Positions 1 to 64,000 of a stretch of DNA of 64,000 nucleotides are shown piece by piece. Source of the DNA: Nitrospirota bacterium (GTDB lineage Bacteria > Nitrospirota > Nitrospiria > Nitrospirales > UBA8639); assembly GCA_027623995.1 (NCBI GenBank), contig JAQBUF010000004.1:18551-82550 (forward strand), written 5' to 3'. A program made the position numbers and the translations under genes. The notes below the pieces were generated by a model, which was not told where the DNA came from, ran no database searches, and saw nothing but the letters and a program-made list of their open reading frames with translations. Position 1 is the stretch's first letter. Each line of letters opens with the position of its first letter.

Positions 1-149
1 TAGGCCTGAACCAATGGACGAATGAGTCGCAAATAGGGATCTCGTTGAAAATCTTGAATGGTGTTACGCGCCATACTTTCGCACTCTCCCCATGTCTGTC
101 AGTTTCAATGTCACCAATGTTTCATGGCCATTCCTGAGGTCAACACGCA

Positions 150-752
150 TCACTCTCCTATATCTGGATATTCGATCGACCCAGTCCGAAAAAAGGCTGC
201 TGGGTCTGGAACGATCCACGCCACGTCTTCCACAATTTCCAACAGGGGAATCTCGGCTTCTTCTGAATCATCGAGGAGGTTGTGGGTAGTCTCGGGTTCC
301 GGCTCTTCGTCAAACTCGTCATTTGCAAACAGGTCATCTTCATCTGAGAGGGATCGAAGCAAAAAATCCGTATCCCAAAAATAAATGGTGATCATGGCCT
401 CTTCGTCCACTTGGCCAATACGAAAGGCCCCTATCGTCCGTAAGGCCTGAGCATCATCTTCGACCAACTCATTATGAATCGCGCAAAAGTTCTGCAGACA
501 TTCGTAGAGCAACAACCAGTGAATATCGGTCAGCAGATAGACCGAAGCATCTCTGGTCGCCGCTAACAATTGGCCCATCATGCGAATCGCCGTATAGGGA
601 CTACAGGCCACCGAGGTATAAGGATAGAGCCCTTCCCATGAGTCAATCGCTCCCCCATCAGCCAACATTTTCACCTCGGTCATTTCACTCAACAAGGCTT
701 CTTGCAAAATGGCTTCAAACGCCGCGTCTGGTTTCGTACGAAAGTAAATCAC
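150..752 (-). CDS. hypothetical acidic protein
   Basis: 200-aa ORF with coherent acidic composition; no family recognised. Confidence 0.6.
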   Translation of the reverse strand: MIYFRTKPDAAFEAILQEALLSEMTEVKMLADGGAIDSWEGLYPYTSVACSPYTAIRMMGQLLAATRDASVYLLTDIHWLLLYECLQNFCAIHNELVEDDAQALRTIGAFRIGQVDEEAMITIYFWDTDFLLRSLSDEDDLFANDEFDEEPEPETTHNLLDDSEEAEIPLLEIVEDVAWIVPDPAAFFRTGSIEYPDIGE

Positions 753-885
753 AACAATATATTACTCCATAAATGATGGGGTATGAGCATCAATCGTCGC
801 ATGATCATTCCCCCTCAACCACCTCATGAACCATCAAAGAAAAAGGGTACACGATTCACCGATGCCTGGCGAATGCTTCTCTTTT

Positions 886-1075
886 GGGCCTGTTGAATAT
901 TTCATGCCCAAAACCCATGAATGCTCGAGATAAGACGACCAGCATCAGTGAGAGGGAATGTTCAAAAAAGTCCGTCCAGGAAGGCCGCAGTCATTTTGAC
1001 GCGCGGAGCGTACTCTCAGTACGTGAGCACGGCAAAATGGCGAGAACGCTGCTGGCGGCTTTTTTCAACATTCCC
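886..1075. repeat. modular long-hairpin intergenic repeat, copy A
   Basis: Shares TTGAATATTTCATG...CATCAGTGAG.GGGAATGTTCAAAAAAGTCCGTCCAG ... GCTGGCGGCTTTTTTCAACATTCCC with copies at 8887, 44677 and 61370; arms are an imperfect inverted repeat. Confidence 0.9.
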
Positions 1076-1206
1076 CTTTTAAACACTCCCACTGAGCGGA
1101 GCAACCCTGGCATGACATGCGGAATCATCAAGCCCTTGGCTTGAATGTAGATGGGATTATTGTGGTTTGAGAAGATCAAAAAGAAAAAAACGGCGAGAAG
1201 ACCGAT

Positions 1207-2520
1207 CTAGATGGAGGTGTGTTGCCTCTCGGGCAAAAAACACAAGTCATCTTGAACACCTTCTTCGAAGGGATTCAAGAGTCGCAACACACGAATGGGT
1301 TTTTGGCCAGACTGGCACTCTGACAAATCTACAACTCGGAAGGATAGAAGCTTTTCTCGGGTTTTACTCCACACAAGCTTCACCCTTGGAAGCATATGAT
1401 CCGCCTGGTTGATCCCAATGACCCAACCTCGCTCCCCGGTGCTCAGTTCAACCAAACTGCCCACAGGATATAAGCCCAAACATTGGATGAGGGCTTCAAC
1501 CCATTCCATGGAAAATTTCCCCTCAATGCCTAATTGATACAACCGACGAATGGCGAGCCCCGGTGGAAGTGGTGGACGCCCTCCCCGCTTGCTGACCAAC
1601 GCATCATAACGATCTACCAAACCCACGAGCTGAGATAAGGGCGAAATCGTCTTCCCTTGGCGTCCCCATGGATACCCGGCCCCATCCACCCGTTCATGAT
1701 GCTCAAGGACAATACGACGCGAGGCTTCGGCAATGTCTTCCGTGTTGGCTAAAATCGATGCGCCAAGTTTGGGGTGGGTCATATACAAATTGCGCTCTTC
1801 TGGAGAAAACGCACCTTTTTTGAAGAGAAGATTGCGTGGCAAACGAAGCTGTCCCACATCGTGGAGCAATGCGCCAATCGCCAAAGCCTGGAGTTGTTGC
1901 TCATACATTTTCGACCGATACCCCACCACTAAGGCCAACACACACACATCAACCGCATGGGAAAACAGGGAAGCATCAAATTGCATCATCCGTTGTAACT
2001 GCGCATCGGCCAGCACACAGCCCTCGCGAGCCTTAATACAATCAAATAAGGTCTGGGTCACGTTCTGCAAAGGGCCTGATTCTAAGGCCACCCCAGTTTT
2101 TATCCCCTCAAACACTCGTTTAATGGAGGAGATAGCCTCAGACCGCACTCCTTGAGCCATATAAAGCTCTTCTTCAAAAGTATCCAGGTCAAAGCTTTTT
2201 CCTAAAGATTCGTTCACCTCATCCTCTTCTGATACTCCTGGAGGTTCATGATGCATTTCGGCCAACCCGGGCATCGGAGAAGGCTCAATACTTCCCTGAG
2301 TTTTCAGGATCCCCGATTCGCAAGCGGAATCCTGCACATCAGGGCCCTGTTCGGTGTCAATAGTCACTTCCCGAACACCTGATTTCATGAGTTGACGAAT
2401 ATCGGCGTACGACTTCACCGGTCCTCGATGAAACCATAACGGAGATTTGAACCACGACTGATCCAGACCGAGCAAATGCATTCCTGGCTTGAGCTGTTCA
2501 ACGGGAATTCGTCGTTTCAT
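1207..2520 (-). CDS. HD-GYP domain protein with N-terminal DUF3391-like region
   Basis: HDVGQLRLPRN and HHERVDGAGYP motifs; N-terminus MKRRIPVEQLKPGMHLLGLDQSW. Confidence 0.88.
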   Translation of the reverse strand: MKRRIPVEQLKPGMHLLGLDQSWFKSPLWFHRGPVKSYADIRQLMKSGVREVTIDTEQGPDVQDSACESGILKTQGSIEPSPMPGLAEMHHEPPGVSEEDEVNESLGKSFDLDTFEEELYMAQGVRSEAISSIKRVFEGIKTGVALESGPLQNVTQTLFDCIKAREGCVLADAQLQRMMQFDASLFSHAVDVCVLALVVGYRSKMYEQQLQALAIGALLHDVGQLRLPRNLLFKKGAFSPEERNLYMTHPKLGASILANTEDIAEASRRIVLEHHERVDGAGYPWGRQGKTISPLSQLVGLVDRYDALVSKRGGRPPLPPGLAIRRLYQLGIEGKFSMEWVEALIQCLGLYPVGSLVELSTGERGWVIGINQADHMLPRVKLVWSKTREKLLSFRVVDLSECQSGQKPIRVLRLLNPFEEGVQDDLCFLPERQHTSI

Positions 2521-2983
2521 GCAAACCTGGTTTTTAAGGGTAGCTCAAGCAGAACAATTGGAAACAGCCCATGTAGATTGGTCTTCCAATTCACCTGCAT
2601 AAAAAAACACACATTCAGGACAAATTCTAAGAAAATTGAGTGGCAGGAAATGAACGCAACTCCTGATCAATTTGTCGGTTAAATGGGGACGACCTTGAGC
2701 CAACAACCATCTTGGTTTGTTGGTGTTTGAACTCGTTCGTTTTCGGTGAAACAGTTTACTGAGGGTTTTTGCTACTTAATTATACCTATCATAATAGTCA
2801 CAAATCTCTTAGTTTTTGAGTATTTGTGTACTTATTTCAGGAATATATTTTTCCACTATTCACCTCTTTATTTTTAAAAAAAAATCATTTTTTTCTCGAA
2901 TTGGCATTGCGACTCCGCCCTCTATTTCGTATTCTGAAATTGTCCTTTGATATCTTAGAATACATCCCCCGTCAGGATTACCA

Positions 2984-4288
2984 ATGAACCGCCATCTTGT
3001 CTGCGCTTTGCTTTTCCACCCCATCATCCTAATGATCCTTTTTGCTCTTAGCCCTCCGGTCTTGGGAGCCACAATTGGCACCCCCTTGTACCAACCAAAG
3101 ACCCCACCGAGTGCTATGGACTATCAGGAGGGCCTCTCTGCGCTGGCTAAGGGGGATCTTGATATGGCGAAACACGCCTTTCTGGCCACATTGGATAAAA
3201 CTCCTGCCCACGTAGGAGCAATGGTCGGGTTGGCTGAAATAGCCCTCAAGCAAAAGTCCCCAAAGGTCACGGAACAATATATTCAACAAGCGCTGGAAGT
3301 GGCCCCCAAAAATGCCTTAATTCATCAACTGTGGGGCAGACACCTTACCCAACAGGGCCGGCTTGAAGAAGCCGAAGCCGCGTACCAACGTAGCATCGAA
3401 TTAGAACCTAAACTCCTACGACTTCACTTGGAACTGGGAGATTTTTATCTCCAACGATCCAACCAGCCTGACAAAGCCATCACCGCCTACCAAGCCGCCC
3501 TGGCCTTACAAGCCTCCCATGCTGGTGCGCATTTTGGTCTTGGTTCGGCATTGGCCAACACCGGGAAAATTGACCAAGCCGTTTTAGAGTTTCAAGAAGC
3601 AGGACAGTTAGCCCCTGACAACCCTCTTCCTTTTTTTGCCCTAGGGCGAATCCATATGACGCGGAAGCAACTTGACGACGCCAGGAAATTCTTCGACAAA
3701 GCCATTCTCGCCCAACCTAAATTTGTTCAAGCATTCATGGCACGAGGAGACGTTTCGATTCTCCAAGCACAAGACGCCAAAGCCTTGGAAGATTATGAAG
3801 CTGCTCGCACACTCGCACCACGCATTCCTGGGTTACACGTCAAAATCGGACTCCTTCACGAACGAAACAAACGTTTTGATCAAGCCATTGACTCGTTTCG
3901 TACGGCCATTTCGATCAATCCAAACCAGCCCATTGCGCTCAACAATTTGGCGTGGATATCCGTCCAACATAACGCTCATTTGGATGAAGCCGTCACATGG
4001 GCCGAACAAGCCGTGGCCCTCGCTCCAAAGAGTAGCGCCTTTCAAGACACGTTGGGCTGGGTGTACTGGAAACGAGGAGAATTGGAGAAAGCTGCGGAAG
4101 TCCTTAATAGAGCAACAGGGTTAAAACCTGAGCAGGCGGAAATTTTTTACCATTTGGGAGTCGTGGAGGCGGAGCGCGGAAAAACCGAAAAGGCTGTGAC
4201 CGCCCTAGAAAAGGCTTTGGCCCTGAATGCCAAATTTACCGATGCTGAAGATGCCCGCAAACGCCTCGAATCACTTCAACATCCCTAG
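2984..4288 (+). CDS. secreted tetratricopeptide repeat protein
   Basis: N-terminal signal-like segment then repeated TPR motifs. Confidence 0.88.
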   Translation: MNRHLVCALLFHPIILMILFALSPPVLGATIGTPLYQPKTPPSAMDYQEGLSALAKGDLDMAKHAFLATLDKTPAHVGAMVGLAEIALKQKSPKVTEQYIQQALEVAPKNALIHQLWGRHLTQQGRLEEAEAAYQRSIELEPKLLRLHLELGDFYLQRSNQPDKAITAYQAALALQASHAGAHFGLGSALANTGKIDQAVLEFQEAGQLAPDNPLPFFALGRIHMTRKQLDDARKFFDKAILAQPKFVQAFMARGDVSILQAQDAKALEDYEAARTLAPRIPGLHVKIGLLHERNKRFDQAIDSFRTAISINPNQPIALNNLAWISVQHNAHLDEAVTWAEQAVALAPKSSAFQDTLGWVYWKRGELEKAAEVLNRATGLKPEQAEIFYHLGVVEAERGKTEKAVTALEKALALNAKFTDAEDARKRLESLQHP

Positions 4289-4315
4289 CCCTCACTGACC
4301 GCTGCAACCGTCACA

Positions 4316-4807
4316 CTAGACAATCCAAGGAATCAACTTATGGCTACGGGTTTGGTACTCCCGATAATCGGGGAAGGCGTTCATCAGCAACACTTCTTCA
4401 TATTGGAGTTTCAAAAACAAATCGACCACTAATAGGCACCAGACCAACCCTCGCCAAAGGGAAAACTCTTCAATGACCAGAGCCAACGTCAGCAGCAATA
4501 ACGCCGTATACATTGGATGCCGAATCCATCGATACGGTCCCCCCGTTTGAAGAGGACTCTGCGGTTTAATCTCCGGCAATGCACTGAGATGTCGAAGCTT
4601 CATGGTCCAGAGTGCCCACACGACAAGAAGTCCCCCTAGCATTTCGAGCAGCAACAGTGCCGGAGTTTCCGCAACCCAAGGGCCTGTGGCAAAAATCCAT
4701 CCAAGGCAAATAAATTGCACACCGACAAAAACATAGGACTGGATTCGATGACGAGATTGACTCACGCTTCGACCTTCTCTTGAATGATTTGTTCCAACGG
4801 ATGCCAC
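4316..4807 (-). CDS. isoprenylcysteine carboxyl methyltransferase-like (ICMT/PEMT) membrane protein
   Basis: GPYRWIRHPMYTALLL and FPDYREYQTRSHKLIPWI motifs. Confidence 0.75.
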   Translation of the reverse strand: MASVGTNHSREGRSVSQSRHRIQSYVFVGVQFICLGWIFATGPWVAETPALLLLEMLGGLLVVWALWTMKLRHLSALPEIKPQSPLQTGGPYRWIRHPMYTALLLLTLALVIEEFSLWRGLVWCLLVVDLFLKLQYEEVLLMNAFPDYREYQTRSHKLIPWIV

Positions 4808-4918
4808 AAGCTCTTGAGGAAAAGAACCGCCACGATGCAGCCCACCCTCAAGCGCCCAATCCTATCCGGCGACAAAGTATAATGGCTCTACATGCCGCTT
4901 TAACATGAGGACGCCTTC

Positions 4919-6054
4919 GTGAAGATTCACGCCATGAAATCGATTCAAAAATTCTTAGGCAAACCCTACATGCCGTTCATCTCATTTTGTGCTGGGGTTA
5001 CCTACGACACCTTTACCCTCACCCGAATTGATCGACTGTTCGATAATCTCTTTTTGCTCCTGTATGTGACACTCCTCGGCACCTTGATCATTTTCACAGG
5101 ACGGGCACAGTTAGGGCAATGGCCAATAATGCCACGGCAAAGTTCTCCATGGTCGGTTCTTTCCCTTCTACATAAGACTCGTCCTTATCATGTTCCGGCG
5201 TTACATTTTCTCTTTGGCAGCCTGTTCAGCGCCTACGCGATTGTCTATTCGAGAAGCGCATCGTTTAATTCCTCAGCCATTTTCCTCGCGGTCATAGTCA
5301 TTGTCCTCATCCTGAATGAATTTTTTCACAGCCGCCTTTCAAGCCTCACCGTGCAAACCACCCTGTACGCCTTGGTGACGTTTAGCTTCTTCACGTTTTT
5401 TCTTCCCGTGGTCACTGGCTATATGAACACCCTCGTGTTCTTGATCGGTGTGGCCTCACCATGGCGGTGGTGATTCGAGTCGTGACGCTGACCTACCGAG
5501 GCGTCTCCACACCATCTCAATGGACGGCCATGTTCACCAGCCTTCCCGCGATAGGCTTGGTCGCAGTATTCACCGGATTTTATTTTTTGAATTGGATACC
5601 CCCCGTTCCGCTCTCTTTGAAATTCGCAGGCATTTACCATCAGGTTGAAAAGACCAATGGTTCCTATCGTCTGACCTTTGAAGAAGGAGCGTGGTACGAA
5701 TGGATGAAGGACTCCGATGATGTCATCCGAGGAGAAGGCCCAGCTTATTGCTTCATCTCCGTGTTCGCACCCACTAGCCTGGAAACCACGATTTACCATC
5801 ATTGGCAATACCGCCCCTTTCCAAAAAGCGAAACCACCAACAAGCGCCCCTTCCACACCACCGACCGCATTCCCATCAACATCTCCGGAGGCCGCGAATC
5901 CGGCTACCGCAGCTATACCGTTAAACAACACCTCTCCCCAGGAGAATGGCAAGTGAGGATCGAAACTGAAGATGAACTCGTCATTGACCAAATAACCTTT
6001 ATGGTTGAAGCCAATAACATCCAATTACGAAAGCTGGAAACAAGAATGTACTAA
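4919..6054 (+). pseudogene. DUF2914 membrane protein split by a single-base frameshift
   Basis: ORFs 4919-5473 (TM region) and 5461-6054 (DUF2914-like domain) join as ...FLIGVGLTMAVVIRV... if one G is added at GTGTGGCCTCACCATG near 5453. Confidence 0.75.
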
Positions 6055-6060
6055 CAATGG

Positions 6061-6468
6061 CTACTCATAGCGATATCCGCCACTAATGTGCCGTTCAAAT
6101 GTTGAGGCTAGGCCAATGTGATTACGGTAAATGGAGGACTCCACGATTTCTTTATTGTTCGGCGCGAGTTCACCTGCGGTTTGGAAATGGTTCTTGGCTT
6201 GATCATGCTGGCCAAGTTTGTGCTCAGTTAGGGCGAGGTTAAAGTGGGCTTCTGGTAACTGTGGATCATCTTTCACTGCTGCAAGGAAATGTTCCTCTGC
6301 GGCCTTCCAGTTTCCATCGTTGTAGAGTTTAATTCCTTCAAGATTGTGCTGAGCCGCTGTGGGGCTTGATATGGGCAGGACCGCGAGAGGGCCAGATTTT
6401 GTTGCGCATCCTGAGATAATCGATAAGAATCCTAGAATCATGAAGCTATAAATTATTCCTCGTGGCAT
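6061..6468 (-). CDS. TPR-containing lipoprotein
   Basis: Lipobox-like LSIISGC and TPR motifs. Confidence 0.75.
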   Translation of the reverse strand: MPRGIIYSFMILGFLSIISGCATKSGPLAVLPISSPTAAQHNLEGIKLYNDGNWKAAEEHFLAAVKDDPQLPEAHFNLALTEHKLGQHDQAKNHFQTAGELAPNNKEIVESSIYRNHIGLASTFERHISGGYRYE

Positions 6469-6573
6469 ACATTGTCCTCCTAAATTTTTCGTCCCTTCTC
6501 AATTGCTCCAAATTTTCAATAACCGGCTGTTCCCCATTGTAGCCAGAACAACATTACGATACCATGCCGATCC

Positions 6574-7965
6574 ATGACACATGACGTGTTAATTATTGGT
6601 GGCGGATCGGCAGGGTATGCTGCCGCACGGACTGCTCGCGACGAAGGGGCAAACGTGGGCATTATCGACCACGGCCCATTGGGTGGGCTCTGTATTCTCC
6701 GCGGATGCATGCCGACTAAAACCATTCTTCGTTCTTCCGATATTATTTCGCTGATGAAGCGAGCTCAAGAATTCGGCCTCTCTCCGGTCACGGCCAAGGC
6801 CAATCTCTCAGCCATCATTGATCGTAAGGCTCGGCTCATTGGCGAGTTTGCGGATGATCGCATTCAGGCATTGAAGGATTCACGTTTTACCTTGTACGAA
6901 GAACGAGCCCACTTTAATTCACCACATGAAGTGCAGGTTGGTTCTCAGACGCTCACGGCCAAGGCGTTTATCATATCAACAGGGTCGGTGGTCTCGCGCA
7001 TTCCTATCCCTGGACTTGAAGAAGTGGGATACATCACGAGTGATGAGGCATTGGAAATGCGCGACCTGCCTCAATCAATGATCGTCCTTGGTGGTGGGGC
7101 TGTCGCGGTTGAACTCGCTCAATTCTTTTCTCGTATTGGAACAAACGTCACCCTCATTCAACGTAGTCGGCACATCATGTCTGATGGAGATGAAGACCTC
7201 GCTCGCCCGGTCGAAGCTCGATTCCGCGAAGAGGGCATGACCGTATTCACCAACACACAACTTCATCGATTCACTCAGGATGGCACACAAAAGGTGGCGC
7301 ATTTTGAACACGACGGAGAAGAAAAAACAGTTGCTGCGGATGTCGTCCTCCAAGCTCTTGGCCGACAACCGAATATCGATGGCTTACATCTTGAAGCTGC
7401 GGGGGTCCAAACGGAAAAGGGCAAGGTCGTTGTTGATGACACGATGCGTACCAATCACCCACATATTTTTGCCGTCGGCGACGTCAATGGCATCCAGGAA
7501 ATTGTGCACATTGCAATCGAGCAGGGAGAGATTGCAGGTTGGAATGCCATACACCCGAACGACTCACCACGCCGATATGACGATCGGTTAAAAACCCAGG
7601 TCGTCTTTACCGACCCACAAGTGGCGAACGTTGGCCTGAGCGAAAAAGAATGCCGGAAAGAGCAGGTTGCATACATGACCGCCTCCTATCCATTTAACGA
7701 CCATGGAAAGTCTATGACGCTTGGTGAAACCCATGGGCATGTGAAACTCCTCGCCGACCCTCTTACCGGAACTCTCCTTGGAGCTCATATAGTCGGACCC
7801 GAAGCGGCTGAACTCATCCATGAACTCATTGCCGTGATGTATTTCTATGGCACAGTGCATGACCTGATGCGAATCCCCCACTATCACCCCACCTTAGCCG
7901 AAATCATTACCTATCCTGCGGAAGAATTGCTCGGACGGATTCCTAAGTCACCTCGCACCTCATAA
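6574..7965 (+). CDS. FAD-dependent pyridine nucleotide-disulfide oxidoreductase
   Basis: GGGSAGYAAAR, GGLCILRGCMPTK redox motif, C-terminal dimerisation domain. Confidence 0.88.
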   Translation: MTHDVLIIGGGSAGYAAARTARDEGANVGIIDHGPLGGLCILRGCMPTKTILRSSDIISLMKRAQEFGLSPVTAKANLSAIIDRKARLIGEFADDRIQALKDSRFTLYEERAHFNSPHEVQVGSQTLTAKAFIISTGSVVSRIPIPGLEEVGYITSDEALEMRDLPQSMIVLGGGAVAVELAQFFSRIGTNVTLIQRSRHIMSDGDEDLARPVEARFREEGMTVFTNTQLHRFTQDGTQKVAHFEHDGEEKTVAADVVLQALGRQPNIDGLHLEAAGVQTEKGKVVVDDTMRTNHPHIFAVGDVNGIQEIVHIAIEQGEIAGWNAIHPNDSPRRYDDRLKTQVVFTDPQVANVGLSEKECRKEQVAYMTASYPFNDHGKSMTLGETHGHVKLLADPLTGTLLGAHIVGPEAAELIHELIAVMYFYGTVHDLMRIPHYHPTLAEIITYPAEELLGRIPKSPRTS

Positions 7966-8730
7966 CTTCGAGCCAACTTCTTTTGCCCCACACCAAGAAC
8001 ACTGGACTTCTGAAGTAGGCAATTGAATAGGAGCCTGTGTCATTTCTTCAGAAACAGGCGCTTCTCCTTGAATGAGTCGTACCCACCAGGCCGATTTATT
8101 CTTGAGAATTAACTTCGGCAAAAAGAGAAACAGTCCGGCCAACAGCAATCCCGACAAAATGATCGGCCACTGCATTGTCGGGACACTGCCACCCAAATAG
8201 GTCAGGGCAAACGTCGACGGGATCATGCCAAATAGGGTGGCGATCGCAAACACTTTCAACGACATCTTCGTCAAGCCTGCGCCATAGCTCACAATATCGA
8301 ATGAAAAAATCGGAAGGAGACGCGCGACAAACACCAACCCCATCAAATGGTGATCTGAACACTTTTCACAAAAGTTCGCATTGGTTTTTAACAAACGCCC
8401 CAGCACTTCCCTTCCCAAAGCCCGTCCAATGAGAAAACTGAGAATGGCGCCAATCTCCGCCCCAGTCACGGCATACACCATGCCCCAGAACGGTCCAAAC
8501 GTAATTCCGGCGGCAATGTCTAACGGCAAACTAGGAATTGGGCTGACGACCACCGCGAGCACCATGAGCCCGATAAAGACCACCGGCCCCAAACTGCCCA
8601 TGGCTTTCAATTGATTCACGACGAAGTCTGGATTCAACAGGGCTTCCACATCAACCAGCTGAAAGATCCCGTATGCTCCGAAAACCAAGATGAGCAATAT
8701 CGCCAATTTCACCATATGAGAAATTCTCAT
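7960..8730 (-). CDS. TVP38/TMEM64 (VTT domain) family membrane protein
   Basis: Multi-TM with FLIGRALGRE and RLLPIFSFDIVSYGAGLTKM motifs. Confidence 0.82.
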   Translation of the reverse strand: MRISHMVKLAILLILVFGAYGIFQLVDVEALLNPDFVVNQLKAMGSLGPVVFIGLMVLAVVVSPIPSLPLDIAAGITFGPFWGMVYAVTGAEIGAILSFLIGRALGREVLGRLLKTNANFCEKCSDHHLMGLVFVARLLPIFSFDIVSYGAGLTKMSLKVFAIATLFGMIPSTFALTYLGGSVPTMQWPIILSGLLLAGLFLFLPKLILKNKSAWWVRLIQGEAPVSEEMTQAPIQLPTSEVQCSWCGAKEVGSKL

Positions 8731-8886
8731 TCAGTCATTCCTCGGATTGAAAGTGTTCAACAACGAAACTTTCACAAGTCAGGTGTGAACCTTTGAAATG
8801 AGCCTTGCGCCCTTGAAGGGGAAAGCCTAGGCTTTTTCATTCCATTTTGTCACACTCTTATTCATCTGGAGTAAAGTGACGGCATT

Positions 8887-9239
8887 GGGCCTGTTGAATA
8901 TTTCATGTTCAATGGCCATAGATGCTTCAGGACCACAACCGACATCAATGAGGGGGAATGTTCAAAAAAGCATGGCCTGAGTCTTACCGAAGGGTTCGTC
9001 CAGCAAGGCCGCAGCCGTTCCCGGCCTTCGTAGCTCACTTCGGCGGAGTAGGCTTGACGCGCGGAGCGTACTCCCAGTACGTGAGCGCGAGCGGCGCAAA
9101 GCGCCAAGTCTGCGAGCCCGAAGGTCAGGCAAAATGGCGACCAATTTGCCTGTGCGAGCCGTTTTGGCAAAGCCAGAGAACGCCGCTGGCCTGCCTGCCG
9201 TAGCCTCGGCAAAGGCTGGCGGCTTTTTTCAACAGTCCC
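8887..9239. repeat. modular long-hairpin intergenic repeat, copy B (expanded)
   Basis: Same ends as copy A with a longer core containing extra GC-rich hairpin modules. Confidence 0.88.
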
Positions 9240-9341
9240 GCATTGTAACGGTTAAAACGATTGAAAGACTGTAGATGCAATGGCCGACATTCACCACCTG
9301 ACACTGTCGCACTTTCCCAACAAACATTACGGAGCCTTCAA

Positions 9342-10082
9342 ATGGCCACCCCAACAACGGAGACAATCATGACGACCTCGCCCCAACCTGATACCGCCCC
9401 TAATCCTATGGGAAAAATCCTTCTCCTCATAGTTCTTGGGTTGGGAATTGGGGCATTTATCTATTTTGACCTTGGTCAATTTTTCTCTCTCGATGCGCTC
9501 AAGAGCAACCGCGATAGCCTCCTCGCCTATACCGAGGCCAACTTTGGCACGGCCATGGGATTGTTCATTCTGGCGTATATTGTACAAACCGGGTTTTCCT
9601 TGCCCGGCGGTGCCATCATGACACTCGCCGGTGGATTTTTATTCGGGAGTTTTTTGGGAACGCTGCTCGTGAATGTCGGTGCGACGACCGGTGCGACTCT
9701 TGGGTTTTTATCCGCACGGTATTTACTGCGGGATTGGGTTGAAAAGAAATTTGGCGATCGGCTGGAACCCATTCAAGCCGGTTTTGCTCAAAACGCCTTT
9801 AGTTACCTCATGACCTTGCGGTTAATTCCGGCATTTCCTTTCTTTTTGGTCAATCTCGTGTCCGGATTGACTCGCATCAAAATCGGAACCTATATCACCG
9901 CGACCTCGCTCGGCATCATTCCGGGGAGTTTCGTTTTTGCCTTTGCCGGTCGCCAACTTGGCACAATCAATTCACTAGGAGAAATTGCATCTCCTCCAGT
10001 ACTCCTGGCCTTTACCTTACTAGGCTTATTGGCCCTCATGCCCATTGCCTATCGGAAATTCACCAAAAAGATAGACTCATAA
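9342..10082 (+). CDS. TVP38/TMEM64 (VTT domain) family membrane protein, second copy
   Basis: Multi-TM with LSARYLLRDWVEKKFG and LRLIPAFPFFLVNLVSGLTRI motifs; start chosen at ATGGCCACC. Confidence 0.82.
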   Translation: MATPTTETIMTTSPQPDTAPNPMGKILLLIVLGLGIGAFIYFDLGQFFSLDALKSNRDSLLAYTEANFGTAMGLFILAYIVQTGFSLPGGAIMTLAGGFLFGSFLGTLLVNVGATTGATLGFLSARYLLRDWVEKKFGDRLEPIQAGFAQNAFSYLMTLRLIPAFPFFLVNLVSGLTRIKIGTYITATSLGIIPGSFVFAFAGRQLGTINSLGEIASPPVLLAFTLLGLLALMPIAYRKFTKKIDS

Positions 10083-10170
10083 TAGAAGCAACCATTTCCA
10101 TCAAACCCACGACTCACAAATATAACAAATTTCAAAAGGACCATTGTTGGCCTTTGAGGAAGGACCATTC

Positions 10171-11721
10171 ATGCAGACAGGAACACACAGTGACCAACCA
10201 GTCGAAATGCCCCCCATGGATGAGTTCAACCAGCAGTTAATCAACAATGTGCATCCTCCAACATGGGTCAATCCCGATCCCACCGGACGCTATAACCTGG
10301 TGGTGATTGGCGCTGGCACTGCCGGCTTAATTACTGCCGCTGTCGCCGCCGCCGTAGGAGCCAAAGTCGCATTGATTGAACGCCACTTGATGGGCGGGGA
10401 TTGCCTCAATGTCGGATGCGTTCCCTCCAAAGGTGTCATTCGGGCGGCCCGTGTGTGGGCTGAAGTGAATAATGCCGCAGAGTTTGGCTTGGACATCCCT
10501 GAGGGAGTCAAGCGGGACTTTGGCGTGGCGATGGCCAGGATGCGAAAATTGCGAGCAAAGATTAGTCATGTGGATTCTGCACATCGATATAAAGGCCTGG
10601 GCGTGGATGTCTTTATCGGAGACGGACGATTCACGGGTCCGGGAACCGTGGAGGTTGCAGGAAAAATTCTCGAATTTGCCAAAGCCGTTATCTGTACGGG
10701 TGCCCATGCCGCCGCACCGCCAATTCCCGGCCTGGCTGACACCCGCTATCTCACCAATGAAACCATTTTTTCATTGACCGAACTCCCGCCACGGCTCGGA
10801 GTCATTGGAGCTGGTCCCATCGGCTGCGAGATGGCGCAAGCCTTTGCTCGCTTCGGCAGTCAGGTCTATCTTGTTGAAGCCCTGCACGGAGTTTTACCGA
10901 ATGAAGATCATGACGCCGCGGACATTGTCCATCAAGCCCTTGAGCGTGATGGCGTACAACTCCTCTGCTGCGGGAAAGATCTGAGAATCACCAGCACTGC
11001 GGGCAGCAAGCACCTATCGGTTGATTCCCACGGAAAACATTATGATGTGGCCGTTGACGAAATCCTCGTTGGTGTGGGGCGAAGGCCAAATGTCGATGGG
11101 CTGGGATTAGAACTCATGGGAGTTGAGTTTGATAAAACCGGCGTAAAAGTCAACGATCGTCTTCAGACGACCAATCCAAAGATTTTTGCCGCAGGTGACA
11201 TTTGTTTCCCTTATAAGTTCACACACACAGCCGATGCGATGGCGCAAATCGTCATTCAAAATGCGCTATTCCCGCACCCGTTTGGGTTGGGATATGCCAG
11301 CACCAAGTCTCTCATTATTCCCTGGGCCACATATACCGAACCTGAGATTGCCCATGTCGGTCTATATGAGAGGGAAGCCAAAGACAAAGGGATCGAGGTA
11401 GACACCTTCACCTTTAAACTCGATGAAGTGGATCGCGCAATTTTAGATGGAGAAGATGAAGGGTTTGCTCGTGTCCACGTCAAGAAAGGAACGGATACCA
11501 TTCTTGGCGCGACCATTGTCGCGGCACATGCGGGTGACATGATTAGCGAGTTTACCCTCGCGATGAAAGGGGGCTTGGGACTCAGGACCATCACCGGCAC
11601 GATTCATCCGTATCCCACTCAAGCCGAGGTCATCAAAAAGGTCGCCAATGCTTGGAGGAAAACTACCTTCACTGCTGGCAAGAAAAAATTTCTGACTCAA
11701 CTATTTGCCAGGATGCGATAA
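10171..11721 (+). CDS. mercuric reductase/dihydrolipoamide dehydrogenase-like FAD oxidoreductase
   Basis: GAGTAGL, GGDCLNVGCVPSK redox motif, C-terminal HPYPTQAE. Confidence 0.87.
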   Translation: MQTGTHSDQPVEMPPMDEFNQQLINNVHPPTWVNPDPTGRYNLVVIGAGTAGLITAAVAAAVGAKVALIERHLMGGDCLNVGCVPSKGVIRAARVWAEVNNAAEFGLDIPEGVKRDFGVAMARMRKLRAKISHVDSAHRYKGLGVDVFIGDGRFTGPGTVEVAGKILEFAKAVICTGAHAAAPPIPGLADTRYLTNETIFSLTELPPRLGVIGAGPIGCEMAQAFARFGSQVYLVEALHGVLPNEDHDAADIVHQALERDGVQLLCCGKDLRITSTAGSKHLSVDSHGKHYDVAVDEILVGVGRRPNVDGLGLELMGVEFDKTGVKVNDRLQTTNPKIFAAGDICFPYKFTHTADAMAQIVIQNALFPHPFGLGYASTKSLIIPWATYTEPEIAHVGLYEREAKDKGIEVDTFTFKLDEVDRAILDGEDEGFARVHVKKGTDTILGATIVAAHAGDMISEFTLAMKGGLGLRTITGTIHPYPTQAEVIKKVANAWRKTTFTAGKKKFLTQLFARMR

Positions 11722-11724
11722 GTA

Positions 11725-12525
11725 TTGAAACAAAAACTTAGGAAAAATCTCATGAGACACGACAGGCCTCACACCACCTATAGATCCACCCTTTCATTTG
11801 GAATGTTGTTGGGACTCATCGTCATCACGGGGCCAGTACATGCTGGCTCTGATTCAATGTTAGAGGTTGGCAAGTTTTCTGCCGCGAGTCCTGAAGGATC
11901 ATTTCCCGATGGATGGGAACCATTGAATTTCGACAAAATCCCCAAACACACTAGCTACCAATTAGTGAAAGACCACGAAACCGTGGTCGTAAAAGCCACA
12001 AGTAAGCAATCGTCTTCAGGGCTCACCAGAAAGATCACCATCAATCCTAAAGAATTCCCGGTTGTGCAGTGGCGCTGGAAAGTAGACAACATTCTCCAGG
12101 CTGGAGACGTCACAAAAAAAGAGGGCGATGACTACCCAGCCCGTCTCTATATCACCTTTGAATATGACAGCAGGAAAGTCGGGTTTTTCGAAAAAGCCAG
12201 ATTTGAATTGGTCAAGCTGGCCTATGGCCAATACCCACCCACCGGCGCCATCAATTATATTTGGGAGAGTCACTCACCGATTGGAACCATTGTGCCCAAC
12301 CCCTACACCGACTATGTTCAAATGATTGTCATACAAAGCGGCACGCAGCGAGTGGGCGAATGGGTCATAGAAGAACGCAATGTCTACGAAGACTACAAGA
12401 AGGCTTTTGGCGAAGAGCCTACCAACATTTCCGGTGTGGCCATTATGACAGACACGGACAATACCAAAGAATCGGCAACTGCATATTTCGGGGACATTGT
12501 CTTTAAGAAAGCCGCAACCCCTTGA
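11725..12525 (+). CDS. DUF3047 family secreted protein
   Basis: Signal-like N-terminus; QWRWKVDN and DDYPARLYITF motifs. Confidence 0.75.
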   Translation: MKQKLRKNLMRHDRPHTTYRSTLSFGMLLGLIVITGPVHAGSDSMLEVGKFSAASPEGSFPDGWEPLNFDKIPKHTSYQLVKDHETVVVKATSKQSSSGLTRKITINPKEFPVVQWRWKVDNILQAGDVTKKEGDDYPARLYITFEYDSRKVGFFEKARFELVKLAYGQYPPTGAINYIWESHSPIGTIVPNPYTDYVQMIVIQSGTQRVGEWVIEERNVYEDYKKAFGEEPTNISGVAIMTDTDNTKESATAYFGDIVFKKAATP

Positions 12526-12723
12526 ATCGAAATAATCTTAAATGACATGGGAAATTTTCTTATAATTGTAAGGTTCTTCACAGATTTTTTTATCAAGGTC
12601 GCGTAATATTTCACGTTTCCATTTGACCTTGTTAAATAACAAGGGGCAAAAGCATCCAGGCTTCTTTAAGCCTACACTCGTCACTCATTTCGAGGGACAT
12701 ATTACTCACAAGGAGGAATCGTC

Positions 12724-13005
12724 ATGATTTCAAAAAAATCTCTGTTAGTCACGACCGCACTTTCAAGCCTGTTACTCGCCTCAACGGCCTATGCCGGAGC
12801 TGGGCACGAAGGCGGACATAGTGATTCTGCAGCCGGGCAATGCCATGGCGTCAATGCCTGTAAAGGCCATGGGTCCTGCCAGGGCGTTGGGCATGAATGT
12901 AAAGGCAAAAACTCTTGCGAAGGCAAAGGGTGGCTGAAGATGACGAAAGACATGTGCGAGAAAATAAAGGATGGAAAATGGGCCGCGATGCCCCAAAAGA
13001 GCTAA
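12724..13005 (+). CDS. secreted Cys-rich peptide, bufferin/MNIO-precursor-like
   Basis: Sec signal ending AYA; CHGVNACKGHGSCQGVGHECKGKNSCEGKGW; AAGGAGG RBS upstream. Confidence 0.75.
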   Translation: MISKKSLLVTTALSSLLLASTAYAGAGHEGGHSDSAAGQCHGVNACKGHGSCQGVGHECKGKNSCEGKGWLKMTKDMCEKIKDGKWAAMPQKS

Positions 13006-13043
13006 AATAATCGAGTTCCCTACATACTTGGAGGCAATATCAC

Positions 13044-13334
13044 ATGAATTCTAAAAAAAGTTTACTGACGAGTGCCGCGCTGACCGGCCTCTTACTGGCA
13101 GCAGGCTGCGCTCACCATGATGGGCCGAGTGTTTATGGCAAAGGCGATTCTCATGCGGCTCTTGGCCAATGTCACGGAGTGAATGCATGTAAAGGCAAGG
13201 GAGATTGCGGCGGAAAAGGTAATGAATGCGCTGGAGAGAATTCTTGCGAAGGTAAAGGTTGGCTTAAAATGTCACAAGCCGATTGCGAGAATGTCAAAAA
13301 TAGCGCATGGAAACCCATGCCCCCAAAAGCCTGA
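13044..13334 (+). CDS. Cys-rich lipoprotein, bufferin/MNIO-precursor-like paralog
   Basis: Lipobox LLAAGC; CHGVNACKGKGDCGGKGNECAGENSCEGKGW closely similar to upstream gene. Confidence 0.75.
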   Translation: MNSKKSLLTSAALTGLLLAAGCAHHDGPSVYGKGDSHAALGQCHGVNACKGKGDCGGKGNECAGENSCEGKGWLKMSQADCENVKNSAWKPMPPKA

Positions 13335-13358
13335 TTTCAAAAACTTAGGCCTTGACAA

Positions 13359-13404
13359 CAACAAGGGTGAGAGACTTTTCTACAGAGGTCCCTCACCCTT
13401 GTTT
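13359..13404. terminator. intrinsic terminator between convergent genes
   Basis: AACAAGGGTGAG...CTCACCCTTGTT inverted repeat. Confidence 0.75.
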
Positions 13405-13420
13405 CATTTCAACGCCCTTG

Positions 13421-13996
13421 TTAATACGATGGCGAATTCCCAGGCTTCCACTTAATATTGCACCCGGCGCTGGGCCGTTGTGCTTGGCTCACTGGTTGTC
13501 CGGCTAGGACGGCATCAATGGCCGCTCGTAAATCCTTTCCAGTAACAGGCTTACCATTCCCTGGGCGGCTGTCATCCAATTGCCCTCGATAGACCAATTG
13601 CTGATTTCCATCGAAAAGAAAAAAATCTGGGGTGCATGCGGCAGTGAAGGTCTTGGCCACCTCCTGCCCCTCGTCATAACAGTAAGGGAATGTGAAGCCA
13701 AGCTCCTGGGCCATAATCTTCAATTGCTCAGGACGATCATCAGGATAGTTGCTTGCATCGTTACTGCTGATCGCCACTATCCCAATACCTTTTTTAGCAT
13801 AATCTTTGCCCAACCGAGCGAGTTCATCTTGTACATGCACCACAAAAGGACAATGCCGGCATATGAACATCACCAAGATTCCCAAACTCTCAGAAAAACG
13901 AGAGGAGGAAATCTTGTCCCCCGACACCACGTCTGGTAACTCAAAATTGGGGAGTGCAGTGCCTAATGACAACATGGTTGAGTTCGTCAATGCCAT
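13421..13996 (-). CDS. thioredoxin-fold (AhpC/TSA-like) protein
   Basis: ICRHCPFVVHVQDEL CxxC motif and redoxin layout. Confidence 0.82.
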   Translation of the reverse strand: MALTNSTMLSLGTALPNFELPDVVSGDKISSSRFSESLGILVMFICRHCPFVVHVQDELARLGKDYAKKGIGIVAISSNDASNYPDDRPEQLKIMAQELGFTFPYCYDEGQEVAKTFTAACTPDFFLFDGNQQLVYRGQLDDSRPGNGKPVTGKDLRAAIDAVLAGQPVSQAQRPSAGCNIKWKPGNSPSY

Positions 13997-14128
13997 AACG
14001 ATTACACCTCTTGATTAAACAGGAATGAGAAGGTGGGGGCACCAGAGATCAGGAGGCTGACCTCATACATGGGACTTTCCCACTTCAGATTTTTTTCAGG
14101 CAGAAGGTCAATCTCTGGAAATACCCGT

Positions 14129-14407
14129 TCAACCCTTTTTCCAGGTACGAAAACGCTTGAGTAATTCATCTCGAACCTCATCAGGAATGGGTTCGGCAGG
14201 CAGCTTCCCAATCGTACGAATCGTGGTTTTCATTTGACTCAAATAATTTCGACAACCTTGGCAAAACCCCAAATGGATCTGGAACCGAACTCGCTCAGAA
14301 AAACTCATACTTCCTTCCAGGTACTCTGTAATGAGTTCGATGAGGTCCTGACAGGTGATGTTACCGGCCATCAAATGCATGAGTTGTCCCTTAAGATCCT
14401 GTGACAT
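14129..14407 (-). CDS. zinc-finger anti-sigma factor
   Basis: HLGFCQGCRNYL motif; immediately follows the sigma gene. Confidence 0.78.
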   Translation of the reverse strand: MSQDLKGQLMHLMAGNITCQDLIELITEYLEGSMSFSERVRFQIHLGFCQGCRNYLSQMKTTIRTIGKLPAEPIPDEVRDELLKRFRTWKKG

Positions 14408-15156
14408 CAGCCTGTTGGTCTCTTTTCTTCTAGTTGTTGTTCAATAATCTTTCGCACACGGGATCTTGCCCGATGAAGAAGCACACGTTGATTGGTCTCA
14501 GTGACTTCCAAAATATTACACACTTCTTTTGCATCCAACTCATCAATGTCACGTAAGGTGATCACTTGTCTCTGCACAGGAGGGAGAGCGCTAATGGCTT
14601 GTTGAATAAGCGCACGACTTTCCTTCGACAGTAACAGTCTCTCCGGTGTTTCCTCGTCCCACATACTAGGGAGAGAAGACCAATGGCCGGCTAACGAACC
14701 CGCTTGAATGAATCGGTCAGGCTCCCTCCAGCCTTCACCGTCCCCGTCGCTTTGCCCGTCTCCCGAATCCAAGGATTCATAGCGACGCTCCCGTTGACCT
14801 CGAGTTTTGGCGCGATTGGTCAATATGCGAAACATCCAAGTTTTAAGCGAGGACCGCCCTTCAAATCGAGGGAGACTTTCCAACACTCCTTGCCAGGTTT
14901 CTTGGACAACCTCTTCAGCCACTGCCCTAGAAGGCACATGGGCCATCGCTAGGCGCAACAAGGGGCCATGATAGGTATCAAGCAAAAACCCAAAGGCCCC
15001 CTCGTCACCTTCTCTTAAGGCAGAAACCAAGGTCTGTTCATCGGCCCATTTGTGTTTGGAGGAAAGTGCGGATTGTGCTGTGTCCTCTTCCTTCATGACC
15101 ACCTTATCGAGCTGTAATATTCGAAAAGAACGGGCAAAAATCGCTGACGATTTCAA
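14407..15156 (-). CDS. ECF-type sigma-70 factor
   Basis: VVQETWQGVLESLPRFEGRSSLKTWMFRILTNRAKTRGQRERR and C-terminal sigma region 4. Confidence 0.88.
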   Translation of the reverse strand: MKSSAIFARSFRILQLDKVVMKEEDTAQSALSSKHKWADEQTLVSALREGDEGAFGFLLDTYHGPLLRLAMAHVPSRAVAEEVVQETWQGVLESLPRFEGRSSLKTWMFRILTNRAKTRGQRERRYESLDSGDGQSDGDGEGWREPDRFIQAGSLAGHWSSLPSMWDEETPERLLLSKESRALIQQAISALPPVQRQVITLRDIDELDAKEVCNILEVTETNQRVLLHRARSRVRKIIEQQLEEKRPTG

Positions 15157-15356
15157 CAGTGAAAGCCGCTCGCGTCACATCGCTGGGGCATTATGGCGAG
15201 TGGGATAAAGCGAATCAAGTTGAGACGGCTAGCATTTTCAGGAGCCCTGATGAATTGGGGGCAGCGAGGATACTGAAGGAAGGGAAAAGGGAAAAGCAGG
15301 GAAGGATACGATCTCAAGGATCCCTGAAATTTCGAGAAGTCTTTACGGGGAAAGGT

Positions 15357-16016
15357 TCAAGACAAACGAAATATTTGCGCCAAAATACCAGTCCTGGTTG
15401 AACTCCCAGTCTTTTTTAACACATGCTTGATATGCTCTTTGACTGTATGTTCACTAATAACCAGTAGTCTTGCAATCTCTCGATTGGTCTTCCCTTCGGC
15501 GACATTCATAATAATTTCAAGTTCCCGGTCTGTCAGATTAAAATATTTTTGGGCTTCATTCGAGGGTGCCTGCGGTCGCCGACCAAGTCGTTCCAGGAGA
15601 ATTAAAAAACGCGGTTCATGTTCTTGATGACCGGGGATTAAAAACCCTCGAAGCAGGACGGGGTGTTCATATTCACCAATCACCCGTCGCAATTGAATCT
15701 CATCCACACTTTTCTCAGCATTGATGGACACTGCTTCCTGCTCAATCGCTCGACATAGGTCAAAAATTTCTTGTGGCAATACCTCATGGCCCATCACGCC
15801 ATGGGCTGAATCAATCTCAGGGGCAGCATCTCCATTGCGAACACGATCCTGGTCTACTCTGAACTGATGGCATATTCCTTCGGCCTCGGCATTCATATAC
15901 AACAAGGACATCGCCCCCGTTAATGACACTACGCCTGGAACCGCCCGCTTTTCGGCAATCTTTTCAAGCACACCTGACGACTGCGGAGTAGTAATTTTTT
16001 TTGACACCTTTGCCAT
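15357..16016 (-). CDS. LuxR-type HTH regulator
   Basis: LTDRELEIIMNVAEGKTNREIARLLVISEHTVKEHIKHVLKKTG. Confidence 0.85.
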   Translation of the reverse strand: MAKVSKKITTPQSSGVLEKIAEKRAVPGVVSLTGAMSLLYMNAEAEGICHQFRVDQDRVRNGDAAPEIDSAHGVMGHEVLPQEIFDLCRAIEQEAVSINAEKSVDEIQLRRVIGEYEHPVLLRGFLIPGHQEHEPRFLILLERLGRRPQAPSNEAQKYFNLTDRELEIIMNVAEGKTNREIARLLVISEHTVKEHIKHVLKKTGSSTRTGILAQIFRLS

Positions 16017-16244
16017 GCATTTACCTTTTCTTGGCCATCAACAACATACTCATCACGAAAGGAGGAATCACCACTATTGATCTTTGCCAGGGTGAAAGAA
16101 CTCTTCATTCCTCCTGGCGCAGGACACATGACTCCTCTCAAATGCCAGGTGACACGTCTACCAAGATTTATTCGGTTCAAGGGTAACGTTTCTTTATCAT
16201 CATGATCCCCAGATGGTGCCAACTCCAACAAAGTCTCGCTTGCT

Positions 16245-16349
16245 TCACCTCAATGTGCTGTCATCTATTTGAGACTCAGCTCTTTGCCAAAGCCCAATGA
16301 CGATACCCAGCAGCACAAACATGACCGAATACAGACAAGCAAGCACCAT
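16245..16349 (-). CDS. possible single-TM small protein (34 aa)
   Basis: Manual translation MVLACLYSVMFVLLGIVIGLWQRAESQIDDSTLR*; below the supplied ORF length cutoff. Confidence 0.35.
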   Translation of the reverse strand: MVLACLYSVMFVLLGIVIGLWQRAESQIDDSTLR

Positions 16350-16520
16350 GACGCATCTCACTCTAGTATCTGGATACACGATATGGTCTTAGAGAAAATT
16401 GGGATCATACGGAATTTATGGTTCTGGCAGCACAATACGATCAAGTGCACATAATTGAATGGAAGCCCTCGTGGGTTATTTTGCCTCTCCATTTACACGA
16501 CTCTGGTCGTCAAGTCGTTT

Positions 16521-16633
16521 GTGTAGCTGCAGCATCTTATGCTGCCTCTTCCAGACGGCAGTGGCCCATGAGGCGTGGGAAGAGGCACGACCCTTCGGTA
16601 GGACTCAGGACAGGTAAGATCGTGCAGCTACAC
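16521..16633. repeat. nested inverted repeat
   Basis: GTGTAGCTGCAGCATCTTA / TAAGATCGTGCAGCTACAC outer arms; TGCCTCTTCC / GGAAGAGGCA inner arms. Confidence 0.75.
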
Positions 16634-16875
16634 CAGAAAGAAACCTCACGGGAAGGAGATGGCAGGGGCAAGAAGTTTCCTGCATCCAGAATGGATGAAG
16701 GAAGGGGCAGAACCATGTTTTCGATATGATCCGAAAAGGCTAATGGAATTACGGAGAGTCGTAGGCCGTCGATTTCCACGAAGCCTCACAATACAGAAAA
16801 GACCCTGACACTCATGAGATACCCATAGGCATTCCGCATGAACATCAGGGCCTTACCCGGATGAGTTGGAAAAGC

Positions 16876-17355
16876 TTAACTCTCTTCTTTTTTAATCTGT
16901 TCGCTCAGATAGTTTTGAAGACCAACCTGCTTGATGGTTTCAATTTGCGTTTCAATCCAGTCAATATGCTCTTCTTCGTCCTTCACCATCTCTTCGAGCA
17001 TATGACGGGTCGTATAGTCATTGACTTTCACACAATGAATAATCCCCTCCGTCATCAACTTGACCATGGATTTTTCTTTATCAAGATCGGACTTCAATTG
17101 CTCAGGCACGGTTTCTCCAATTTTGACCGTTCCAAGCCGCTGCATATTCGGCAGCCCATCCAGATACAGGATATGATCGATGATCACTTGAGCGTCTTTC
17201 ATTTCTCCAAAGCTTCTATCCAGCACGTGATGATGAAGTCGCTCGTACCCCCAGTTCTTACACATCTTGGCGTGTAGGAAGTACTGATTGATGACGGTGA
17301 GTTCTTCCGTCAAAATCTTATTCAGTAAATTGATCACCCCTTCTTTGGCTTTCAT
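16876..17355 (-). CDS. bfr: bacterioferritin
   Basis: LTEELTVINQYFLHAKMCKNWGYERL; start at MKAKEG. Confidence 0.88.
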   Translation of the reverse strand: MKAKEGVINLLNKILTEELTVINQYFLHAKMCKNWGYERLHHHVLDRSFGEMKDAQVIIDHILYLDGLPNMQRLGTVKIGETVPEQLKSDLDKEKSMVKLMTEGIIHCVKVNDYTTRHMLEEMVKDEEEHIDWIETQIETIKQVGLQNYLSEQIKKEES

Positions 17356-17523
17356 ACCGGCCCCCTTTCTGCTTTCCAACCTGAAACGTTATCCATATTT
17401 TCAAAATGCCCTTCCAAGAAAATCTGACCTGTATTCTTTGCGAACACAGATTCATGCTACCTCTCATTTTCGGAATCTGTCAATAGAATACTTTAGGTAT
17501 TTTTCCTTAATCATGATTCTCTT

Positions 17524-17580
17524 TCTCAACTTCGCTGACTTAGATTCTCAAGTTCGCTGATTTGAATTTTCAACTTCAGG
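17524..17580. repeat. 22-bp imperfect tandem repeat, about 2.5 units
   Basis: TCTCAACTTCGCTGACTTAGAT / TCTCAAGTTCGCTGATTTGAAT / TTTCAACTTCAGG. Confidence 0.7.
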
Positions 17581-17670
17581 ATACGATCTTAAAAAAAGAT
17601 ATTCTAGAAAGTATTCATGTGTGGTTCACTCAGTTGACCAATATTCTTTTCCAGTGTTACCGTCGACGTC

Positions 17671-20600
17671 ATGTCTGACACTCATAAAAATCGCCCCGCA
17701 AATCGCCTCATTCACGAAACCAGTCCTTACTTGCTGCAACATGCCTACAATCCCGTTGATTGGTATCCTTGGGGCGAAGAAGCGCTCACGCGAGCACAAA
17801 CCGAAGGCAAACCCATCCTGCTTTCCATCGGGTATTCTGCCTGCCATTGGTGTCACGTCATGGAGCGAGAATCGTTTGAGAATGACGAAATCGCCACATT
17901 GATGAATCAAGACTATGTCTGCGTGAAAGTGGATCGAGAAGAACGCCCTGACCTCGACGAAATTTATATGCAAGCCACCCTGGCCATGAACCAAGGAAAC
18001 GGTGGGTGGCCCATGACCGTTTTTTTAACCCCGGATCAACAACCGATCTTTGCAGGTACCTATTTCCCACCGACGGATAAATGGGGACGCCCAGGCTTTG
18101 GTACGGTCTTGAAAAAAATCGCAGAAGGTTGGCACAAAGACCGCGCGGAAATTGTTGAAACCGCCACTCGGTTTACCACGCGATTGCAGAAATCCATTCA
18201 AGTCCCCTCGCCCACTACCGTAGGACAAGCAGAGCTGGATGCTGGAACAGAGCAATTCGCCAAAAATTTTGATCCGGTCTTTGGGGGATTTGGGCAAGCG
18301 CCAAAATTTCCACCTGCCACTGGCCTTTCATTTCTTCTTCAACATTATCGTCAAACCGGACATGACCATACCTTACACATGGTGCGCAAAACCCTTGATG
18401 CCATGGCTGCCGGTGGCATGTATGACCACATGGCGGGAGGATTTTCACGCTATTCTACCGATGAGCGTTGGCTAGTCCCGCATTTTGAAAAAATGCTGTA
18501 TGACAATTCACTGCTGGCCAAAACCTATGTCGAAGCCTATCAGGTCACCCAAGACGCCAATTACCACCGAGTGGCCACGGAGATCCTCGATTACATCATT
18601 CGAGAAATGACTTCTCCTGAAGGTGGATTCTACTCAGCCACCGATGCCGACTCTGAAGGCGTGGAAGGCAAGTTCTTTGTTTGGGATCCAGAGCAAATTC
18701 AATCGATGGCTTCATCTGCTGAAGACGCCACACGCTTTTGCGCCTATTACGACATCACGGACGATGGCAATTGGGAACATCATAGCATCCCCAATACCCC
18801 TCGCTCTCTTGATGCCGTGGCTCAAGAATTGGGTTGTTCTCCGGAGGAACTCCAGCAGACTATTGACCGGGTACGTCCCGTTGTTTACGAGGCTCGACTG
18901 AAACGCATCCCTCCAGGTCTCGATGACAAAATCATCACCGCCTGGAATGGCATGATGATCAGCGCCATGGCCGAAGCCGCTCGTGTCTTTGGCCAAGCCC
19001 AATACTTGAATGCAGCCACCAAGGCTGCCGATTTCCTTCTTCGAACTCTTTCAAGACCAAATGGTGGACTGTATCGAACGTGCCGAGAGAACAAAGCCCA
19101 CTTAGATGCCTACCTTGAAGATTATGCCTTTCTCATCGAAGCCCTCATTGATGTCTACGAAGCAGGGGGGAGCGAAAAATATTTAGCCGAAGCCGTCCGA
19201 CTGGCTGAACGGCTGCTCCAAGATTTTTCCGATCAGGAACATGGCGGATTTTTCACGACCGCGAAGGATCATGAAACCCTTATCCTTCGAAGTCGTGAAG
19301 GCCCCGATGGTGCCACACCCAGCGGAAATGCCGTGGCCGCCATGGCTTTGGCTCGGCTTTCGTTTCACTTTGGACGAGAAGATTTTCGTGACGCCGCAAC
19401 GCAAGCCATTCGAGCCTATGGCCAACAGATCGCTCAAATCCCACGTGGCTTTCCGAAGACGTTAATTGCCTCGGACCTACTTCTCAAAGGCCCTGTTGAA
19501 TTAGCTTTGGTAGGCACCGCAGGGGAATCTGGTTTGGAAGCTCTGTCCAAAGAACTTCGGCGCCATTTCGTACCGAATCGCGTCATCGCTCATCTTGATC
19601 CCAATCAATCCAAGTCCACACACCCACTACTGAAAGACAAAACCCTTGTGCAGGGCAAGCCAGCACTCTATATCTGCCGAAACTTCGCCTGTGCAGCACC
19701 GATTACCGACCCGAAGCTGATCGAGCAAGCCTTGGCCAATCATCTAAATCCTTCTTCCAATTCGCCCGAAGCCCAAACTACCAGGCTCAAAGCCTCCGGA
19801 CTCCCAGGGAAAGCGACACCGCAGGGAACCGGAGCCTATGTCTCACGCATCTTATCCAGCGCATTGGCCATACGACCATCAGCCACTGGCTATACACCTT
19901 TGGGATCAACAGGCCTCACCACGTCTCGACTTGGGTTTGGAGGCTACCGCATCACCGAAGGGCAAGATGAACACCGAGAAGCCCTACGTAAAGCCCTTCG
20001 TGAAGGATGCAATCTCATCGACACTTCAACGAACTATACCGATGGAAGCAGCGAGCGATTAATTGGTGGTGTGCTGAAAGAATTCATTGCCAAACAAGAA
20101 ATCACACGGGAAGAAACAATTGTGGTCTCGAAGATCGGCTACGTACAAGGCCAGAATCTCACTCGGGCCGAAGCCAAGGAACAAGCAGGGCAGGCCTATC
20201 CAGACATGGTGAAATATGGCGAGGGCATATGGCATTGTCTCCACCCTGAATTTCTTGAAGATCAACTCACTCTTTCCCTCGATCGCCTCGGACTAGAAAC
20301 GCTCGACATATGTTTACTTCACAACCCAGAGTACTTTCTTTCCGACGCCAAAAATCGAAAACTAACTGTTGATGAAAAAAAACTCCACGAATTGAGGCGC
20401 GAATTCTATCGTCGCCTGCAACAAGCTTTCAGGTGTTTTGAAGAACAGGTGACGGCCGGACGGCTTCAATACTATGGCGTCTCGTCCAACACCTCAACGG
20501 CATCTCCAGATGACCCAGAAGCCACCTCACTCTCTCGAATGCTTGAATGTGCACAAGCCGCGGCCCAAGATCTTGGGAAAGCCTCGCATGCGTTTCGAGT

Positions 20601-21372
20601 CTTGCAACTCCCCATGAACTTATTTGAATCAGGGGCGTTGCTCACTCCCAACACTGACAGTGAAGGGACACAGACTGTGTTGGAATTTTCTCAGCAAGAA
20701 CAGATTGCAATATTGGTGAATCGGCCACTCAACGCGATTCCCTCCAAGCATCGCGGCATGATTCGGTTGGCCGATCCACACACCGAACCAGTTGAATCCA
20801 CCTTTGAGGAACAACATGACCTGCTCGCCACCTTGGAAGAGGAATTTCGGAAAGACTTTGTCCCGCATATTCCCTACTCCGGCAAGGGTCTCGAACCAAA
20901 AGACTTTTTTTCGTTCACGGAAGAACTCAAAAGCCTTCGCCCTCGACTCCAGGGGCTTGAACACTGGGATCAAATTGAATCACAGATGATTGCGCCACAC
21001 GTGAATCAAGCACTCCAAGTCGTCACCAAACACCTTGGTGAGGATCACGCCAACGCATGGAAGAATTGGCAAAACCGCTACATTCCTAAACTCGTGACGT
21101 TGTTTCTCGTGTTGCGAAAAGAATCCGCTCAAAAAAACATCGAGGCTATTACCGCAATATCCGGACTCATCGATCCCCTTATCCCAGAAGACCAACGCTC
21201 CGAAACGATTTCCCGCAAAGCCCTCTGGACACTCACCAGCACTCCAGGTGTCACTTGTGTGCTTAATGGCATGCGAACAACCCACTATGTAGATGATGCA
21301 CTAAAAGTCTTGACCTGGGCCCCTCATCCCACGCCTCGAGACATATATGAAATAATCCAACATCCTCAGTAA
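17671..21372 (+). CDS. DUF255/YyaL-type thioredoxin-domain protein fused to a C-terminal aldo/keto reductase
   Basis: N-terminus [34 protein letters not shown]-terminus [21 protein letters not shown]...[14 protein letters not shown]. Confidence 0.9.
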
Positions 21373-23933
21373 ACACCAGACCACTTCCCCCACAACCGTC
21401 GTAAGTTCTTGGCTTCTTGTTGAAGAACATTCCTATCTAAATCGACCACAGAAAGAACCTGGGCTTGGGTTGTTTGGATCACGGTCTCAGTGGAATGTAA
21501 TTTCTGACTCACCATCACGGCTCCATCCCGATCGGTCCGATACACTTCCATGCCTTTTTGGTCATAGTGTTTGAGAACCGAGGACGCAGGATGCCCATAT
21601 CGATTCCGCTGTCCAGCAGACACCACGGCTATCTTTGCCGTCAATTGATTGAACCAATCTTTGCTGAATGAACTTTTCGCCCCATGATGAGGGATCTTGA
21701 CCAGCGTCGCGCTTTGGACATCGGATTCGTTAGCCATTCGTTCCAATGATTCGACTTCGGCATCAGCATTCAGCAAGATTGAATGGTTTCCACAGGTAAG
21801 ACTCAACACCACCGACAAATTATTCAGTTCAGCTCCACTGTGATTTTCAGGAAAGGGTTGAGACATTCCACTCTCTTTTCTGGGTGGATTGAGCGACCGT
21901 AACTGACAGGTGCTCCCTTCAATAAGATCTTGTCCAGCCCAGGCCACCTGCTCGATTAGCCTGTTCTCATCCACGACGTTGCTCAATCTTTGATAAAATG
22001 GTTCAACTCGTGGAACGCCATTAGTCCAATAGTGACCAACATCGAAATGCTGGATGATCCAAGCCAGCCCTCCGACATGATCAAGTTGAGGATGGGTGGC
22101 GACAAGATGATCAATTTTTCGAATGCCTCGATCCCACAAGTAGGGCCCAACCACCATTCGTCCCATATCCCAACGCTCGTATGCGACACCTCCGTCAATA
22201 AGCACCGTTTGTCCATCAGGCAATTCAAGGAGCGTGGCATCTCCTTGCCCAACGTCAAGAAACGTCGTGCGCAGAGTATCGTCATAAACGATGAGCCGAG
22301 GAGACCATATCCACCAGACGATAAGCCCCATAAGGATAACCGCGCTAGCCCAACGAAGCACTGGCCGATGATGGAGAAACACGAAGAGGAGGCACAGGTA
22401 AAATCCAACAATCGCCAAAGGTGCCGGCGAGGCCACATGCCACTCTGCACCTGGTGCACGCGCAATGAAGTGAACTAAAACACTCAATCCATCGAGAATG
22501 AGTTGGCTCAGCCAGGCCAAGGGGAGACTTTCGAGATCAAATACTAAGGCGAGAATCGACGATAGTAATCCGAGCGGCACCACAAACAACCCAACGAACG
22601 GCACCACGGCCATGTTCGCCACCACGCCAAGCCAGGCCACCTGATTAAAGTAATACGCAACGAGCGGCAGCGTCGCCAGCGTCGCGGCACAGGAAATGAG
22701 AAGATACTGATGTAACCAAGTCTGTATTCTTTCACCAAACGATTGAACATCCTCACATTCTTCTTCAGACCCCTGTGTAAGTTGAATGGCCAAGGCAATG
22801 GCCAAGGCAATGGCCAAGACTGACACGTATGACAATTGAAACGACAAGTCATAGATCAGCATGGGATCGAACAATGTCGCGAGTAAGACTGACACTCCCA
22901 ACGCCATGATAATCTGACGTTCGTGACCAAACCACACCGCTAACAGGTACAACGCGATCATGACGAGCGATCGAACCGTCGCCACCTGGGCCCCCGATAG
23001 CAGGGTGTAAAATACAACCAAAGGAAGAGTAATCACCACCGCCAGTTGTTTCGGTGTGATTCGGCAAGAAAGCCGCTCCAACCATGGCGCCGGCATACGC
23101 CGGGTCAACCCCCGGACCGACATAAAGGACAAAAACGCCAACAACCCCAAATGAGAACCAGAGATGGAAATAATATGGACGGTCCCCGTCGTCATGAAAT
23201 CGTCCCGAACCTCTTGGTCAATATAACTTTGTTCCCCGACAATCATTCCGAGAAACAAACCTCGTGCAGGATCAGTGAGATTCGATAATACGGCTTGACG
23301 AACCTGGTTTCGCCATTGATCAATCCGGCTCCAGAACAATGCCGTTAGGTTAGTTGAGTCTGGAGAAATGACGTGGATTTGATCTGGCCCCTTCACCATA
23401 GCCACCGCCTCAACCCCGCGTTGCTGAAGGTAGGCACCATAGTCAAACCCCCCGGTATTTCTGGTCCCAAAAGGCGCACGCAGACGAGCCCTGACCGTAA
23501 TGTCATCTCCACGATGCACATGAGCATCAGGCTCACGCCAGGTGAGTCGGAGTAAACCCTGAACCTTCTTCTTCATTTCACCTTCACCAATGGAGATGAC
23601 TTGCACCAGCATAGTCATACGTCCTGGCGCATGCTGAACTGGTTCAGCAACCAGACCTGACAGCCATACTTCTTCCTCGCCAGCAGTAGAAAGAAGAACC
23701 ATGGAGGATTTGCCCCATTCGCCGATTGTCCAAAAACCAACACCGGCCAAAAGACAAACATAGAGGATGAGGCTTGTTTGTGATGTAAGGCCGTCTTTGC
23801 GCTCACACCAGGTCAACCCAATGGCGAGCCCAATGAAAATGGTCATCACGAAAAAAGGAATGTAGGGAAGATAGGAACCCAGCCAGAGTCCTAGAAGGAA
23901 CGACACAACACGGGGAAGGAGAGTTGATGACAC
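21366..23933 (-). CDS. comEC: DNA internalisation competence protein ComEC/Rec2
   Basis: ComEC membrane core ([13 protein letters not shown]) plus metallo-beta-lactamase domain ([10 protein letters not shown]). Confidence 0.9.
22785..22818. repeat. 12-bp tandem repeat inside comEC
   Basis: AATGGCCAAGGC repeated nearly three times, encoding (ALAI)n. Confidence 0.85.
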
Positions 23934-23950
23934 GAAAATCAGGAGGAATC

Positions 23951-25300
23951 CTAGCCGATTGTGGCTTTGACCACTTCGACTAATTCATCTGCCACTTGGC
24001 GAATTTGCGCATCATTTTGTCCCTCGACCATCACGCGAACAAGTGACTCCGTTCCGGAATAGCGGACGAGCACTCGGCCCGTTCCATTCAGTGATTTTTC
24101 GCAGGATCGGATCGCATTTTGGAGCTCGGGAATAGTGGAAAGATCTGGTTTGCGACTCACATCAACTCCAAGTAATACCTGAGGGACCGCCTCCATACAT
24201 TGGGCAATAGCAGAAAGGGGACGCTCAGCACGTTTCACCAATTTCAGCATTTGCAGGCCGGAAATCAACCCATCTCCAGTCGTGTTGTAATCCAAGAAAA
24301 TAAAATGCCCTGATTGTTCACCTCCCAGATTGTAGCCATTGGCCAGCATCTGTTCGAGAATGTAGCGATCACCCACGGGAGTGCGAATGAGAGAAATTTG
24401 CCTTTTTTGTAAAGCCGCCTCAAAACCAAAATTACTCATGACCGTTCCCACAATTGTGTGTTTTTCCAAACGACCACGTTCCTGAAGGTCAAAGGCGAAC
24501 GCAGCTAAGGCCTGATCCCCAGTGACCACCTCACCCTGTTCTTGAACAAAGACCGCTCGATCCGCATCACCATCTAGAGCGATGCCAACATCCGCTCCTT
24601 GTGCCAGAACTTCCTCTTGGAGGCGTTTCGGACACATGGCACCAAAGCCCGCATTGATGTTGGTCCCACTCGGCTCATCACCGATCACAAACACCTCAGC
24701 CCCCAACTCTCGCACCACTTTGGGGAACACGGAATATCCGGCGCCATGGGCACAATCAAGCACAACCTTGAGGCCTTGAAAATCAATTTCACGCGGAAGG
24801 GATCGCTTGACGAATTCAATATACCGACCCTCCGCATCATCAATGCGGTAGGCTTTTCCAACCGCCTCCGCCGTAGGACGAAGATGCTCGATTTCGTTTG
24901 ACAGAATGAGTTCTTCCACTCGAAGCTCCACTTCATCAGGAAGCTTAAACCCATCGTTGGAAAAAAACTTGATGCCATTGTCTTGATAGGGGTTATGGGA
25001 AGCCGAGATCATGACTCCGGCATCGGCACGAAGGCTTCGAGTTAAAAATGCTACCCCTGGAGTAGGCATTGGCCCAACAAGCAACACATCTACCCCCATA
25101 GAGCAAATCCCAGAAATCAACGCGGCTTCCAACATATACCCAGACAGTCGAGTATCTTTCCCAATGACAATTTGGTGACGACCCTCACGTCGCTTAAACA
25201 TATGCGCAACTGCCCGCCCCAACTTCATGGCGGTCTCACTGGTCATAGGTTCTAAGTTTGCGATACCTCGAACACCGTCTGTTCCAAATAACTTCCGCAT
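23951..25300 (-). CDS. glmM: phosphoglucosamine mutase
   Basis: [39 protein letters not shown]. Confidence 0.95.
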
Positions 25301-25318
25301 GCACTCTCCTTCGATTCG

Positions 25319-26191
25319 CTAATTCAAATAAGCGTGTTTAATTGCCGTAGTCATGGTCACGACATCACGCATCTGCGCGACATCATGAACGCGAACAATG
25401 TTGGCACCGTGTAACACCGACGTGGCCACGGCTGCGGCCGTGCCCATCATCCGATCAGGAATAGGTCGTTCCAAGACCGAGCCAATAAACGACTTATGTG
25501 AGACCCCAACCAACAGAGGTTGCCCTAAACTCTTGAAGGATGACAGACCGTTCAAAAGCTGAAGATTCTGATCGATATTTTTGGCAAACCCAATTCCCGG
25601 GTCAATCAGAATTTGCTCACGGCTAATCCCGTAGGATTCAGCGACATTGATCCGTTCTCGTAAAAACGCCTTTACTTCCTCTACGACATTATCATAGCCA
25701 CAACAGTCCTGCATGGTATCTGGATCACCCTGCATATGCATCAACACAATTCCGGCCTGAAATTCTGCCACCACGGTCCCCATATCCGAACTAAACCTTA
25801 ACGCACTAATATCGTTAATAAGGTTAACGCCCCAATCAAGAGCCTTCCTTGCCACTTCCGCTTTTCTGGTATCAACGGAAATGGGTACCGGGCATTGCTT
25901 CCCAAGAATTTGCAGTATGGGGCGAAGACGTCGAAGTTCCTCTCCCGCATCAACACCCTTTGAGCCAGGCTTTGAAGATTCCGCCCCGACATCTATGATA
26001 TCTACGCCCTCCTCGACCATTTTCTGTGCCCGATCAAGGGCATGGCGAGGATCAAGGAAACGGCCTCCATCAGAGAAGGAGTCAGGGGTGATATTTAGGA
26101 CTCCCATGACTAAGGCGCGTTGGCCAAGAGCGATTTTTCGGCCACCAGCACGAATCCACCGTTCAGTGACATCTACAACTGAACCTGACAT
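25319..26191 (-). CDS. folP: dihydropteroate synthase
   Basis: VMGVLNITPDSFSDGG, DVGAESSKPG, IDPGIGFAKN. Confidence 0.95.
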   Translation of the reverse strand: MSGSVVDVTERWIRAGGRKIALGQRALVMGVLNITPDSFSDGGRFLDPRHALDRAQKMVEEGVDIIDVGAESSKPGSKGVDAGEELRRLRPILQILGKQCPVPISVDTRKAEVARKALDWGVNLINDISALRFSSDMGTVVAEFQAGIVLMHMQGDPDTMQDCCGYDNVVEEVKAFLRERINVAESYGISREQILIDPGIGFAKNIDQNLQLLNGLSSFKSLGQPLLVGVSHKSFIGSVLERPIPDRMMGTAAAVATSVLHGANIVRVHDVAQMRDVVTMTTAIKHAYLN

Positions 26192-26372
26192 GAAAGCACA
26201 CTCCTCGGAAAGGGAGACTAACGATTCAATCGGATATCAGGAAAACATCCTTGAGAAAGGAGGAGAGTATAAGAAATGATGGGAAATGTGAAGGCCTGGA
26301 CCAATTTTAGATCCAGGCCTTATTTCTACTTATTGAAAAATTTGTGAAGAAATCGTCCAGAGCACGAACAAC

Positions 26373-28196
26373 TTATCCAGAGACTTGGACAGGTTCCTGA
26401 ATAGATGATCCTGAATTGATGATTTGGTCAATTTCCAGGGAATCCAACACTTCCTTTTCCAACAGCGCTTCTGCCAATGCTCGCAATGTATGAATATGTT
26501 CTGTCAGCATCCGCTTCGTTCGTTCATAGGAATCCACAATCAGTCGTTTGACTTCATGATCAATTTCTAACGCCACTTGATCACTAATATCACGCCGTTG
26601 ACCAAATTCCCGTCCTAAAAAAACTTCCTCCTCTTTTTTTCCAAACGTAATAGGACCAAGCTTTGCACTCATACCCCATTCACAAACCATTTTTCTGGCC
26701 AACTCGGTCGCACGTTCAATATCGTTTCCAGCGCCGGTCGTCACATCCTTGAACACCAACTCCTCAGCAACACGCCCGCCTAATAAAATCGAGAGGGTGT
26801 TATAGAGAAAGCCTTGGGTATAGCTATGGCGATCATCAATGGGCAATTGCATAGTCATGCCCATTGCCCGACCACGAGGGATAATCGTCACTTTATGAAC
26901 GGGATCTGTGCCGGGCAACAATTTTGCCATAAGAGCATGACCAGCTTCATGATACGCAGTCGTTCGCTTTTCTTCATCGCTCAGAACCATGCTCTTCCGT
27001 TCGGCACCCATCATAACTTTATCTTTAGCATTTTCAAAGTCAATAAGTTCTACCACTTTCTTATCCAAACGGGCCGCCCACAATGCCGCTTCATTCACAA
27101 GATTTTCTAAGTCTGCACCAGAAAACCCAGGCGTTCCCCTAGCAATCTGTTCGAGTTTCACATCTGTGGCAATCGGAACCTTTTTAGTATGGACCTTCAG
27201 AATTTCAACTCGTCCTCGGATATCAGGACGATTCACGACAACTTGTCGATCAAACCGGCCAGGACGTAACAACGCAGGATCCAACACATCAGGTCGGTTG
27301 GTAGCAGCAACAAGAATCACGCCCTCCGTCGTATCAAACCCATCCATCTCCACAAGTAGTTGATTCAGTGTCTGCTCACGCTCATCATGTCCACCACCAA
27401 GCCCAGCACCACGCAACCGACCAACCGCATCGATTTCGTCAATAAAAATAATACAAGGCGCGTGTTTTTTTCCTTGTTCAAATAAGTCCCGTACGCGAGA
27501 AGCACCGACTCCCACAAACATTTCCACGAAATCCGATCCACTGATACTAAAGAAGGGAACACCAGCCTCACCGGCGATAGCCTTGGCGAGCAGGGTCTTT
27601 CCAGTCCCCGGGGGGCCGACAACAAGAACCCCTTTGGGAATACGTCCACCAAGTTTTTGAAATTTTTGCGGGTCTTTTAAAAACTCAATAATTTCAACAA
27701 CTTCATTTTTTGCTTCCTCTATGCCAGCGACATCGGCAAAGGTGGTTTTCTTTTTCTCTTCAGTCAACATTCTCGCCTTACTTTTCCCAAAGGAAAGCGC
27801 CCGATTTCCGCCAATCTGCATTTGCCGCATAAGGAAAAACCACAGACCTAAGAATAAAACAAAAGGCCCCCAGGTCACAAGAAAAGTAATATACCAAGGA
27901 CTTTCATCCGGCGGTTTGGCCTCGATTTGCACGCCTCGTTCCCTGAGAACTTTCACCAGGTCAGGATATTCCACCATAAACGTGTTAATCCTCGTCCCAT
28001 CCTTTAATATGGCACTAATTTGGTTATCTCTCATGATCACCTTGGACACTTCATCACGTTCCAGGTGGGTCATGAATTCGCTAAAAATTACGGGCTCTTC
28101 AGGAAGGTGTGTTGGGACAGTAAACAAATTAAACAGCAAAATCATAAACAGGCCGACAACCACCCAAAAAAGTAAATTCTTTACTCGAGAATTCAT
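26373..28196 (-). CDS. ftsH: ATP-dependent zinc metalloprotease FtsH
   Basis: [21 protein letters not shown] region, HEAGH. Confidence 0.97.
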
Positions 28197-28462
28197 TCGA
28201 GTTCTCTTCCTCCTAGACTATTATTCTATCTAGATTCGAATCGTGAGTAATGATGAAAAACAATTAGGAAATTCCACGAATATTACCATGGGTTTAGAAT
28301 CTATGACAAGAAAATCCCCTACGGTTTTTTTTCTGCCTTACCTCACCTCACACTTACCACACCTCAACCCATTGAATCTAAAGTTAATTATTGGCATTTC
28401 TTCATGTCAGGATTTTTGTTTTGATGGGAGAATTTACAGACTCAAACACCTAAAGCTTGGGA

Positions 28463-29896
28463 CTAGGTTAGAGGCTGAGCATCAAACCCAGAACCTAATT
28501 TCAACGCGATAATTCTTTGAGTTTCGCTTGAAACACGGAACCGATGATCCGTTCGAAGACCACCCACCCAAATAATACCCTCTGGCGCAACAACCAAAGG
28601 GACGTTAGAACGCCTCGCTTGGCTTAGCTTGATATCAGAAAAAAAATCCTGAATCTTTTTCTTCTGGCCATTCATTCCAAACGGATAAAAAAAGTCGCCG
28701 GATTCCCACTGCCGAACAACAAGATCCTGGGTAAATTTATCCGTATCGAAATAGGCGCAAGACCTCTCGGCCTTCCACGCTTGAGGAAGATGTTCCACTC
28801 GACAGGCTTCAATAGTTTGACCAGTCCATTCCCAGAGAATCGTCCCTGGAATAGTTAACTGAATAGGCGCACAAGAAAGGGGTTGAAAAGGAATTTTCTT
28901 GCTCACTGCACTTAGATGAATCTCTTCATAATCCCGATAGACTCTGAAACCATGCAATTCCAGACTCCCACCAGAGCGCCCTCGATTCATCAGATCCAAC
29001 ACGCTTTCCACAAAATCAAATCGAGGATGACTGTCCGCCTGGCTCACCTGTCGATAGATGAGTAATACCACCCTCCGCTGTATCGCCAGTGAAAGACCAG
29101 AGATTTTTTTCTGATGTACGACGACTTCATCGACATCGGTCCGGAGCATGACCGAAGCCAAAGCCTTTGAAGCCACCTGATTAAGATACGCAGATTCCTC
29201 ACGAAGAATTGCACTTTGGCGAGATAGCACCCGCACAATGTTTGGATTAAATTGTTTCAGAACCGGCAGCAACTCATGGCGAATACGATTCCGCCGATAT
29301 TTGGGACTGGCATTACTCGAATCGATTCGATAATTCCACTGGTTTCCCAGAAGATAGGTTTCAATATCCGCGCGTGACACGTCTAGAAGAGGACGAATAA
29401 AATAGGGTGCCCGAAAGGCGGCCATGCCAGATAATCCTACGGATCCGGCCCCTCGGAGCATCCACATCAGAACGGTTTCTGCTTGATCATCCCTCGTATG
29501 CCCTAGCGCAACTTTCGTCAACCCGTGATCTTGGGCAATTTGAGTGAAGGTCTCGTATCGAAGAGCACGAGCCACCGATTGGATCGATTCGCCTTTTCGC
29601 TCTTGATGCGCCTGTTTGACTTGAAGTCGTTGAATCAGGCAAGGCACATCGAGTTGCCCGCACAAGGTGTGTACGAAACTCGCATCGTCATCACTCTCTT
29701 CTCCTCGTAATCCATGATTTACGTGAACCACCAAGAGAGACAAATTCAGCGCAGTTTTCCATGCACAAAAGAGGTGCAACAATGCCACCGAGTCTGGACC
29801 ACCCGATACGGCGACTAAGACTCGGTCTTGTTGATTGAGTAATTTTCCTTGACGAACGCGTGCCAAGACCTGTTGTTCAAAACGAACCATAGGCAA
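28463..29896 (-). CDS. tilS: tRNA(Ile)-lysidine synthase
   Basis: VAVSGGPDSVALLHL and HVNHGLRG. Confidence 0.93.
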   Translation of the reverse strand: MPMVRFEQQVLARVRQGKLLNQQDRVLVAVSGGPDSVALLHLFCAWKTALNLSLLVVHVNHGLRGEESDDDASFVHTLCGQLDVPCLIQRLQVKQAHQERKGESIQSVARALRYETFTQIAQDHGLTKVALGHTRDDQAETVLMWMLRGAGSVGLSGMAAFRAPYFIRPLLDVSRADIETYLLGNQWNYRIDSSNASPKYRRNRIRHELLPVLKQFNPNIVRVLSRQSAILREESAYLNQVASKALASVMLRTDVDEVVVHQKKISGLSLAIQRRVVLLIYRQVSQADSHPRFDFVESVLDLMNRGRSGGSLELHGFRVYRDYEEIHLSAVSKKIPFQPLSCAPIQLTIPGTILWEWTGQTIEACRVEHLPQAWKAERSCAYFDTDKFTQDLVVRQWESGDFFYPFGMNGQKKKIQDFFSDIKLSQARRSNVPLVVAPEGIIWVGGLRTDHRFRVSSETQRIIALKLGSGFDAQPLT

Positions 29897-29939
29897 CTTT
29901 CAAACCACATGCCTAGAAAGGGAAATGCTGGGTTCAATC

Positions 29940-30872
29940 CTAGGCGCCCTCTTTCCCCAAAACCTCTCGTGCCAAATCGATGTCCAAAGCAATGCGAGCC
30001 GCTAAGGCTTCCGAAGTCTCAAACACTTCATCTCCTCGCAGGTATTTGAGAAAAGAGACCTGAATATTCTCTCCATACAAGACACAGGCTTCGTCAAGCA
30101 AATGGACTTCTAATAATCGTTCACCGGGACCAAAGGTCGGACGCGTGCCGATATAACTAATCGAATTGAATGCCTCGCCTTTCCACATCACACGTGTGAC
30201 ATAGACGCCATCAGGTGGAATCACTCGGCCCGGTGGCAATTGGAGATTCGCCGTTCGGCATCCGAGGGCTTCCCCGCGCTGAGCACCTTCCACCACCGCA
30301 CCTTGCAAAGAATAGGCTCTTCCCAGGCATTCCCGAGCGGCGTCCATTTCCCCCAGTTGGATCATATTCCGAATACGCGTAGAACTCATGACACGGTCTT
30401 CTCCGCCTAATGGTTTCAAGAGATGGACTTGAATATTGATAGCTTTCCCCAATCGAGTCAGAGTGGCGGTATTCCCAGCACGTCCTTTTCCAAAGACAAA
30501 ATGTTCTCCAACAAAAAGATCACGGACGCCCAAGCCCTCATGCAAAATCGACTGCACAAATTCTTCGGGACTTAAGGCCGCAAATGCTTTGGTAAACTCT
30601 AAAATGACCAAATGCTCCACACCGACTGATTCGAACCACGTGAGCTTTTCTTCGGGAGACGTGAGAAATTGAAAATCGACTTTGGGATTCAGGACTTGCA
30701 CTGGATGAGGATCAAAGGTCAACACCATGGGCGTTCCCCCAGACTCGCGAGCACAATTGATGACCGTTGAAAGAAGGTACCGATGCCCAAGATGTTGCCC
30801 ATCAAAATTGCCAATGGTTAATACGGGATGAGGAGGAAGGGGAATAGTCGGGAGGCCCCGTGATACCTTCAT
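29940..30872 (-). CDS. ribF: bifunctional riboflavin kinase/FAD synthetase
   Basis: [38 protein letters not shown]. Confidence 0.93.
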
Positions 30873-31852
30873 GTGCGAGAGCTGTTGAGAACCTGTGCCG
30901 CATCCTTGGCAAAGTAGGTGAGAATAAGATCGGCACCGGCGCGTTTAATCGACAAGAGAGTCTCCATCATCACCTGAGACTCATCAATCCACCCTTGCTG
31001 GCCTGCAGCTTTGATCATGCTGTACTCCCCGCTGACTTGATAGGCCGCAATAGGAATTGAAACCAGTGATCGCGTCTGGGCAATCACATCAAGATAGGGG
31101 AGCGCGGGTTTCACCATCACAATGTCCGCCCCCTCTTCTACGTCGAGTTCGACTTCACGAATGGCTTCACGGGCATTGGCGGGGTCCATTTGGTAGGATC
31201 GCCGATCTCCAAACGAGGGACTAGAACCAGCGGCCTCACGAAACGGCGCATACAAGTTCGACGCATACTTCGCGGCATAGGACATGATGGGCATATCGGG
31301 AAAACCTGCCTGATCCAATTCATCCCGAATGGCCCCAACTCGACCATCCATCATATCGGAAGGTGCAACCATATCGACCCCCGCATCGGCATGTGTTCGT
31401 GCCATCAGCCGCAAGCATTCCAGGGTTTCGTCATTAAGAATGCGTCCATCCTTCACGACACCACAATGTCCATGGTCTGTGTATTCGTCAATACACACAT
31501 CCGTAATCACAAGAAGATCTGGCACCTGCTTCTTGAGCGCACGAACCGCCTGCTGAACAATTCCCTTGGAGTCATAAGCCGAGCTGCCTCGCGCATCTTT
31601 TCGATCAGGAATACCGAACAGCATAACCGCAGAAACTCCAAGTTGATAAGCCTCAGTTGCCTCTTTCACGAGCAAATCAATTGACCACCGGAATTGGCCT
31701 GGCATGGAATTGATGGGCGTTTTTTGGTTGTCACCTACCGTGACAAATAATGGATAAATGAAATCATCTGGCGTCAAATTGGTTTCTCGAACCAACCGAC
31801 GCAATGATTCATGCTGTCGTAGTCTGCGCATCCGTTGTCGAGGAAATGCCAT
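30869..31852 (-). CDS. hemB: porphobilinogen synthase
   Basis: [42 protein letters not shown]. Confidence 0.95.
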
Positions 31853-31948
31853 AAACGTAGTATCCTGAATAGGAACGAGGTCCGATTATCATCCGATTTC
31901 TGAGGAACACTCTCCTGTATAACTCAACGCCAAGAAATCGAATCAGAC

Positions 31949-32344
31949 TTACTTTCTGGGAAGGTTCGTGAGAAACACCACGAGGTCTCGCACAGAAATC
32001 ATGCCAACTAAATCCCCAGCTTGATTGGAAATGCCTAAATGACGCACATGGGCTTTGGCCATCAGATCATTGGCATCCAATAAGGTCTTATTTTCCTCAA
32101 TGGTTAAAATAGGGGCGGACATAATCTGTTCAACGGTGGTTTTAGTAGAATCCAATCCCGCAGCGACCAAACGTCTCACTAAATCCGTGTCGGTGAGAAT
32201 CCCAATAATTTTCCCTTCACGTGAGACAAAGATACTGCCAATACCACTGCCTCGCATGATTTCTGCAGCTTGACGAACATTGACATCACGATCAATCGTG
32301 ATGAACTTTTCAGCCGGCACCATAAACGATTTCACGGGAACCAT
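31949..32344 (-). CDS. CBS-domain protein
   Basis: Two CBS motifs (GSIFVSREGKIIGILTDTDLVRR; VGMISVRDLV). Confidence 0.85.
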   Translation of the reverse strand: MVPVKSFMVPAEKFITIDRDVNVRQAAEIMRGSGIGSIFVSREGKIIGILTDTDLVRRLVAAGLDSTKTTVEQIMSAPILTIEENKTLLDANDLMAKAHVRHLGISNQAGDLVGMISVRDLVVFLTNLPRK

Positions 32345-32426
32345 AAATTTCTCCTTGGTTTAACAATTCGATTTTTATATCTATTCTCTGCAGTGTTTTT
32401 GATCCCACGGCACAAACGGAATTCCC

Positions 32427-33974
32427 TTAACTCGACATCGGCATTGCCTGGGCCCGATATTCCACCAAAGCTTCCACCAAAGCTGGGATGGTATTCTGCC
32501 CGGCCACAACCTCAACTTGCAATCCCAATTCTCGGGCTGTTTCCGCGGTAATCGGCCCAATGCATCCAATAATGGTGTGTTGAAGGATTTTTTGCAATTC
32601 CTCCGCCCCTCCAAACAACTCCACGAAGTTTCGGACGGTAGACGAACTCGCAAACGTGACCATCTCAATGCCTTGAGAGAGGAAACGAGTTTTGATCGCC
32701 TCAACTTCCGATTGAGGAACCACCGTCTGGTACACTGGAGCAACTAACACTTCCGCTCCCAAACGACGTAATTCTTCAGGCAAGATCTCACGAGCCTGGG
32801 CTGCTCGTGCGATAAAGACTCGCTGACCAGCTACGCCCGCAGCTTTCATCACCTCCAAAATACCCTCAGCCTGATACTGGGCAGGGATGACGTCTGCCTT
32901 CACGCCAAACTTTTCTAGCTCTTCTGCGGTTCGAGGTCCAATGCAACAGACTCGCAAGCCATGAAGGCTTCTGGCATCTCGCCCATTGTGCCACAATCGA
33001 CGCATAAAATGTTGCACCCCATTCACACTTGTCAAGACAAGCCACTGAAAGGTCTCAAGACAAGCGATCGCATGATCGACCTCATCCCAACTTACCGGTG
33101 GAGCAAATGCAATGGTGGGACATTCGATAGGCTCCCCGCCATATGACAACAAGAGCTGAGACAGTTCTGAGGCTTGACTACGAGCCCGCGTGACCAATAT
33201 GCGAGTGCCGAACAGGGGACGGGACTCAAACCAATTCATGTGCTGACGCAAAGACACCACGGCCCCAATCACAATGATCGTCGGCGGTTGAATATTGGCC
33301 GCTTCAGCCTGTGCAATGATCGTCGCCAACGTTCCCACCACCGTGCGTTGCTTAGGATAGGTACCCCATTGAATAAGTGCCACAGGCGTGTCGGAAGATT
33401 TTCCTTCTTCCGTCAACCGACGAACGATCGTCGGTAAATTTTTTGCACCCATCAAAAACACCAGCGTCCCATCTACCGTGGCTAATCGAGGCCACTCCAG
33501 CACACTCCCCCCCTTGCTAGGGTCCTCATGGCCAGTCACAAAGGTGACCGTCGAAGCCAAGGTCCGATGCGTCACTGGAATCCCCGCATACGCCGGAACC
33601 GCCACGGCTGAAGTCACCCCAGGAACAACCTCAAAGGGAATCGATTGTTCGGCCAGCATCTCAGCTTCCTCCCCGCCTCGTCCGAACACAAAGGGATCTC
33701 CCCCTTTAAGTCGAACCACCTGCTTGCCCTCTTGAACTTTCTGAACCAGGAGCTGATAAATCTCTTCTTGAGGGCGATACGCTCCACGGCCACTACGTCC
33801 CACATAAATTCGTTCCGCATGGGGAGGCGCATAGTCTAACAACGCAGGATTGGCTAAATGGTCATAGAGCACCACATCCGCTCGTTCGAGACAGACTTTT
33901 CCACGAAGAGTCAACAACCCTGGATCGCCTGGACCTGCTCCAACTAAATAGACTTTGCCTTTTACCATTCCCAC
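32427..33974 (-). CDS. uroporphyrinogen-III C-methyltransferase/synthase fusion (CobA-HemD)
   Basis: VYLVGAGPGDPGLLTLRG, VVRLKGGDPFVFGRGGEE plus C-terminal HemD domain. Confidence 0.93.
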   Translation of the reverse strand: MGMVKGKVYLVGAGPGDPGLLTLRGKVCLERADVVLYDHLANPALLDYAPPHAERIYVGRSGRGAYRPQEEIYQLLVQKVQEGKQVVRLKGGDPFVFGRGGEEAEMLAEQSIPFEVVPGVTSAVAVPAYAGIPVTHRTLASTVTFVTGHEDPSKGGSVLEWPRLATVDGTLVFLMGAKNLPTIVRRLTEEGKSSDTPVALIQWGTYPKQRTVVGTLATIIAQAEAANIQPPTIIVIGAVVSLRQHMNWFESRPLFGTRILVTRARSQASELSQLLLSYGGEPIECPTIAFAPPVSWDEVDHAIACLETFQWLVLTSVNGVQHFMRRLWHNGRDARSLHGLRVCCIGPRTAEELEKFGVKADVIPAQYQAEGILEVMKAAGVAGQRVFIARAAQAREILPEELRRLGAEVLVAPVYQTVVPQSEVEAIKTRFLSQGIEMVTFASSSTVRNFVELFGGAEELQKILQHTIIGCIGPITAETARELGLQVEVVAGQNTIPALVEALVEYRAQAMPMSS

Positions 33975-33980
33975 CCTAAC

Positions 33981-34928
33981 TTATGCGCGACCGTAAATGT
34001 CCTGTAAAATTTTATCCCCGCCGGCCTTTAACAGTCGCTCGGCGACTGTGACAGCCAATGAGTCGGCCTCGGCCACTGGACCACACATTTCCTCACGAAT
34101 GATGCGTTGCCCATCCTCACTGGCCACCAAGCCATGGAAGGTGAGCTGCTGTCCATCAATAGTCGCATGCCCAGCAATGGGCACCTGACACCCACCCTCC
34201 AATCGAGCCAAAAAGGCTCGTTCCGCCAACACCGCAATACGTGAGGTCGAATCATTGAGGGGGGCTAAAAGATTTTGAATAAACACATCGTCAGTCCGGC
34301 CTTCAATCCCTAAAGCACCCTGTCCAACCGCTGGCAGAATAATTTCTGGAGACAGGCATTCCGTGATCTGGGCTGTCCATCCTAACCGTTTCAACCCGGA
34401 CGCCGCGAGCACAATCGCATCAAACTGGCCCTCCTGAAGTTTTCGTATTCGAGTATCCAGATTGCCACGCAACATGTGAATGGAGAAGTCTGGTCGTTGA
34501 GCCAAAAATTGTGACTGCCGTCGCAGACTGCTCGTGCCAATCTTTGCGGAGGTTGGCAGATCATGAAATGATTCGCCATTTCGGCTCAATAACGCATCAC
34601 GAGGATCTTCACGTGTAGGCACGCAATGAATGGCTAACCCTTCAGGCAGGACGGACGGGACGTCTTTCATACTGTGGACAGCCAGGTCAATATCCTTCCG
34701 CAGGAGGGCTTCCTCTATCTCCTTCACAAACAATGCTTTTCCACCAATTTTGGCTAACGGCACATCCGTGATCTTATCTCCACTGGTTTGAATGCGTTCG
34801 AGTCGAATTGAAAGGTGTGGGGCTATTTCTTGAAGACGGGCCTGCACCCATTCAGCCTGCCAAATAGCGAGCTGACTCCCCCGTGTCCCAATCACTAATG
34901 ATGTACGTGCCCCGTTAGCAGAGCTCAC
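33981..34928 (-). CDS. hemC: hydroxymethylbilane synthase
   Basis: IGTRGSQLAIWQAEWV, LAVHSMKDVP, EGGCQVPI. Confidence 0.95.
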   Translation of the reverse strand: MSSANGARTSLVIGTRGSQLAIWQAEWVQARLQEIAPHLSIRLERIQTSGDKITDVPLAKIGGKALFVKEIEEALLRKDIDLAVHSMKDVPSVLPEGLAIHCVPTREDPRDALLSRNGESFHDLPTSAKIGTSSLRRQSQFLAQRPDFSIHMLRGNLDTRIRKLQEGQFDAIVLAASGLKRLGWTAQITECLSPEIILPAVGQGALGIEGRTDDVFIQNLLAPLNDSTSRIAVLAERAFLARLEGGCQVPIAGHATIDGQQLTFHGLVASEDGQRIIREEMCGPVAEADSLAVTVAERLLKAGGDKILQDIYGRA

Positions 34929-35038
34929 ATTTTCTCCTTATCCGGTTCAATCCTCGGCATCATCGCGCTCGAGACCTTGCAACATTCATCAAGCACAGGC
35001 TTCCCCCCTGAAGTAGAACCATACGAAATATGGCCACG

Positions 35039-36445
35039 CTATTTTTGGGACTCGTGGGAAACTTTTGGATCGACCAAAGGACGCACGTCGACCTGAGCAA
35101 CCGACGGATTCAGCTTGGCTTGGTCAGAAATTTCTTGGGGGGTACTCACACAACTGTCGCCACCTTGTGGATTTCCACTCATATCGAGATCGTAAAATCG
35201 TCGTGCAGCATCAATATAGACTGAGCCATTGGACGATTGCGTCGCTGACTTCAAGGCCACCAACGGTCCATGAATTAATTTATTGACGATGGCTGACGCC
35301 AACCCTTCAACCGCTTCACGATCCTGATCAGACAAAGCACTTAACCGATGGAAGGCTTTCGCCAATTCCGCCTGCTTAATATCCTCTGCCCGTTTTCGTA
35401 GGGCCACAATCGTTGGAGTCGCGACAAGAGATTGCAACCACTTTTGGATGACCTCGACTTCTTCGTGTGCAATCACCTCGGCTTTCACGGACTCAGCTCG
35501 CCGTTCTTCTCGATTCTGCTCAATATGCATTTCCAGATCATCAATATCAAAGAGAAAGGCATTATCCACATCACGAACCGCTGGATCGATGTTCCTGGGA
35601 ACCGATACATCAATGAGAAAAATTGGACGATTCTTTCGTTCACGTACGGCTCGCAGTACATCTTCTGCAGTAATTAAATAATGGGAAGCCCCCGTAGAAC
35701 AGATCACAATATCCGCTTTCGCCATCTCGCTGCGAAATTCCTCAAAGGGAATCGGCAGACCTTGAAAGCGATTCGCCACAGATCGAGCTCGCACCGGATC
35801 GCGTGTCGTGAGCAACACCTGCCGAACACCATGATTGACCAGGTGCTGAGCCGCCAGCTTGGCCATTTCACCGGCGCCAACCAACATCACCGTCCGAGCC
35901 GATAAATTGCCAAACACCTTCTTGGCTAATTCAACCGCCGCATAGCTAACAGACACCGCATTTTCGGCGATGCGCGTTTCGCTCCGCACTCGCTTGGCCA
36001 CCGAAATAGCCTTTTTGACAAGCTTATTGAGGATGACCCCACTCGCATTATGGGTCAGCGCTAATCGAAAGGCCTCTTTGACCTGCCCCAAAATTTGCGG
36101 CTCGCCTACAACCATGGAATCCAAGCTTGCCGTCACTCGAAAGAGATGGGAAATAGTCCGCTCTCCTGAATGCCAATACAAATGAGGAAGAAGTTGTTCC
36201 GCAGAAAGAGAAAGATGTGAATCGACAAGAAATTCTTGAATGGCAGAAAAACCAGATTCAACTTGATCAACGACGGCATACACTTCTACACGATTACACG
36301 TTTGAAGTAACATACCCTCTTTGATCCCAGGATAGGTCCTGAGTCTTTGTAACGCTTCGCCCATCCTGCTATCAGGCACAGCCAATAATTCCCGAAGTTC
36401 CACGGGTGCCGTTTTATGAGACAATCCCACCGTAATGATATGCAT
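35039..36445 (-). CDS. hemA: glutamyl-tRNA reductase
   Basis: ITVGLSHKTAPVELRE, LLQTCNRVEVY; start at MHIITVGL. Confidence 0.94.
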   Translation of the reverse strand: MHIITVGLSHKTAPVELRELLAVPDSRMGEALQRLRTYPGIKEGMLLQTCNRVEVYAVVDQVESGFSAIQEFLVDSHLSLSAEQLLPHLYWHSGERTISHLFRVTASLDSMVVGEPQILGQVKEAFRLALTHNASGVILNKLVKKAISVAKRVRSETRIAENAVSVSYAAVELAKKVFGNLSARTVMLVGAGEMAKLAAQHLVNHGVRQVLLTTRDPVRARSVANRFQGLPIPFEEFRSEMAKADIVICSTGASHYLITAEDVLRAVRERKNRPIFLIDVSVPRNIDPAVRDVDNAFLFDIDDLEMHIEQNREERRAESVKAEVIAHEEVEVIQKWLQSLVATPTIVALRKRAEDIKQAELAKAFHRLSALSDQDREAVEGLASAIVNKLIHGPLVALKSATQSSNGSVYIDAARRFYDLDMSGNPQGGDSCVSTPQEISDQAKLNPSVAQVDVRPLVDPKVSHESQK

Positions 36446-37251
36446 CAGCTTACGGAAGCCCCGCTGCTTTTGAGAATAACTCCGAGGAATGTCAGAAGGA
36501 CGCCGGCAAACCCAACGATAGTTAAATATGCTGCCTTTTTGGCTCTCCAGCCAACAGTGACTCGCCCCATCAACACAATCAAATAAAAGACCCAGGTGAT
36601 CAAGGCCCAAATTTGCTCAGGGTTCCAACTCAAATACGCGCCAAGGGAAATTTGTGCGGAGATCGCACCCGTTAAAATCCCCAGCGTGAGAAACGGAAAC
36701 CCAAGCAAGATCGAACGCTGATTCAGTCTATCCAAAAAATCTAAAGGAGGAAGTTTAAACGACAACACGTTGAATTGCTTCGATTTGAGTAATCGTTCCT
36801 GCATCAAATACATCAACCCGGCGACAAAGGCGACGGCAAACCCCACGGTTCCTAACATGCTCAGCGTGACGTGAACCCATACACCTTGAAACATGGGATG
36901 AAGGATTGGAGCTTCAGCCGGAAGAATCGCCGTCGAGACTAAGGAGAGAAATGCCAATGGCAGGATAAATGACCCAAGTACTTGCAGATACTGTCGAGTC
37001 GCCGCCACGAGGAACACCAAGACCAGAGACCAGGAGAAAAAGGACATGGCCTTTTGAAAGGTCACCCATTTCAATTCATCGCCCGACCACAATTGCAATG
37101 CTAACGCAACGGTATGGGTAAAAAACCCGAGTCCAGCCAAACCCAGAGCGACCTTAGAAAGGCCTTCGGAGCGTCGCACGAGACAAATCAAAAAGGTGAC
37201 CGTCCCTAGGAAGTACAACCCCAAAGTAATCTGAAAAAACACCACCGTCAT
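36445..37251 (-). CDS. ccsA: CcsA/HemX-like cytochrome c assembly membrane protein
   Basis: Multi-TM; WVHVTLSMLGTVGFAVAFVAGLMYLMQE and SWNPEQIWALITWVFYL. Confidence 0.85.
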   Translation of the reverse strand: MTVVFFQITLGLYFLGTVTFLICLVRRSEGLSKVALGLAGLGFFTHTVALALQLWSGDELKWVTFQKAMSFFSWSLVLVFLVAATRQYLQVLGSFILPLAFLSLVSTAILPAEAPILHPMFQGVWVHVTLSMLGTVGFAVAFVAGLMYLMQERLLKSKQFNVLSFKLPPLDFLDRLNQRSILLGFPFLTLGILTGAISAQISLGAYLSWNPEQIWALITWVFYLIVLMGRVTVGWRAKKAAYLTIVGFAGVLLTFLGVILKSSGASVS

Positions 37252-37408
37252 AACTTGTGGATATCCTTATAAAATAGTGCTAAAGACCTAGTCTCAAAGT
37301 ATAGTTATGCCCAATAAAGAGGTCAAGGAAATGTGCGTGGAGCAAGGCTGGGAACATTAAGAAAGAGCAGGGTTGAAGCTTATACGATTATGATTTCTCT
37401 TCTGACAA

Positions 37409-38191
37409 CTATCCGCCTGAACTTGCGGTGGCGCCACCACAGACATTTATCGCTTGGCCAGTTATCGCTGCGGCCATTGGTGAGCAAAGAAAAAGAATAG
37501 TCGACGCAATCTCATCAACGTCTGCCATTCGCTTGATAGGTACAGCCGCAATGGCAAGAGCTCGAAAATCCTCTGCCAACATGCCCAGCACCTCGGCCGT
37601 TTCTTTAATACCTTGCCGCGCCATCGCGGTATCCACCCAGGTTGGGCACACGGCATTCACGGTAATACCGCGCTCGGCCACCTCAAGAGCCACAGCCTTG
37701 GTAAATCCAATGATGCCATGCTTGGCCGTACAATACCCAGAATAGCCTGGCACACCAAATCGCCCAAGAACCGACGAAAGATTAATAATCCGACCATAAT
37801 TGGGATCCTTCATATGTGGCAACACAATTTTCGAACATAAATAGGACCCTGTAAGATTTGTTTGAATAATGCTCAACCATCGAGAGTCATCAACCTCGTC
37901 CATGGGAGTCCGACCAGACATCCCGGCATTATTCACGAGAATATCAATCTGCCCCCATTCAGAGACAATAGCCGATACGACTCGTTCCATGTCCCTACGC
38001 TGCGTGACATCACCAGGAAAACCCATGGCCCTGGCACCCATAGCCTTAAGTTCTTCAACAGTCTCTTCAAGAGGTTGTGCCCGCCTCCCGCAAATTGCAA
38101 TTCGAGCGCCTTGGGCAGCTAGCACTTTAGCAACGCCTTGCCCAATTCCCACTCCACCACCTGTGACCAAGGCCACACGATTTTTCAACAT
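37409..38191 (-). CDS. short-chain dehydrogenase/reductase (FabG-like)
   Basis: VTGGGVGIGQG, NNAGMSG, YSGYCTAKHG. Confidence 0.9.
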   Translation of the reverse strand: MLKNRVALVTGGGVGIGQGVAKVLAAQGARIAICGRRAQPLEETVEELKAMGARAMGFPGDVTQRRDMERVVSAIVSEWGQIDILVNNAGMSGRTPMDEVDDSRWLSIIQTNLTGSYLCSKIVLPHMKDPNYGRIINLSSVLGRFGVPGYSGYCTAKHGIIGFTKAVALEVAERGITVNAVCPTWVDTAMARQGIKETAEVLGMLAEDFRALAIAAVPIKRMADVDEIASTILFLCSPMAAAITGQAINVCGGATASSGG

Positions 38192-38392
38192 GATTTGGTG
38201 TCTCCTTTTACATCATGCTATTTTTGGACTAACAAATTCCAAGTAATATTTAAAATTCTATTTTTATAAACAACGAATATTAATGGGGCGATTCTCAAGA
38301 CATCTAAGATCAACCATATTCACCTCATACATTACATGACATTTTTCTTCCCAGCCAAGTAGAATGGAACAACTTTTAAAAATGGAAAAACT

Positions 38393-39157
38393 ATGAGCGG
38401 CACCCTGTACATTGTCAGCACACCCATCGGGAACCTTGAGGACCTCACCTTCCGGGCCCATCGCACCCTCAAAGAAGTCCAGATCATCGCAGCCGAAGAC
38501 ACAAGGCATACCCAAAAGCTCTGCAGTCATTATGGAATTGGAACGACTCTCACCAGTTATCACGATTTTAACAAAGAAGAGAAAACCCCAATACTTTTGG
38601 AAAAAATTCTGGAAGGACAATCGGTTGCACTAGTCTCTGATGCAGGAACGCCTTTAATCTCCGATCCCGGGTACTACCTCCTCACTCGAGCCATTGCCAA
38701 GAATATACCCATTGTCCCCATTCCCGGCCCCTCGGCAATTCTCACGGCTCTTGCAGTATCAGGACTTCCCACCGATGCCTTTCGATATGAGGGATTTTTG
38801 CCAAAAAAATCTGGCGCAAGGTCCCGAGTATTACAAGCGTTAGCCGAGGAACCCCAGACAATCATTCTATTCGAGACACCTCATCGCATTAAAGCGACCT
38901 TAGCGGAAATACAAGAAATTTTCGGGACTCGTCATTTAGTCCTAGCACGAGAGCTGACGAAAACCTATGAGGAAATTATCCGAGGAAGTGCTGAGGAGAT
39001 ATTGGGGAAATACCAAACGAAAACCCCTAAAGGTGAAATGACCTTGGTAATTGCAGGAAAGCCAAAGCCGAAAAAACCACCTAAAAGAAAAATGGGCGCT
39101 AATCATCACCTTTCTGAATCAGTACTCGGTGATATGCCTCCTGATGTTCTTGAGTAA
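38393..39157 (+). CDS. rsmI: 16S rRNA (cytidine-2'-O)-methyltransferase
   Basis: LYIVSTPIGNLEDLTFRA, VSDAGTPLISDPGY, PGPSAILTAL. Confidence 0.94.
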   Translation: MSGTLYIVSTPIGNLEDLTFRAHRTLKEVQIIAAEDTRHTQKLCSHYGIGTTLTSYHDFNKEEKTPILLEKILEGQSVALVSDAGTPLISDPGYYLLTRAIAKNIPIVPIPGPSAILTALAVSGLPTDAFRYEGFLPKKSGARSRVLQALAEEPQTIILFETPHRIKATLAEIQEIFGTRHLVLARELTKTYEEIIRGSAEEILGKYQTKTPKGEMTLVIAGKPKPKKPPKRKMGANHHLSESVLGDMPPDVLE

Positions 39158-39344
39158 GGACGGTATGCCCTTCATTGCGTATACTTTGAGGAACATTTTT
39201 AATCGGTTCTCCATCATCTAAGATCACTGCTAACACATCACCCGATTGCATCGTATCCAATTGTAATTTTGTCTTCACAAAATTATATGGACAAATAACT
39301 CCTCGTAAATCTAACTCTGCTTGAGCTTTAATTTCTTTACTCAT
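39099..39344 (-). CDS. TusA-family sulfur carrier protein
   Basis: LDLRGVICPYNFVKTKLQL. Confidence 0.88.
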   Translation of the reverse strand: MSKEIKAQAELDLRGVICPYNFVKTKLQLDTMQSGDVLAVILDDGEPIKNVPQSIRNEGHTVLTQEHQEAYHRVLIQKGDD

Positions 39345-39399
39345 GCCTTACTATCTCTTAAAACCATGATTGAATAGTGTCAACAGCTATCATGTACAT

Positions 39400-39438
39400 A
39401 AAAAAAAGGAGCGTGCCAACATTTGCCGACACGCTCCT
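39400..39438 (-). terminator. intrinsic terminator for the 39473-40228 gene
   Basis: AGGAGCGTG...CACGCTCCT stem followed by T-tract on the minus strand. Confidence 0.85.
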
Positions 39439-39472
39439 AATTTATAAATAAAACCGAAAAACCAAACAGGTA

Positions 39473-40228
39473 TTACTGAACCGTACCTTTGTTAAAATTG
39501 GCTCGGTCAGCACCGTAATCAGTCGCGATCGTTGAACTCGTACGCGTGTTCACAGTGTTTGGTTGTGGGGCACATTGCCAGCAAGGAGCGGCACCAGTGG
39601 TGGCACCAACACTGGAGGTAATGCCAGTTTTGACATCCCCAGCTTGAATTCCACCCAATGGGACACCGGTGTACCCAGCGGTTGCGGTGGAGATACCACG
39701 ATAATTCGTAGGATCTGGACTTTGCCCGAAACCACCAGCGAAATTGGTATTGTCGGCACCAGCGAGAACTTGGCTTCCTTCAAGAACGTACACTGACCGA
39801 ACAATGGCACGCCCCGTACTAAATTTGTGAGACGCATCTGTTTCTTGTACGGCTTGAATGGAAACATAGTCGCCCTTACCGATGGCTTTTAAATTTTCGA
39901 GGTTGGTCTTGTCATCAAAATACAGGGTCCGTATGTTGAGAGACCCCCGTTGCATCTGCCGCTCATCATGAGAACTTCCACCCATGTCAATGAACAAACG
40001 CCCACTAGACAAATCTACCCCAACAACCTCTCCCATGATGGATTCAGGCTGTGACAGGTACCGTAACATGTCACCTTCGTCCATAACTCTAGCCCGCGTT
40101 CCTGAACCTTGTGAATCACCAACACCCGTTCCAAATCCAGAATGTTGAGGCGCACGCTCTTGCGCCACTGCCACGCTGACTGAGCCTGCAAGAATGATAG
40201 CTGCTGCAAAATACCCTAACTTCCGCAT
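39473..40228 (-). CDS. secreted hypothetical protein
   Basis: Signal peptide MRKLGYFAAAIILAGSVSVAVAQ; AGGAGGAG RBS upstream. Confidence 0.75.
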   Translation of the reverse strand: MRKLGYFAAAIILAGSVSVAVAQERAPQHSGFGTGVGDSQGSGTRARVMDEGDMLRYLSQPESIMGEVVGVDLSSGRLFIDMGGSSHDERQMQRGSLNIRTLYFDDKTNLENLKAIGKGDYVSIQAVQETDASHKFSTGRAIVRSVYVLEGSQVLAGADNTNFAGGFGQSPDPTNYRGISTATAGYTGVPLGGIQAGDVKTGITSSVGATTGAAPCWQCAPQPNTVNTRTSSTIATDYGADRANFNKGTVQ

Positions 40229-40496
40229 GTGGCTCCTCCTTAGGAAGTGTAAGTTAATAATCAAAGATTAATACCGAATGAAAACCGTTCTACTAAATTT
40301 TTAAATCCTAGGGTTGGTAACTATAGTGATCTCAACAAGCGCTGTCAAGGGGATTTTCCGCCCAAGTTACCTTCCGTAAAAATCGCCTAAATTGTGAATA
40401 CGTAAACAAATCAATATGACGTTATAAACCTATTGACGGCTTGAGTCCAGCCCAAATCGATGCAAAAAACTCAACGCCTGAAATTCATTGAAATAA

Positions 40497-40583
40497 TGGT
40501 GCCCGGACCGAGGGTCGAACTCGGACTCCCTTGCGAGAACCGGATTTTGAGTCCGGCGCGTCTGCCAGTTCCGCCATCCGGGC
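40497..40583 (-). tRNA. tRNA-Leu(CAA)
   Basis: GCCCGGATGGCGGAACTGGCAGACGC...CCGGACTCAAAATCCGG...GGTTCGA-like T arm...TCCGGGCACCA; CCA encoded. Confidence 0.95.
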
Positions 40584-40745
40584 ACAAACCTGACGACCGA
40601 CCATTTTCTAGCATGATCCCTAAGTCTCGTCAATGAATGACTTGAAAGGTTTTCAGAATTTATTATGCCGTGATATGATTTGCTCGTTACCAAAAACATC
40701 CCCTCATAATTAATGCCCTCTTATAGAATTAATAAGGAGAAGACC

Positions 40746-41018
40746 ATGGCCGAAATTCAATGTTTAAAATGTGAAAAAACCGCAGAGACAATGACCGAAC
40801 CACTATTTATGGGGAAGTTAGAAGAAGAAATAAAAAATAATGTCTGTGAAGCCTGCTGGACAGAATGGACTAAACCTGGCGGTGTTAAAACCATGGTGAT
40901 TAATGAATATCAACTGAATCTTGGAGATGAAAACGGTCGCGCGGCACTGAAAAAGCAAATGCGCGCGTTTTTCAAACTGCCTGACGCCGAAGTCGAATTC
41001 AAGGATTACCGGACCTAA
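40746..41018 (+). CDS. Fe(2+)-trafficking protein-like small protein
   Basis: IQCLKCEKTAETM...MVINEYQLNLGDENGRAALKKQMRAFF. Confidence 0.75.
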   Translation: MAEIQCLKCEKTAETMTEPLFMGKLEEEIKNNVCEACWTEWTKPGGVKTMVINEYQLNLGDENGRAALKKQMRAFFKLPDAEVEFKDYRT

Positions 41019-41036
41019 TTTCCTATAATGATAGGG

Positions 41037-41060
41037 ACTCCCCTAAGGGAGTTTATTTTC
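41037..41060 (+). terminator. intrinsic terminator
   Basis: ACTCCC-CTAA-GGGAGT followed by TTATTTT. Confidence 0.8.
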
Positions 41061-41144
41061 TGGAAAGGGTCTTTAGCCGATTACTCATGAATCCGAAAAA
41101 TAAAGCAGGACTTGGCGGTACGAACGTGTGAAGGATGTAGGCAG

Positions 41145-41705
41145 ATGAGCACCCCTCTTGGAAAAGGAATTTTTCTTGTAGCAACTCCAAATCTACGAGA
41201 CCCTAATTTTAGTCAGACCGTCATTCTTCTGTGTGAACATGGAGAAGAAGGCGCGTTAGGCGTCGTGGTCAATCGCCCAACTAAAATGAATATTACCGAA
41301 GTCTTGCCCCAAGTGCCGATACTTGAAGGCCAAAGCCATATGGTTTTTTCAGGTGGACCTGTTCAGCGGAACCACCTATTGATCTTGTACCGCGCAGCAG
41401 AGGGACCTGAAGACACCCATCATGTCTTTGATGGAGTCTACCTTGGTGGCAACATGACCATCCTGGATGATATTTTAACGGACCCGTTGAGTCCGGCAAA
41501 CTTTCGCGCCTACATGGGGTACTCAGGATGGTCACCGGGACAATTAGAAAATGAAATGAAATCGGGATCATGGCTCACCTTGCCTGCAAAGTCCGCTATC
41601 ATGTTCGATCAAGATCATTCCCGCATGTGGGGCGAAATCTTGCGTTCCCTTGGCTCACAATATGCGATGTACTCAGACATGCCAGTTGATCCACAAATGA
41701 ATTAG
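41145..41705 (+). CDS. YqgE/AlgH family protein
   Basis: GIFLVATPNLRDPNFSQTVILLCEHGEEGALGVVVNRP. Confidence 0.93.
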   Translation: MSTPLGKGIFLVATPNLRDPNFSQTVILLCEHGEEGALGVVVNRPTKMNITEVLPQVPILEGQSHMVFSGGPVQRNHLLILYRAAEGPEDTHHVFDGVYLGGNMTILDDILTDPLSPANFRAYMGYSGWSPGQLENEMKSGSWLTLPAKSAIMFDQDHSRMWGEILRSLGSQYAMYSDMPVDPQMN

Positions 41706-41786
41706 ACTACCGGTGTTTTTTTAAAGACTCACGATATTTAGGAAGTCCTTGAAAAACCTAAAATTCCGCCGACATTGCTTGAGGGG

Positions 41787-44615
41787 CTATTCCGCCAGGC
41801 ACTGACGCAGATATTGCCCCGTATAAGAGTCGCCAATCTCAGCCACATCCTCAGGACGGCCTTCTGCGACGATTCTACCGCCTCTATCCCCTCCTCCAGG
41901 CCCAAGGTCAATCACCCAATCCGCGGATTTGATCACATCAACCTGATGCTCCACCACAAGAACAGAATTCCCGGCATCAACCAATTGGCCCAACACCTCT
42001 AATAATTTTTTGACGTCAGCCAGATGGAGACCCGTTGTCGGCTCATCTAAAATATATAGCACTCCAGGCCCTTTGGGTGAGGCAGAGGTAGATTGGCTGC
42101 CTCGAGCAGGCTTTGTTTTTCCCGACACCGTAGCCAGTTCAGCAGCCATCTTTAACCGCTGCGCTTCGCCTCCAGAAAGACTGGGAGCCGATTGACCCAA
42201 TCGGAGGTAACCAAGCCCCAAATCAATCAGAAGGCTCAGCACACGTTGCAAGGCGGGAACCGCCCCACCAAAAATGTCCTGCGCCTCCTGAACGGTGAGA
42301 CCAAGAATTTCGTGAATGGAATAGCCACGCCATCGTACCTGCAGCACATCCGCATTAAAACGGCGACCCTCACAGGCTTCACATGTCACGTATAAATCTT
42401 CGAAAAAATACATTTCGAGTTTTTCTAACCCATTGCCCTGACACCGCTGGCACCGCCCCAAGCCTGCATTAAAAGAAAAATGCGACGCCGTCAGACCACG
42501 TTGTTTCGCAGCAAACGTTGCCGCAAACAGTTGCCGGATATGCTGAAAGCCTTTCATGTAGGTAATGGGGTTTGATCGCGGCGTTCGGCCAATGGGGTCT
42601 TGATTGATCATCCGAACCGTTCGCAATTGACTCAGGCCTTCAATCTTATCAAAACGTCCCATGGGCAAAAATTCAAGCCCAAACGCCCTCGCCATCGCAC
42701 GATATAATGTCTGCGCCACCAAGGTACTCTTGCCGGAGCCCGACACCCCGGTCACACACACCAGCATCCCCAAGGGAAATCGAACGGTCAGATTTTGAAG
42801 ATTATTCTCCCGAGCCCCATGTAGCGTGATAGATTGCCCACTCTCTGGCCTGCGTACCTGCGGAATTGGGATTTGTTCGTCGCCTCGCAAGTACCGAGCC
42901 GTCAACGCCTCAGGATGTTTCAAGAATTCTTCGCGAGGAGCTGCACACACGATCGTGCCGCCTTGCTCTCCAGCCAGCGGACCAAGTTCGATCACATGAT
43001 CCGCTTGCTCAATCACCTGACGATCATGCTCAACCACCACCACCGTATTCCCACGATGCGCCAGTTCTCCTAAAATTGTGGCCAACATAGCCGTGTCCCG
43101 GGCATGCAAACCAATCGTTGGTTCATCCAGGACATATAACGTGCCGACAAGATGAGCCCCCAACTGATTCGCGAGCGCAATCCGCTGCGCTTCACCCCCA
43201 GAAAGGGAACGAGTCTCGCGCAAGAGCGTGAGATACTCCAGACCTACCCGCAATAAAAAGTCCAGTTTGTGTTGCAAGCGAGGAAGTAAATCGCTCGTGA
43301 GGTTGGCTTCAAAAGTCGTGAGAGGAAGCGTCTTTAGCCATTCAACCAATTTCCCGACTGAGAGCTGAGAAACTTCATGAATATTCCGTCCATGGACTTT
43401 GACATGAAGCGCCTCAGGCCTCAGTCGGCTGCCACCGCATGCCGGGCAAGACACTGGACTCCGATACCGACTCAAGAACACCCGCACATGCATCTTGTAT
43501 CGCTTCGTCTCCAGGGTTTCAAAAAACTTGTCGATCCCCTTTAGGCCTTTCGCACCTTTCCAAATGAGCGCTCGATGTTCGACACTCAGCTTCTGATACG
43601 GCATCGTCGTATCGATCTCGTGTTGCTTGGCCCCGCGAAGCAATTGATGTTGCCACAACGCTGCCGACGGTTTGGTCCAGGGCTCAATCGCCCCAGCCAT
43701 TAAGGATCGAGATTGATCAGGTACGACTAAGGCCTCGTCATACCGCAGCACATTGCCAAAGCCTTTGCATTCAGGGCAGGCACCTAATGGGTGGTTGGAA
43801 GAAAACGAAACCGGACGTTGCGGCCCAGCCTTGTAGCCGCAGGACTTACAGCATGCCTCGGCGCTGAAAAGAAAGGAACCCTGATTGATGACATCCATGC
43901 GGCATTGGCCTTCGCTTTCTCGATATGCTGCCTCCACCGCTTCCATCAACCGCGAACGATTATCTGAGCGAAGCACCAACCGATCCAACACCACAAAAAA
44001 CTCTTTGGGCCAACGCTTAGGTAAGGGATCCGACCCATCGAGGGAAAGCACTTGCTCCTTCACCAGGACGCGAACGAATCCTCGTTGGAGTAACACGTCG
44101 ACAACAGAGGAACCTTGGGGGACTTTTAATTCAGAAAATGGAAATAACACCATCGCCCGGCCCTGTGGAAATCGTTCCAACATCTCATCGACCAGGACAT
44201 CCGGCAGATCAGCACGAACCTCGACCTGACAATCGGGACATATTGGCCGGCCAATCTTGGCAAACAGGAGTCGGAGATGATCTGAAATTTCAGTGGCGGT
44301 TCCAACAGTTGAACGAGCCGTTCGAACGGAATTCTTTTGTTCAATGGCAATGGCTGGACGAATGTTCTCGATGTGATCAACCTCAGGCCGATCCAATCGC
44401 TCAATAAACATTCGCGTGTAGGTTGAAAGGGACTCAACAAAACGCCACTGCCCCTCAGCAAACAAGGTATCAAAGGCCAGCGACGACTTCCCCGACCCCG
44501 ACACTCCGGTCACTACCGTCACAACATCGTGCGGAATCGAGACAGAAACATTCCGAAGATTATTCTGCCGCGCACCACGGATAATAATGGCGTTTTTAAC
44601 TTGTCTGTCTCTCAT
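41787..44615 (-). CDS. uvrA: excinuclease ABC subunit A (UvrA type)
   Basis: [21 protein letters not shown], two LSGGEAQR signatures, CPDC/CxxC zinc motifs. Confidence 0.9.
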
Positions 44616-44676
44616 GGGTCCAAATTACCAAAATCAAAATGACACACTTCTCCGTAAAGTCCGTCATGAAGTTTCT

Positions 44677-44900
44677 GGGTCTGTTGAATATTTCATGGCC
44701 ATTACCCATAAGTGCCTCAGGCTAGATGACCCACATCAGTGGGAGGGAATGTTCAAAAAAGTCCGTCCAGCAAGGCCGCAGCCATTTTGACGCGCGGAGC
44801 GTACTCCCAGTACGTGAGCACGGCAAAATGGCGACGATGTCTGTGCGAGCCGCTTCGGCAAAGCCAGAGAACGCCGCTGGCGGCTTTTTTCAACATTCCC
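44677..44900. repeat. modular long-hairpin intergenic repeat, copy C
   Basis: Same arms as copy A; core lacks the module at 61505-61555 of copy D. Confidence 0.9.
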
Positions 44901-45001
44901 TTTCTATAATTTCTTTACCGATTTAGCAGAGGGAATAGCAAAGGAGGGATTAAATAAAACAAAAAAAGAGGAGAATCAAAAGAGCTCTGGCATCCAAAAG
45001 A

Positions 45002-45382
45002 TTACCCTATTCGGCCAAGCATATCGCCCAGCCATACGGCGATGAGGCCAAAGAAGACCTGGGCCATCACGTTACCCATCGCCTGAACCAAGTCCGCATC
45101 TCGAATGAGCGCGAGCGTTTCATAGCCAAAGGTGGAGAAGGTCGTGAACCCACCAAGCATGCCGATCATTAAGAAGAGTCGAAGCTCGGGTCCGATAAGC
45201 TGTCGGGTTTCGGCTAACCCATTCAGCACGCCGATGAGTAGGCACCCTAAGACATTGACCGCCAGGGTGCCCAGAGGGAATTCAGCCAACGGCACCAACC
45301 GGCTCACGAATCCAGACAGCAAGAATCTAAACACCGATCCAATGAATCCGCCAATGCCCACTAAAAAAAGTTGAGATGCCAT
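45002..45382 (-). CDS. crcB: fluoride efflux transporter CrcB
   Basis: GGFIGSVFRFLLSG, NVLGCLLIGVLNG, GGFTTFSTFGYE. Confidence 0.93.
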   Translation of the reverse strand: MASQLFLVGIGGFIGSVFRFLLSGFVSRLVPLAEFPLGTLAVNVLGCLLIGVLNGLAETRQLIGPELRLFLMIGMLGGFTTFSTFGYETLALIRDADLVQAMGNVMAQVFFGLIAVWLGDMLGRIG

Positions 45383-45408
45383 CGATCAGTTCTGATTAGG
45401 GAAATCGT

Positions 45409-46176
45409 TCAAGAATGTGTGGTTTTCTTTTTCACGGACGGGCTCTCGTCCATTTGCCAAAAGGCAATGCCGCCCAGGAGACCCGCCACATTGGAAATAA
45501 GCGTCACATTTTCTGGCAACTCCAAGGTGACCTTCTTAGCATTGCCACCACCAATATATAATCGATCATAATTAAACAAGGCTTCGAGGGATTGAATGGC
45601 ACATTCTAGCCGCTTATTCCATTTCTTTTTGCCAATTTCCTTAAGCACAACATCCCCAAGTTCCTGCTCATAGGTTTTTTTGCTTCGAAAGGGATGATGG
45701 GCAATTTCCAGATTTGGCACGAGTCGGCCATCCACAAATAGCGCCGATCCAAAACCAGTTCCCAACGTCACGACCAGCTCAACGCCATCCCCTTGTATGG
45801 CTCCAAATCCTTGCACATCAGCATCGTTGGCCGCCCGAACAGGCTTACCCAACCATTGTTCAACTTGATGCACGAGATCAAAACCCTTCCAGGATGGGTC
45901 AAGATTTGGTGCCGTCGCGGTCACCCCTTTGCGAATCACCCCGGGAAATCCTATTGACACCCGATCAAATGCGCCCTGCCCTTTCGCCAACTCGGCAATG
46001 GTTTCTAACACAGCCTGAGGTATGGCAGGCCTAGGAGTGACGATCCGCCCACGCTCCGTAATGGGCCGACCTTTATCATCTAGCACAATAGCCTTAATTC
46101 CGGTTCCACCAATATCAATAGCCAATGTTCGTGCTGATGGGTTTTTTGTTGCCACACTGTTCTTCGGGTTCTTCAT
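45409..46176 (-). CDS. ppgK: polyphosphate glucokinase, ROK family
   Basis: LAIDIGGTGIKAIVLD, FPGVIRKG, NDADVQGFG. Confidence 0.87.
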   Translation of the reverse strand: MKNPKNSVATKNPSARTLAIDIGGTGIKAIVLDDKGRPITERGRIVTPRPAIPQAVLETIAELAKGQGAFDRVSIGFPGVIRKGVTATAPNLDPSWKGFDLVHQVEQWLGKPVRAANDADVQGFGAIQGDGVELVVTLGTGFGSALFVDGRLVPNLEIAHHPFRSKKTYEQELGDVVLKEIGKKKWNKRLECAIQSLEALFNYDRLYIGGGNAKKVTLELPENVTLISNVAGLLGGIAFWQMDESPSVKKKTTHS

Positions 46177-46276
46177 GTCGCCTCCTGTCCATCTTATACG
46201 GGGGGGATTGACTCTCTCGGCTTAAACCAAGTCACCAATCGTCACTCACAGGTATCTTGCACCTTCGATCGGCCAA

Positions 46277-47074
46277 TTACGCGGTGAACCAAAGCCTCAG
46301 GGCAAACACGATCACTACAACCGTCACGGCATGTTGAACCCACTCATGCCCCTTGAGTACCGTCAGCTTGACTCCGAGCAACCCACCTAGGATCGTACCT
46401 CCGGCCAACGCCAACCCCAAAGGCCAATCCACTTTATCGTGCCACACAAAGTGCAGGAGAGACATCCCCGTAAACACCAACACAGTGAACACTTTGACCG
46501 CGTTCCCCCGAACAAGATCAAAACCCAAAACAGAGGTCACGGCCAAAATCAAAAAGCCAACCCCTGCCTGCACGAAACCACCGTAGACGCCAATCAGAAA
46601 AAATCTGGCAGCCGTCAGAACACCTTGGTCCTCAGCCCTCTGAGCACTAGCCGTTGGCCTTCCCCACTGGGGACTCCACAAGGTCCACAGCGTAATCCCA
46701 ACCATCAAAAAAGCCAACACCTTTTGAAACGTCACCTCTTGAACAGAGAGCGCGAGCCAAGTACCTAGTGGGGCACCAAGCACAGCCGGAACCACTGCCC
46801 ATCGCCATGCTTGCCAATCAAGCACGTCATGCCGGTGAAAGCTCCTCACTGCAAACAGATTCTGAAAAAAGATGCCGACTCGATTGGTCCCATTGGCCAC
46901 GGAAGGCGGAAGGCCAAGAAAAATCAAGAGAGGCAATGTCAGAAATGATCCACCGCCTGCCACCACATTTAGCCCGCCAGCGAACAACCCCAGCAAAAAC
47001 ACCACGCCATAGGCGACTAGCGATGGAGAAGATTCACCGTTGAATAGCCAGATCGCTGGAGACTCTAAGTCCAT
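46277..47074 (-). CDS. TauE/SafE family permease
   Basis: Multi-TM; AGGLNVVAGGGSFLTLPLLIFLGLPPSVANGTNRVGI. Confidence 0.88.
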   Translation of the reverse strand: MDLESPAIWLFNGESSPSLVAYGVVFLLGLFAGGLNVVAGGGSFLTLPLLIFLGLPPSVANGTNRVGIFFQNLFAVRSFHRHDVLDWQAWRWAVVPAVLGAPLGTWLALSVQEVTFQKVLAFLMVGITLWTLWSPQWGRPTASAQRAEDQGVLTAARFFLIGVYGGFVQAGVGFLILAVTSVLGFDLVRGNAVKVFTVLVFTGMSLLHFVWHDKVDWPLGLALAGGTILGGLLGVKLTVLKGHEWVQHAVTVVVIVFALRLWFTA

Positions 47075-47156
47075 AAGCCTTCATTTCCGCCACATCCACA
47101 CACCATAATTTGCCATGATTCTCAAAAGCTCCTGGATTGACCTTTGAAATCATGAC

Positions 47157-47190
47157 ACAAAAAAGCCGCCTTCCCGATCGGGAAGACGGC
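47157..47190 (-). terminator. intrinsic terminator
   Basis: GCCGTCTTCCCGATCGGGAAGGCGGC followed by T6 on the minus strand. Confidence 0.88.
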
Positions 47191-47233
47191 TTCCTTTTGG
47201 CGTGAATCACGCCAGTACCATCATTGCCTTCTC

Positions 47234-47497
47234 TTACGTCGACCCGCCTGTTATTGACAGTCGAACCTTTTTGCTGAAGGGGAAGTTGGGGTCTGCCTCA
47301 CGCCAAAGAGGAGATACTCAAGGTTCCTCTGTGGAGTCGCCTGTTATTTTTTCGCTCATCATCTTGAGCGCATGCCAACGGGCACGCTCACCGACAGGCG
47401 GCAGGAACGCCAACTAGAAGCAAAAAAGCCGCTGTGAGAGAAAGGCGTCCCCGGTCACAAGCGGGGCTAACTGATCAGGTGGAGTATCGTCTTGCAT
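47234..47497 (-). pseudogene. small gene interrupted by in-frame TAG and TGA
   Basis: AAAGGAGGGTCTGGCCATG start; MQDDTPPDQLAPLVTGDAFLSQRLFCF*LAFLPPVGERARWHALKMMSEKITGDSTEEP*VSPLWREADPNFPFSKKVRLSITGGST* in one frame; terminator follows. Confidence 0.45.
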
Positions 47498-47633
47498 GGC
47501 CAGACCCTCCTTTATTTTTGTTATCGAGGGGTTTGATGTTGCCCTCGGGCAAGACCTCGCTATTCGAGGTAAAGAAAATGCTACGCCTGATCGATATCGG
47601 TGTCAATCAAAAAAACAACATTCAAGAAACGTC

Positions 47634-47933
47634 CTATCGCATCAAGCGATGTCCTCGCTGGCGTTGGCGCCGTCGTCGTAATGTTTCCACGGTGGAAGGT
47701 GCGGCAAAAGATGGTTGAGCTTTTCGAGTCGCCATCACACCTGCCCAGGCGCAGGCAAACCCAAGAAAGGCCATGCTAACGGCAAGAAATGCTTGAGAGT
47801 TCGCTAGTGGCATTGCCTGAATCTTGGCTAGAAATGTCGAGCTAAATGGGTGGTCTTGGCCCAGGAAAAACGGAAGGGAAAGAAAGATCCCGATTAGGAT
47901 CCCACAAAAAAAACGTTTAAAAAGACTTGTCAT
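47634..47933 (-). CDS. small membrane protein
   Basis: MTSLFKRFFCGILIGIFLSLPFFLG and a second hydrophobic segment. Confidence 0.55.
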   Translation of the reverse strand: MTSLFKRFFCGILIGIFLSLPFFLGQDHPFSSTFLAKIQAMPLANSQAFLAVSMAFLGFACAWAGVMATRKAQPSFAAPSTVETLRRRRQRQRGHRLMR

Positions 47934-48017
47934 TCTCTTGCTCGTTCCACACATGCACGATTGCATCTGGCATTAGAGCTGCCCTGCCGAAATAGGTCCA
48001 TTGCTTTTGCCGCCAGG

Positions 48018-48257
48018 TTACACTTTTTTATGATTGGTGAGAGCCTGCTTACCCTTTTGAAGCATGGTGTCAACTTGCTGCTTCACACGACCACCCATAT
48101 GGGTCATTTCATCTTGAGCCTTGTGCACATGCACTTGAATTTGCCCACGTGTCACGCGGCCTGAGTGCGGCGTCAATAACATTCCCAAACCGGCACCAAC
48201 AGCCATTCCGCTAGCCACCATCGCCGACATCGTGAGTACTTGTCGAAGCATCGACAT
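48018..48257 (-). CDS. YtxH-like small membrane protein
   Basis: Glycine-rich TM GMAVGAGLGMLLTPHSGR then helical tail; AAGGAGG RBS upstream. Confidence 0.7.
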   Translation of the reverse strand: MSMLRQVLTMSAMVASGMAVGAGLGMLLTPHSGRVTRGQIQVHVHKAQDEMTHMGGRVKQQVDTMLQKGKQALTNHKKV

Positions 48258-48577
48258 CGTAAGACCTCCTTGTTTGAGTACACCCAGTTAAATAGGACTT
48301 CCTTCCGCTCATCTTCCGAGAGAAAGTGGATTCACTTTGTTAGTGTCGCTCTATGACAAGGATTTGGTAAATACGTGCTTTGAAGTACTGATTCAGTAGG
48401 GCTTTAAGGAGTGGGGTATGTGGATCGTCATGCACAGTGTACTCAGAATATTTTTCTCAATATTTCAGGGCCTGATAATTAAGTTCGGATACGACTTCCC
48501 CCTCACCACTCAATCACAACGGTTACACAGGAAAAATTGAATTGGAGTTTTGAAATGCTTTTGCCGATACAAACGGC

Positions 48578-48823
48578 ATGAGCGTGTCCATGTTCACGGT
48601 CAAGCCCGACCTCACCCCCCATGACCAGCTACGTCTGCTGGAAGCATGGGATGCCTGGGGCATTCCGCGTGACCAGCAACGTGCCTGGCAAATCCAGTTA
48701 TTTGGCCCAGACTTTCAGTCTCATCTCTCAGACTATATGACCTATGAAACCGTGTATGCTAAAGATGACCAACTTGAACTCCCGTTCGACCACGAGCTTC
48801 CCGACCTTCCAACCATTTCCTAA
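48578..48823 (+). CDS. hypothetical 81-aa protein
   Basis: Coherent composition; no family recognised. Confidence 0.45.
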   Translation: MSVSMFTVKPDLTPHDQLRLLEAWDAWGIPRDQQRAWQIQLFGPDFQSHLSDYMTYETVYAKDDQLELPFDHELPDLPTIS

Positions 48824-49109
48824 TCGCTAATCTTGCCAGATGCCCATGGTGCATGCCGGTCAGACCTTTTGCCGATGCAGATCTGTTCGCCACCACGACA
48901 ATTCCATTTCACTAAAAAAATGATCACTCATTAAATCATTAAAAAAAATGCACACAATGAACGGCAAGTTACGGCATTAGAAAACATCGTTCATCACAGA
49001 CTTCAGTGAACCCCATCGAACCAAATTTATACCACCTTAAGTTTAAACAACAGAGGCCCGAAGTCACGGGTATCAACGATATTCACCCATCCAACAAAGG
49101 AGAATCTTT

Positions 49110-49274
49110 ATGGATGTTTCAGCCATCAGTTCAGCAAGCCCTGGGCATGACGTTCAAGCCAAAGCGGCTGCCTCAGAGAATCAGCCCCCTCCGCTACCTC
49201 CAGCAAAAGGCGATTCAGTGGAAATTTCTGATGATGCCAAAACCCTTGCCTCCAAGTCCGTGTTAGACAAATAG
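49110..49274 (+). CDS. small protein MDVSAISSASPGHD...DSVEISDDAKTLASKSVLDK (54 aa)
   Basis: AAGGAG Shine-Dalgarno 9 nt before ATG; below the supplied ORF cutoff. Confidence 0.6.
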   Translation: MDVSAISSASPGHDVQAKAAASENQPPPLPPAKGDSVEISDDAKTLASKSVLDK

Positions 49275-49547
49275 CACGCCTCCCGAAAAGTGGTACGTCA
49301 AGGGAGGGACGTACCTCTTATTCTCCAGATCTTGGTTTTCATAGGAAATTGCTGGTTAGCCTTTTCTTTAAGATTTTTCTTTATTCACAACTTCCACGCA
49401 CCTACAGAGGTACTTCCCTGTCTTCCGTTCTACAATTTCAAATCAAACTTTCTACATTTTTGGAACGGAGACCTAGACATCTACACATTCATCATATAGA
49501 ACGTTCCTATCCGTCGAATACTCAACCCACTGAATGAGCATGAATCC

Positions 49548-51173
49548 ATGAGCAAAATAACTAAATCACGGCAATTTAAGAATCTCCTTCTATCGCAAGA
49601 ACTCGAATTCATTTGCGAAGCTCACAACGGCCTGAGCGCCAAGATTGTGGAGGAAGCTGGGTTTAAGGGGATTTGGGGAAGCGGCCTCACGATTTCTGCA
49701 CAATTTGGGGTTCGCGATAATAATGAAGCCAGCTGGACACAAGTGTTGGACAATCTCGAATTCATGTCCGATGCCACACAGATTCCTATCCTGCTCGACG
49801 GTGATACCGGCTATGGCAATTTCAACAACATGCAACGCCTTATTCGTAAACTCGAACAACGGCACATTGCCGCCGTCTGCATCGAAGACAAACTGTTCCC
49901 GAAGACCAACAGTTTTCTCAAAGGCGAAGCTCAACCCATGGCCGACATGGAGGAATTTTGTGGCAAGATCAAAGCGGGCAAAGATGCGCAAACCGATGAT
50001 GACTTTTGCATCATCGCTCGAGTGGAGGCTTTTATTTGTGGATGGGGTCTGACCGAGGCATTACGTCGCGCCGAGGCCTATCATCAAGCGGGGGCTGATG
50101 GCATTTTGATCCATAGCGCACTCGCCGTCCCTGATGAAATCCTCGCCTTCAAACAAGAATGGGGCGATCGCTGCCCGGTGGTCATCGTTCCGACGAAATA
50201 TTACTCCACACCGACAGAGGTGTTTCGGCAATCAGGTATTTCCCTGGTCATCTGGGCCAATCATCTCCTCCGCTCCGCAGTTACCACCATGCAAAAGACT
50301 GCTCAGACATTGAAGGCGCAGGAACATCTTCTTTCCATTGAAGACCGTATTGCCCCAGTATCTGAAATATTTCGTCTTCAAGGTGCCGCGGAACTCCAAG
50401 ATGCGGAAAAACGCTACCTCCCGCAAAATGCAGAAAACATGGCCGCCATTGTCTTGGCCGCCTCTCGTGGGGACGAACTGGGTGAGCTCACAGAAGACAA
50501 ACCTAAAACCATGATCCCCATTCAAGGCATGCCGATTCTCTCTCACATTATCGATGCCTATAATGCCGTAGGGATTAAAAACATTACGGTTGTTCGAGGC
50601 TACCTAAAAGAGGCCGTAGCCCTCCCCAATCTCACCTATGTGGATAATGATGACTATGCCACAACAGGAGAATTAGACTCTCTCCTCAAAGCCCTTCGTT
50701 CGAAAAAAGGCACCTTTCAGGACACGATCATTTCTTATGGCGATGTCTTATTCAATCAATACATTCCGCAAACGCTTTTTCAGGAACACGAAGACTTGGT
50801 GATGTTCGTCGATAGCTCATGGGGCGGGAAGACCAGCTATACTCGCCTCGGCGGGTTCGCAGAGTGCACGGAACCGAACTCCCGAAAAGTTTTCCACTCT
50901 AAAGTTTACCTCAAGCAATTGGGGAAGGACGTGCCTGAAACCTCTATCCATGGCGTGTGGATGGGCTTTCTCAAAGTGTCAGCCAAAGGGGCAGAGCAAC
51001 TGCAAGATATCTTAGAAAGCATGCTGGCTGATCCAGCTCAACGCAAGGCTGGCATGTCACAATTGTTTCAAGAATTGCTTCGACAAAACTATTCTATTCG
51101 AGTGCTTTATACCGTGGGACATTGGCTGGATATTAATAGTCTCGATGATCTTCTCCAAGCCGGAGAGTTTTAA
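49548..51173 (+). CDS. pepM: phosphoenolpyruvate mutase fused to C-terminal nucleotidyltransferase
   Basis: [13 protein letters not shown] and [11 protein letters not shown] motifs; C-terminal [33 protein letters not shown]. Confidence 0.92.
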
Positions 51174-51243
51174 CTCTCTGAACATTTGAAATGTTTACAC
51201 GCCATGGCATCAACCATTTCATCTTTCAAACTTGAAATCCACC

Positions 51244-52371
51244 ATGCTTGACCCCGAACAGTTTTTTGCCTGCCTGCAACAGCATGATGTGTCGTTTTTC
51301 ACGGGAGTGCCTGACTCACTGCTGAAAGACTTTTGTGCCTGTGTCACGCAGAAATCGCCAAGGCAGCAACATATCATCGCCGCCAACGAAGGTGGAGCCG
51401 TGGCGCTGGCCGTAGGATACCATCTTGCCACCGGGAAAATTCCTCTTGTGTATCTCCAAAACTCCGGGATAGGAAACATCATTAACCCTCTCCTTTCTTT
51501 AGCCGACCCGGACGTGTATGCCATTCCCATGTTATTGATTATTGGATGGCGAGGAGAACCCGGTGTGCATGATGAGCCGCAACATATAAAACAAGGACGC
51601 GTCATGCTGGGCATGCTGGAGTCGATGGAAATTCCCTATGCCATAGTCAGCCAGGAAATGGATCAGGCCGAGGAAGCCATCAAACAGGCTCTCCATACTG
51701 CTCAAGAAACCAATGGCCCCTATGCCTTGATCATTCGCAAGGGAACATTTGGTCCGTTTCAACTTCAATCGTCCAATTCCCCATCACTGGCATTAACCCG
51801 GGAAGACGCCATCCAGCATATTCTTGATGGACTCGAAAATGACGATGTCGTCGTCTCCACGACTGGCATGCCTTCACGGGAAGTCTTTGAATCTCGGGCT
51901 CAGAAACACCAGGGGCATCAACGAGACTTCCTGACTGTGGGGGGGATGGGTCATGCCTCACAAATTGCCTTGGGCATTGCCCTTCAAAAGCCTGACCGGC
52001 AGGTGTTTTGTATCGATGGCGACGGTGCGGCTCTCATGCATTTAGGCGCAATGGCCATTAATGGGTCTCTTAAGCCTTCTAACCTGAAGCATATTATCCT
52101 GAACAATGGAGCGCATGATTCAGTTGGGGGACAACCGACAGTTGGATTTCAGGTAGACTTTTTATCTATGGCCAAGGCAGCAGGCTATCAAACCGCGGCT
52201 CAAGTCAAGAACGCAGATGGGATTAAATCTGAACTTGTTACCATTCGACAGTCCACAGGGCCAAGCCTTCTTGAAATTCTTGTCAAAAAAGGCGCAAGGA
52301 AAGATTTAGGCAGACCCACATTAACTCCGGTTCAAAACAAACAGGGATTGATGAAGTTTCTTTCCGAATAG
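51244..52371 (+). CDS. ppd: phosphonopyruvate decarboxylase (ThDP-dependent)
   Basis: FFTGVPDSLLKDFCACV, AANEGGAVALAVGYHLATG, CIDGDGAALMHLGAM. Confidence 0.92.
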   Translation: MLDPEQFFACLQQHDVSFFTGVPDSLLKDFCACVTQKSPRQQHIIAANEGGAVALAVGYHLATGKIPLVYLQNSGIGNIINPLLSLADPDVYAIPMLLIIGWRGEPGVHDEPQHIKQGRVMLGMLESMEIPYAIVSQEMDQAEEAIKQALHTAQETNGPYALIIRKGTFGPFQLQSSNSPSLALTREDAIQHILDGLENDDVVVSTTGMPSREVFESRAQKHQGHQRDFLTVGGMGHASQIALGIALQKPDRQVFCIDGDGAALMHLGAMAINGSLKPSNLKHIILNNGAHDSVGGQPTVGFQVDFLSMAKAAGYQTAAQVKNADGIKSELVTIRQSTGPSLLEILVKKGARKDLGRPTLTPVQNKQGLMKFLSE

Positions 52372-52409
52372 AAAACTAAAAAGGAACACCCTTCTCGAAA
52401 CCATCCATC

Positions 52410-53252
52410 ATGAAAACCATCAAAGCCTATAACGGCGTTCCCATCCCTAGCTTTATGTATGGCACAGCCTGGAAGAAAGATGCGACGGCGGATCTTGTTC
52501 AGCTGGCCATTTCCTCAGGCTTTACGGCCATCGATACAGCCAATCAACTGATCCATTACAACGAAGCCCTGGTGGGTGAGGCGCTACTCACCCTTGCCCA
52601 GCAAGGCACCACGCGAGAATCCTTATTCCTTCAAACCAAATTCACACCCGTATCTGGGCAAGACCATCGCACCCCCTATGATCCTATTTCACCCATTACC
52701 CAACAGGTCCAACAATCATTTGAAAGCTCCTTGCAACATTTACATGCCGAGTACATTGACTCATATGTATTACACGGACCGTATTCACGACATGGGCTAG
52801 GCAAAGAAGACTGGGAAGTGTGGACAGCAATGGAGGGAATTTATCAATCAGGCAAAACTAAAATGATTGGTATCAGTAATGTCACTGCGGAACAACTCCG
52901 TCTGCTTTGTTTTAATGCCGAGGTCAAACCCATGGTGGTTCAAAACCGGTGTTATGCGGTATTGGGATGGGATCAAGAAGTGCGAGAAATCTGCAAAGGG
53001 CACGACATCATCTATCAAGGCTTCTCGCTGTTAACAGCCAATCGAGATGTATTGAGAAACCCCGCCATCCAGGCCATCGCCCAACAACGAAAAGTGGGAA
53101 CAGCTCAAGTCATCTTTCGCTTTGCACAACAGATAGGGATGGTCCCTTTAACCGGGACCACCAACGCACAGCACATGAAGGAAGATTTGCAGATTGAAGG
53201 GATTGAACTCACCAACGAAGAAGTTCTACGCATTGAAACAATAGAACTATGA
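52410..53252 (+). CDS. aldo/keto reductase
   Basis: GFTAIDTANQ, LQTKF, YVLHGP, GISNVT. Confidence 0.88.
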   Translation: MKTIKAYNGVPIPSFMYGTAWKKDATADLVQLAISSGFTAIDTANQLIHYNEALVGEALLTLAQQGTTRESLFLQTKFTPVSGQDHRTPYDPISPITQQVQQSFESSLQHLHAEYIDSYVLHGPYSRHGLGKEDWEVWTAMEGIYQSGKTKMIGISNVTAEQLRLLCFNAEVKPMVVQNRCYAVLGWDQEVREICKGHDIIYQGFSLLTANRDVLRNPAIQAIAQQRKVGTAQVIFRFAQQIGMVPLTGTTNAQHMKEDLQIEGIELTNEEVLRIETIEL

Positions 53253-53774
53253 TTGTTCTGTGAGGGTCGCGCCTTCCTGTTCCTCTAGGGCAACGTCATC
53301 AGACGTCACCGAATCAGATGAATCCTCGGTGGTCATCAAGGGCTCCTTACTTTTTATCACAGGGGACACGTTATTTTTGCTCTTTCCCTGCCCTCTATTA
53401 GGGCCCATGGATATCTTTCCATTAAAAATCACGCCATTGTCCATAGAAAGTTTTGGGGTCGAAATCGAGGCATCAATAATCGCCGGCGATTTCAACTCCA
53501 CCCGCTGCTGGGCCGTAATATCTCCTGTGATTCGCCCACTGGCAATCACCGACCCTGCGCGAATTTGAGCCCTCACGTTCGCTTGTTCTCCGATAAAGAG
53601 GGTATCATCGGTTTCAATTTCGCCCTCAAACGTTCCATCAATCCGAACATTGCCTTTGTAGGTCAGCGTCCCAGAGAATTGGACCTCGTGGCCAACAAAT
53701 GCCACAATGTCACCCAACTCAGCTAATGTTCTTGCGGAGTCTCGATTCGAACTGTCGTTTTTGTTCTGATCCAT
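53247..53774 (-). CDS. bactofilin (polymer-forming cytoskeletal protein)
   Basis: GTLTYKGNVRIDGTFEGEIETDDTLFIGEQANVRAQIRAGSVIASGRITGDI. Confidence 0.88.
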   Translation of the reverse strand: MDQNKNDSSNRDSARTLAELGDIVAFVGHEVQFSGTLTYKGNVRIDGTFEGEIETDDTLFIGEQANVRAQIRAGSVIASGRITGDITAQQRVELKSPAIIDASISTPKLSMDNGVIFNGKISMGPNRGQGKSKNNVSPVIKSKEPLMTTEDSSDSVTSDDVALEEQEGATLTEQS

Positions 53775-54012
53775 AGTCTTACCCCTTTATCTCGGAAAAC
53801 AGAATCATCAGACCTCATCCCGAGACACCCTACAAGAAATCCATCCTCGCTTCAATGCGTGAACACATTTTCCTGGAATTCCATTTAACCAACACGACCC
53901 AAACACAGCCTCACCTTGCTCCACCAAAATTTTTGGACATGTCGTCTTTGTGAATTTCCCCTCAATCATTTATGTAGAATACTGACAATTAGCCAGAAAA
54001 AACCCAAAATCC

Positions 54013-54402
54013 ATGAGGGTCATCTTTAACAATTCCATCATGAAGATCACATACGGCCCTCTGATCATAGCCCTAGCACTCATCCTGTCCTATGCCTCAG
54101 CCCTTGGCCAAAACAAACCACCGATCATGTTGGCAGAGATTTATGAACATGGTCTCGATGTCACCCAATATTGGGTGAGTGAAAAACTCGATGGCGTTCG
54201 GGCACGATGGGATGGGACTCACCTGGTCTCCCGAGGCGGGCATATTTTTGCCACCCCAGATTGGTTTATCCAAGGCCTCCCCACTACCCCCATGGATGGA
54301 GAATTGTGGACCGGAAGGGGACGCTATGAAGAAGTGTCGTCAATTGTCAGAATACAACAGCCTCATGACGGATGGCGGTCCGTCCGCTTTTTGATCTTTG
54401 AC
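54013..54402 (+). pseudogene. 3'-truncated secreted ATP-dependent DNA-ligase-like gene
   Basis: Signal-like N-terminus then YWVSEKLDGVRARWDGTHLVSRGG ligase motif I; coding sequence ends at IS terminal repeat. Confidence 0.75.
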
Positions 54403-55515
54403 CCGTGCTTATCTGGTTGTCACACCCATCCACTAGGGGTAGTATGCTGAGCATCTGTGCCAATCAGGAGCGCTCATGGTTATCGACGTGCTTGATCGAG
54501 ACGACCTGCCTTTCCCTCACTCGCTTCCGGAGTTTCAGCGCCTGTTTCCCGACGAAGCGGCGTGCGCGGCCTATCTTGAGCGTGCTCGATGGAGAGAAGG
54601 ATTTATCTGTCCGCACTGCGCGGTGGCTGATGAACCACGGTACATTTCTACGCGCCGTTCGGTACTTCGATGCCGTCATTGTCGGTGCGATACCAGCCTC
54701 ACGGCGGGCACCGTCATGGAACGCACCCACACGCCGCTTTCGGTCTGGTTCTGGGCTGCGTACCTGGTTGCCAGCCAGACGCCGGGAATGTCTGCTGTCC
54801 AGTTTCAGCGCCAGCTTGGGCTGTCGCGTTACGAAACCGCTTTCCAGATACTCCACAAGCTGCGCGCTGGCATGGTGCGTCCCGACCAAGACAGAATCGG
54901 CGGCAAGCCGGAAATCATTGTTGAAGCCGATGAAACCTGGATCGGCGGCCGCACGCGTGGCAAAGGGCGTGGCGTCCACGACATGGTGCTCGTGGCCTGT
55001 GCCGTCGAAGTCCTGCAGCGCAAGCGCACAAGCAGCCTCAATAAGCGGAAGAACGGGCGTTACGCCGGGCGCGTCCGCCTCTCCGTGGTACCAGACCGGA
55101 GCGCAAAGTCGCTGGTCGGTTTCATCGAAAGCGCCGTGGCGCCGGGCGCAACCATTATGACCGACGATTGGAGCAGCTATGCAACGCTCGGGAAACGCGG
55201 ATACCTTCATACCGCCGTCGCAGAGCGAGGCGACATGGAAGTCGCAGAAACCTTTTTGCCCATCATTCACCTCGTGTTCTCAAATCTCAAGACCTGGCTG
55301 CGAGGCATCCATCACGGCGTCAGCCCTCAACACCTGCAAGCCTATCTCGACGAATTCACCTTCCGTTTCAATCGGCGCTTCTACCCATTCAATGCATTCC
55401 GATCCTTGCTCGGCATCGCTGGTGATGTCACTGCCAAGACCTATGCCGAGCTTTACTCCGAAAAATCAAGAGCCACTACATTTAGTAGGCGGGTGTGACA
55501 ACCGGATAAGCACGG
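54403..55515 (+). mobile_element. IS1595-type insertion sequence
   Basis: 25-bp TIRs CCGTGCTTATCYGGTTGTCACACCC (24/25) flanking one transposase ORF. Confidence 0.85.
54476..55498 (+). CDS. IS1595-family (ISXO2-like) transposase
   Basis: N-terminal CPHC...CRHC zinc-binding motif; VEADETWIGGRTRGKGRG catalytic region. Confidence 0.9.
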   Translation: MVIDVLDRDDLPFPHSLPEFQRLFPDEAACAAYLERARWREGFICPHCAVADEPRYISTRRSVLRCRHCRCDTSLTAGTVMERTHTPLSVWFWAAYLVASQTPGMSAVQFQRQLGLSRYETAFQILHKLRAGMVRPDQDRIGGKPEIIVEADETWIGGRTRGKGRGVHDMVLVACAVEVLQRKRTSSLNKRKNGRYAGRVRLSVVPDRSAKSLVGFIESAVAPGATIMTDDWSSYATLGKRGYLHTAVAERGDMEVAETFLPIIHLVFSNLKTWLRGIHHGVSPQHLQAYLDEFTFRFNRRFYPFNAFRSLLGIAGDVTAKTYAELYSEKSRATTFSRRV

Positions 55516-56657
55516 AATAATCCTTGGGCTCCAATGGAAGCAAACAACCCGGTGGCTAGAATTCCCGTAAAACCACCAACTCCGTGAATCCCAACGACAT
55601 CAAGTGAATCATCATACCCCAAACGTGTCTTCCAGATCACCGCAAGATAACAGACCACCCCTGCCACAAGTCCCACGAATAATGCAGAAAGTGGACCAAG
55701 AAATCCAGCGCCTGGCGTAATCGTCGCTAAACCAGAAATTACTCCGCTGGCAACCCCCAACACGGTGGGCTTCCCTTGATTCATCCACTCCGCAATCATC
55801 CAACTCACACCCCCAGCACAGGCGGCAATATGAGTGGCCACAAAGGCAGAGGCCGCGACCTCATTGGCTCCCAACGCACTTCCCGCGTTAAATCCAAACC
55901 ATCCGAACCATAAGAGGCCAGTGCCCAACACCGTCATCGGCAAATTATGTGGCGGCATGGGCTCACTCCCAAGTCCCTTTCGTTTCCCCACCAGAATAGC
56001 ACAGATCAAGGCACCAAATCCTGAACTAATATGAACGACTGCCCCTCCGGCAAAATCAAGAAATCCCATCTGAGCCATCCATCCGCCACCCCACACCCAA
56101 TGAGCGAGAGGCGAATATATAAAGGTGGACCAGAGAACGGCAAAAGCCAACACAGCGGTAAATTTCATGCGTTCAGCGAAAGTCCCAGTGATTAAGGCAA
56201 CCGTGATCGCCGCGAACATCATCTGGAAAACCATAAAGACCAGATGAGGAATCCCCGTCCCAGGAAAGGCTTCTGTGCCCACTCCCATCAATCCCAAATG
56301 ATCCAGCCCACCGATAACCCCACCAACGTCTGGGCCAAAGGCTAACGTATAGCCCCACAGCACCCAGACGATGCTAATAACACATAAAATAATCGCCGTA
56401 TGCATAATGGTGCCAAGCACATTTTTGCTTCGCACGAGTCACCCATAAAACAACGCCAAACCTGGGAGGGTCATACACAGGACAAGGGCCGAAGAAACAA
56501 GAATCCACGCAGTATCTCCAGAATCAATGGCATTTGAGGTCCCATCCTGGGCCCACACAGTCGAAATACTCAGGCTCCCTAGAACCACCATGAAGAGTAG
56601 CCAGAGTGCGCTCTGTTTGGCTCGTGTCACAAGATCACCTCGAGTTAAGATTATCAC
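55482..56657 (-). pseudogene. ammonium transporter paralog: in-frame TGA and 3' truncation by IS
   Basis: LALFYG*LVRSKNVLG in one frame; C-terminus ends GAQGLF then IS-derived RAYPVVTPAY. Confidence 0.85.
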
Positions 56658-56708
56658 CTAAAATTACCGGCCCTCCATATAAAAAAGGAGTAACAGAAGG
56701 ACATGAGG

Positions 56709-57098
<390 letters not shown>

Positions 57099-57151
57099 TT
57101 AGACATCGCAGATCCTTTGCTCCTCTCGTTAGAAAGCAGAACGATTCAATA

Positions 57152-58465
57152 TTATGCATACGCCCGTTCGTGGTGTTCGCTCAGGTCGAGGCCAAGGACT
57201 TCTTCTTCCTTGGTCACACGAAGCCCAATAGTCATATCAAGAATCTTTAATATGATAAACGTCCCCACAAAAGAAAATATCCAGGTTGCGCCCACGGCCA
57301 CGAATTGAGTCACGACTTGATTGGGATTCCCGAAAAATAACCCGGTGCCTCCACCAACGCTCGCAAACAACCCCGTAGCAATGGCACCCCAAGTCCCTCC
57401 AATACCATGGATCCCCAGCACATCAAGGGCATCGTCATATCCCAATTTACTCTTCCACATCACCGCAGCATAACATAAGAGGCCACCGCCCAACCCCACC
57501 CAAATCGCGGAAATGGGCCCGACGAAACCAGCGGCTGGCGTAATCGCGACCAATCCAGCCACGGCACCACTCGCTGCACCAAGAACCGTGGGCTTTCCTC
57601 GGTAAATCCGCTCGACAGCCACCCACCCAAGTGCACCTGCAGCGGTCGCGATATGCGTTGCAACGAATGCACTCGCCGCAATCCCATTAGCAGCCAACGC
57701 ACTCCCCGCATTAAATCCAAACCATCCAACCCAAAGGAGCGACGCCCCAACAATGGTAAAAGGAAGATTGTGTGGGGAAAGGTTTTCCGATCCATAACCA
57801 TGTCGCTTCCCAAGCACCAACGCAGCGGCTAATGCTGCCACACCAGAACTAATATGCACCACCGTGCCTCCAGCAAAATCCAGTGCCCCTAAACCTTGAA
57901 GCCACCCGCCACCCCAGACCCAGTGAGCCAATGGTGCATAAATGAACGTTGCCCACAGAACCGCAAACAGAACAAAGGCGCTAAACTTCATGCGTTCGGC
58001 AATCGCCCCGCTAATCAACGCAACGGTGATCACTGCAAACATCAATTGAAACACCATAAAGGCAAGTTGTGGAATGGCGGTTCCTGAAAAAGCATCAGTC
58101 CCAACCCCACTCAGCCCAAGGAATTCAAGGCTACCAATGATTCCACTGATGTCAGTTCCAAAGGCAAGGGAGTATCCCCACAGCACCCACACGATACTCA
58201 CAATACAAACAGAAATAAAACTATGCATCATGGTGCTGAGCACATTTTTATTCCGAACCATGCCGCCATAAAATAAGGCTAACCCAGGGATCGTCATCAG
58301 CAACACCAAGGCAGAGCAAGTTAACACCCATGCTGTATCCCCGGCACTAATCGGGGCCGCGCCACTGGAATCATCTGCAAAGGCAGTTACTCCAAAAACA
58401 CTAAGCACTATCACCAAAAATAAAATACTTATAACTTTACATAAGACTATCCTTTTTCCATTCAT
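57152..58465 (-). CDS. amt: ammonium transporter
   Basis: LFYGGMVRNKNVLSTMMHS, DFAGGTVVHISSG, full-length C-terminus. Confidence 0.96.
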   Translation of the reverse strand: MNGKRIVLCKVISILFLVIVLSVFGVTAFADDSSGAAPISAGDTAWVLTCSALVLLMTIPGLALFYGGMVRNKNVLSTMMHSFISVCIVSIVWVLWGYSLAFGTDISGIIGSLEFLGLSGVGTDAFSGTAIPQLAFMVFQLMFAVITVALISGAIAERMKFSAFVLFAVLWATFIYAPLAHWVWGGGWLQGLGALDFAGGTVVHISSGVAALAAALVLGKRHGYGSENLSPHNLPFTIVGASLLWVGWFGFNAGSALAANGIAASAFVATHIATAAGALGWVAVERIYRGKPTVLGAASGAVAGLVAITPAAGFVGPISAIWVGLGGGLLCYAAVMWKSKLGYDDALDVLGIHGIGGTWGAIATGLFASVGGGTGLFFGNPNQVVTQFVAVGATWIFSFVGTFIILKILDMTIGLRVTKEEEVLGLDLSEHHERAYA

Positions 58466-58488
58466 AATATCCCCCCTTCCACGCTTCC

Positions 58489-59706
58489 CTAAAAGAGGAA
58501 GATGGCTTCGCCGGCTAAGGTTGATTGATTGTTCCCTGCCCCACCAAAACCATCGTCAAAAGTATTTTTGTTTGATTTATCATACCGGAATTCTACTCGT
58601 GTGATTAAATTAGGAACAGGTTTATATTGTAGGGTGTAGGTCATTTCCCAAAGAGTCTGCGGAACAGCGCCAGTAAGGGTATTACATACCAGGGCATTGC
58701 CCAAAGCCGTACTTCCGGCACAACTTTGGGTGCCACCTGCATCTTCAAAAATTTCACCACGGACCCGGGCACCCCATTGATCATTGAAGTCATAGATGAA
58801 ATACCCGGCCACGCCATTCCATCTCGAATTTAAGGCTCCAAATGTGGAATTATTTGCGTGGTTAGCATAATAGGCTTCAACCACAACTTTTGCTTTATCA
58901 GTGACCTGAGCATCAAAAATTCCGCCGAATAAGAGACGCTCAGAATTTTGTACATTTCTAGCACCTTCAGGTCCCCAGAAACCAAATAAAGAAACTACCA
59001 CATTGTTCATTGGGTGGATTGAGAGAAGAGCTTCTATGGATTTACTGCTATTTCCTGACGCTCTCTCTACCTGCAGTCCTGTAAAAGAGTTAATAACGCT
59101 GGCCGCAAAAGAAACATATTCATTAAAATCGTAGGATGCTCGAAGACCAGTTACTGTAAAGGGTTCTCCCATTCCAAACATGAATGACCGGGAGAAATTT
59201 GGATTATAAGGACTCTCAATCACCTCATATCCGATGAGGGTATTCATCCGTCCACCTTGAATGGTTATTCCATTCCCAATTGGGGCGATGAAGTTGACAT
59301 ACGCTTCCTGAAAGTCAAAGTCATCGGCTGCGGATCCACCAGAAAATTTTGCATCCTCACCAAAATTTAATTTCAAACGAAAACCAGCCCGATCTTCCAA
59401 TTTACCAGTTGCGCTCGCTCCTTTTTCCAATACCAATTGAGCATTATTGGGTCTGAAGGAGTTTGAGTCCCCATCGAAACTCCTCATATTATTAACACCC
59501 GTACTGGGATTATTAAAATTTTGTGTGTAGGAGGCCTCTACATATCCATACAGCGAAAGGTTTAATTTTTTTGCGATAGAGTTCTCATCCTCTTCCGCCA
59601 AGGTGATTGACACCACGGAGGGCACCATCATGAATCCCAGTACAATCACATTTGTAAAAATGGTCAAACCTATTTTTTTAACACTCGAAAGAGTCTTCAA
59701 TTTCAT
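58489..59706 (-). CDS. outer-membrane beta-barrel porin
   Basis: Signal peptide, GYVEASYTQNFN, porin composition with terminal aromatic EAIFLF; RBS GGAG before chosen start. Confidence 0.8.
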   Translation of the reverse strand: MKLKTLSSVKKIGLTIFTNVIVLGFMMVPSVVSITLAEEDENSIAKKLNLSLYGYVEASYTQNFNNPSTGVNNMRSFDGDSNSFRPNNAQLVLEKGASATGKLEDRAGFRLKLNFGEDAKFSGGSAADDFDFQEAYVNFIAPIGNGITIQGGRMNTLIGYEVIESPYNPNFSRSFMFGMGEPFTVTGLRASYDFNEYVSFAASVINSFTGLQVERASGNSSKSIEALLSIHPMNNVVVSLFGFWGPEGARNVQNSERLLFGGIFDAQVTDKAKVVVEAYYANHANNSTFGALNSRWNGVAGYFIYDFNDQWGARVRGEIFEDAGGTQSCAGSTALGNALVCNTLTGAVPQTLWEMTYTLQYKPVPNLITRVEFRYDKSNKNTFDDGFGGAGNNQSTLAGEAIFLF

Positions 59707-59914
59707 TTCACGCTCCTTTTGAAAAAACATCTTGTTTTCTAAGGTGGTCATTGCTGGGTTATTTTTCGACAACTGCGTCCCTCCGCACTTCATTGTGCCA
59801 ATAACGGTATTTCATATTCGCTCATTGAACTTTAACTTTTATTGACATTTTTCCTACACGTAAACCCTTAGGATATTTATCGCACATTTACCATGAATTC
59901 CAGCTTAATCCAAG

Positions 59915-60043
59915 CAAAAAAAAGTCCTCAACCCAATTCTAAAAAGGGTGAGGACTACATCGTCCAACAATATTTTTCAGGAAACCGGAACTTCACTGTC
60001 CCAGTACAAAAACTTTTATAAACTGGAAATGACTCTAAGTCAA
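59915..60043 (-). ncRNA. promoter-to-terminator unit: candidate sRNA or leader upstream of porin
   Basis: Minus-strand TTGACT-N17-TATAAA (60043-60015) then AGTCCTCACCC...GGGTTGAGGACT-T8 terminator (59956-59915). Confidence 0.55.
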
Positions 60044-60102
60044 GAAAATTTTTCTTTTTTTGAGATTGTTGAAAAAACCATCCTAGAATGCTTAGGTAGG
60101 AA

Positions 60103-60924
60103 ATGAGTTCTATTTCTAAATCAGATCCCCCAGCCCCAATCCAAGAAATCCCTCCTAATCCCCTTGGAGGGAAAACCTTTGTTGTTGATCAATCAGACGT
60201 CGACTGCTATCCACGCCCCAGTGCGGCAATCAAAGATGCCAAATCTCAGGATCAAGTGTTTATTCGTCCTGGAATATACGAAGATCGCCTATTCGTGGCT
60301 GACCAACCCATACATCTCATTGGTGCAGGCCGTGATCACGTCCAAATTTTTAGCCGTCGAAGCGGCCCCCTCTATCTACAAAAAGTTCCAAGCGGCTACA
60401 TTTCTGGAATCACCTTTAGGTATGTGGGAAGTGATCAACATTCCGCCATGAATATTCTCGATTCAACTTGCGCCATTTCCCAATGTCGAGCAATGGAAGG
60501 CATCTTATCCGGCATCGTCATTTATGGCCCAGAATGCCGACCGACCCTCAGTGATAACGAAGTATGCAGCAATCGAGAATCTGGCATTTTCACATTTGGA
60601 GGTGCCCGCCCCTATCTCACCAAAAATGTGTGTTTTGACAATCATCACTTTGGCCTGGCGGTTCGAGATGATGGCAGTAATCCGGATCTGATCAAAAATT
60701 TCTGCCACCATAATATGCTCAGTGGCATCTTGTTATTTCATGGAGCCAAAGCGTTAATCTTAGAAAACACCTGTGAACGAAATTTCCATTGGGGTGTCGT
60801 GATGACCCCGGATAGCCAAACCTCACCAGAGCAAGAACAACTGCTTCAAGCCAATGCGCTCACCAATAACCCACGAGGAGCTTTGATCGTTACCCATGAA
60901 CCACTCAGCGAAATTGGGAGGTAG
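60103..60924 (+). CDS. right-handed beta-helix repeat protein
   Basis: Repeated helix rungs (NEVCSNRESGIFTFGGARPYLTKNVCFDNHHFGLAVRD). Confidence 0.82.
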   Translation: MSSISKSDPPAPIQEIPPNPLGGKTFVVDQSDVDCYPRPSAAIKDAKSQDQVFIRPGIYEDRLFVADQPIHLIGAGRDHVQIFSRRSGPLYLQKVPSGYISGITFRYVGSDQHSAMNILDSTCAISQCRAMEGILSGIVIYGPECRPTLSDNEVCSNRESGIFTFGGARPYLTKNVCFDNHHFGLAVRDDGSNPDLIKNFCHHNMLSGILLFHGAKALILENTCERNFHWGVVMTPDSQTSPEQEQLLQANALTNNPRGALIVTHEPLSEIGR

Positions 60925-60967
60925 GATAAAAAACAGGGAAGATATTTTTGAAAATAAATAGAAAAGA

Positions 60968-61345
60968 TTAAGGAAGACGAAGAAAACCAATAGCCAGGCA
61001 CACCCAGCCAGTCAGAAACAACACCCCACCAATAGGTGTCATCGCGCCTAGCCATCGAGTATCAGAAAGTGCGAGCACATACAGGCTACCAGAAAAAATC
61101 ACAATTCCCACGACAAACGCCAACGCCGCTTTTCGAAAAATTCCCAATTCAAATTGCGTCAATGCCCAGCCAGAAAATAACAGCGCCAGGGAATGAAACA
61201 TGTGATAGCGAACACCAGTTTCAAACACTTCCATCATGCGCTCGGAGAGCCGAGGTCTCAGCATATGAGCACCAAAAGCCCCGGTGGCAACCGCGATACC
61301 AGCCAACACAGCACCCAAGGCTAAGATCTGTCTTCCAGTCATCAT
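60968..61345 (-). CDS. DUF423 family membrane protein
   Basis: GAVLAGIAVATGAFGAHML, TGVRYHMFHSLALL, FSGSLYVLALS. Confidence 0.9.
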   Translation of the reverse strand: MMTGRQILALGAVLAGIAVATGAFGAHMLRPRLSERMMEVFETGVRYHMFHSLALLFSGWALTQFELGIFRKAALAFVVGIVIFSGSLYVLALSDTRWLGAMTPIGGVLFLTGWVCLAIGFLRLP

Positions 61346-61369
61346 ACACTCCTCACATCAACTATGGAG

Positions 61370-61630
61370 CCATTGAATATTTCATGCCCAAGACCCATGA
61401 AAGCTCGAGATAAGACGACCAGCATCAGTGAGTGGGAATGTTCAAAAAAGTCCGTCCAGCAAGGCCGCAGCCCTTTTGACGCGCGGAGCGTACTCTCAGT
61501 ACGTGAGCGCGAACACCGCGAAGAGCGGCAAGTCTGTGAGCCCGAAGGTCAGGCAAAAGGGCGACGATGTCTGTGCGAGCCGCTTCGGCAAAGCCAGAGA
61601 ACGCTGCTGGCGGCTTTTTTCAACATTCCC
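61370..61630. repeat. modular long-hairpin intergenic repeat, copy D
   Basis: Same arms as copy A; core with GCGAACACCGCGAAGAGCGGCAAGTCTGTGAGCC module. Confidence 0.9.
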
Positions 61631-61631
61631 A

Positions 61632-61853
61632 CTATGGTGAACTCACCGTTGGAATAATTCGGCCCCAATGGATACCTTGCCAAATTCGTTCGTGTCCCCA
61701 ATACAAGCCGATTTTAGCCACGGCATCAATTGACCCGACAATTGCCGCTGCTGCCAGTTCACCTGAGTAAATATACACCACGATAGTGGTCACCATAGTG
61801 GCGACGAGTCTCCAACTCATGCCCTTCACTACACTTCGAAGATGCGTTTCCAT
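61632..61853 (-). CDS. DUF2061 family protein
   Basis: KGMSWRLVATMVTTIVVYIYSGE...KIGLYWGHERIWQ. Confidence 0.85.
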   Translation of the reverse strand: METHLRSVVKGMSWRLVATMVTTIVVYIYSGELAAAAIVGSIDAVAKIGLYWGHERIWQGIHWGRIIPTVSSP

Positions 61854-61887
61854 GAGAAACTCCTAATTTTCTAATAAGACCAACCAG

Positions 61888-62367
61888 CTACCGAGTAACC
61901 GGAACTTGTTTTTTCAGTTTTTTGGACACCGTTGAGACACCCGGCATTTGTTGAGCAAAATCTTTCAAGGTGTAATGGTCAAGCACTCCGGCAATCGCAT
62001 TGCGAACATCGAGCATAGGGATCTTAATCGGACATTGCAGGGCCTGAGCATAGGGACAATCTTCACACGTTTGATACGCCGTCTGGCTCACACAGGGAAT
62101 GGGTGCCAGAGGTCCATCCAAGGCGCGAATGATTGACCCAAGAGAAATTTGCTCAGGTTTTTTAATCAGACGAAACCCGCCATCAACCCCTGGGCGGCTC
62201 GCCAACACCCCTGCATGTTTCAATTGAAGAAGAATTGATTCTAAAAACCCTAAAGGGATGTGTTGCCGTTCCGCGATATCGGAACGACGAACCAAACTTT
62301 GGCCATAAGCCAACGTCAATTCCAACAAGGCCCGCAAGGCATATTCACTCTTTTTAGACAAACGCAT
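61888..62367 (-). CDS. Rrf2-family transcriptional regulator
   Basis: LSKKSEYALRALLELTLAYGQ and C..C......C motif CEDCPYAQALQCPI. Confidence 0.9.
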   Translation of the reverse strand: MRLSKKSEYALRALLELTLAYGQSLVRRSDIAERQHIPLGFLESILLQLKHAGVLASRPGVDGGFRLIKKPEQISLGSIIRALDGPLAPIPCVSQTAYQTCEDCPYAQALQCPIKIPMLDVRNAIAGVLDHYTLKDFAQQMPGVSTVSKKLKKQVPVTR

Positions 62368-62915
62368 GATTTATTTTAAAGTTAACTATATTGATAAACA
62401 ATTACAAAATACCTTCTCCGCATTTGATCTAAGAGAATGGCTAGGAATTGAAATGTGAAAAAACCTGGCTGGAAATCAAAGAAATTATTTAAAAGAACTC
62501 ATCTAGGCCCAAACGATGGCAGACATATATATTGGCGTCACTTCATCTTGGCCCGCAAATCGAAGCCTTGGCGAAGGGTCTGAGGAAATTTTTAGACATC
62601 CCACCCCCACCAAGTCTATGTCGGACAGCCTTTACTCCATATTTAATGGCAGACCACCCGAAGCTAGACCCGCTTGGCAACCGAAGCTGGCTTGCCAGCC
62701 GAAGCCTTGGCGTAGGCTGGTGGAGGGCAGGACTACCGAAAAGTCTCTATAACTATATGATGTTAAATAAGATTATCATTTTATGAATTGCCTGTTGCCC
62801 CCAAAGTTGCCCCCACACTCGGAACGCAACTTCACAATTTGCCAGAGTTTCCCATAATTGGCAAGATCATTGATTTCAACTTCGTTTTTTTTAAATGCCA
62901 TCTTTCCAGCAAAGG

Positions 62916-63350
62916 CTATCTGTAATCATAAGGGTAGCGTTTTCTACAGCCATGGTGTAAGAGGAGGCTGACAATCTTTCTCAAAGGTTCCCACCCTTGA
63001 GCCACACCTCCTGCCCATTTGTAGTGTGCCTCATTTCCAAAGTCGCCAAACATTAATTCATAGCAAGGTAAATCTAGACCGTGGCTACCGCCACTCCTGA
63101 TCGTTATTGGTATATCAAAGAACGTCTGAAATTCTTCAAGAACCTCCGAGGGAATAGGGATTTCCCATTCTTCTTGTTCTACACCGTCATCCTGTGGATT
63201 TTGGCATGGGCGGTGATCGCGGGGAGAAGGACGTTGGCAGAAAATTCGGTAATTATTTGTTTGTCCAGGGATTGGACAGTTTTCTAAGCGTAAGAGGAGT
63301 GATGGCATGAAAGGCGGGCTGACTATGGCGGTGACAAAGGTGTAACTCAT
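62916..63350 (-). CDS. hypothetical protein
   Basis: 144-aa ORF; coding quality uncertain. Confidence 0.35.
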   Translation of the reverse strand: MSYTFVTAIVSPPFMPSLLLRLENCPIPGQTNNYRIFCQRPSPRDHRPCQNPQDDGVEQEEWEIPIPSEVLEEFQTFFDIPITIRSGGSHGLDLPCYELMFGDFGNEAHYKWAGGVAQGWEPLRKIVSLLLHHGCRKRYPYDYR

Positions 63351-63441
63351 TATTTTCCTAGTGTTTTTGTCGCGATTGAAACAATCCTACGACCACTTGG
63401 TCAAGGTTATCCGTCTTAACCTCTCTTTTCCTATTGAGTGA

Positions 63442-64000
63442 TTAGGCTTCGGTTTTTGAGTTACGTAATTCGTGAAGGACCGCTTTTTTGAATTCCTCTA
63501 TGTCTGTGTGTGGTGAACGCAGCGGTGATCTCAGATCCTGAAGAATTTCTCCCTGCCTCCGTGTTGGTACCTCGCCATAGCTAAAGAACGTGGTGAGGAC
63601 TGCCTCATGCCCAAGATTCTGGCTCCAGGCTTTGAAGGCTTCTGGTGTCTGGCAAACCTTCTCACCGAGGCGGACGAGGGTATTTCTGAAGCTGTGCGGA
63701 TTAAAGTAGGGTAGCCCGGCATTGGTAAATGCCTCACGAAAAATTGTACGAATGGGAGTGGCCGTGCTCCAGTGTTCCCGTGTGAGCCCCCCTACTTCAA
63801 AGTGTTGTGTTTTGCCCAGTATGATACTCGTAGACGGAAACAGTGGATCGTTATTGCCAAAGAGTTTTTCCTCTTTAAGGTATGTCACCCACTCGACCAC
63901 AATCTGGAAAATCTCATCACCGACAGGAAAGAAAAAAGTAGTGAACGTCTTGCTGTTCTTTGTCCGTATCTCTCGCGCATCCTGAAAAACGCTTCCCGCT
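63442..64000 (-). CDS. tyrosine recombinase/integrase, partial (runs off window)
   Basis: FNPHSFRNTLVRLGEKV and LGHEAVLTTFFSYG motifs; frame stays open upstream to window edge. Confidence 0.75.
   Translation of the reverse strand, partial: AGSVFQDAREIRTKNSKTFTTFFFPVGDEIFQIVVEWVTYLKEEKLFGNNDPLFPSTSIILGKTQHFEVGGLTREHWSTATPIRTIFREAFTNAGLPYFNPHSFRNTLVRLGEKVCQTPEAFKAWSQNLGHEAVLTTFFSYGEVPTRRQGEILQDLRSPLRSPHTDIEEFKKAVLHELRNSKTEA

Follow-up and report, generated by a model that had tools for sequence, protein, structure and literature searches.

The stretch of DNA analysed here (64,000 nucleotides, hereafter the window) belongs to contig C93 of a 3.13 Mb genome that is 99.7% complete and whose relatives are Nitrospirales. 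It carries three genes encoding a PEP mutase fused to a nucleotidyltransferase domain (PepM-NTP), a phosphonopyruvate decarboxylase (Ppd) and an aldo/keto reductase (AKR), and profile scores confirm these assignments, which had been made in an initial annotation of the sequence (Table 1). The gaps between the genes, 58 bp from PepM to Ppd and 38 bp from Ppd to AKR, are compatible with an operon of three genes.

Table 1. Features of the window and of the second locus on contig C31 (L094), where all six genes lie on one strand
Feature	Position	Strand	Basis or remark
PepM-NTP fusion, 541 residues	49548..51173	+	TIGR02320, PF12804, 1m1b match, fold matches; type A of Nitrospirales
PepM part of the fusion	about residues 1-291
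LicC/PntC-fold nucleotidyltransferase domain	about residues 298-541
PEP mutase diagnostic motif EDK(X)5NS, residues 113-123	49884..49916	+	30-row alignment
Nucleotide-binding loop of the fused domain	50451..50510	+	alignments: Glu in place of the Arg of GXG[T/S]R, Lys retained
Ppd, single-chain	51232..52371	+	TIGR03297; likely start 51244
AKR	52410..53252	+	PF00248
Ppd-alpha	C31 14036-14545
Ppd-beta	C31 12992-13582
Probable AEP transaminase (AEPT)	C31 11805-12878
PntC-like stand-alone cytidylyltransferase	C31 10912-11658
495-residue protein, C-terminal CDP-alcohol phosphotransferase (CDPAP)	C31 9401-10888
HpnL/LPG-synthase-TM protein (HpnL-type flippase)	C31 8276-9268

The PepM part scores 387 bits against the PEP_mutase model TIGR02320 over residues 10-280, above the curated NCBIfam cut-off of 319.55, and its closest solved relative is the mussel PEP mutase 1m1b (425 bits); the PF12804 match follows at residues 300-414. 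The catalytic motif pointed out in the initial annotation is present, and this, together with the score, makes the protein a member of the PEP mutase family. E113, D114, K115, N121 and S122 of the motif are invariant in a 30-row alignment, as are D57, D84, D86, R158 and H189 (window PepM numbering), and we take these ten to be catalytic in PEP mutase. Ppd reaches 494.8 bits against TIGR03297 (cut-off 312.5) and has both ThDP domains, PF02775 and PF02776; an orthologue that is 80% identical adjoins pepM in the genus mate G059. The true start of the window Ppd is probably ATG 51244 rather than TTG 51232, because the relatives begin with ML[ND]P. Family membership thus supports the earlier proposal that PepM and Ppd would together produce phosphonoacetaldehyde. 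The third protein is a general member of PF00248 (110 bits), with no equivalog model above its cut-off in the profile search. Another aldo/keto reductase domain occurs at 17671-21372 of the window, in a 1233-residue protein that also has a DUF255/DsbH-type thioredoxin domain. Beside the phosphonate genes, two ammonium transporter genes flank a PII-like regulator on the minus strand (55482-58465).

Copies of the fusion that match all 541 residues at 77-89% identity were found by a genome-contig scan at 80 other loci, nearly all labelled Nitrospira or Nitrospirales; thus, the union of the two domains is not a product of chance. Among those loci, Ppd is adjacent in some only and AKR in a subset only, while several have PepM followed by AKR without Ppd. 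Since both neighbours vary, the fixed element is the PepM-NTP fusion alone. Ppd was considered as an obligatory neighbour of PepM and rejected, as many loci of this form of the fusion, type A, have no adjacent Ppd and are accompanied by a split Ppd elsewhere. The closest relative of the window fusion (89%), which groups with it in the tree, lies on a contig labelled Nitrospinota (L004), probably through an error in the label or in the binning.

The fusion occurs once in about 93% of 117 sampled Nitrospirales genomes: 76 carry type A, five an intermediate form (50-55% identical to the window fusion), 28 a second form named type B (34-38%, one with a shorter best match), eight none and not a single one two. 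The window fusion is the sole PEP mutase of its genome. Under independence, about 19 genomes would be expected to carry both types, and none does (Fisher p about 4e-20, uncorrected for shared ancestry, the phylogenetic non-independence of the genomes inflating such statistics). In the tree, which carries a long-branch warning, types A and B split with full support, and the fusions of the Burkholderia group and of Roseomonas fall on the A side.

The initial annotation had remarked that the gene after Ppd is not the usual AEP transaminase or iron alcohol dehydrogenase. This holds for the immediate neighbourhood, yet a match to the AEP transaminase family was found on contig C31 of the same genome, and in nearly all other Nitrospirales genomes; a linked transaminase elsewhere was the very finding which that annotation had named as contradicting a route that bypasses amination. 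At the same place on C31 a whole-genome search for Ppd located a split Ppd-like pair, and such a pair, or in a few cases a single-chain Ppd, is present in nearly all of the 117 genomes. The C31 AEPT scores 354.2 bits against TIGR03301, just under the curated cut-off of 360.8, and its best solved matches are the Treponema denticola PntC-AEPT (6pd1) and the Salmonella PhnW (1m32). The CDPAP motif, D-x2-D-G-x2-A-R-x8-G-x3-D-x3-D, is intact.

What ties the C31 genes to the window is the behaviour of type B. In 16 of 21 loci, type B adjoins, in divergent orientation, the genes for Ppd-alpha, Ppd-beta, AEPT, PntC, CDPAP and HpnL, so that the C31 cluster is a type B cluster minus its PepM. Type A, whose gene lies at another place in the genome, takes the part of type B, and the C31 cluster is its unlinked partner. 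Furthermore, CDPAP is absent from four of the eight PepM-less genomes and from two of the 109 PepM-bearing ones (p 1e-4). It is because of this joint loss, the adjacency of type B to genes of the C31 kind and the fact that types A and B exclude each other that the C31 cluster is assigned to the window PepM, and nearly all Nitrospirales genomes with a PepM-NTP fusion also carry this AEP cluster.

The same genes allow another reading, in which C31 would have no connection with the window and would serve a taurine-like sulfonate route, and the three phosphonate genes of the window would form a system of their own. A taurine-like route is possible from the profile scores, as the models for Ppd and for sulfopyruvate decarboxylase score about equally on the split subunits, all under cut-off. 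In addition, three well-assembled PepM-less genomes, G021 (L107), G066 (L106) and G096, keep the split Ppd and/or AEPT, with CDPAP absent. These two points, and the AEPT score under its cut-off, count against an AEP pathway. However, type B adjoins exactly the genes of C31, PntC and CDPAP need a phosph(on)ate, and CDPAP is lost along with PepM; hence, an unrelated sulfonate pathway appears unlikely.

Type B itself departs from the known signature of the family. EDNV[Y/F]PKRCSF replaces EDK(X)5NS in all 21 sequences read (L103:10840-12519 and L154-L173), and the one tested, L103, scores 269 bits, below the PEP_mutase cut-off of 319.6. The genes around it, and the fact that it never shares a genome with type A, argue for a putative PEP mutase. 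Because the EDK(X)5NS motif was required by two surveys (PMC6697681 and PMC8931226), surveys of this kind would miss type B. A more ambitious reading joins these points: type B may function as a PEP mutase, its gating loop altered, and have been swapped with type A in a pathway that the two otherwise have in common; across the order, the product may be an AEP phosphonolipid linked to hopanoid membranes, which surveys that ask for the motif have missed. This is a tentative conjecture of rather low probability.

The initial annotation had further proposed that the fused domain activates the phosphonate in a CMP-type reaction. The fold agrees with this proposal: as the model of the full-length fusion is only fair (pLDDT 77.9), the domain was modelled alone (pLDDT 92), and its top fold matches are LicC (1jyk) and PntC-AEPT (6pd2). 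The catalytic residues do not agree to the same extent. PntC requires Arg15 and Lys25 of its GXG[T/S]R...PK consensus, alanine at either position leaving less than 10% of the activity (PMC6697681), whereas the fused domain keeps the Lys and has Glu in place of the Arg, which belongs to the pyrophosphate site. The altered sequence, SRGxEL, is nearly invariant in type A fused domains, and the same Arg is missing from the intermediate, Burkholderia-group and type B fusions. In contrast, stand-alone PntC genes retain it, and the one on C31 reads AAGVGRRL...PK, with R replacing T/S before the Arg. Judged from these residues, CMP-AEP is more likely made by the stand-alone PntC-like enzyme, leaving another role to the fused domain, which is perhaps structural, regulatory or of altered chemistry. 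With its Arg lost and a second, canonical gene present in the genome, the fused domain is a weaker candidate than first considered for the role of evident AEP-activating enzyme.

In the initial annotation, the AKR was the basis for a hydroxyethylphosphonate (HEP) branch, in which the enzyme would reduce phosphonoacetaldehyde to HEP, which the fused domain would activate with CTP for a HEP-decorated surface. The unrelated cytidylyltransferase of Fom1 carries out such an activation, and the branch might operate alongside the AEP route. The tight order PepM-Ppd-AKR in the window and in G059, and the PepM-AKR pair that most loci of genus g2 show, would suit this branch. So would the lack of any match to the iron alcohol dehydrogenase family (PF00465) in the source genome and three relatives, in a search where 12 of 14 controls matched; the Fe-ADH-type phosphonoacetaldehyde reductase by which HEP-forming pathways are recognized is thus not found in the source genome. 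However, the branch could not be upheld. Apart from the AEPT encoded elsewhere in the genome, the AKR is present in 109 of the 117 genomes (61-76% identity, one a fragment), including six without any PepM fusion (G001, G021, G069, G093, G096 and G100), is missing from several PepM-bearing genomes, and is mostly unlinked to pepM, which it adjoins in two genera only, its neighbourhoods elsewhere being variable. Moreover, in g2 it follows pepM without Ppd. In genus g4 (L123, L124), where the ancestral neighbour of the AKR is a DNA ligase gene, the AKR-ligase order is uninterrupted, and a ligase fragment also lies downstream in the window. There, at 54013-55498, the beginning of a gene for an ATP-dependent DNA ligase is followed directly by an IS1595-family transposase. 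The AKR probably belongs to the core gene set of the Nitrospirales, and a HEP product is improbable. Reduction of phosphonoacetaldehyde by the AKR, as a putative side reaction, is unsupported, and is demoted and not dismissed because no Fe-ADH was found in the source genome either.

The g2 loci suggest one more role, since PepM and AKR are adjacent there without Ppd: the AKR might reduce phosphonopyruvate to phosphonolactate, presumably a VlpB-like step, and so draw the PEP mutase reaction forward against its unfavourable equilibrium at loci that have no Ppd beside pepM. Yet all those g2 genomes have a split or single-chain Ppd elsewhere, mostly beside AEPT, and the AKR is distributed independently of PepM, which renders this role very improbable.

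From the genes, their motifs, conservation and linkage, and from the absence of genomes with both PepM lineages, we infer the following reactions, product and acceptor. The window PepM-NTP would rearrange PEP to phosphonopyruvate, acting in trans to the AEP pathway. The single-chain Ppd next to it, the split Ppd-alpha/beta of C31, or both, would decarboxylate this intermediate, and the resulting phosphonoacetaldehyde would be converted into 2-aminoethylphosphonate (AEP) by the C31 transaminase. The PntC-like enzyme would then produce CMP-AEP, a logic established for PntC (PMC6697681), from which CDPAP would pass AEP to a lipid or a polyprenyl/hopanoid-type alcohol, and the product may be flipped by the HpnL-like protein. 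Further support comes from Mycetohabitans and Roseomonas, where a type-A-side fusion, Ppd, AEPT, PntC, CDPAP and an HpnL-like gene form one cluster. On balance, it is probable that the window PepM feeds an AEP phosphonolipid or phosphonoglycan pathway found across the Nitrospirales.

As to the acceptor, a hopanoid-related molecule is at most a reasonable guess, because the clusters outside the order are hopanoid-linked and because squalene-hopene cyclase is widespread among the relatives (in the source genome and 29 of 30 relatives). In Mycetohabitans (L147, with a 2OG-Fe(II) oxygenase) and on plasmids of Roseomonas (L148), the phosphonate set lies within or beside hopanoid gene clusters.

Nitrite oxidisers and comammox bacteria from soil, sea, sponges and wastewater are among the Nitrospirales, and if the proposed pathway is true, nitrifiers would supply C-P bonds constitutively. 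Type B also offers a means to check the EDK(X)5NS rule for undercounting of phosphonate producers. Literature searches found no specific report on Nitrospira with PEP mutase or a phosphonolipid; within the literature reached, the sole mention of pepM in Nitrospirota is in a lake metagenome paper (PMC10734540).

Among known systems, PepM is also fused to a cytidylyltransferase in the HEP routes of the Fom1/PhpC type. There, however, the nucleotidyltransferase is N-terminal and of family PF01467 (PMC6697681), unrelated to the domain fused here, and the Fe-ADH has no counterpart in the source genome. The terpene/hopanoid-linked PEP mutase clusters of Acetobacteraceae, for which an undiscovered terpene-phosphonate was proposed (PMC8776678), resemble the Roseomonas plasmid locus, where PepM-NTP, Ppd, AEPT, PntC, CDPAP and an HpnL-like gene stand beside squalene-hopene cyclase; the phosphonate genes of Nitrospirales, in contrast, lie outside the hopanoid cluster. 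The strongest likeness is to the phosphonyl tailoring (Pnt) pathway of Ppm, Ppd, AEPT and PntC (Rice et al. 2019, PMC6697681), in whose survey, which does not mention Nitrospira, a PF12804 domain is fused to 33% of the Ppm proteins. Both systems have a PepM-PF12804 fusion, Ppd, AEPT (probable in the source genome), a separate PntC-like gene and a surface transferase, but in the source genome pepM lies apart from the other genes, the pyrophosphate-site Arg is gone from the fused domain, and the transferase is a fused CDP-alcohol phosphotransferase instead of LicD. Thus, the proposed route follows the logic of the known Pnt pathway, and its distinctive traits are an order-wide distribution and a second PepM lineage.
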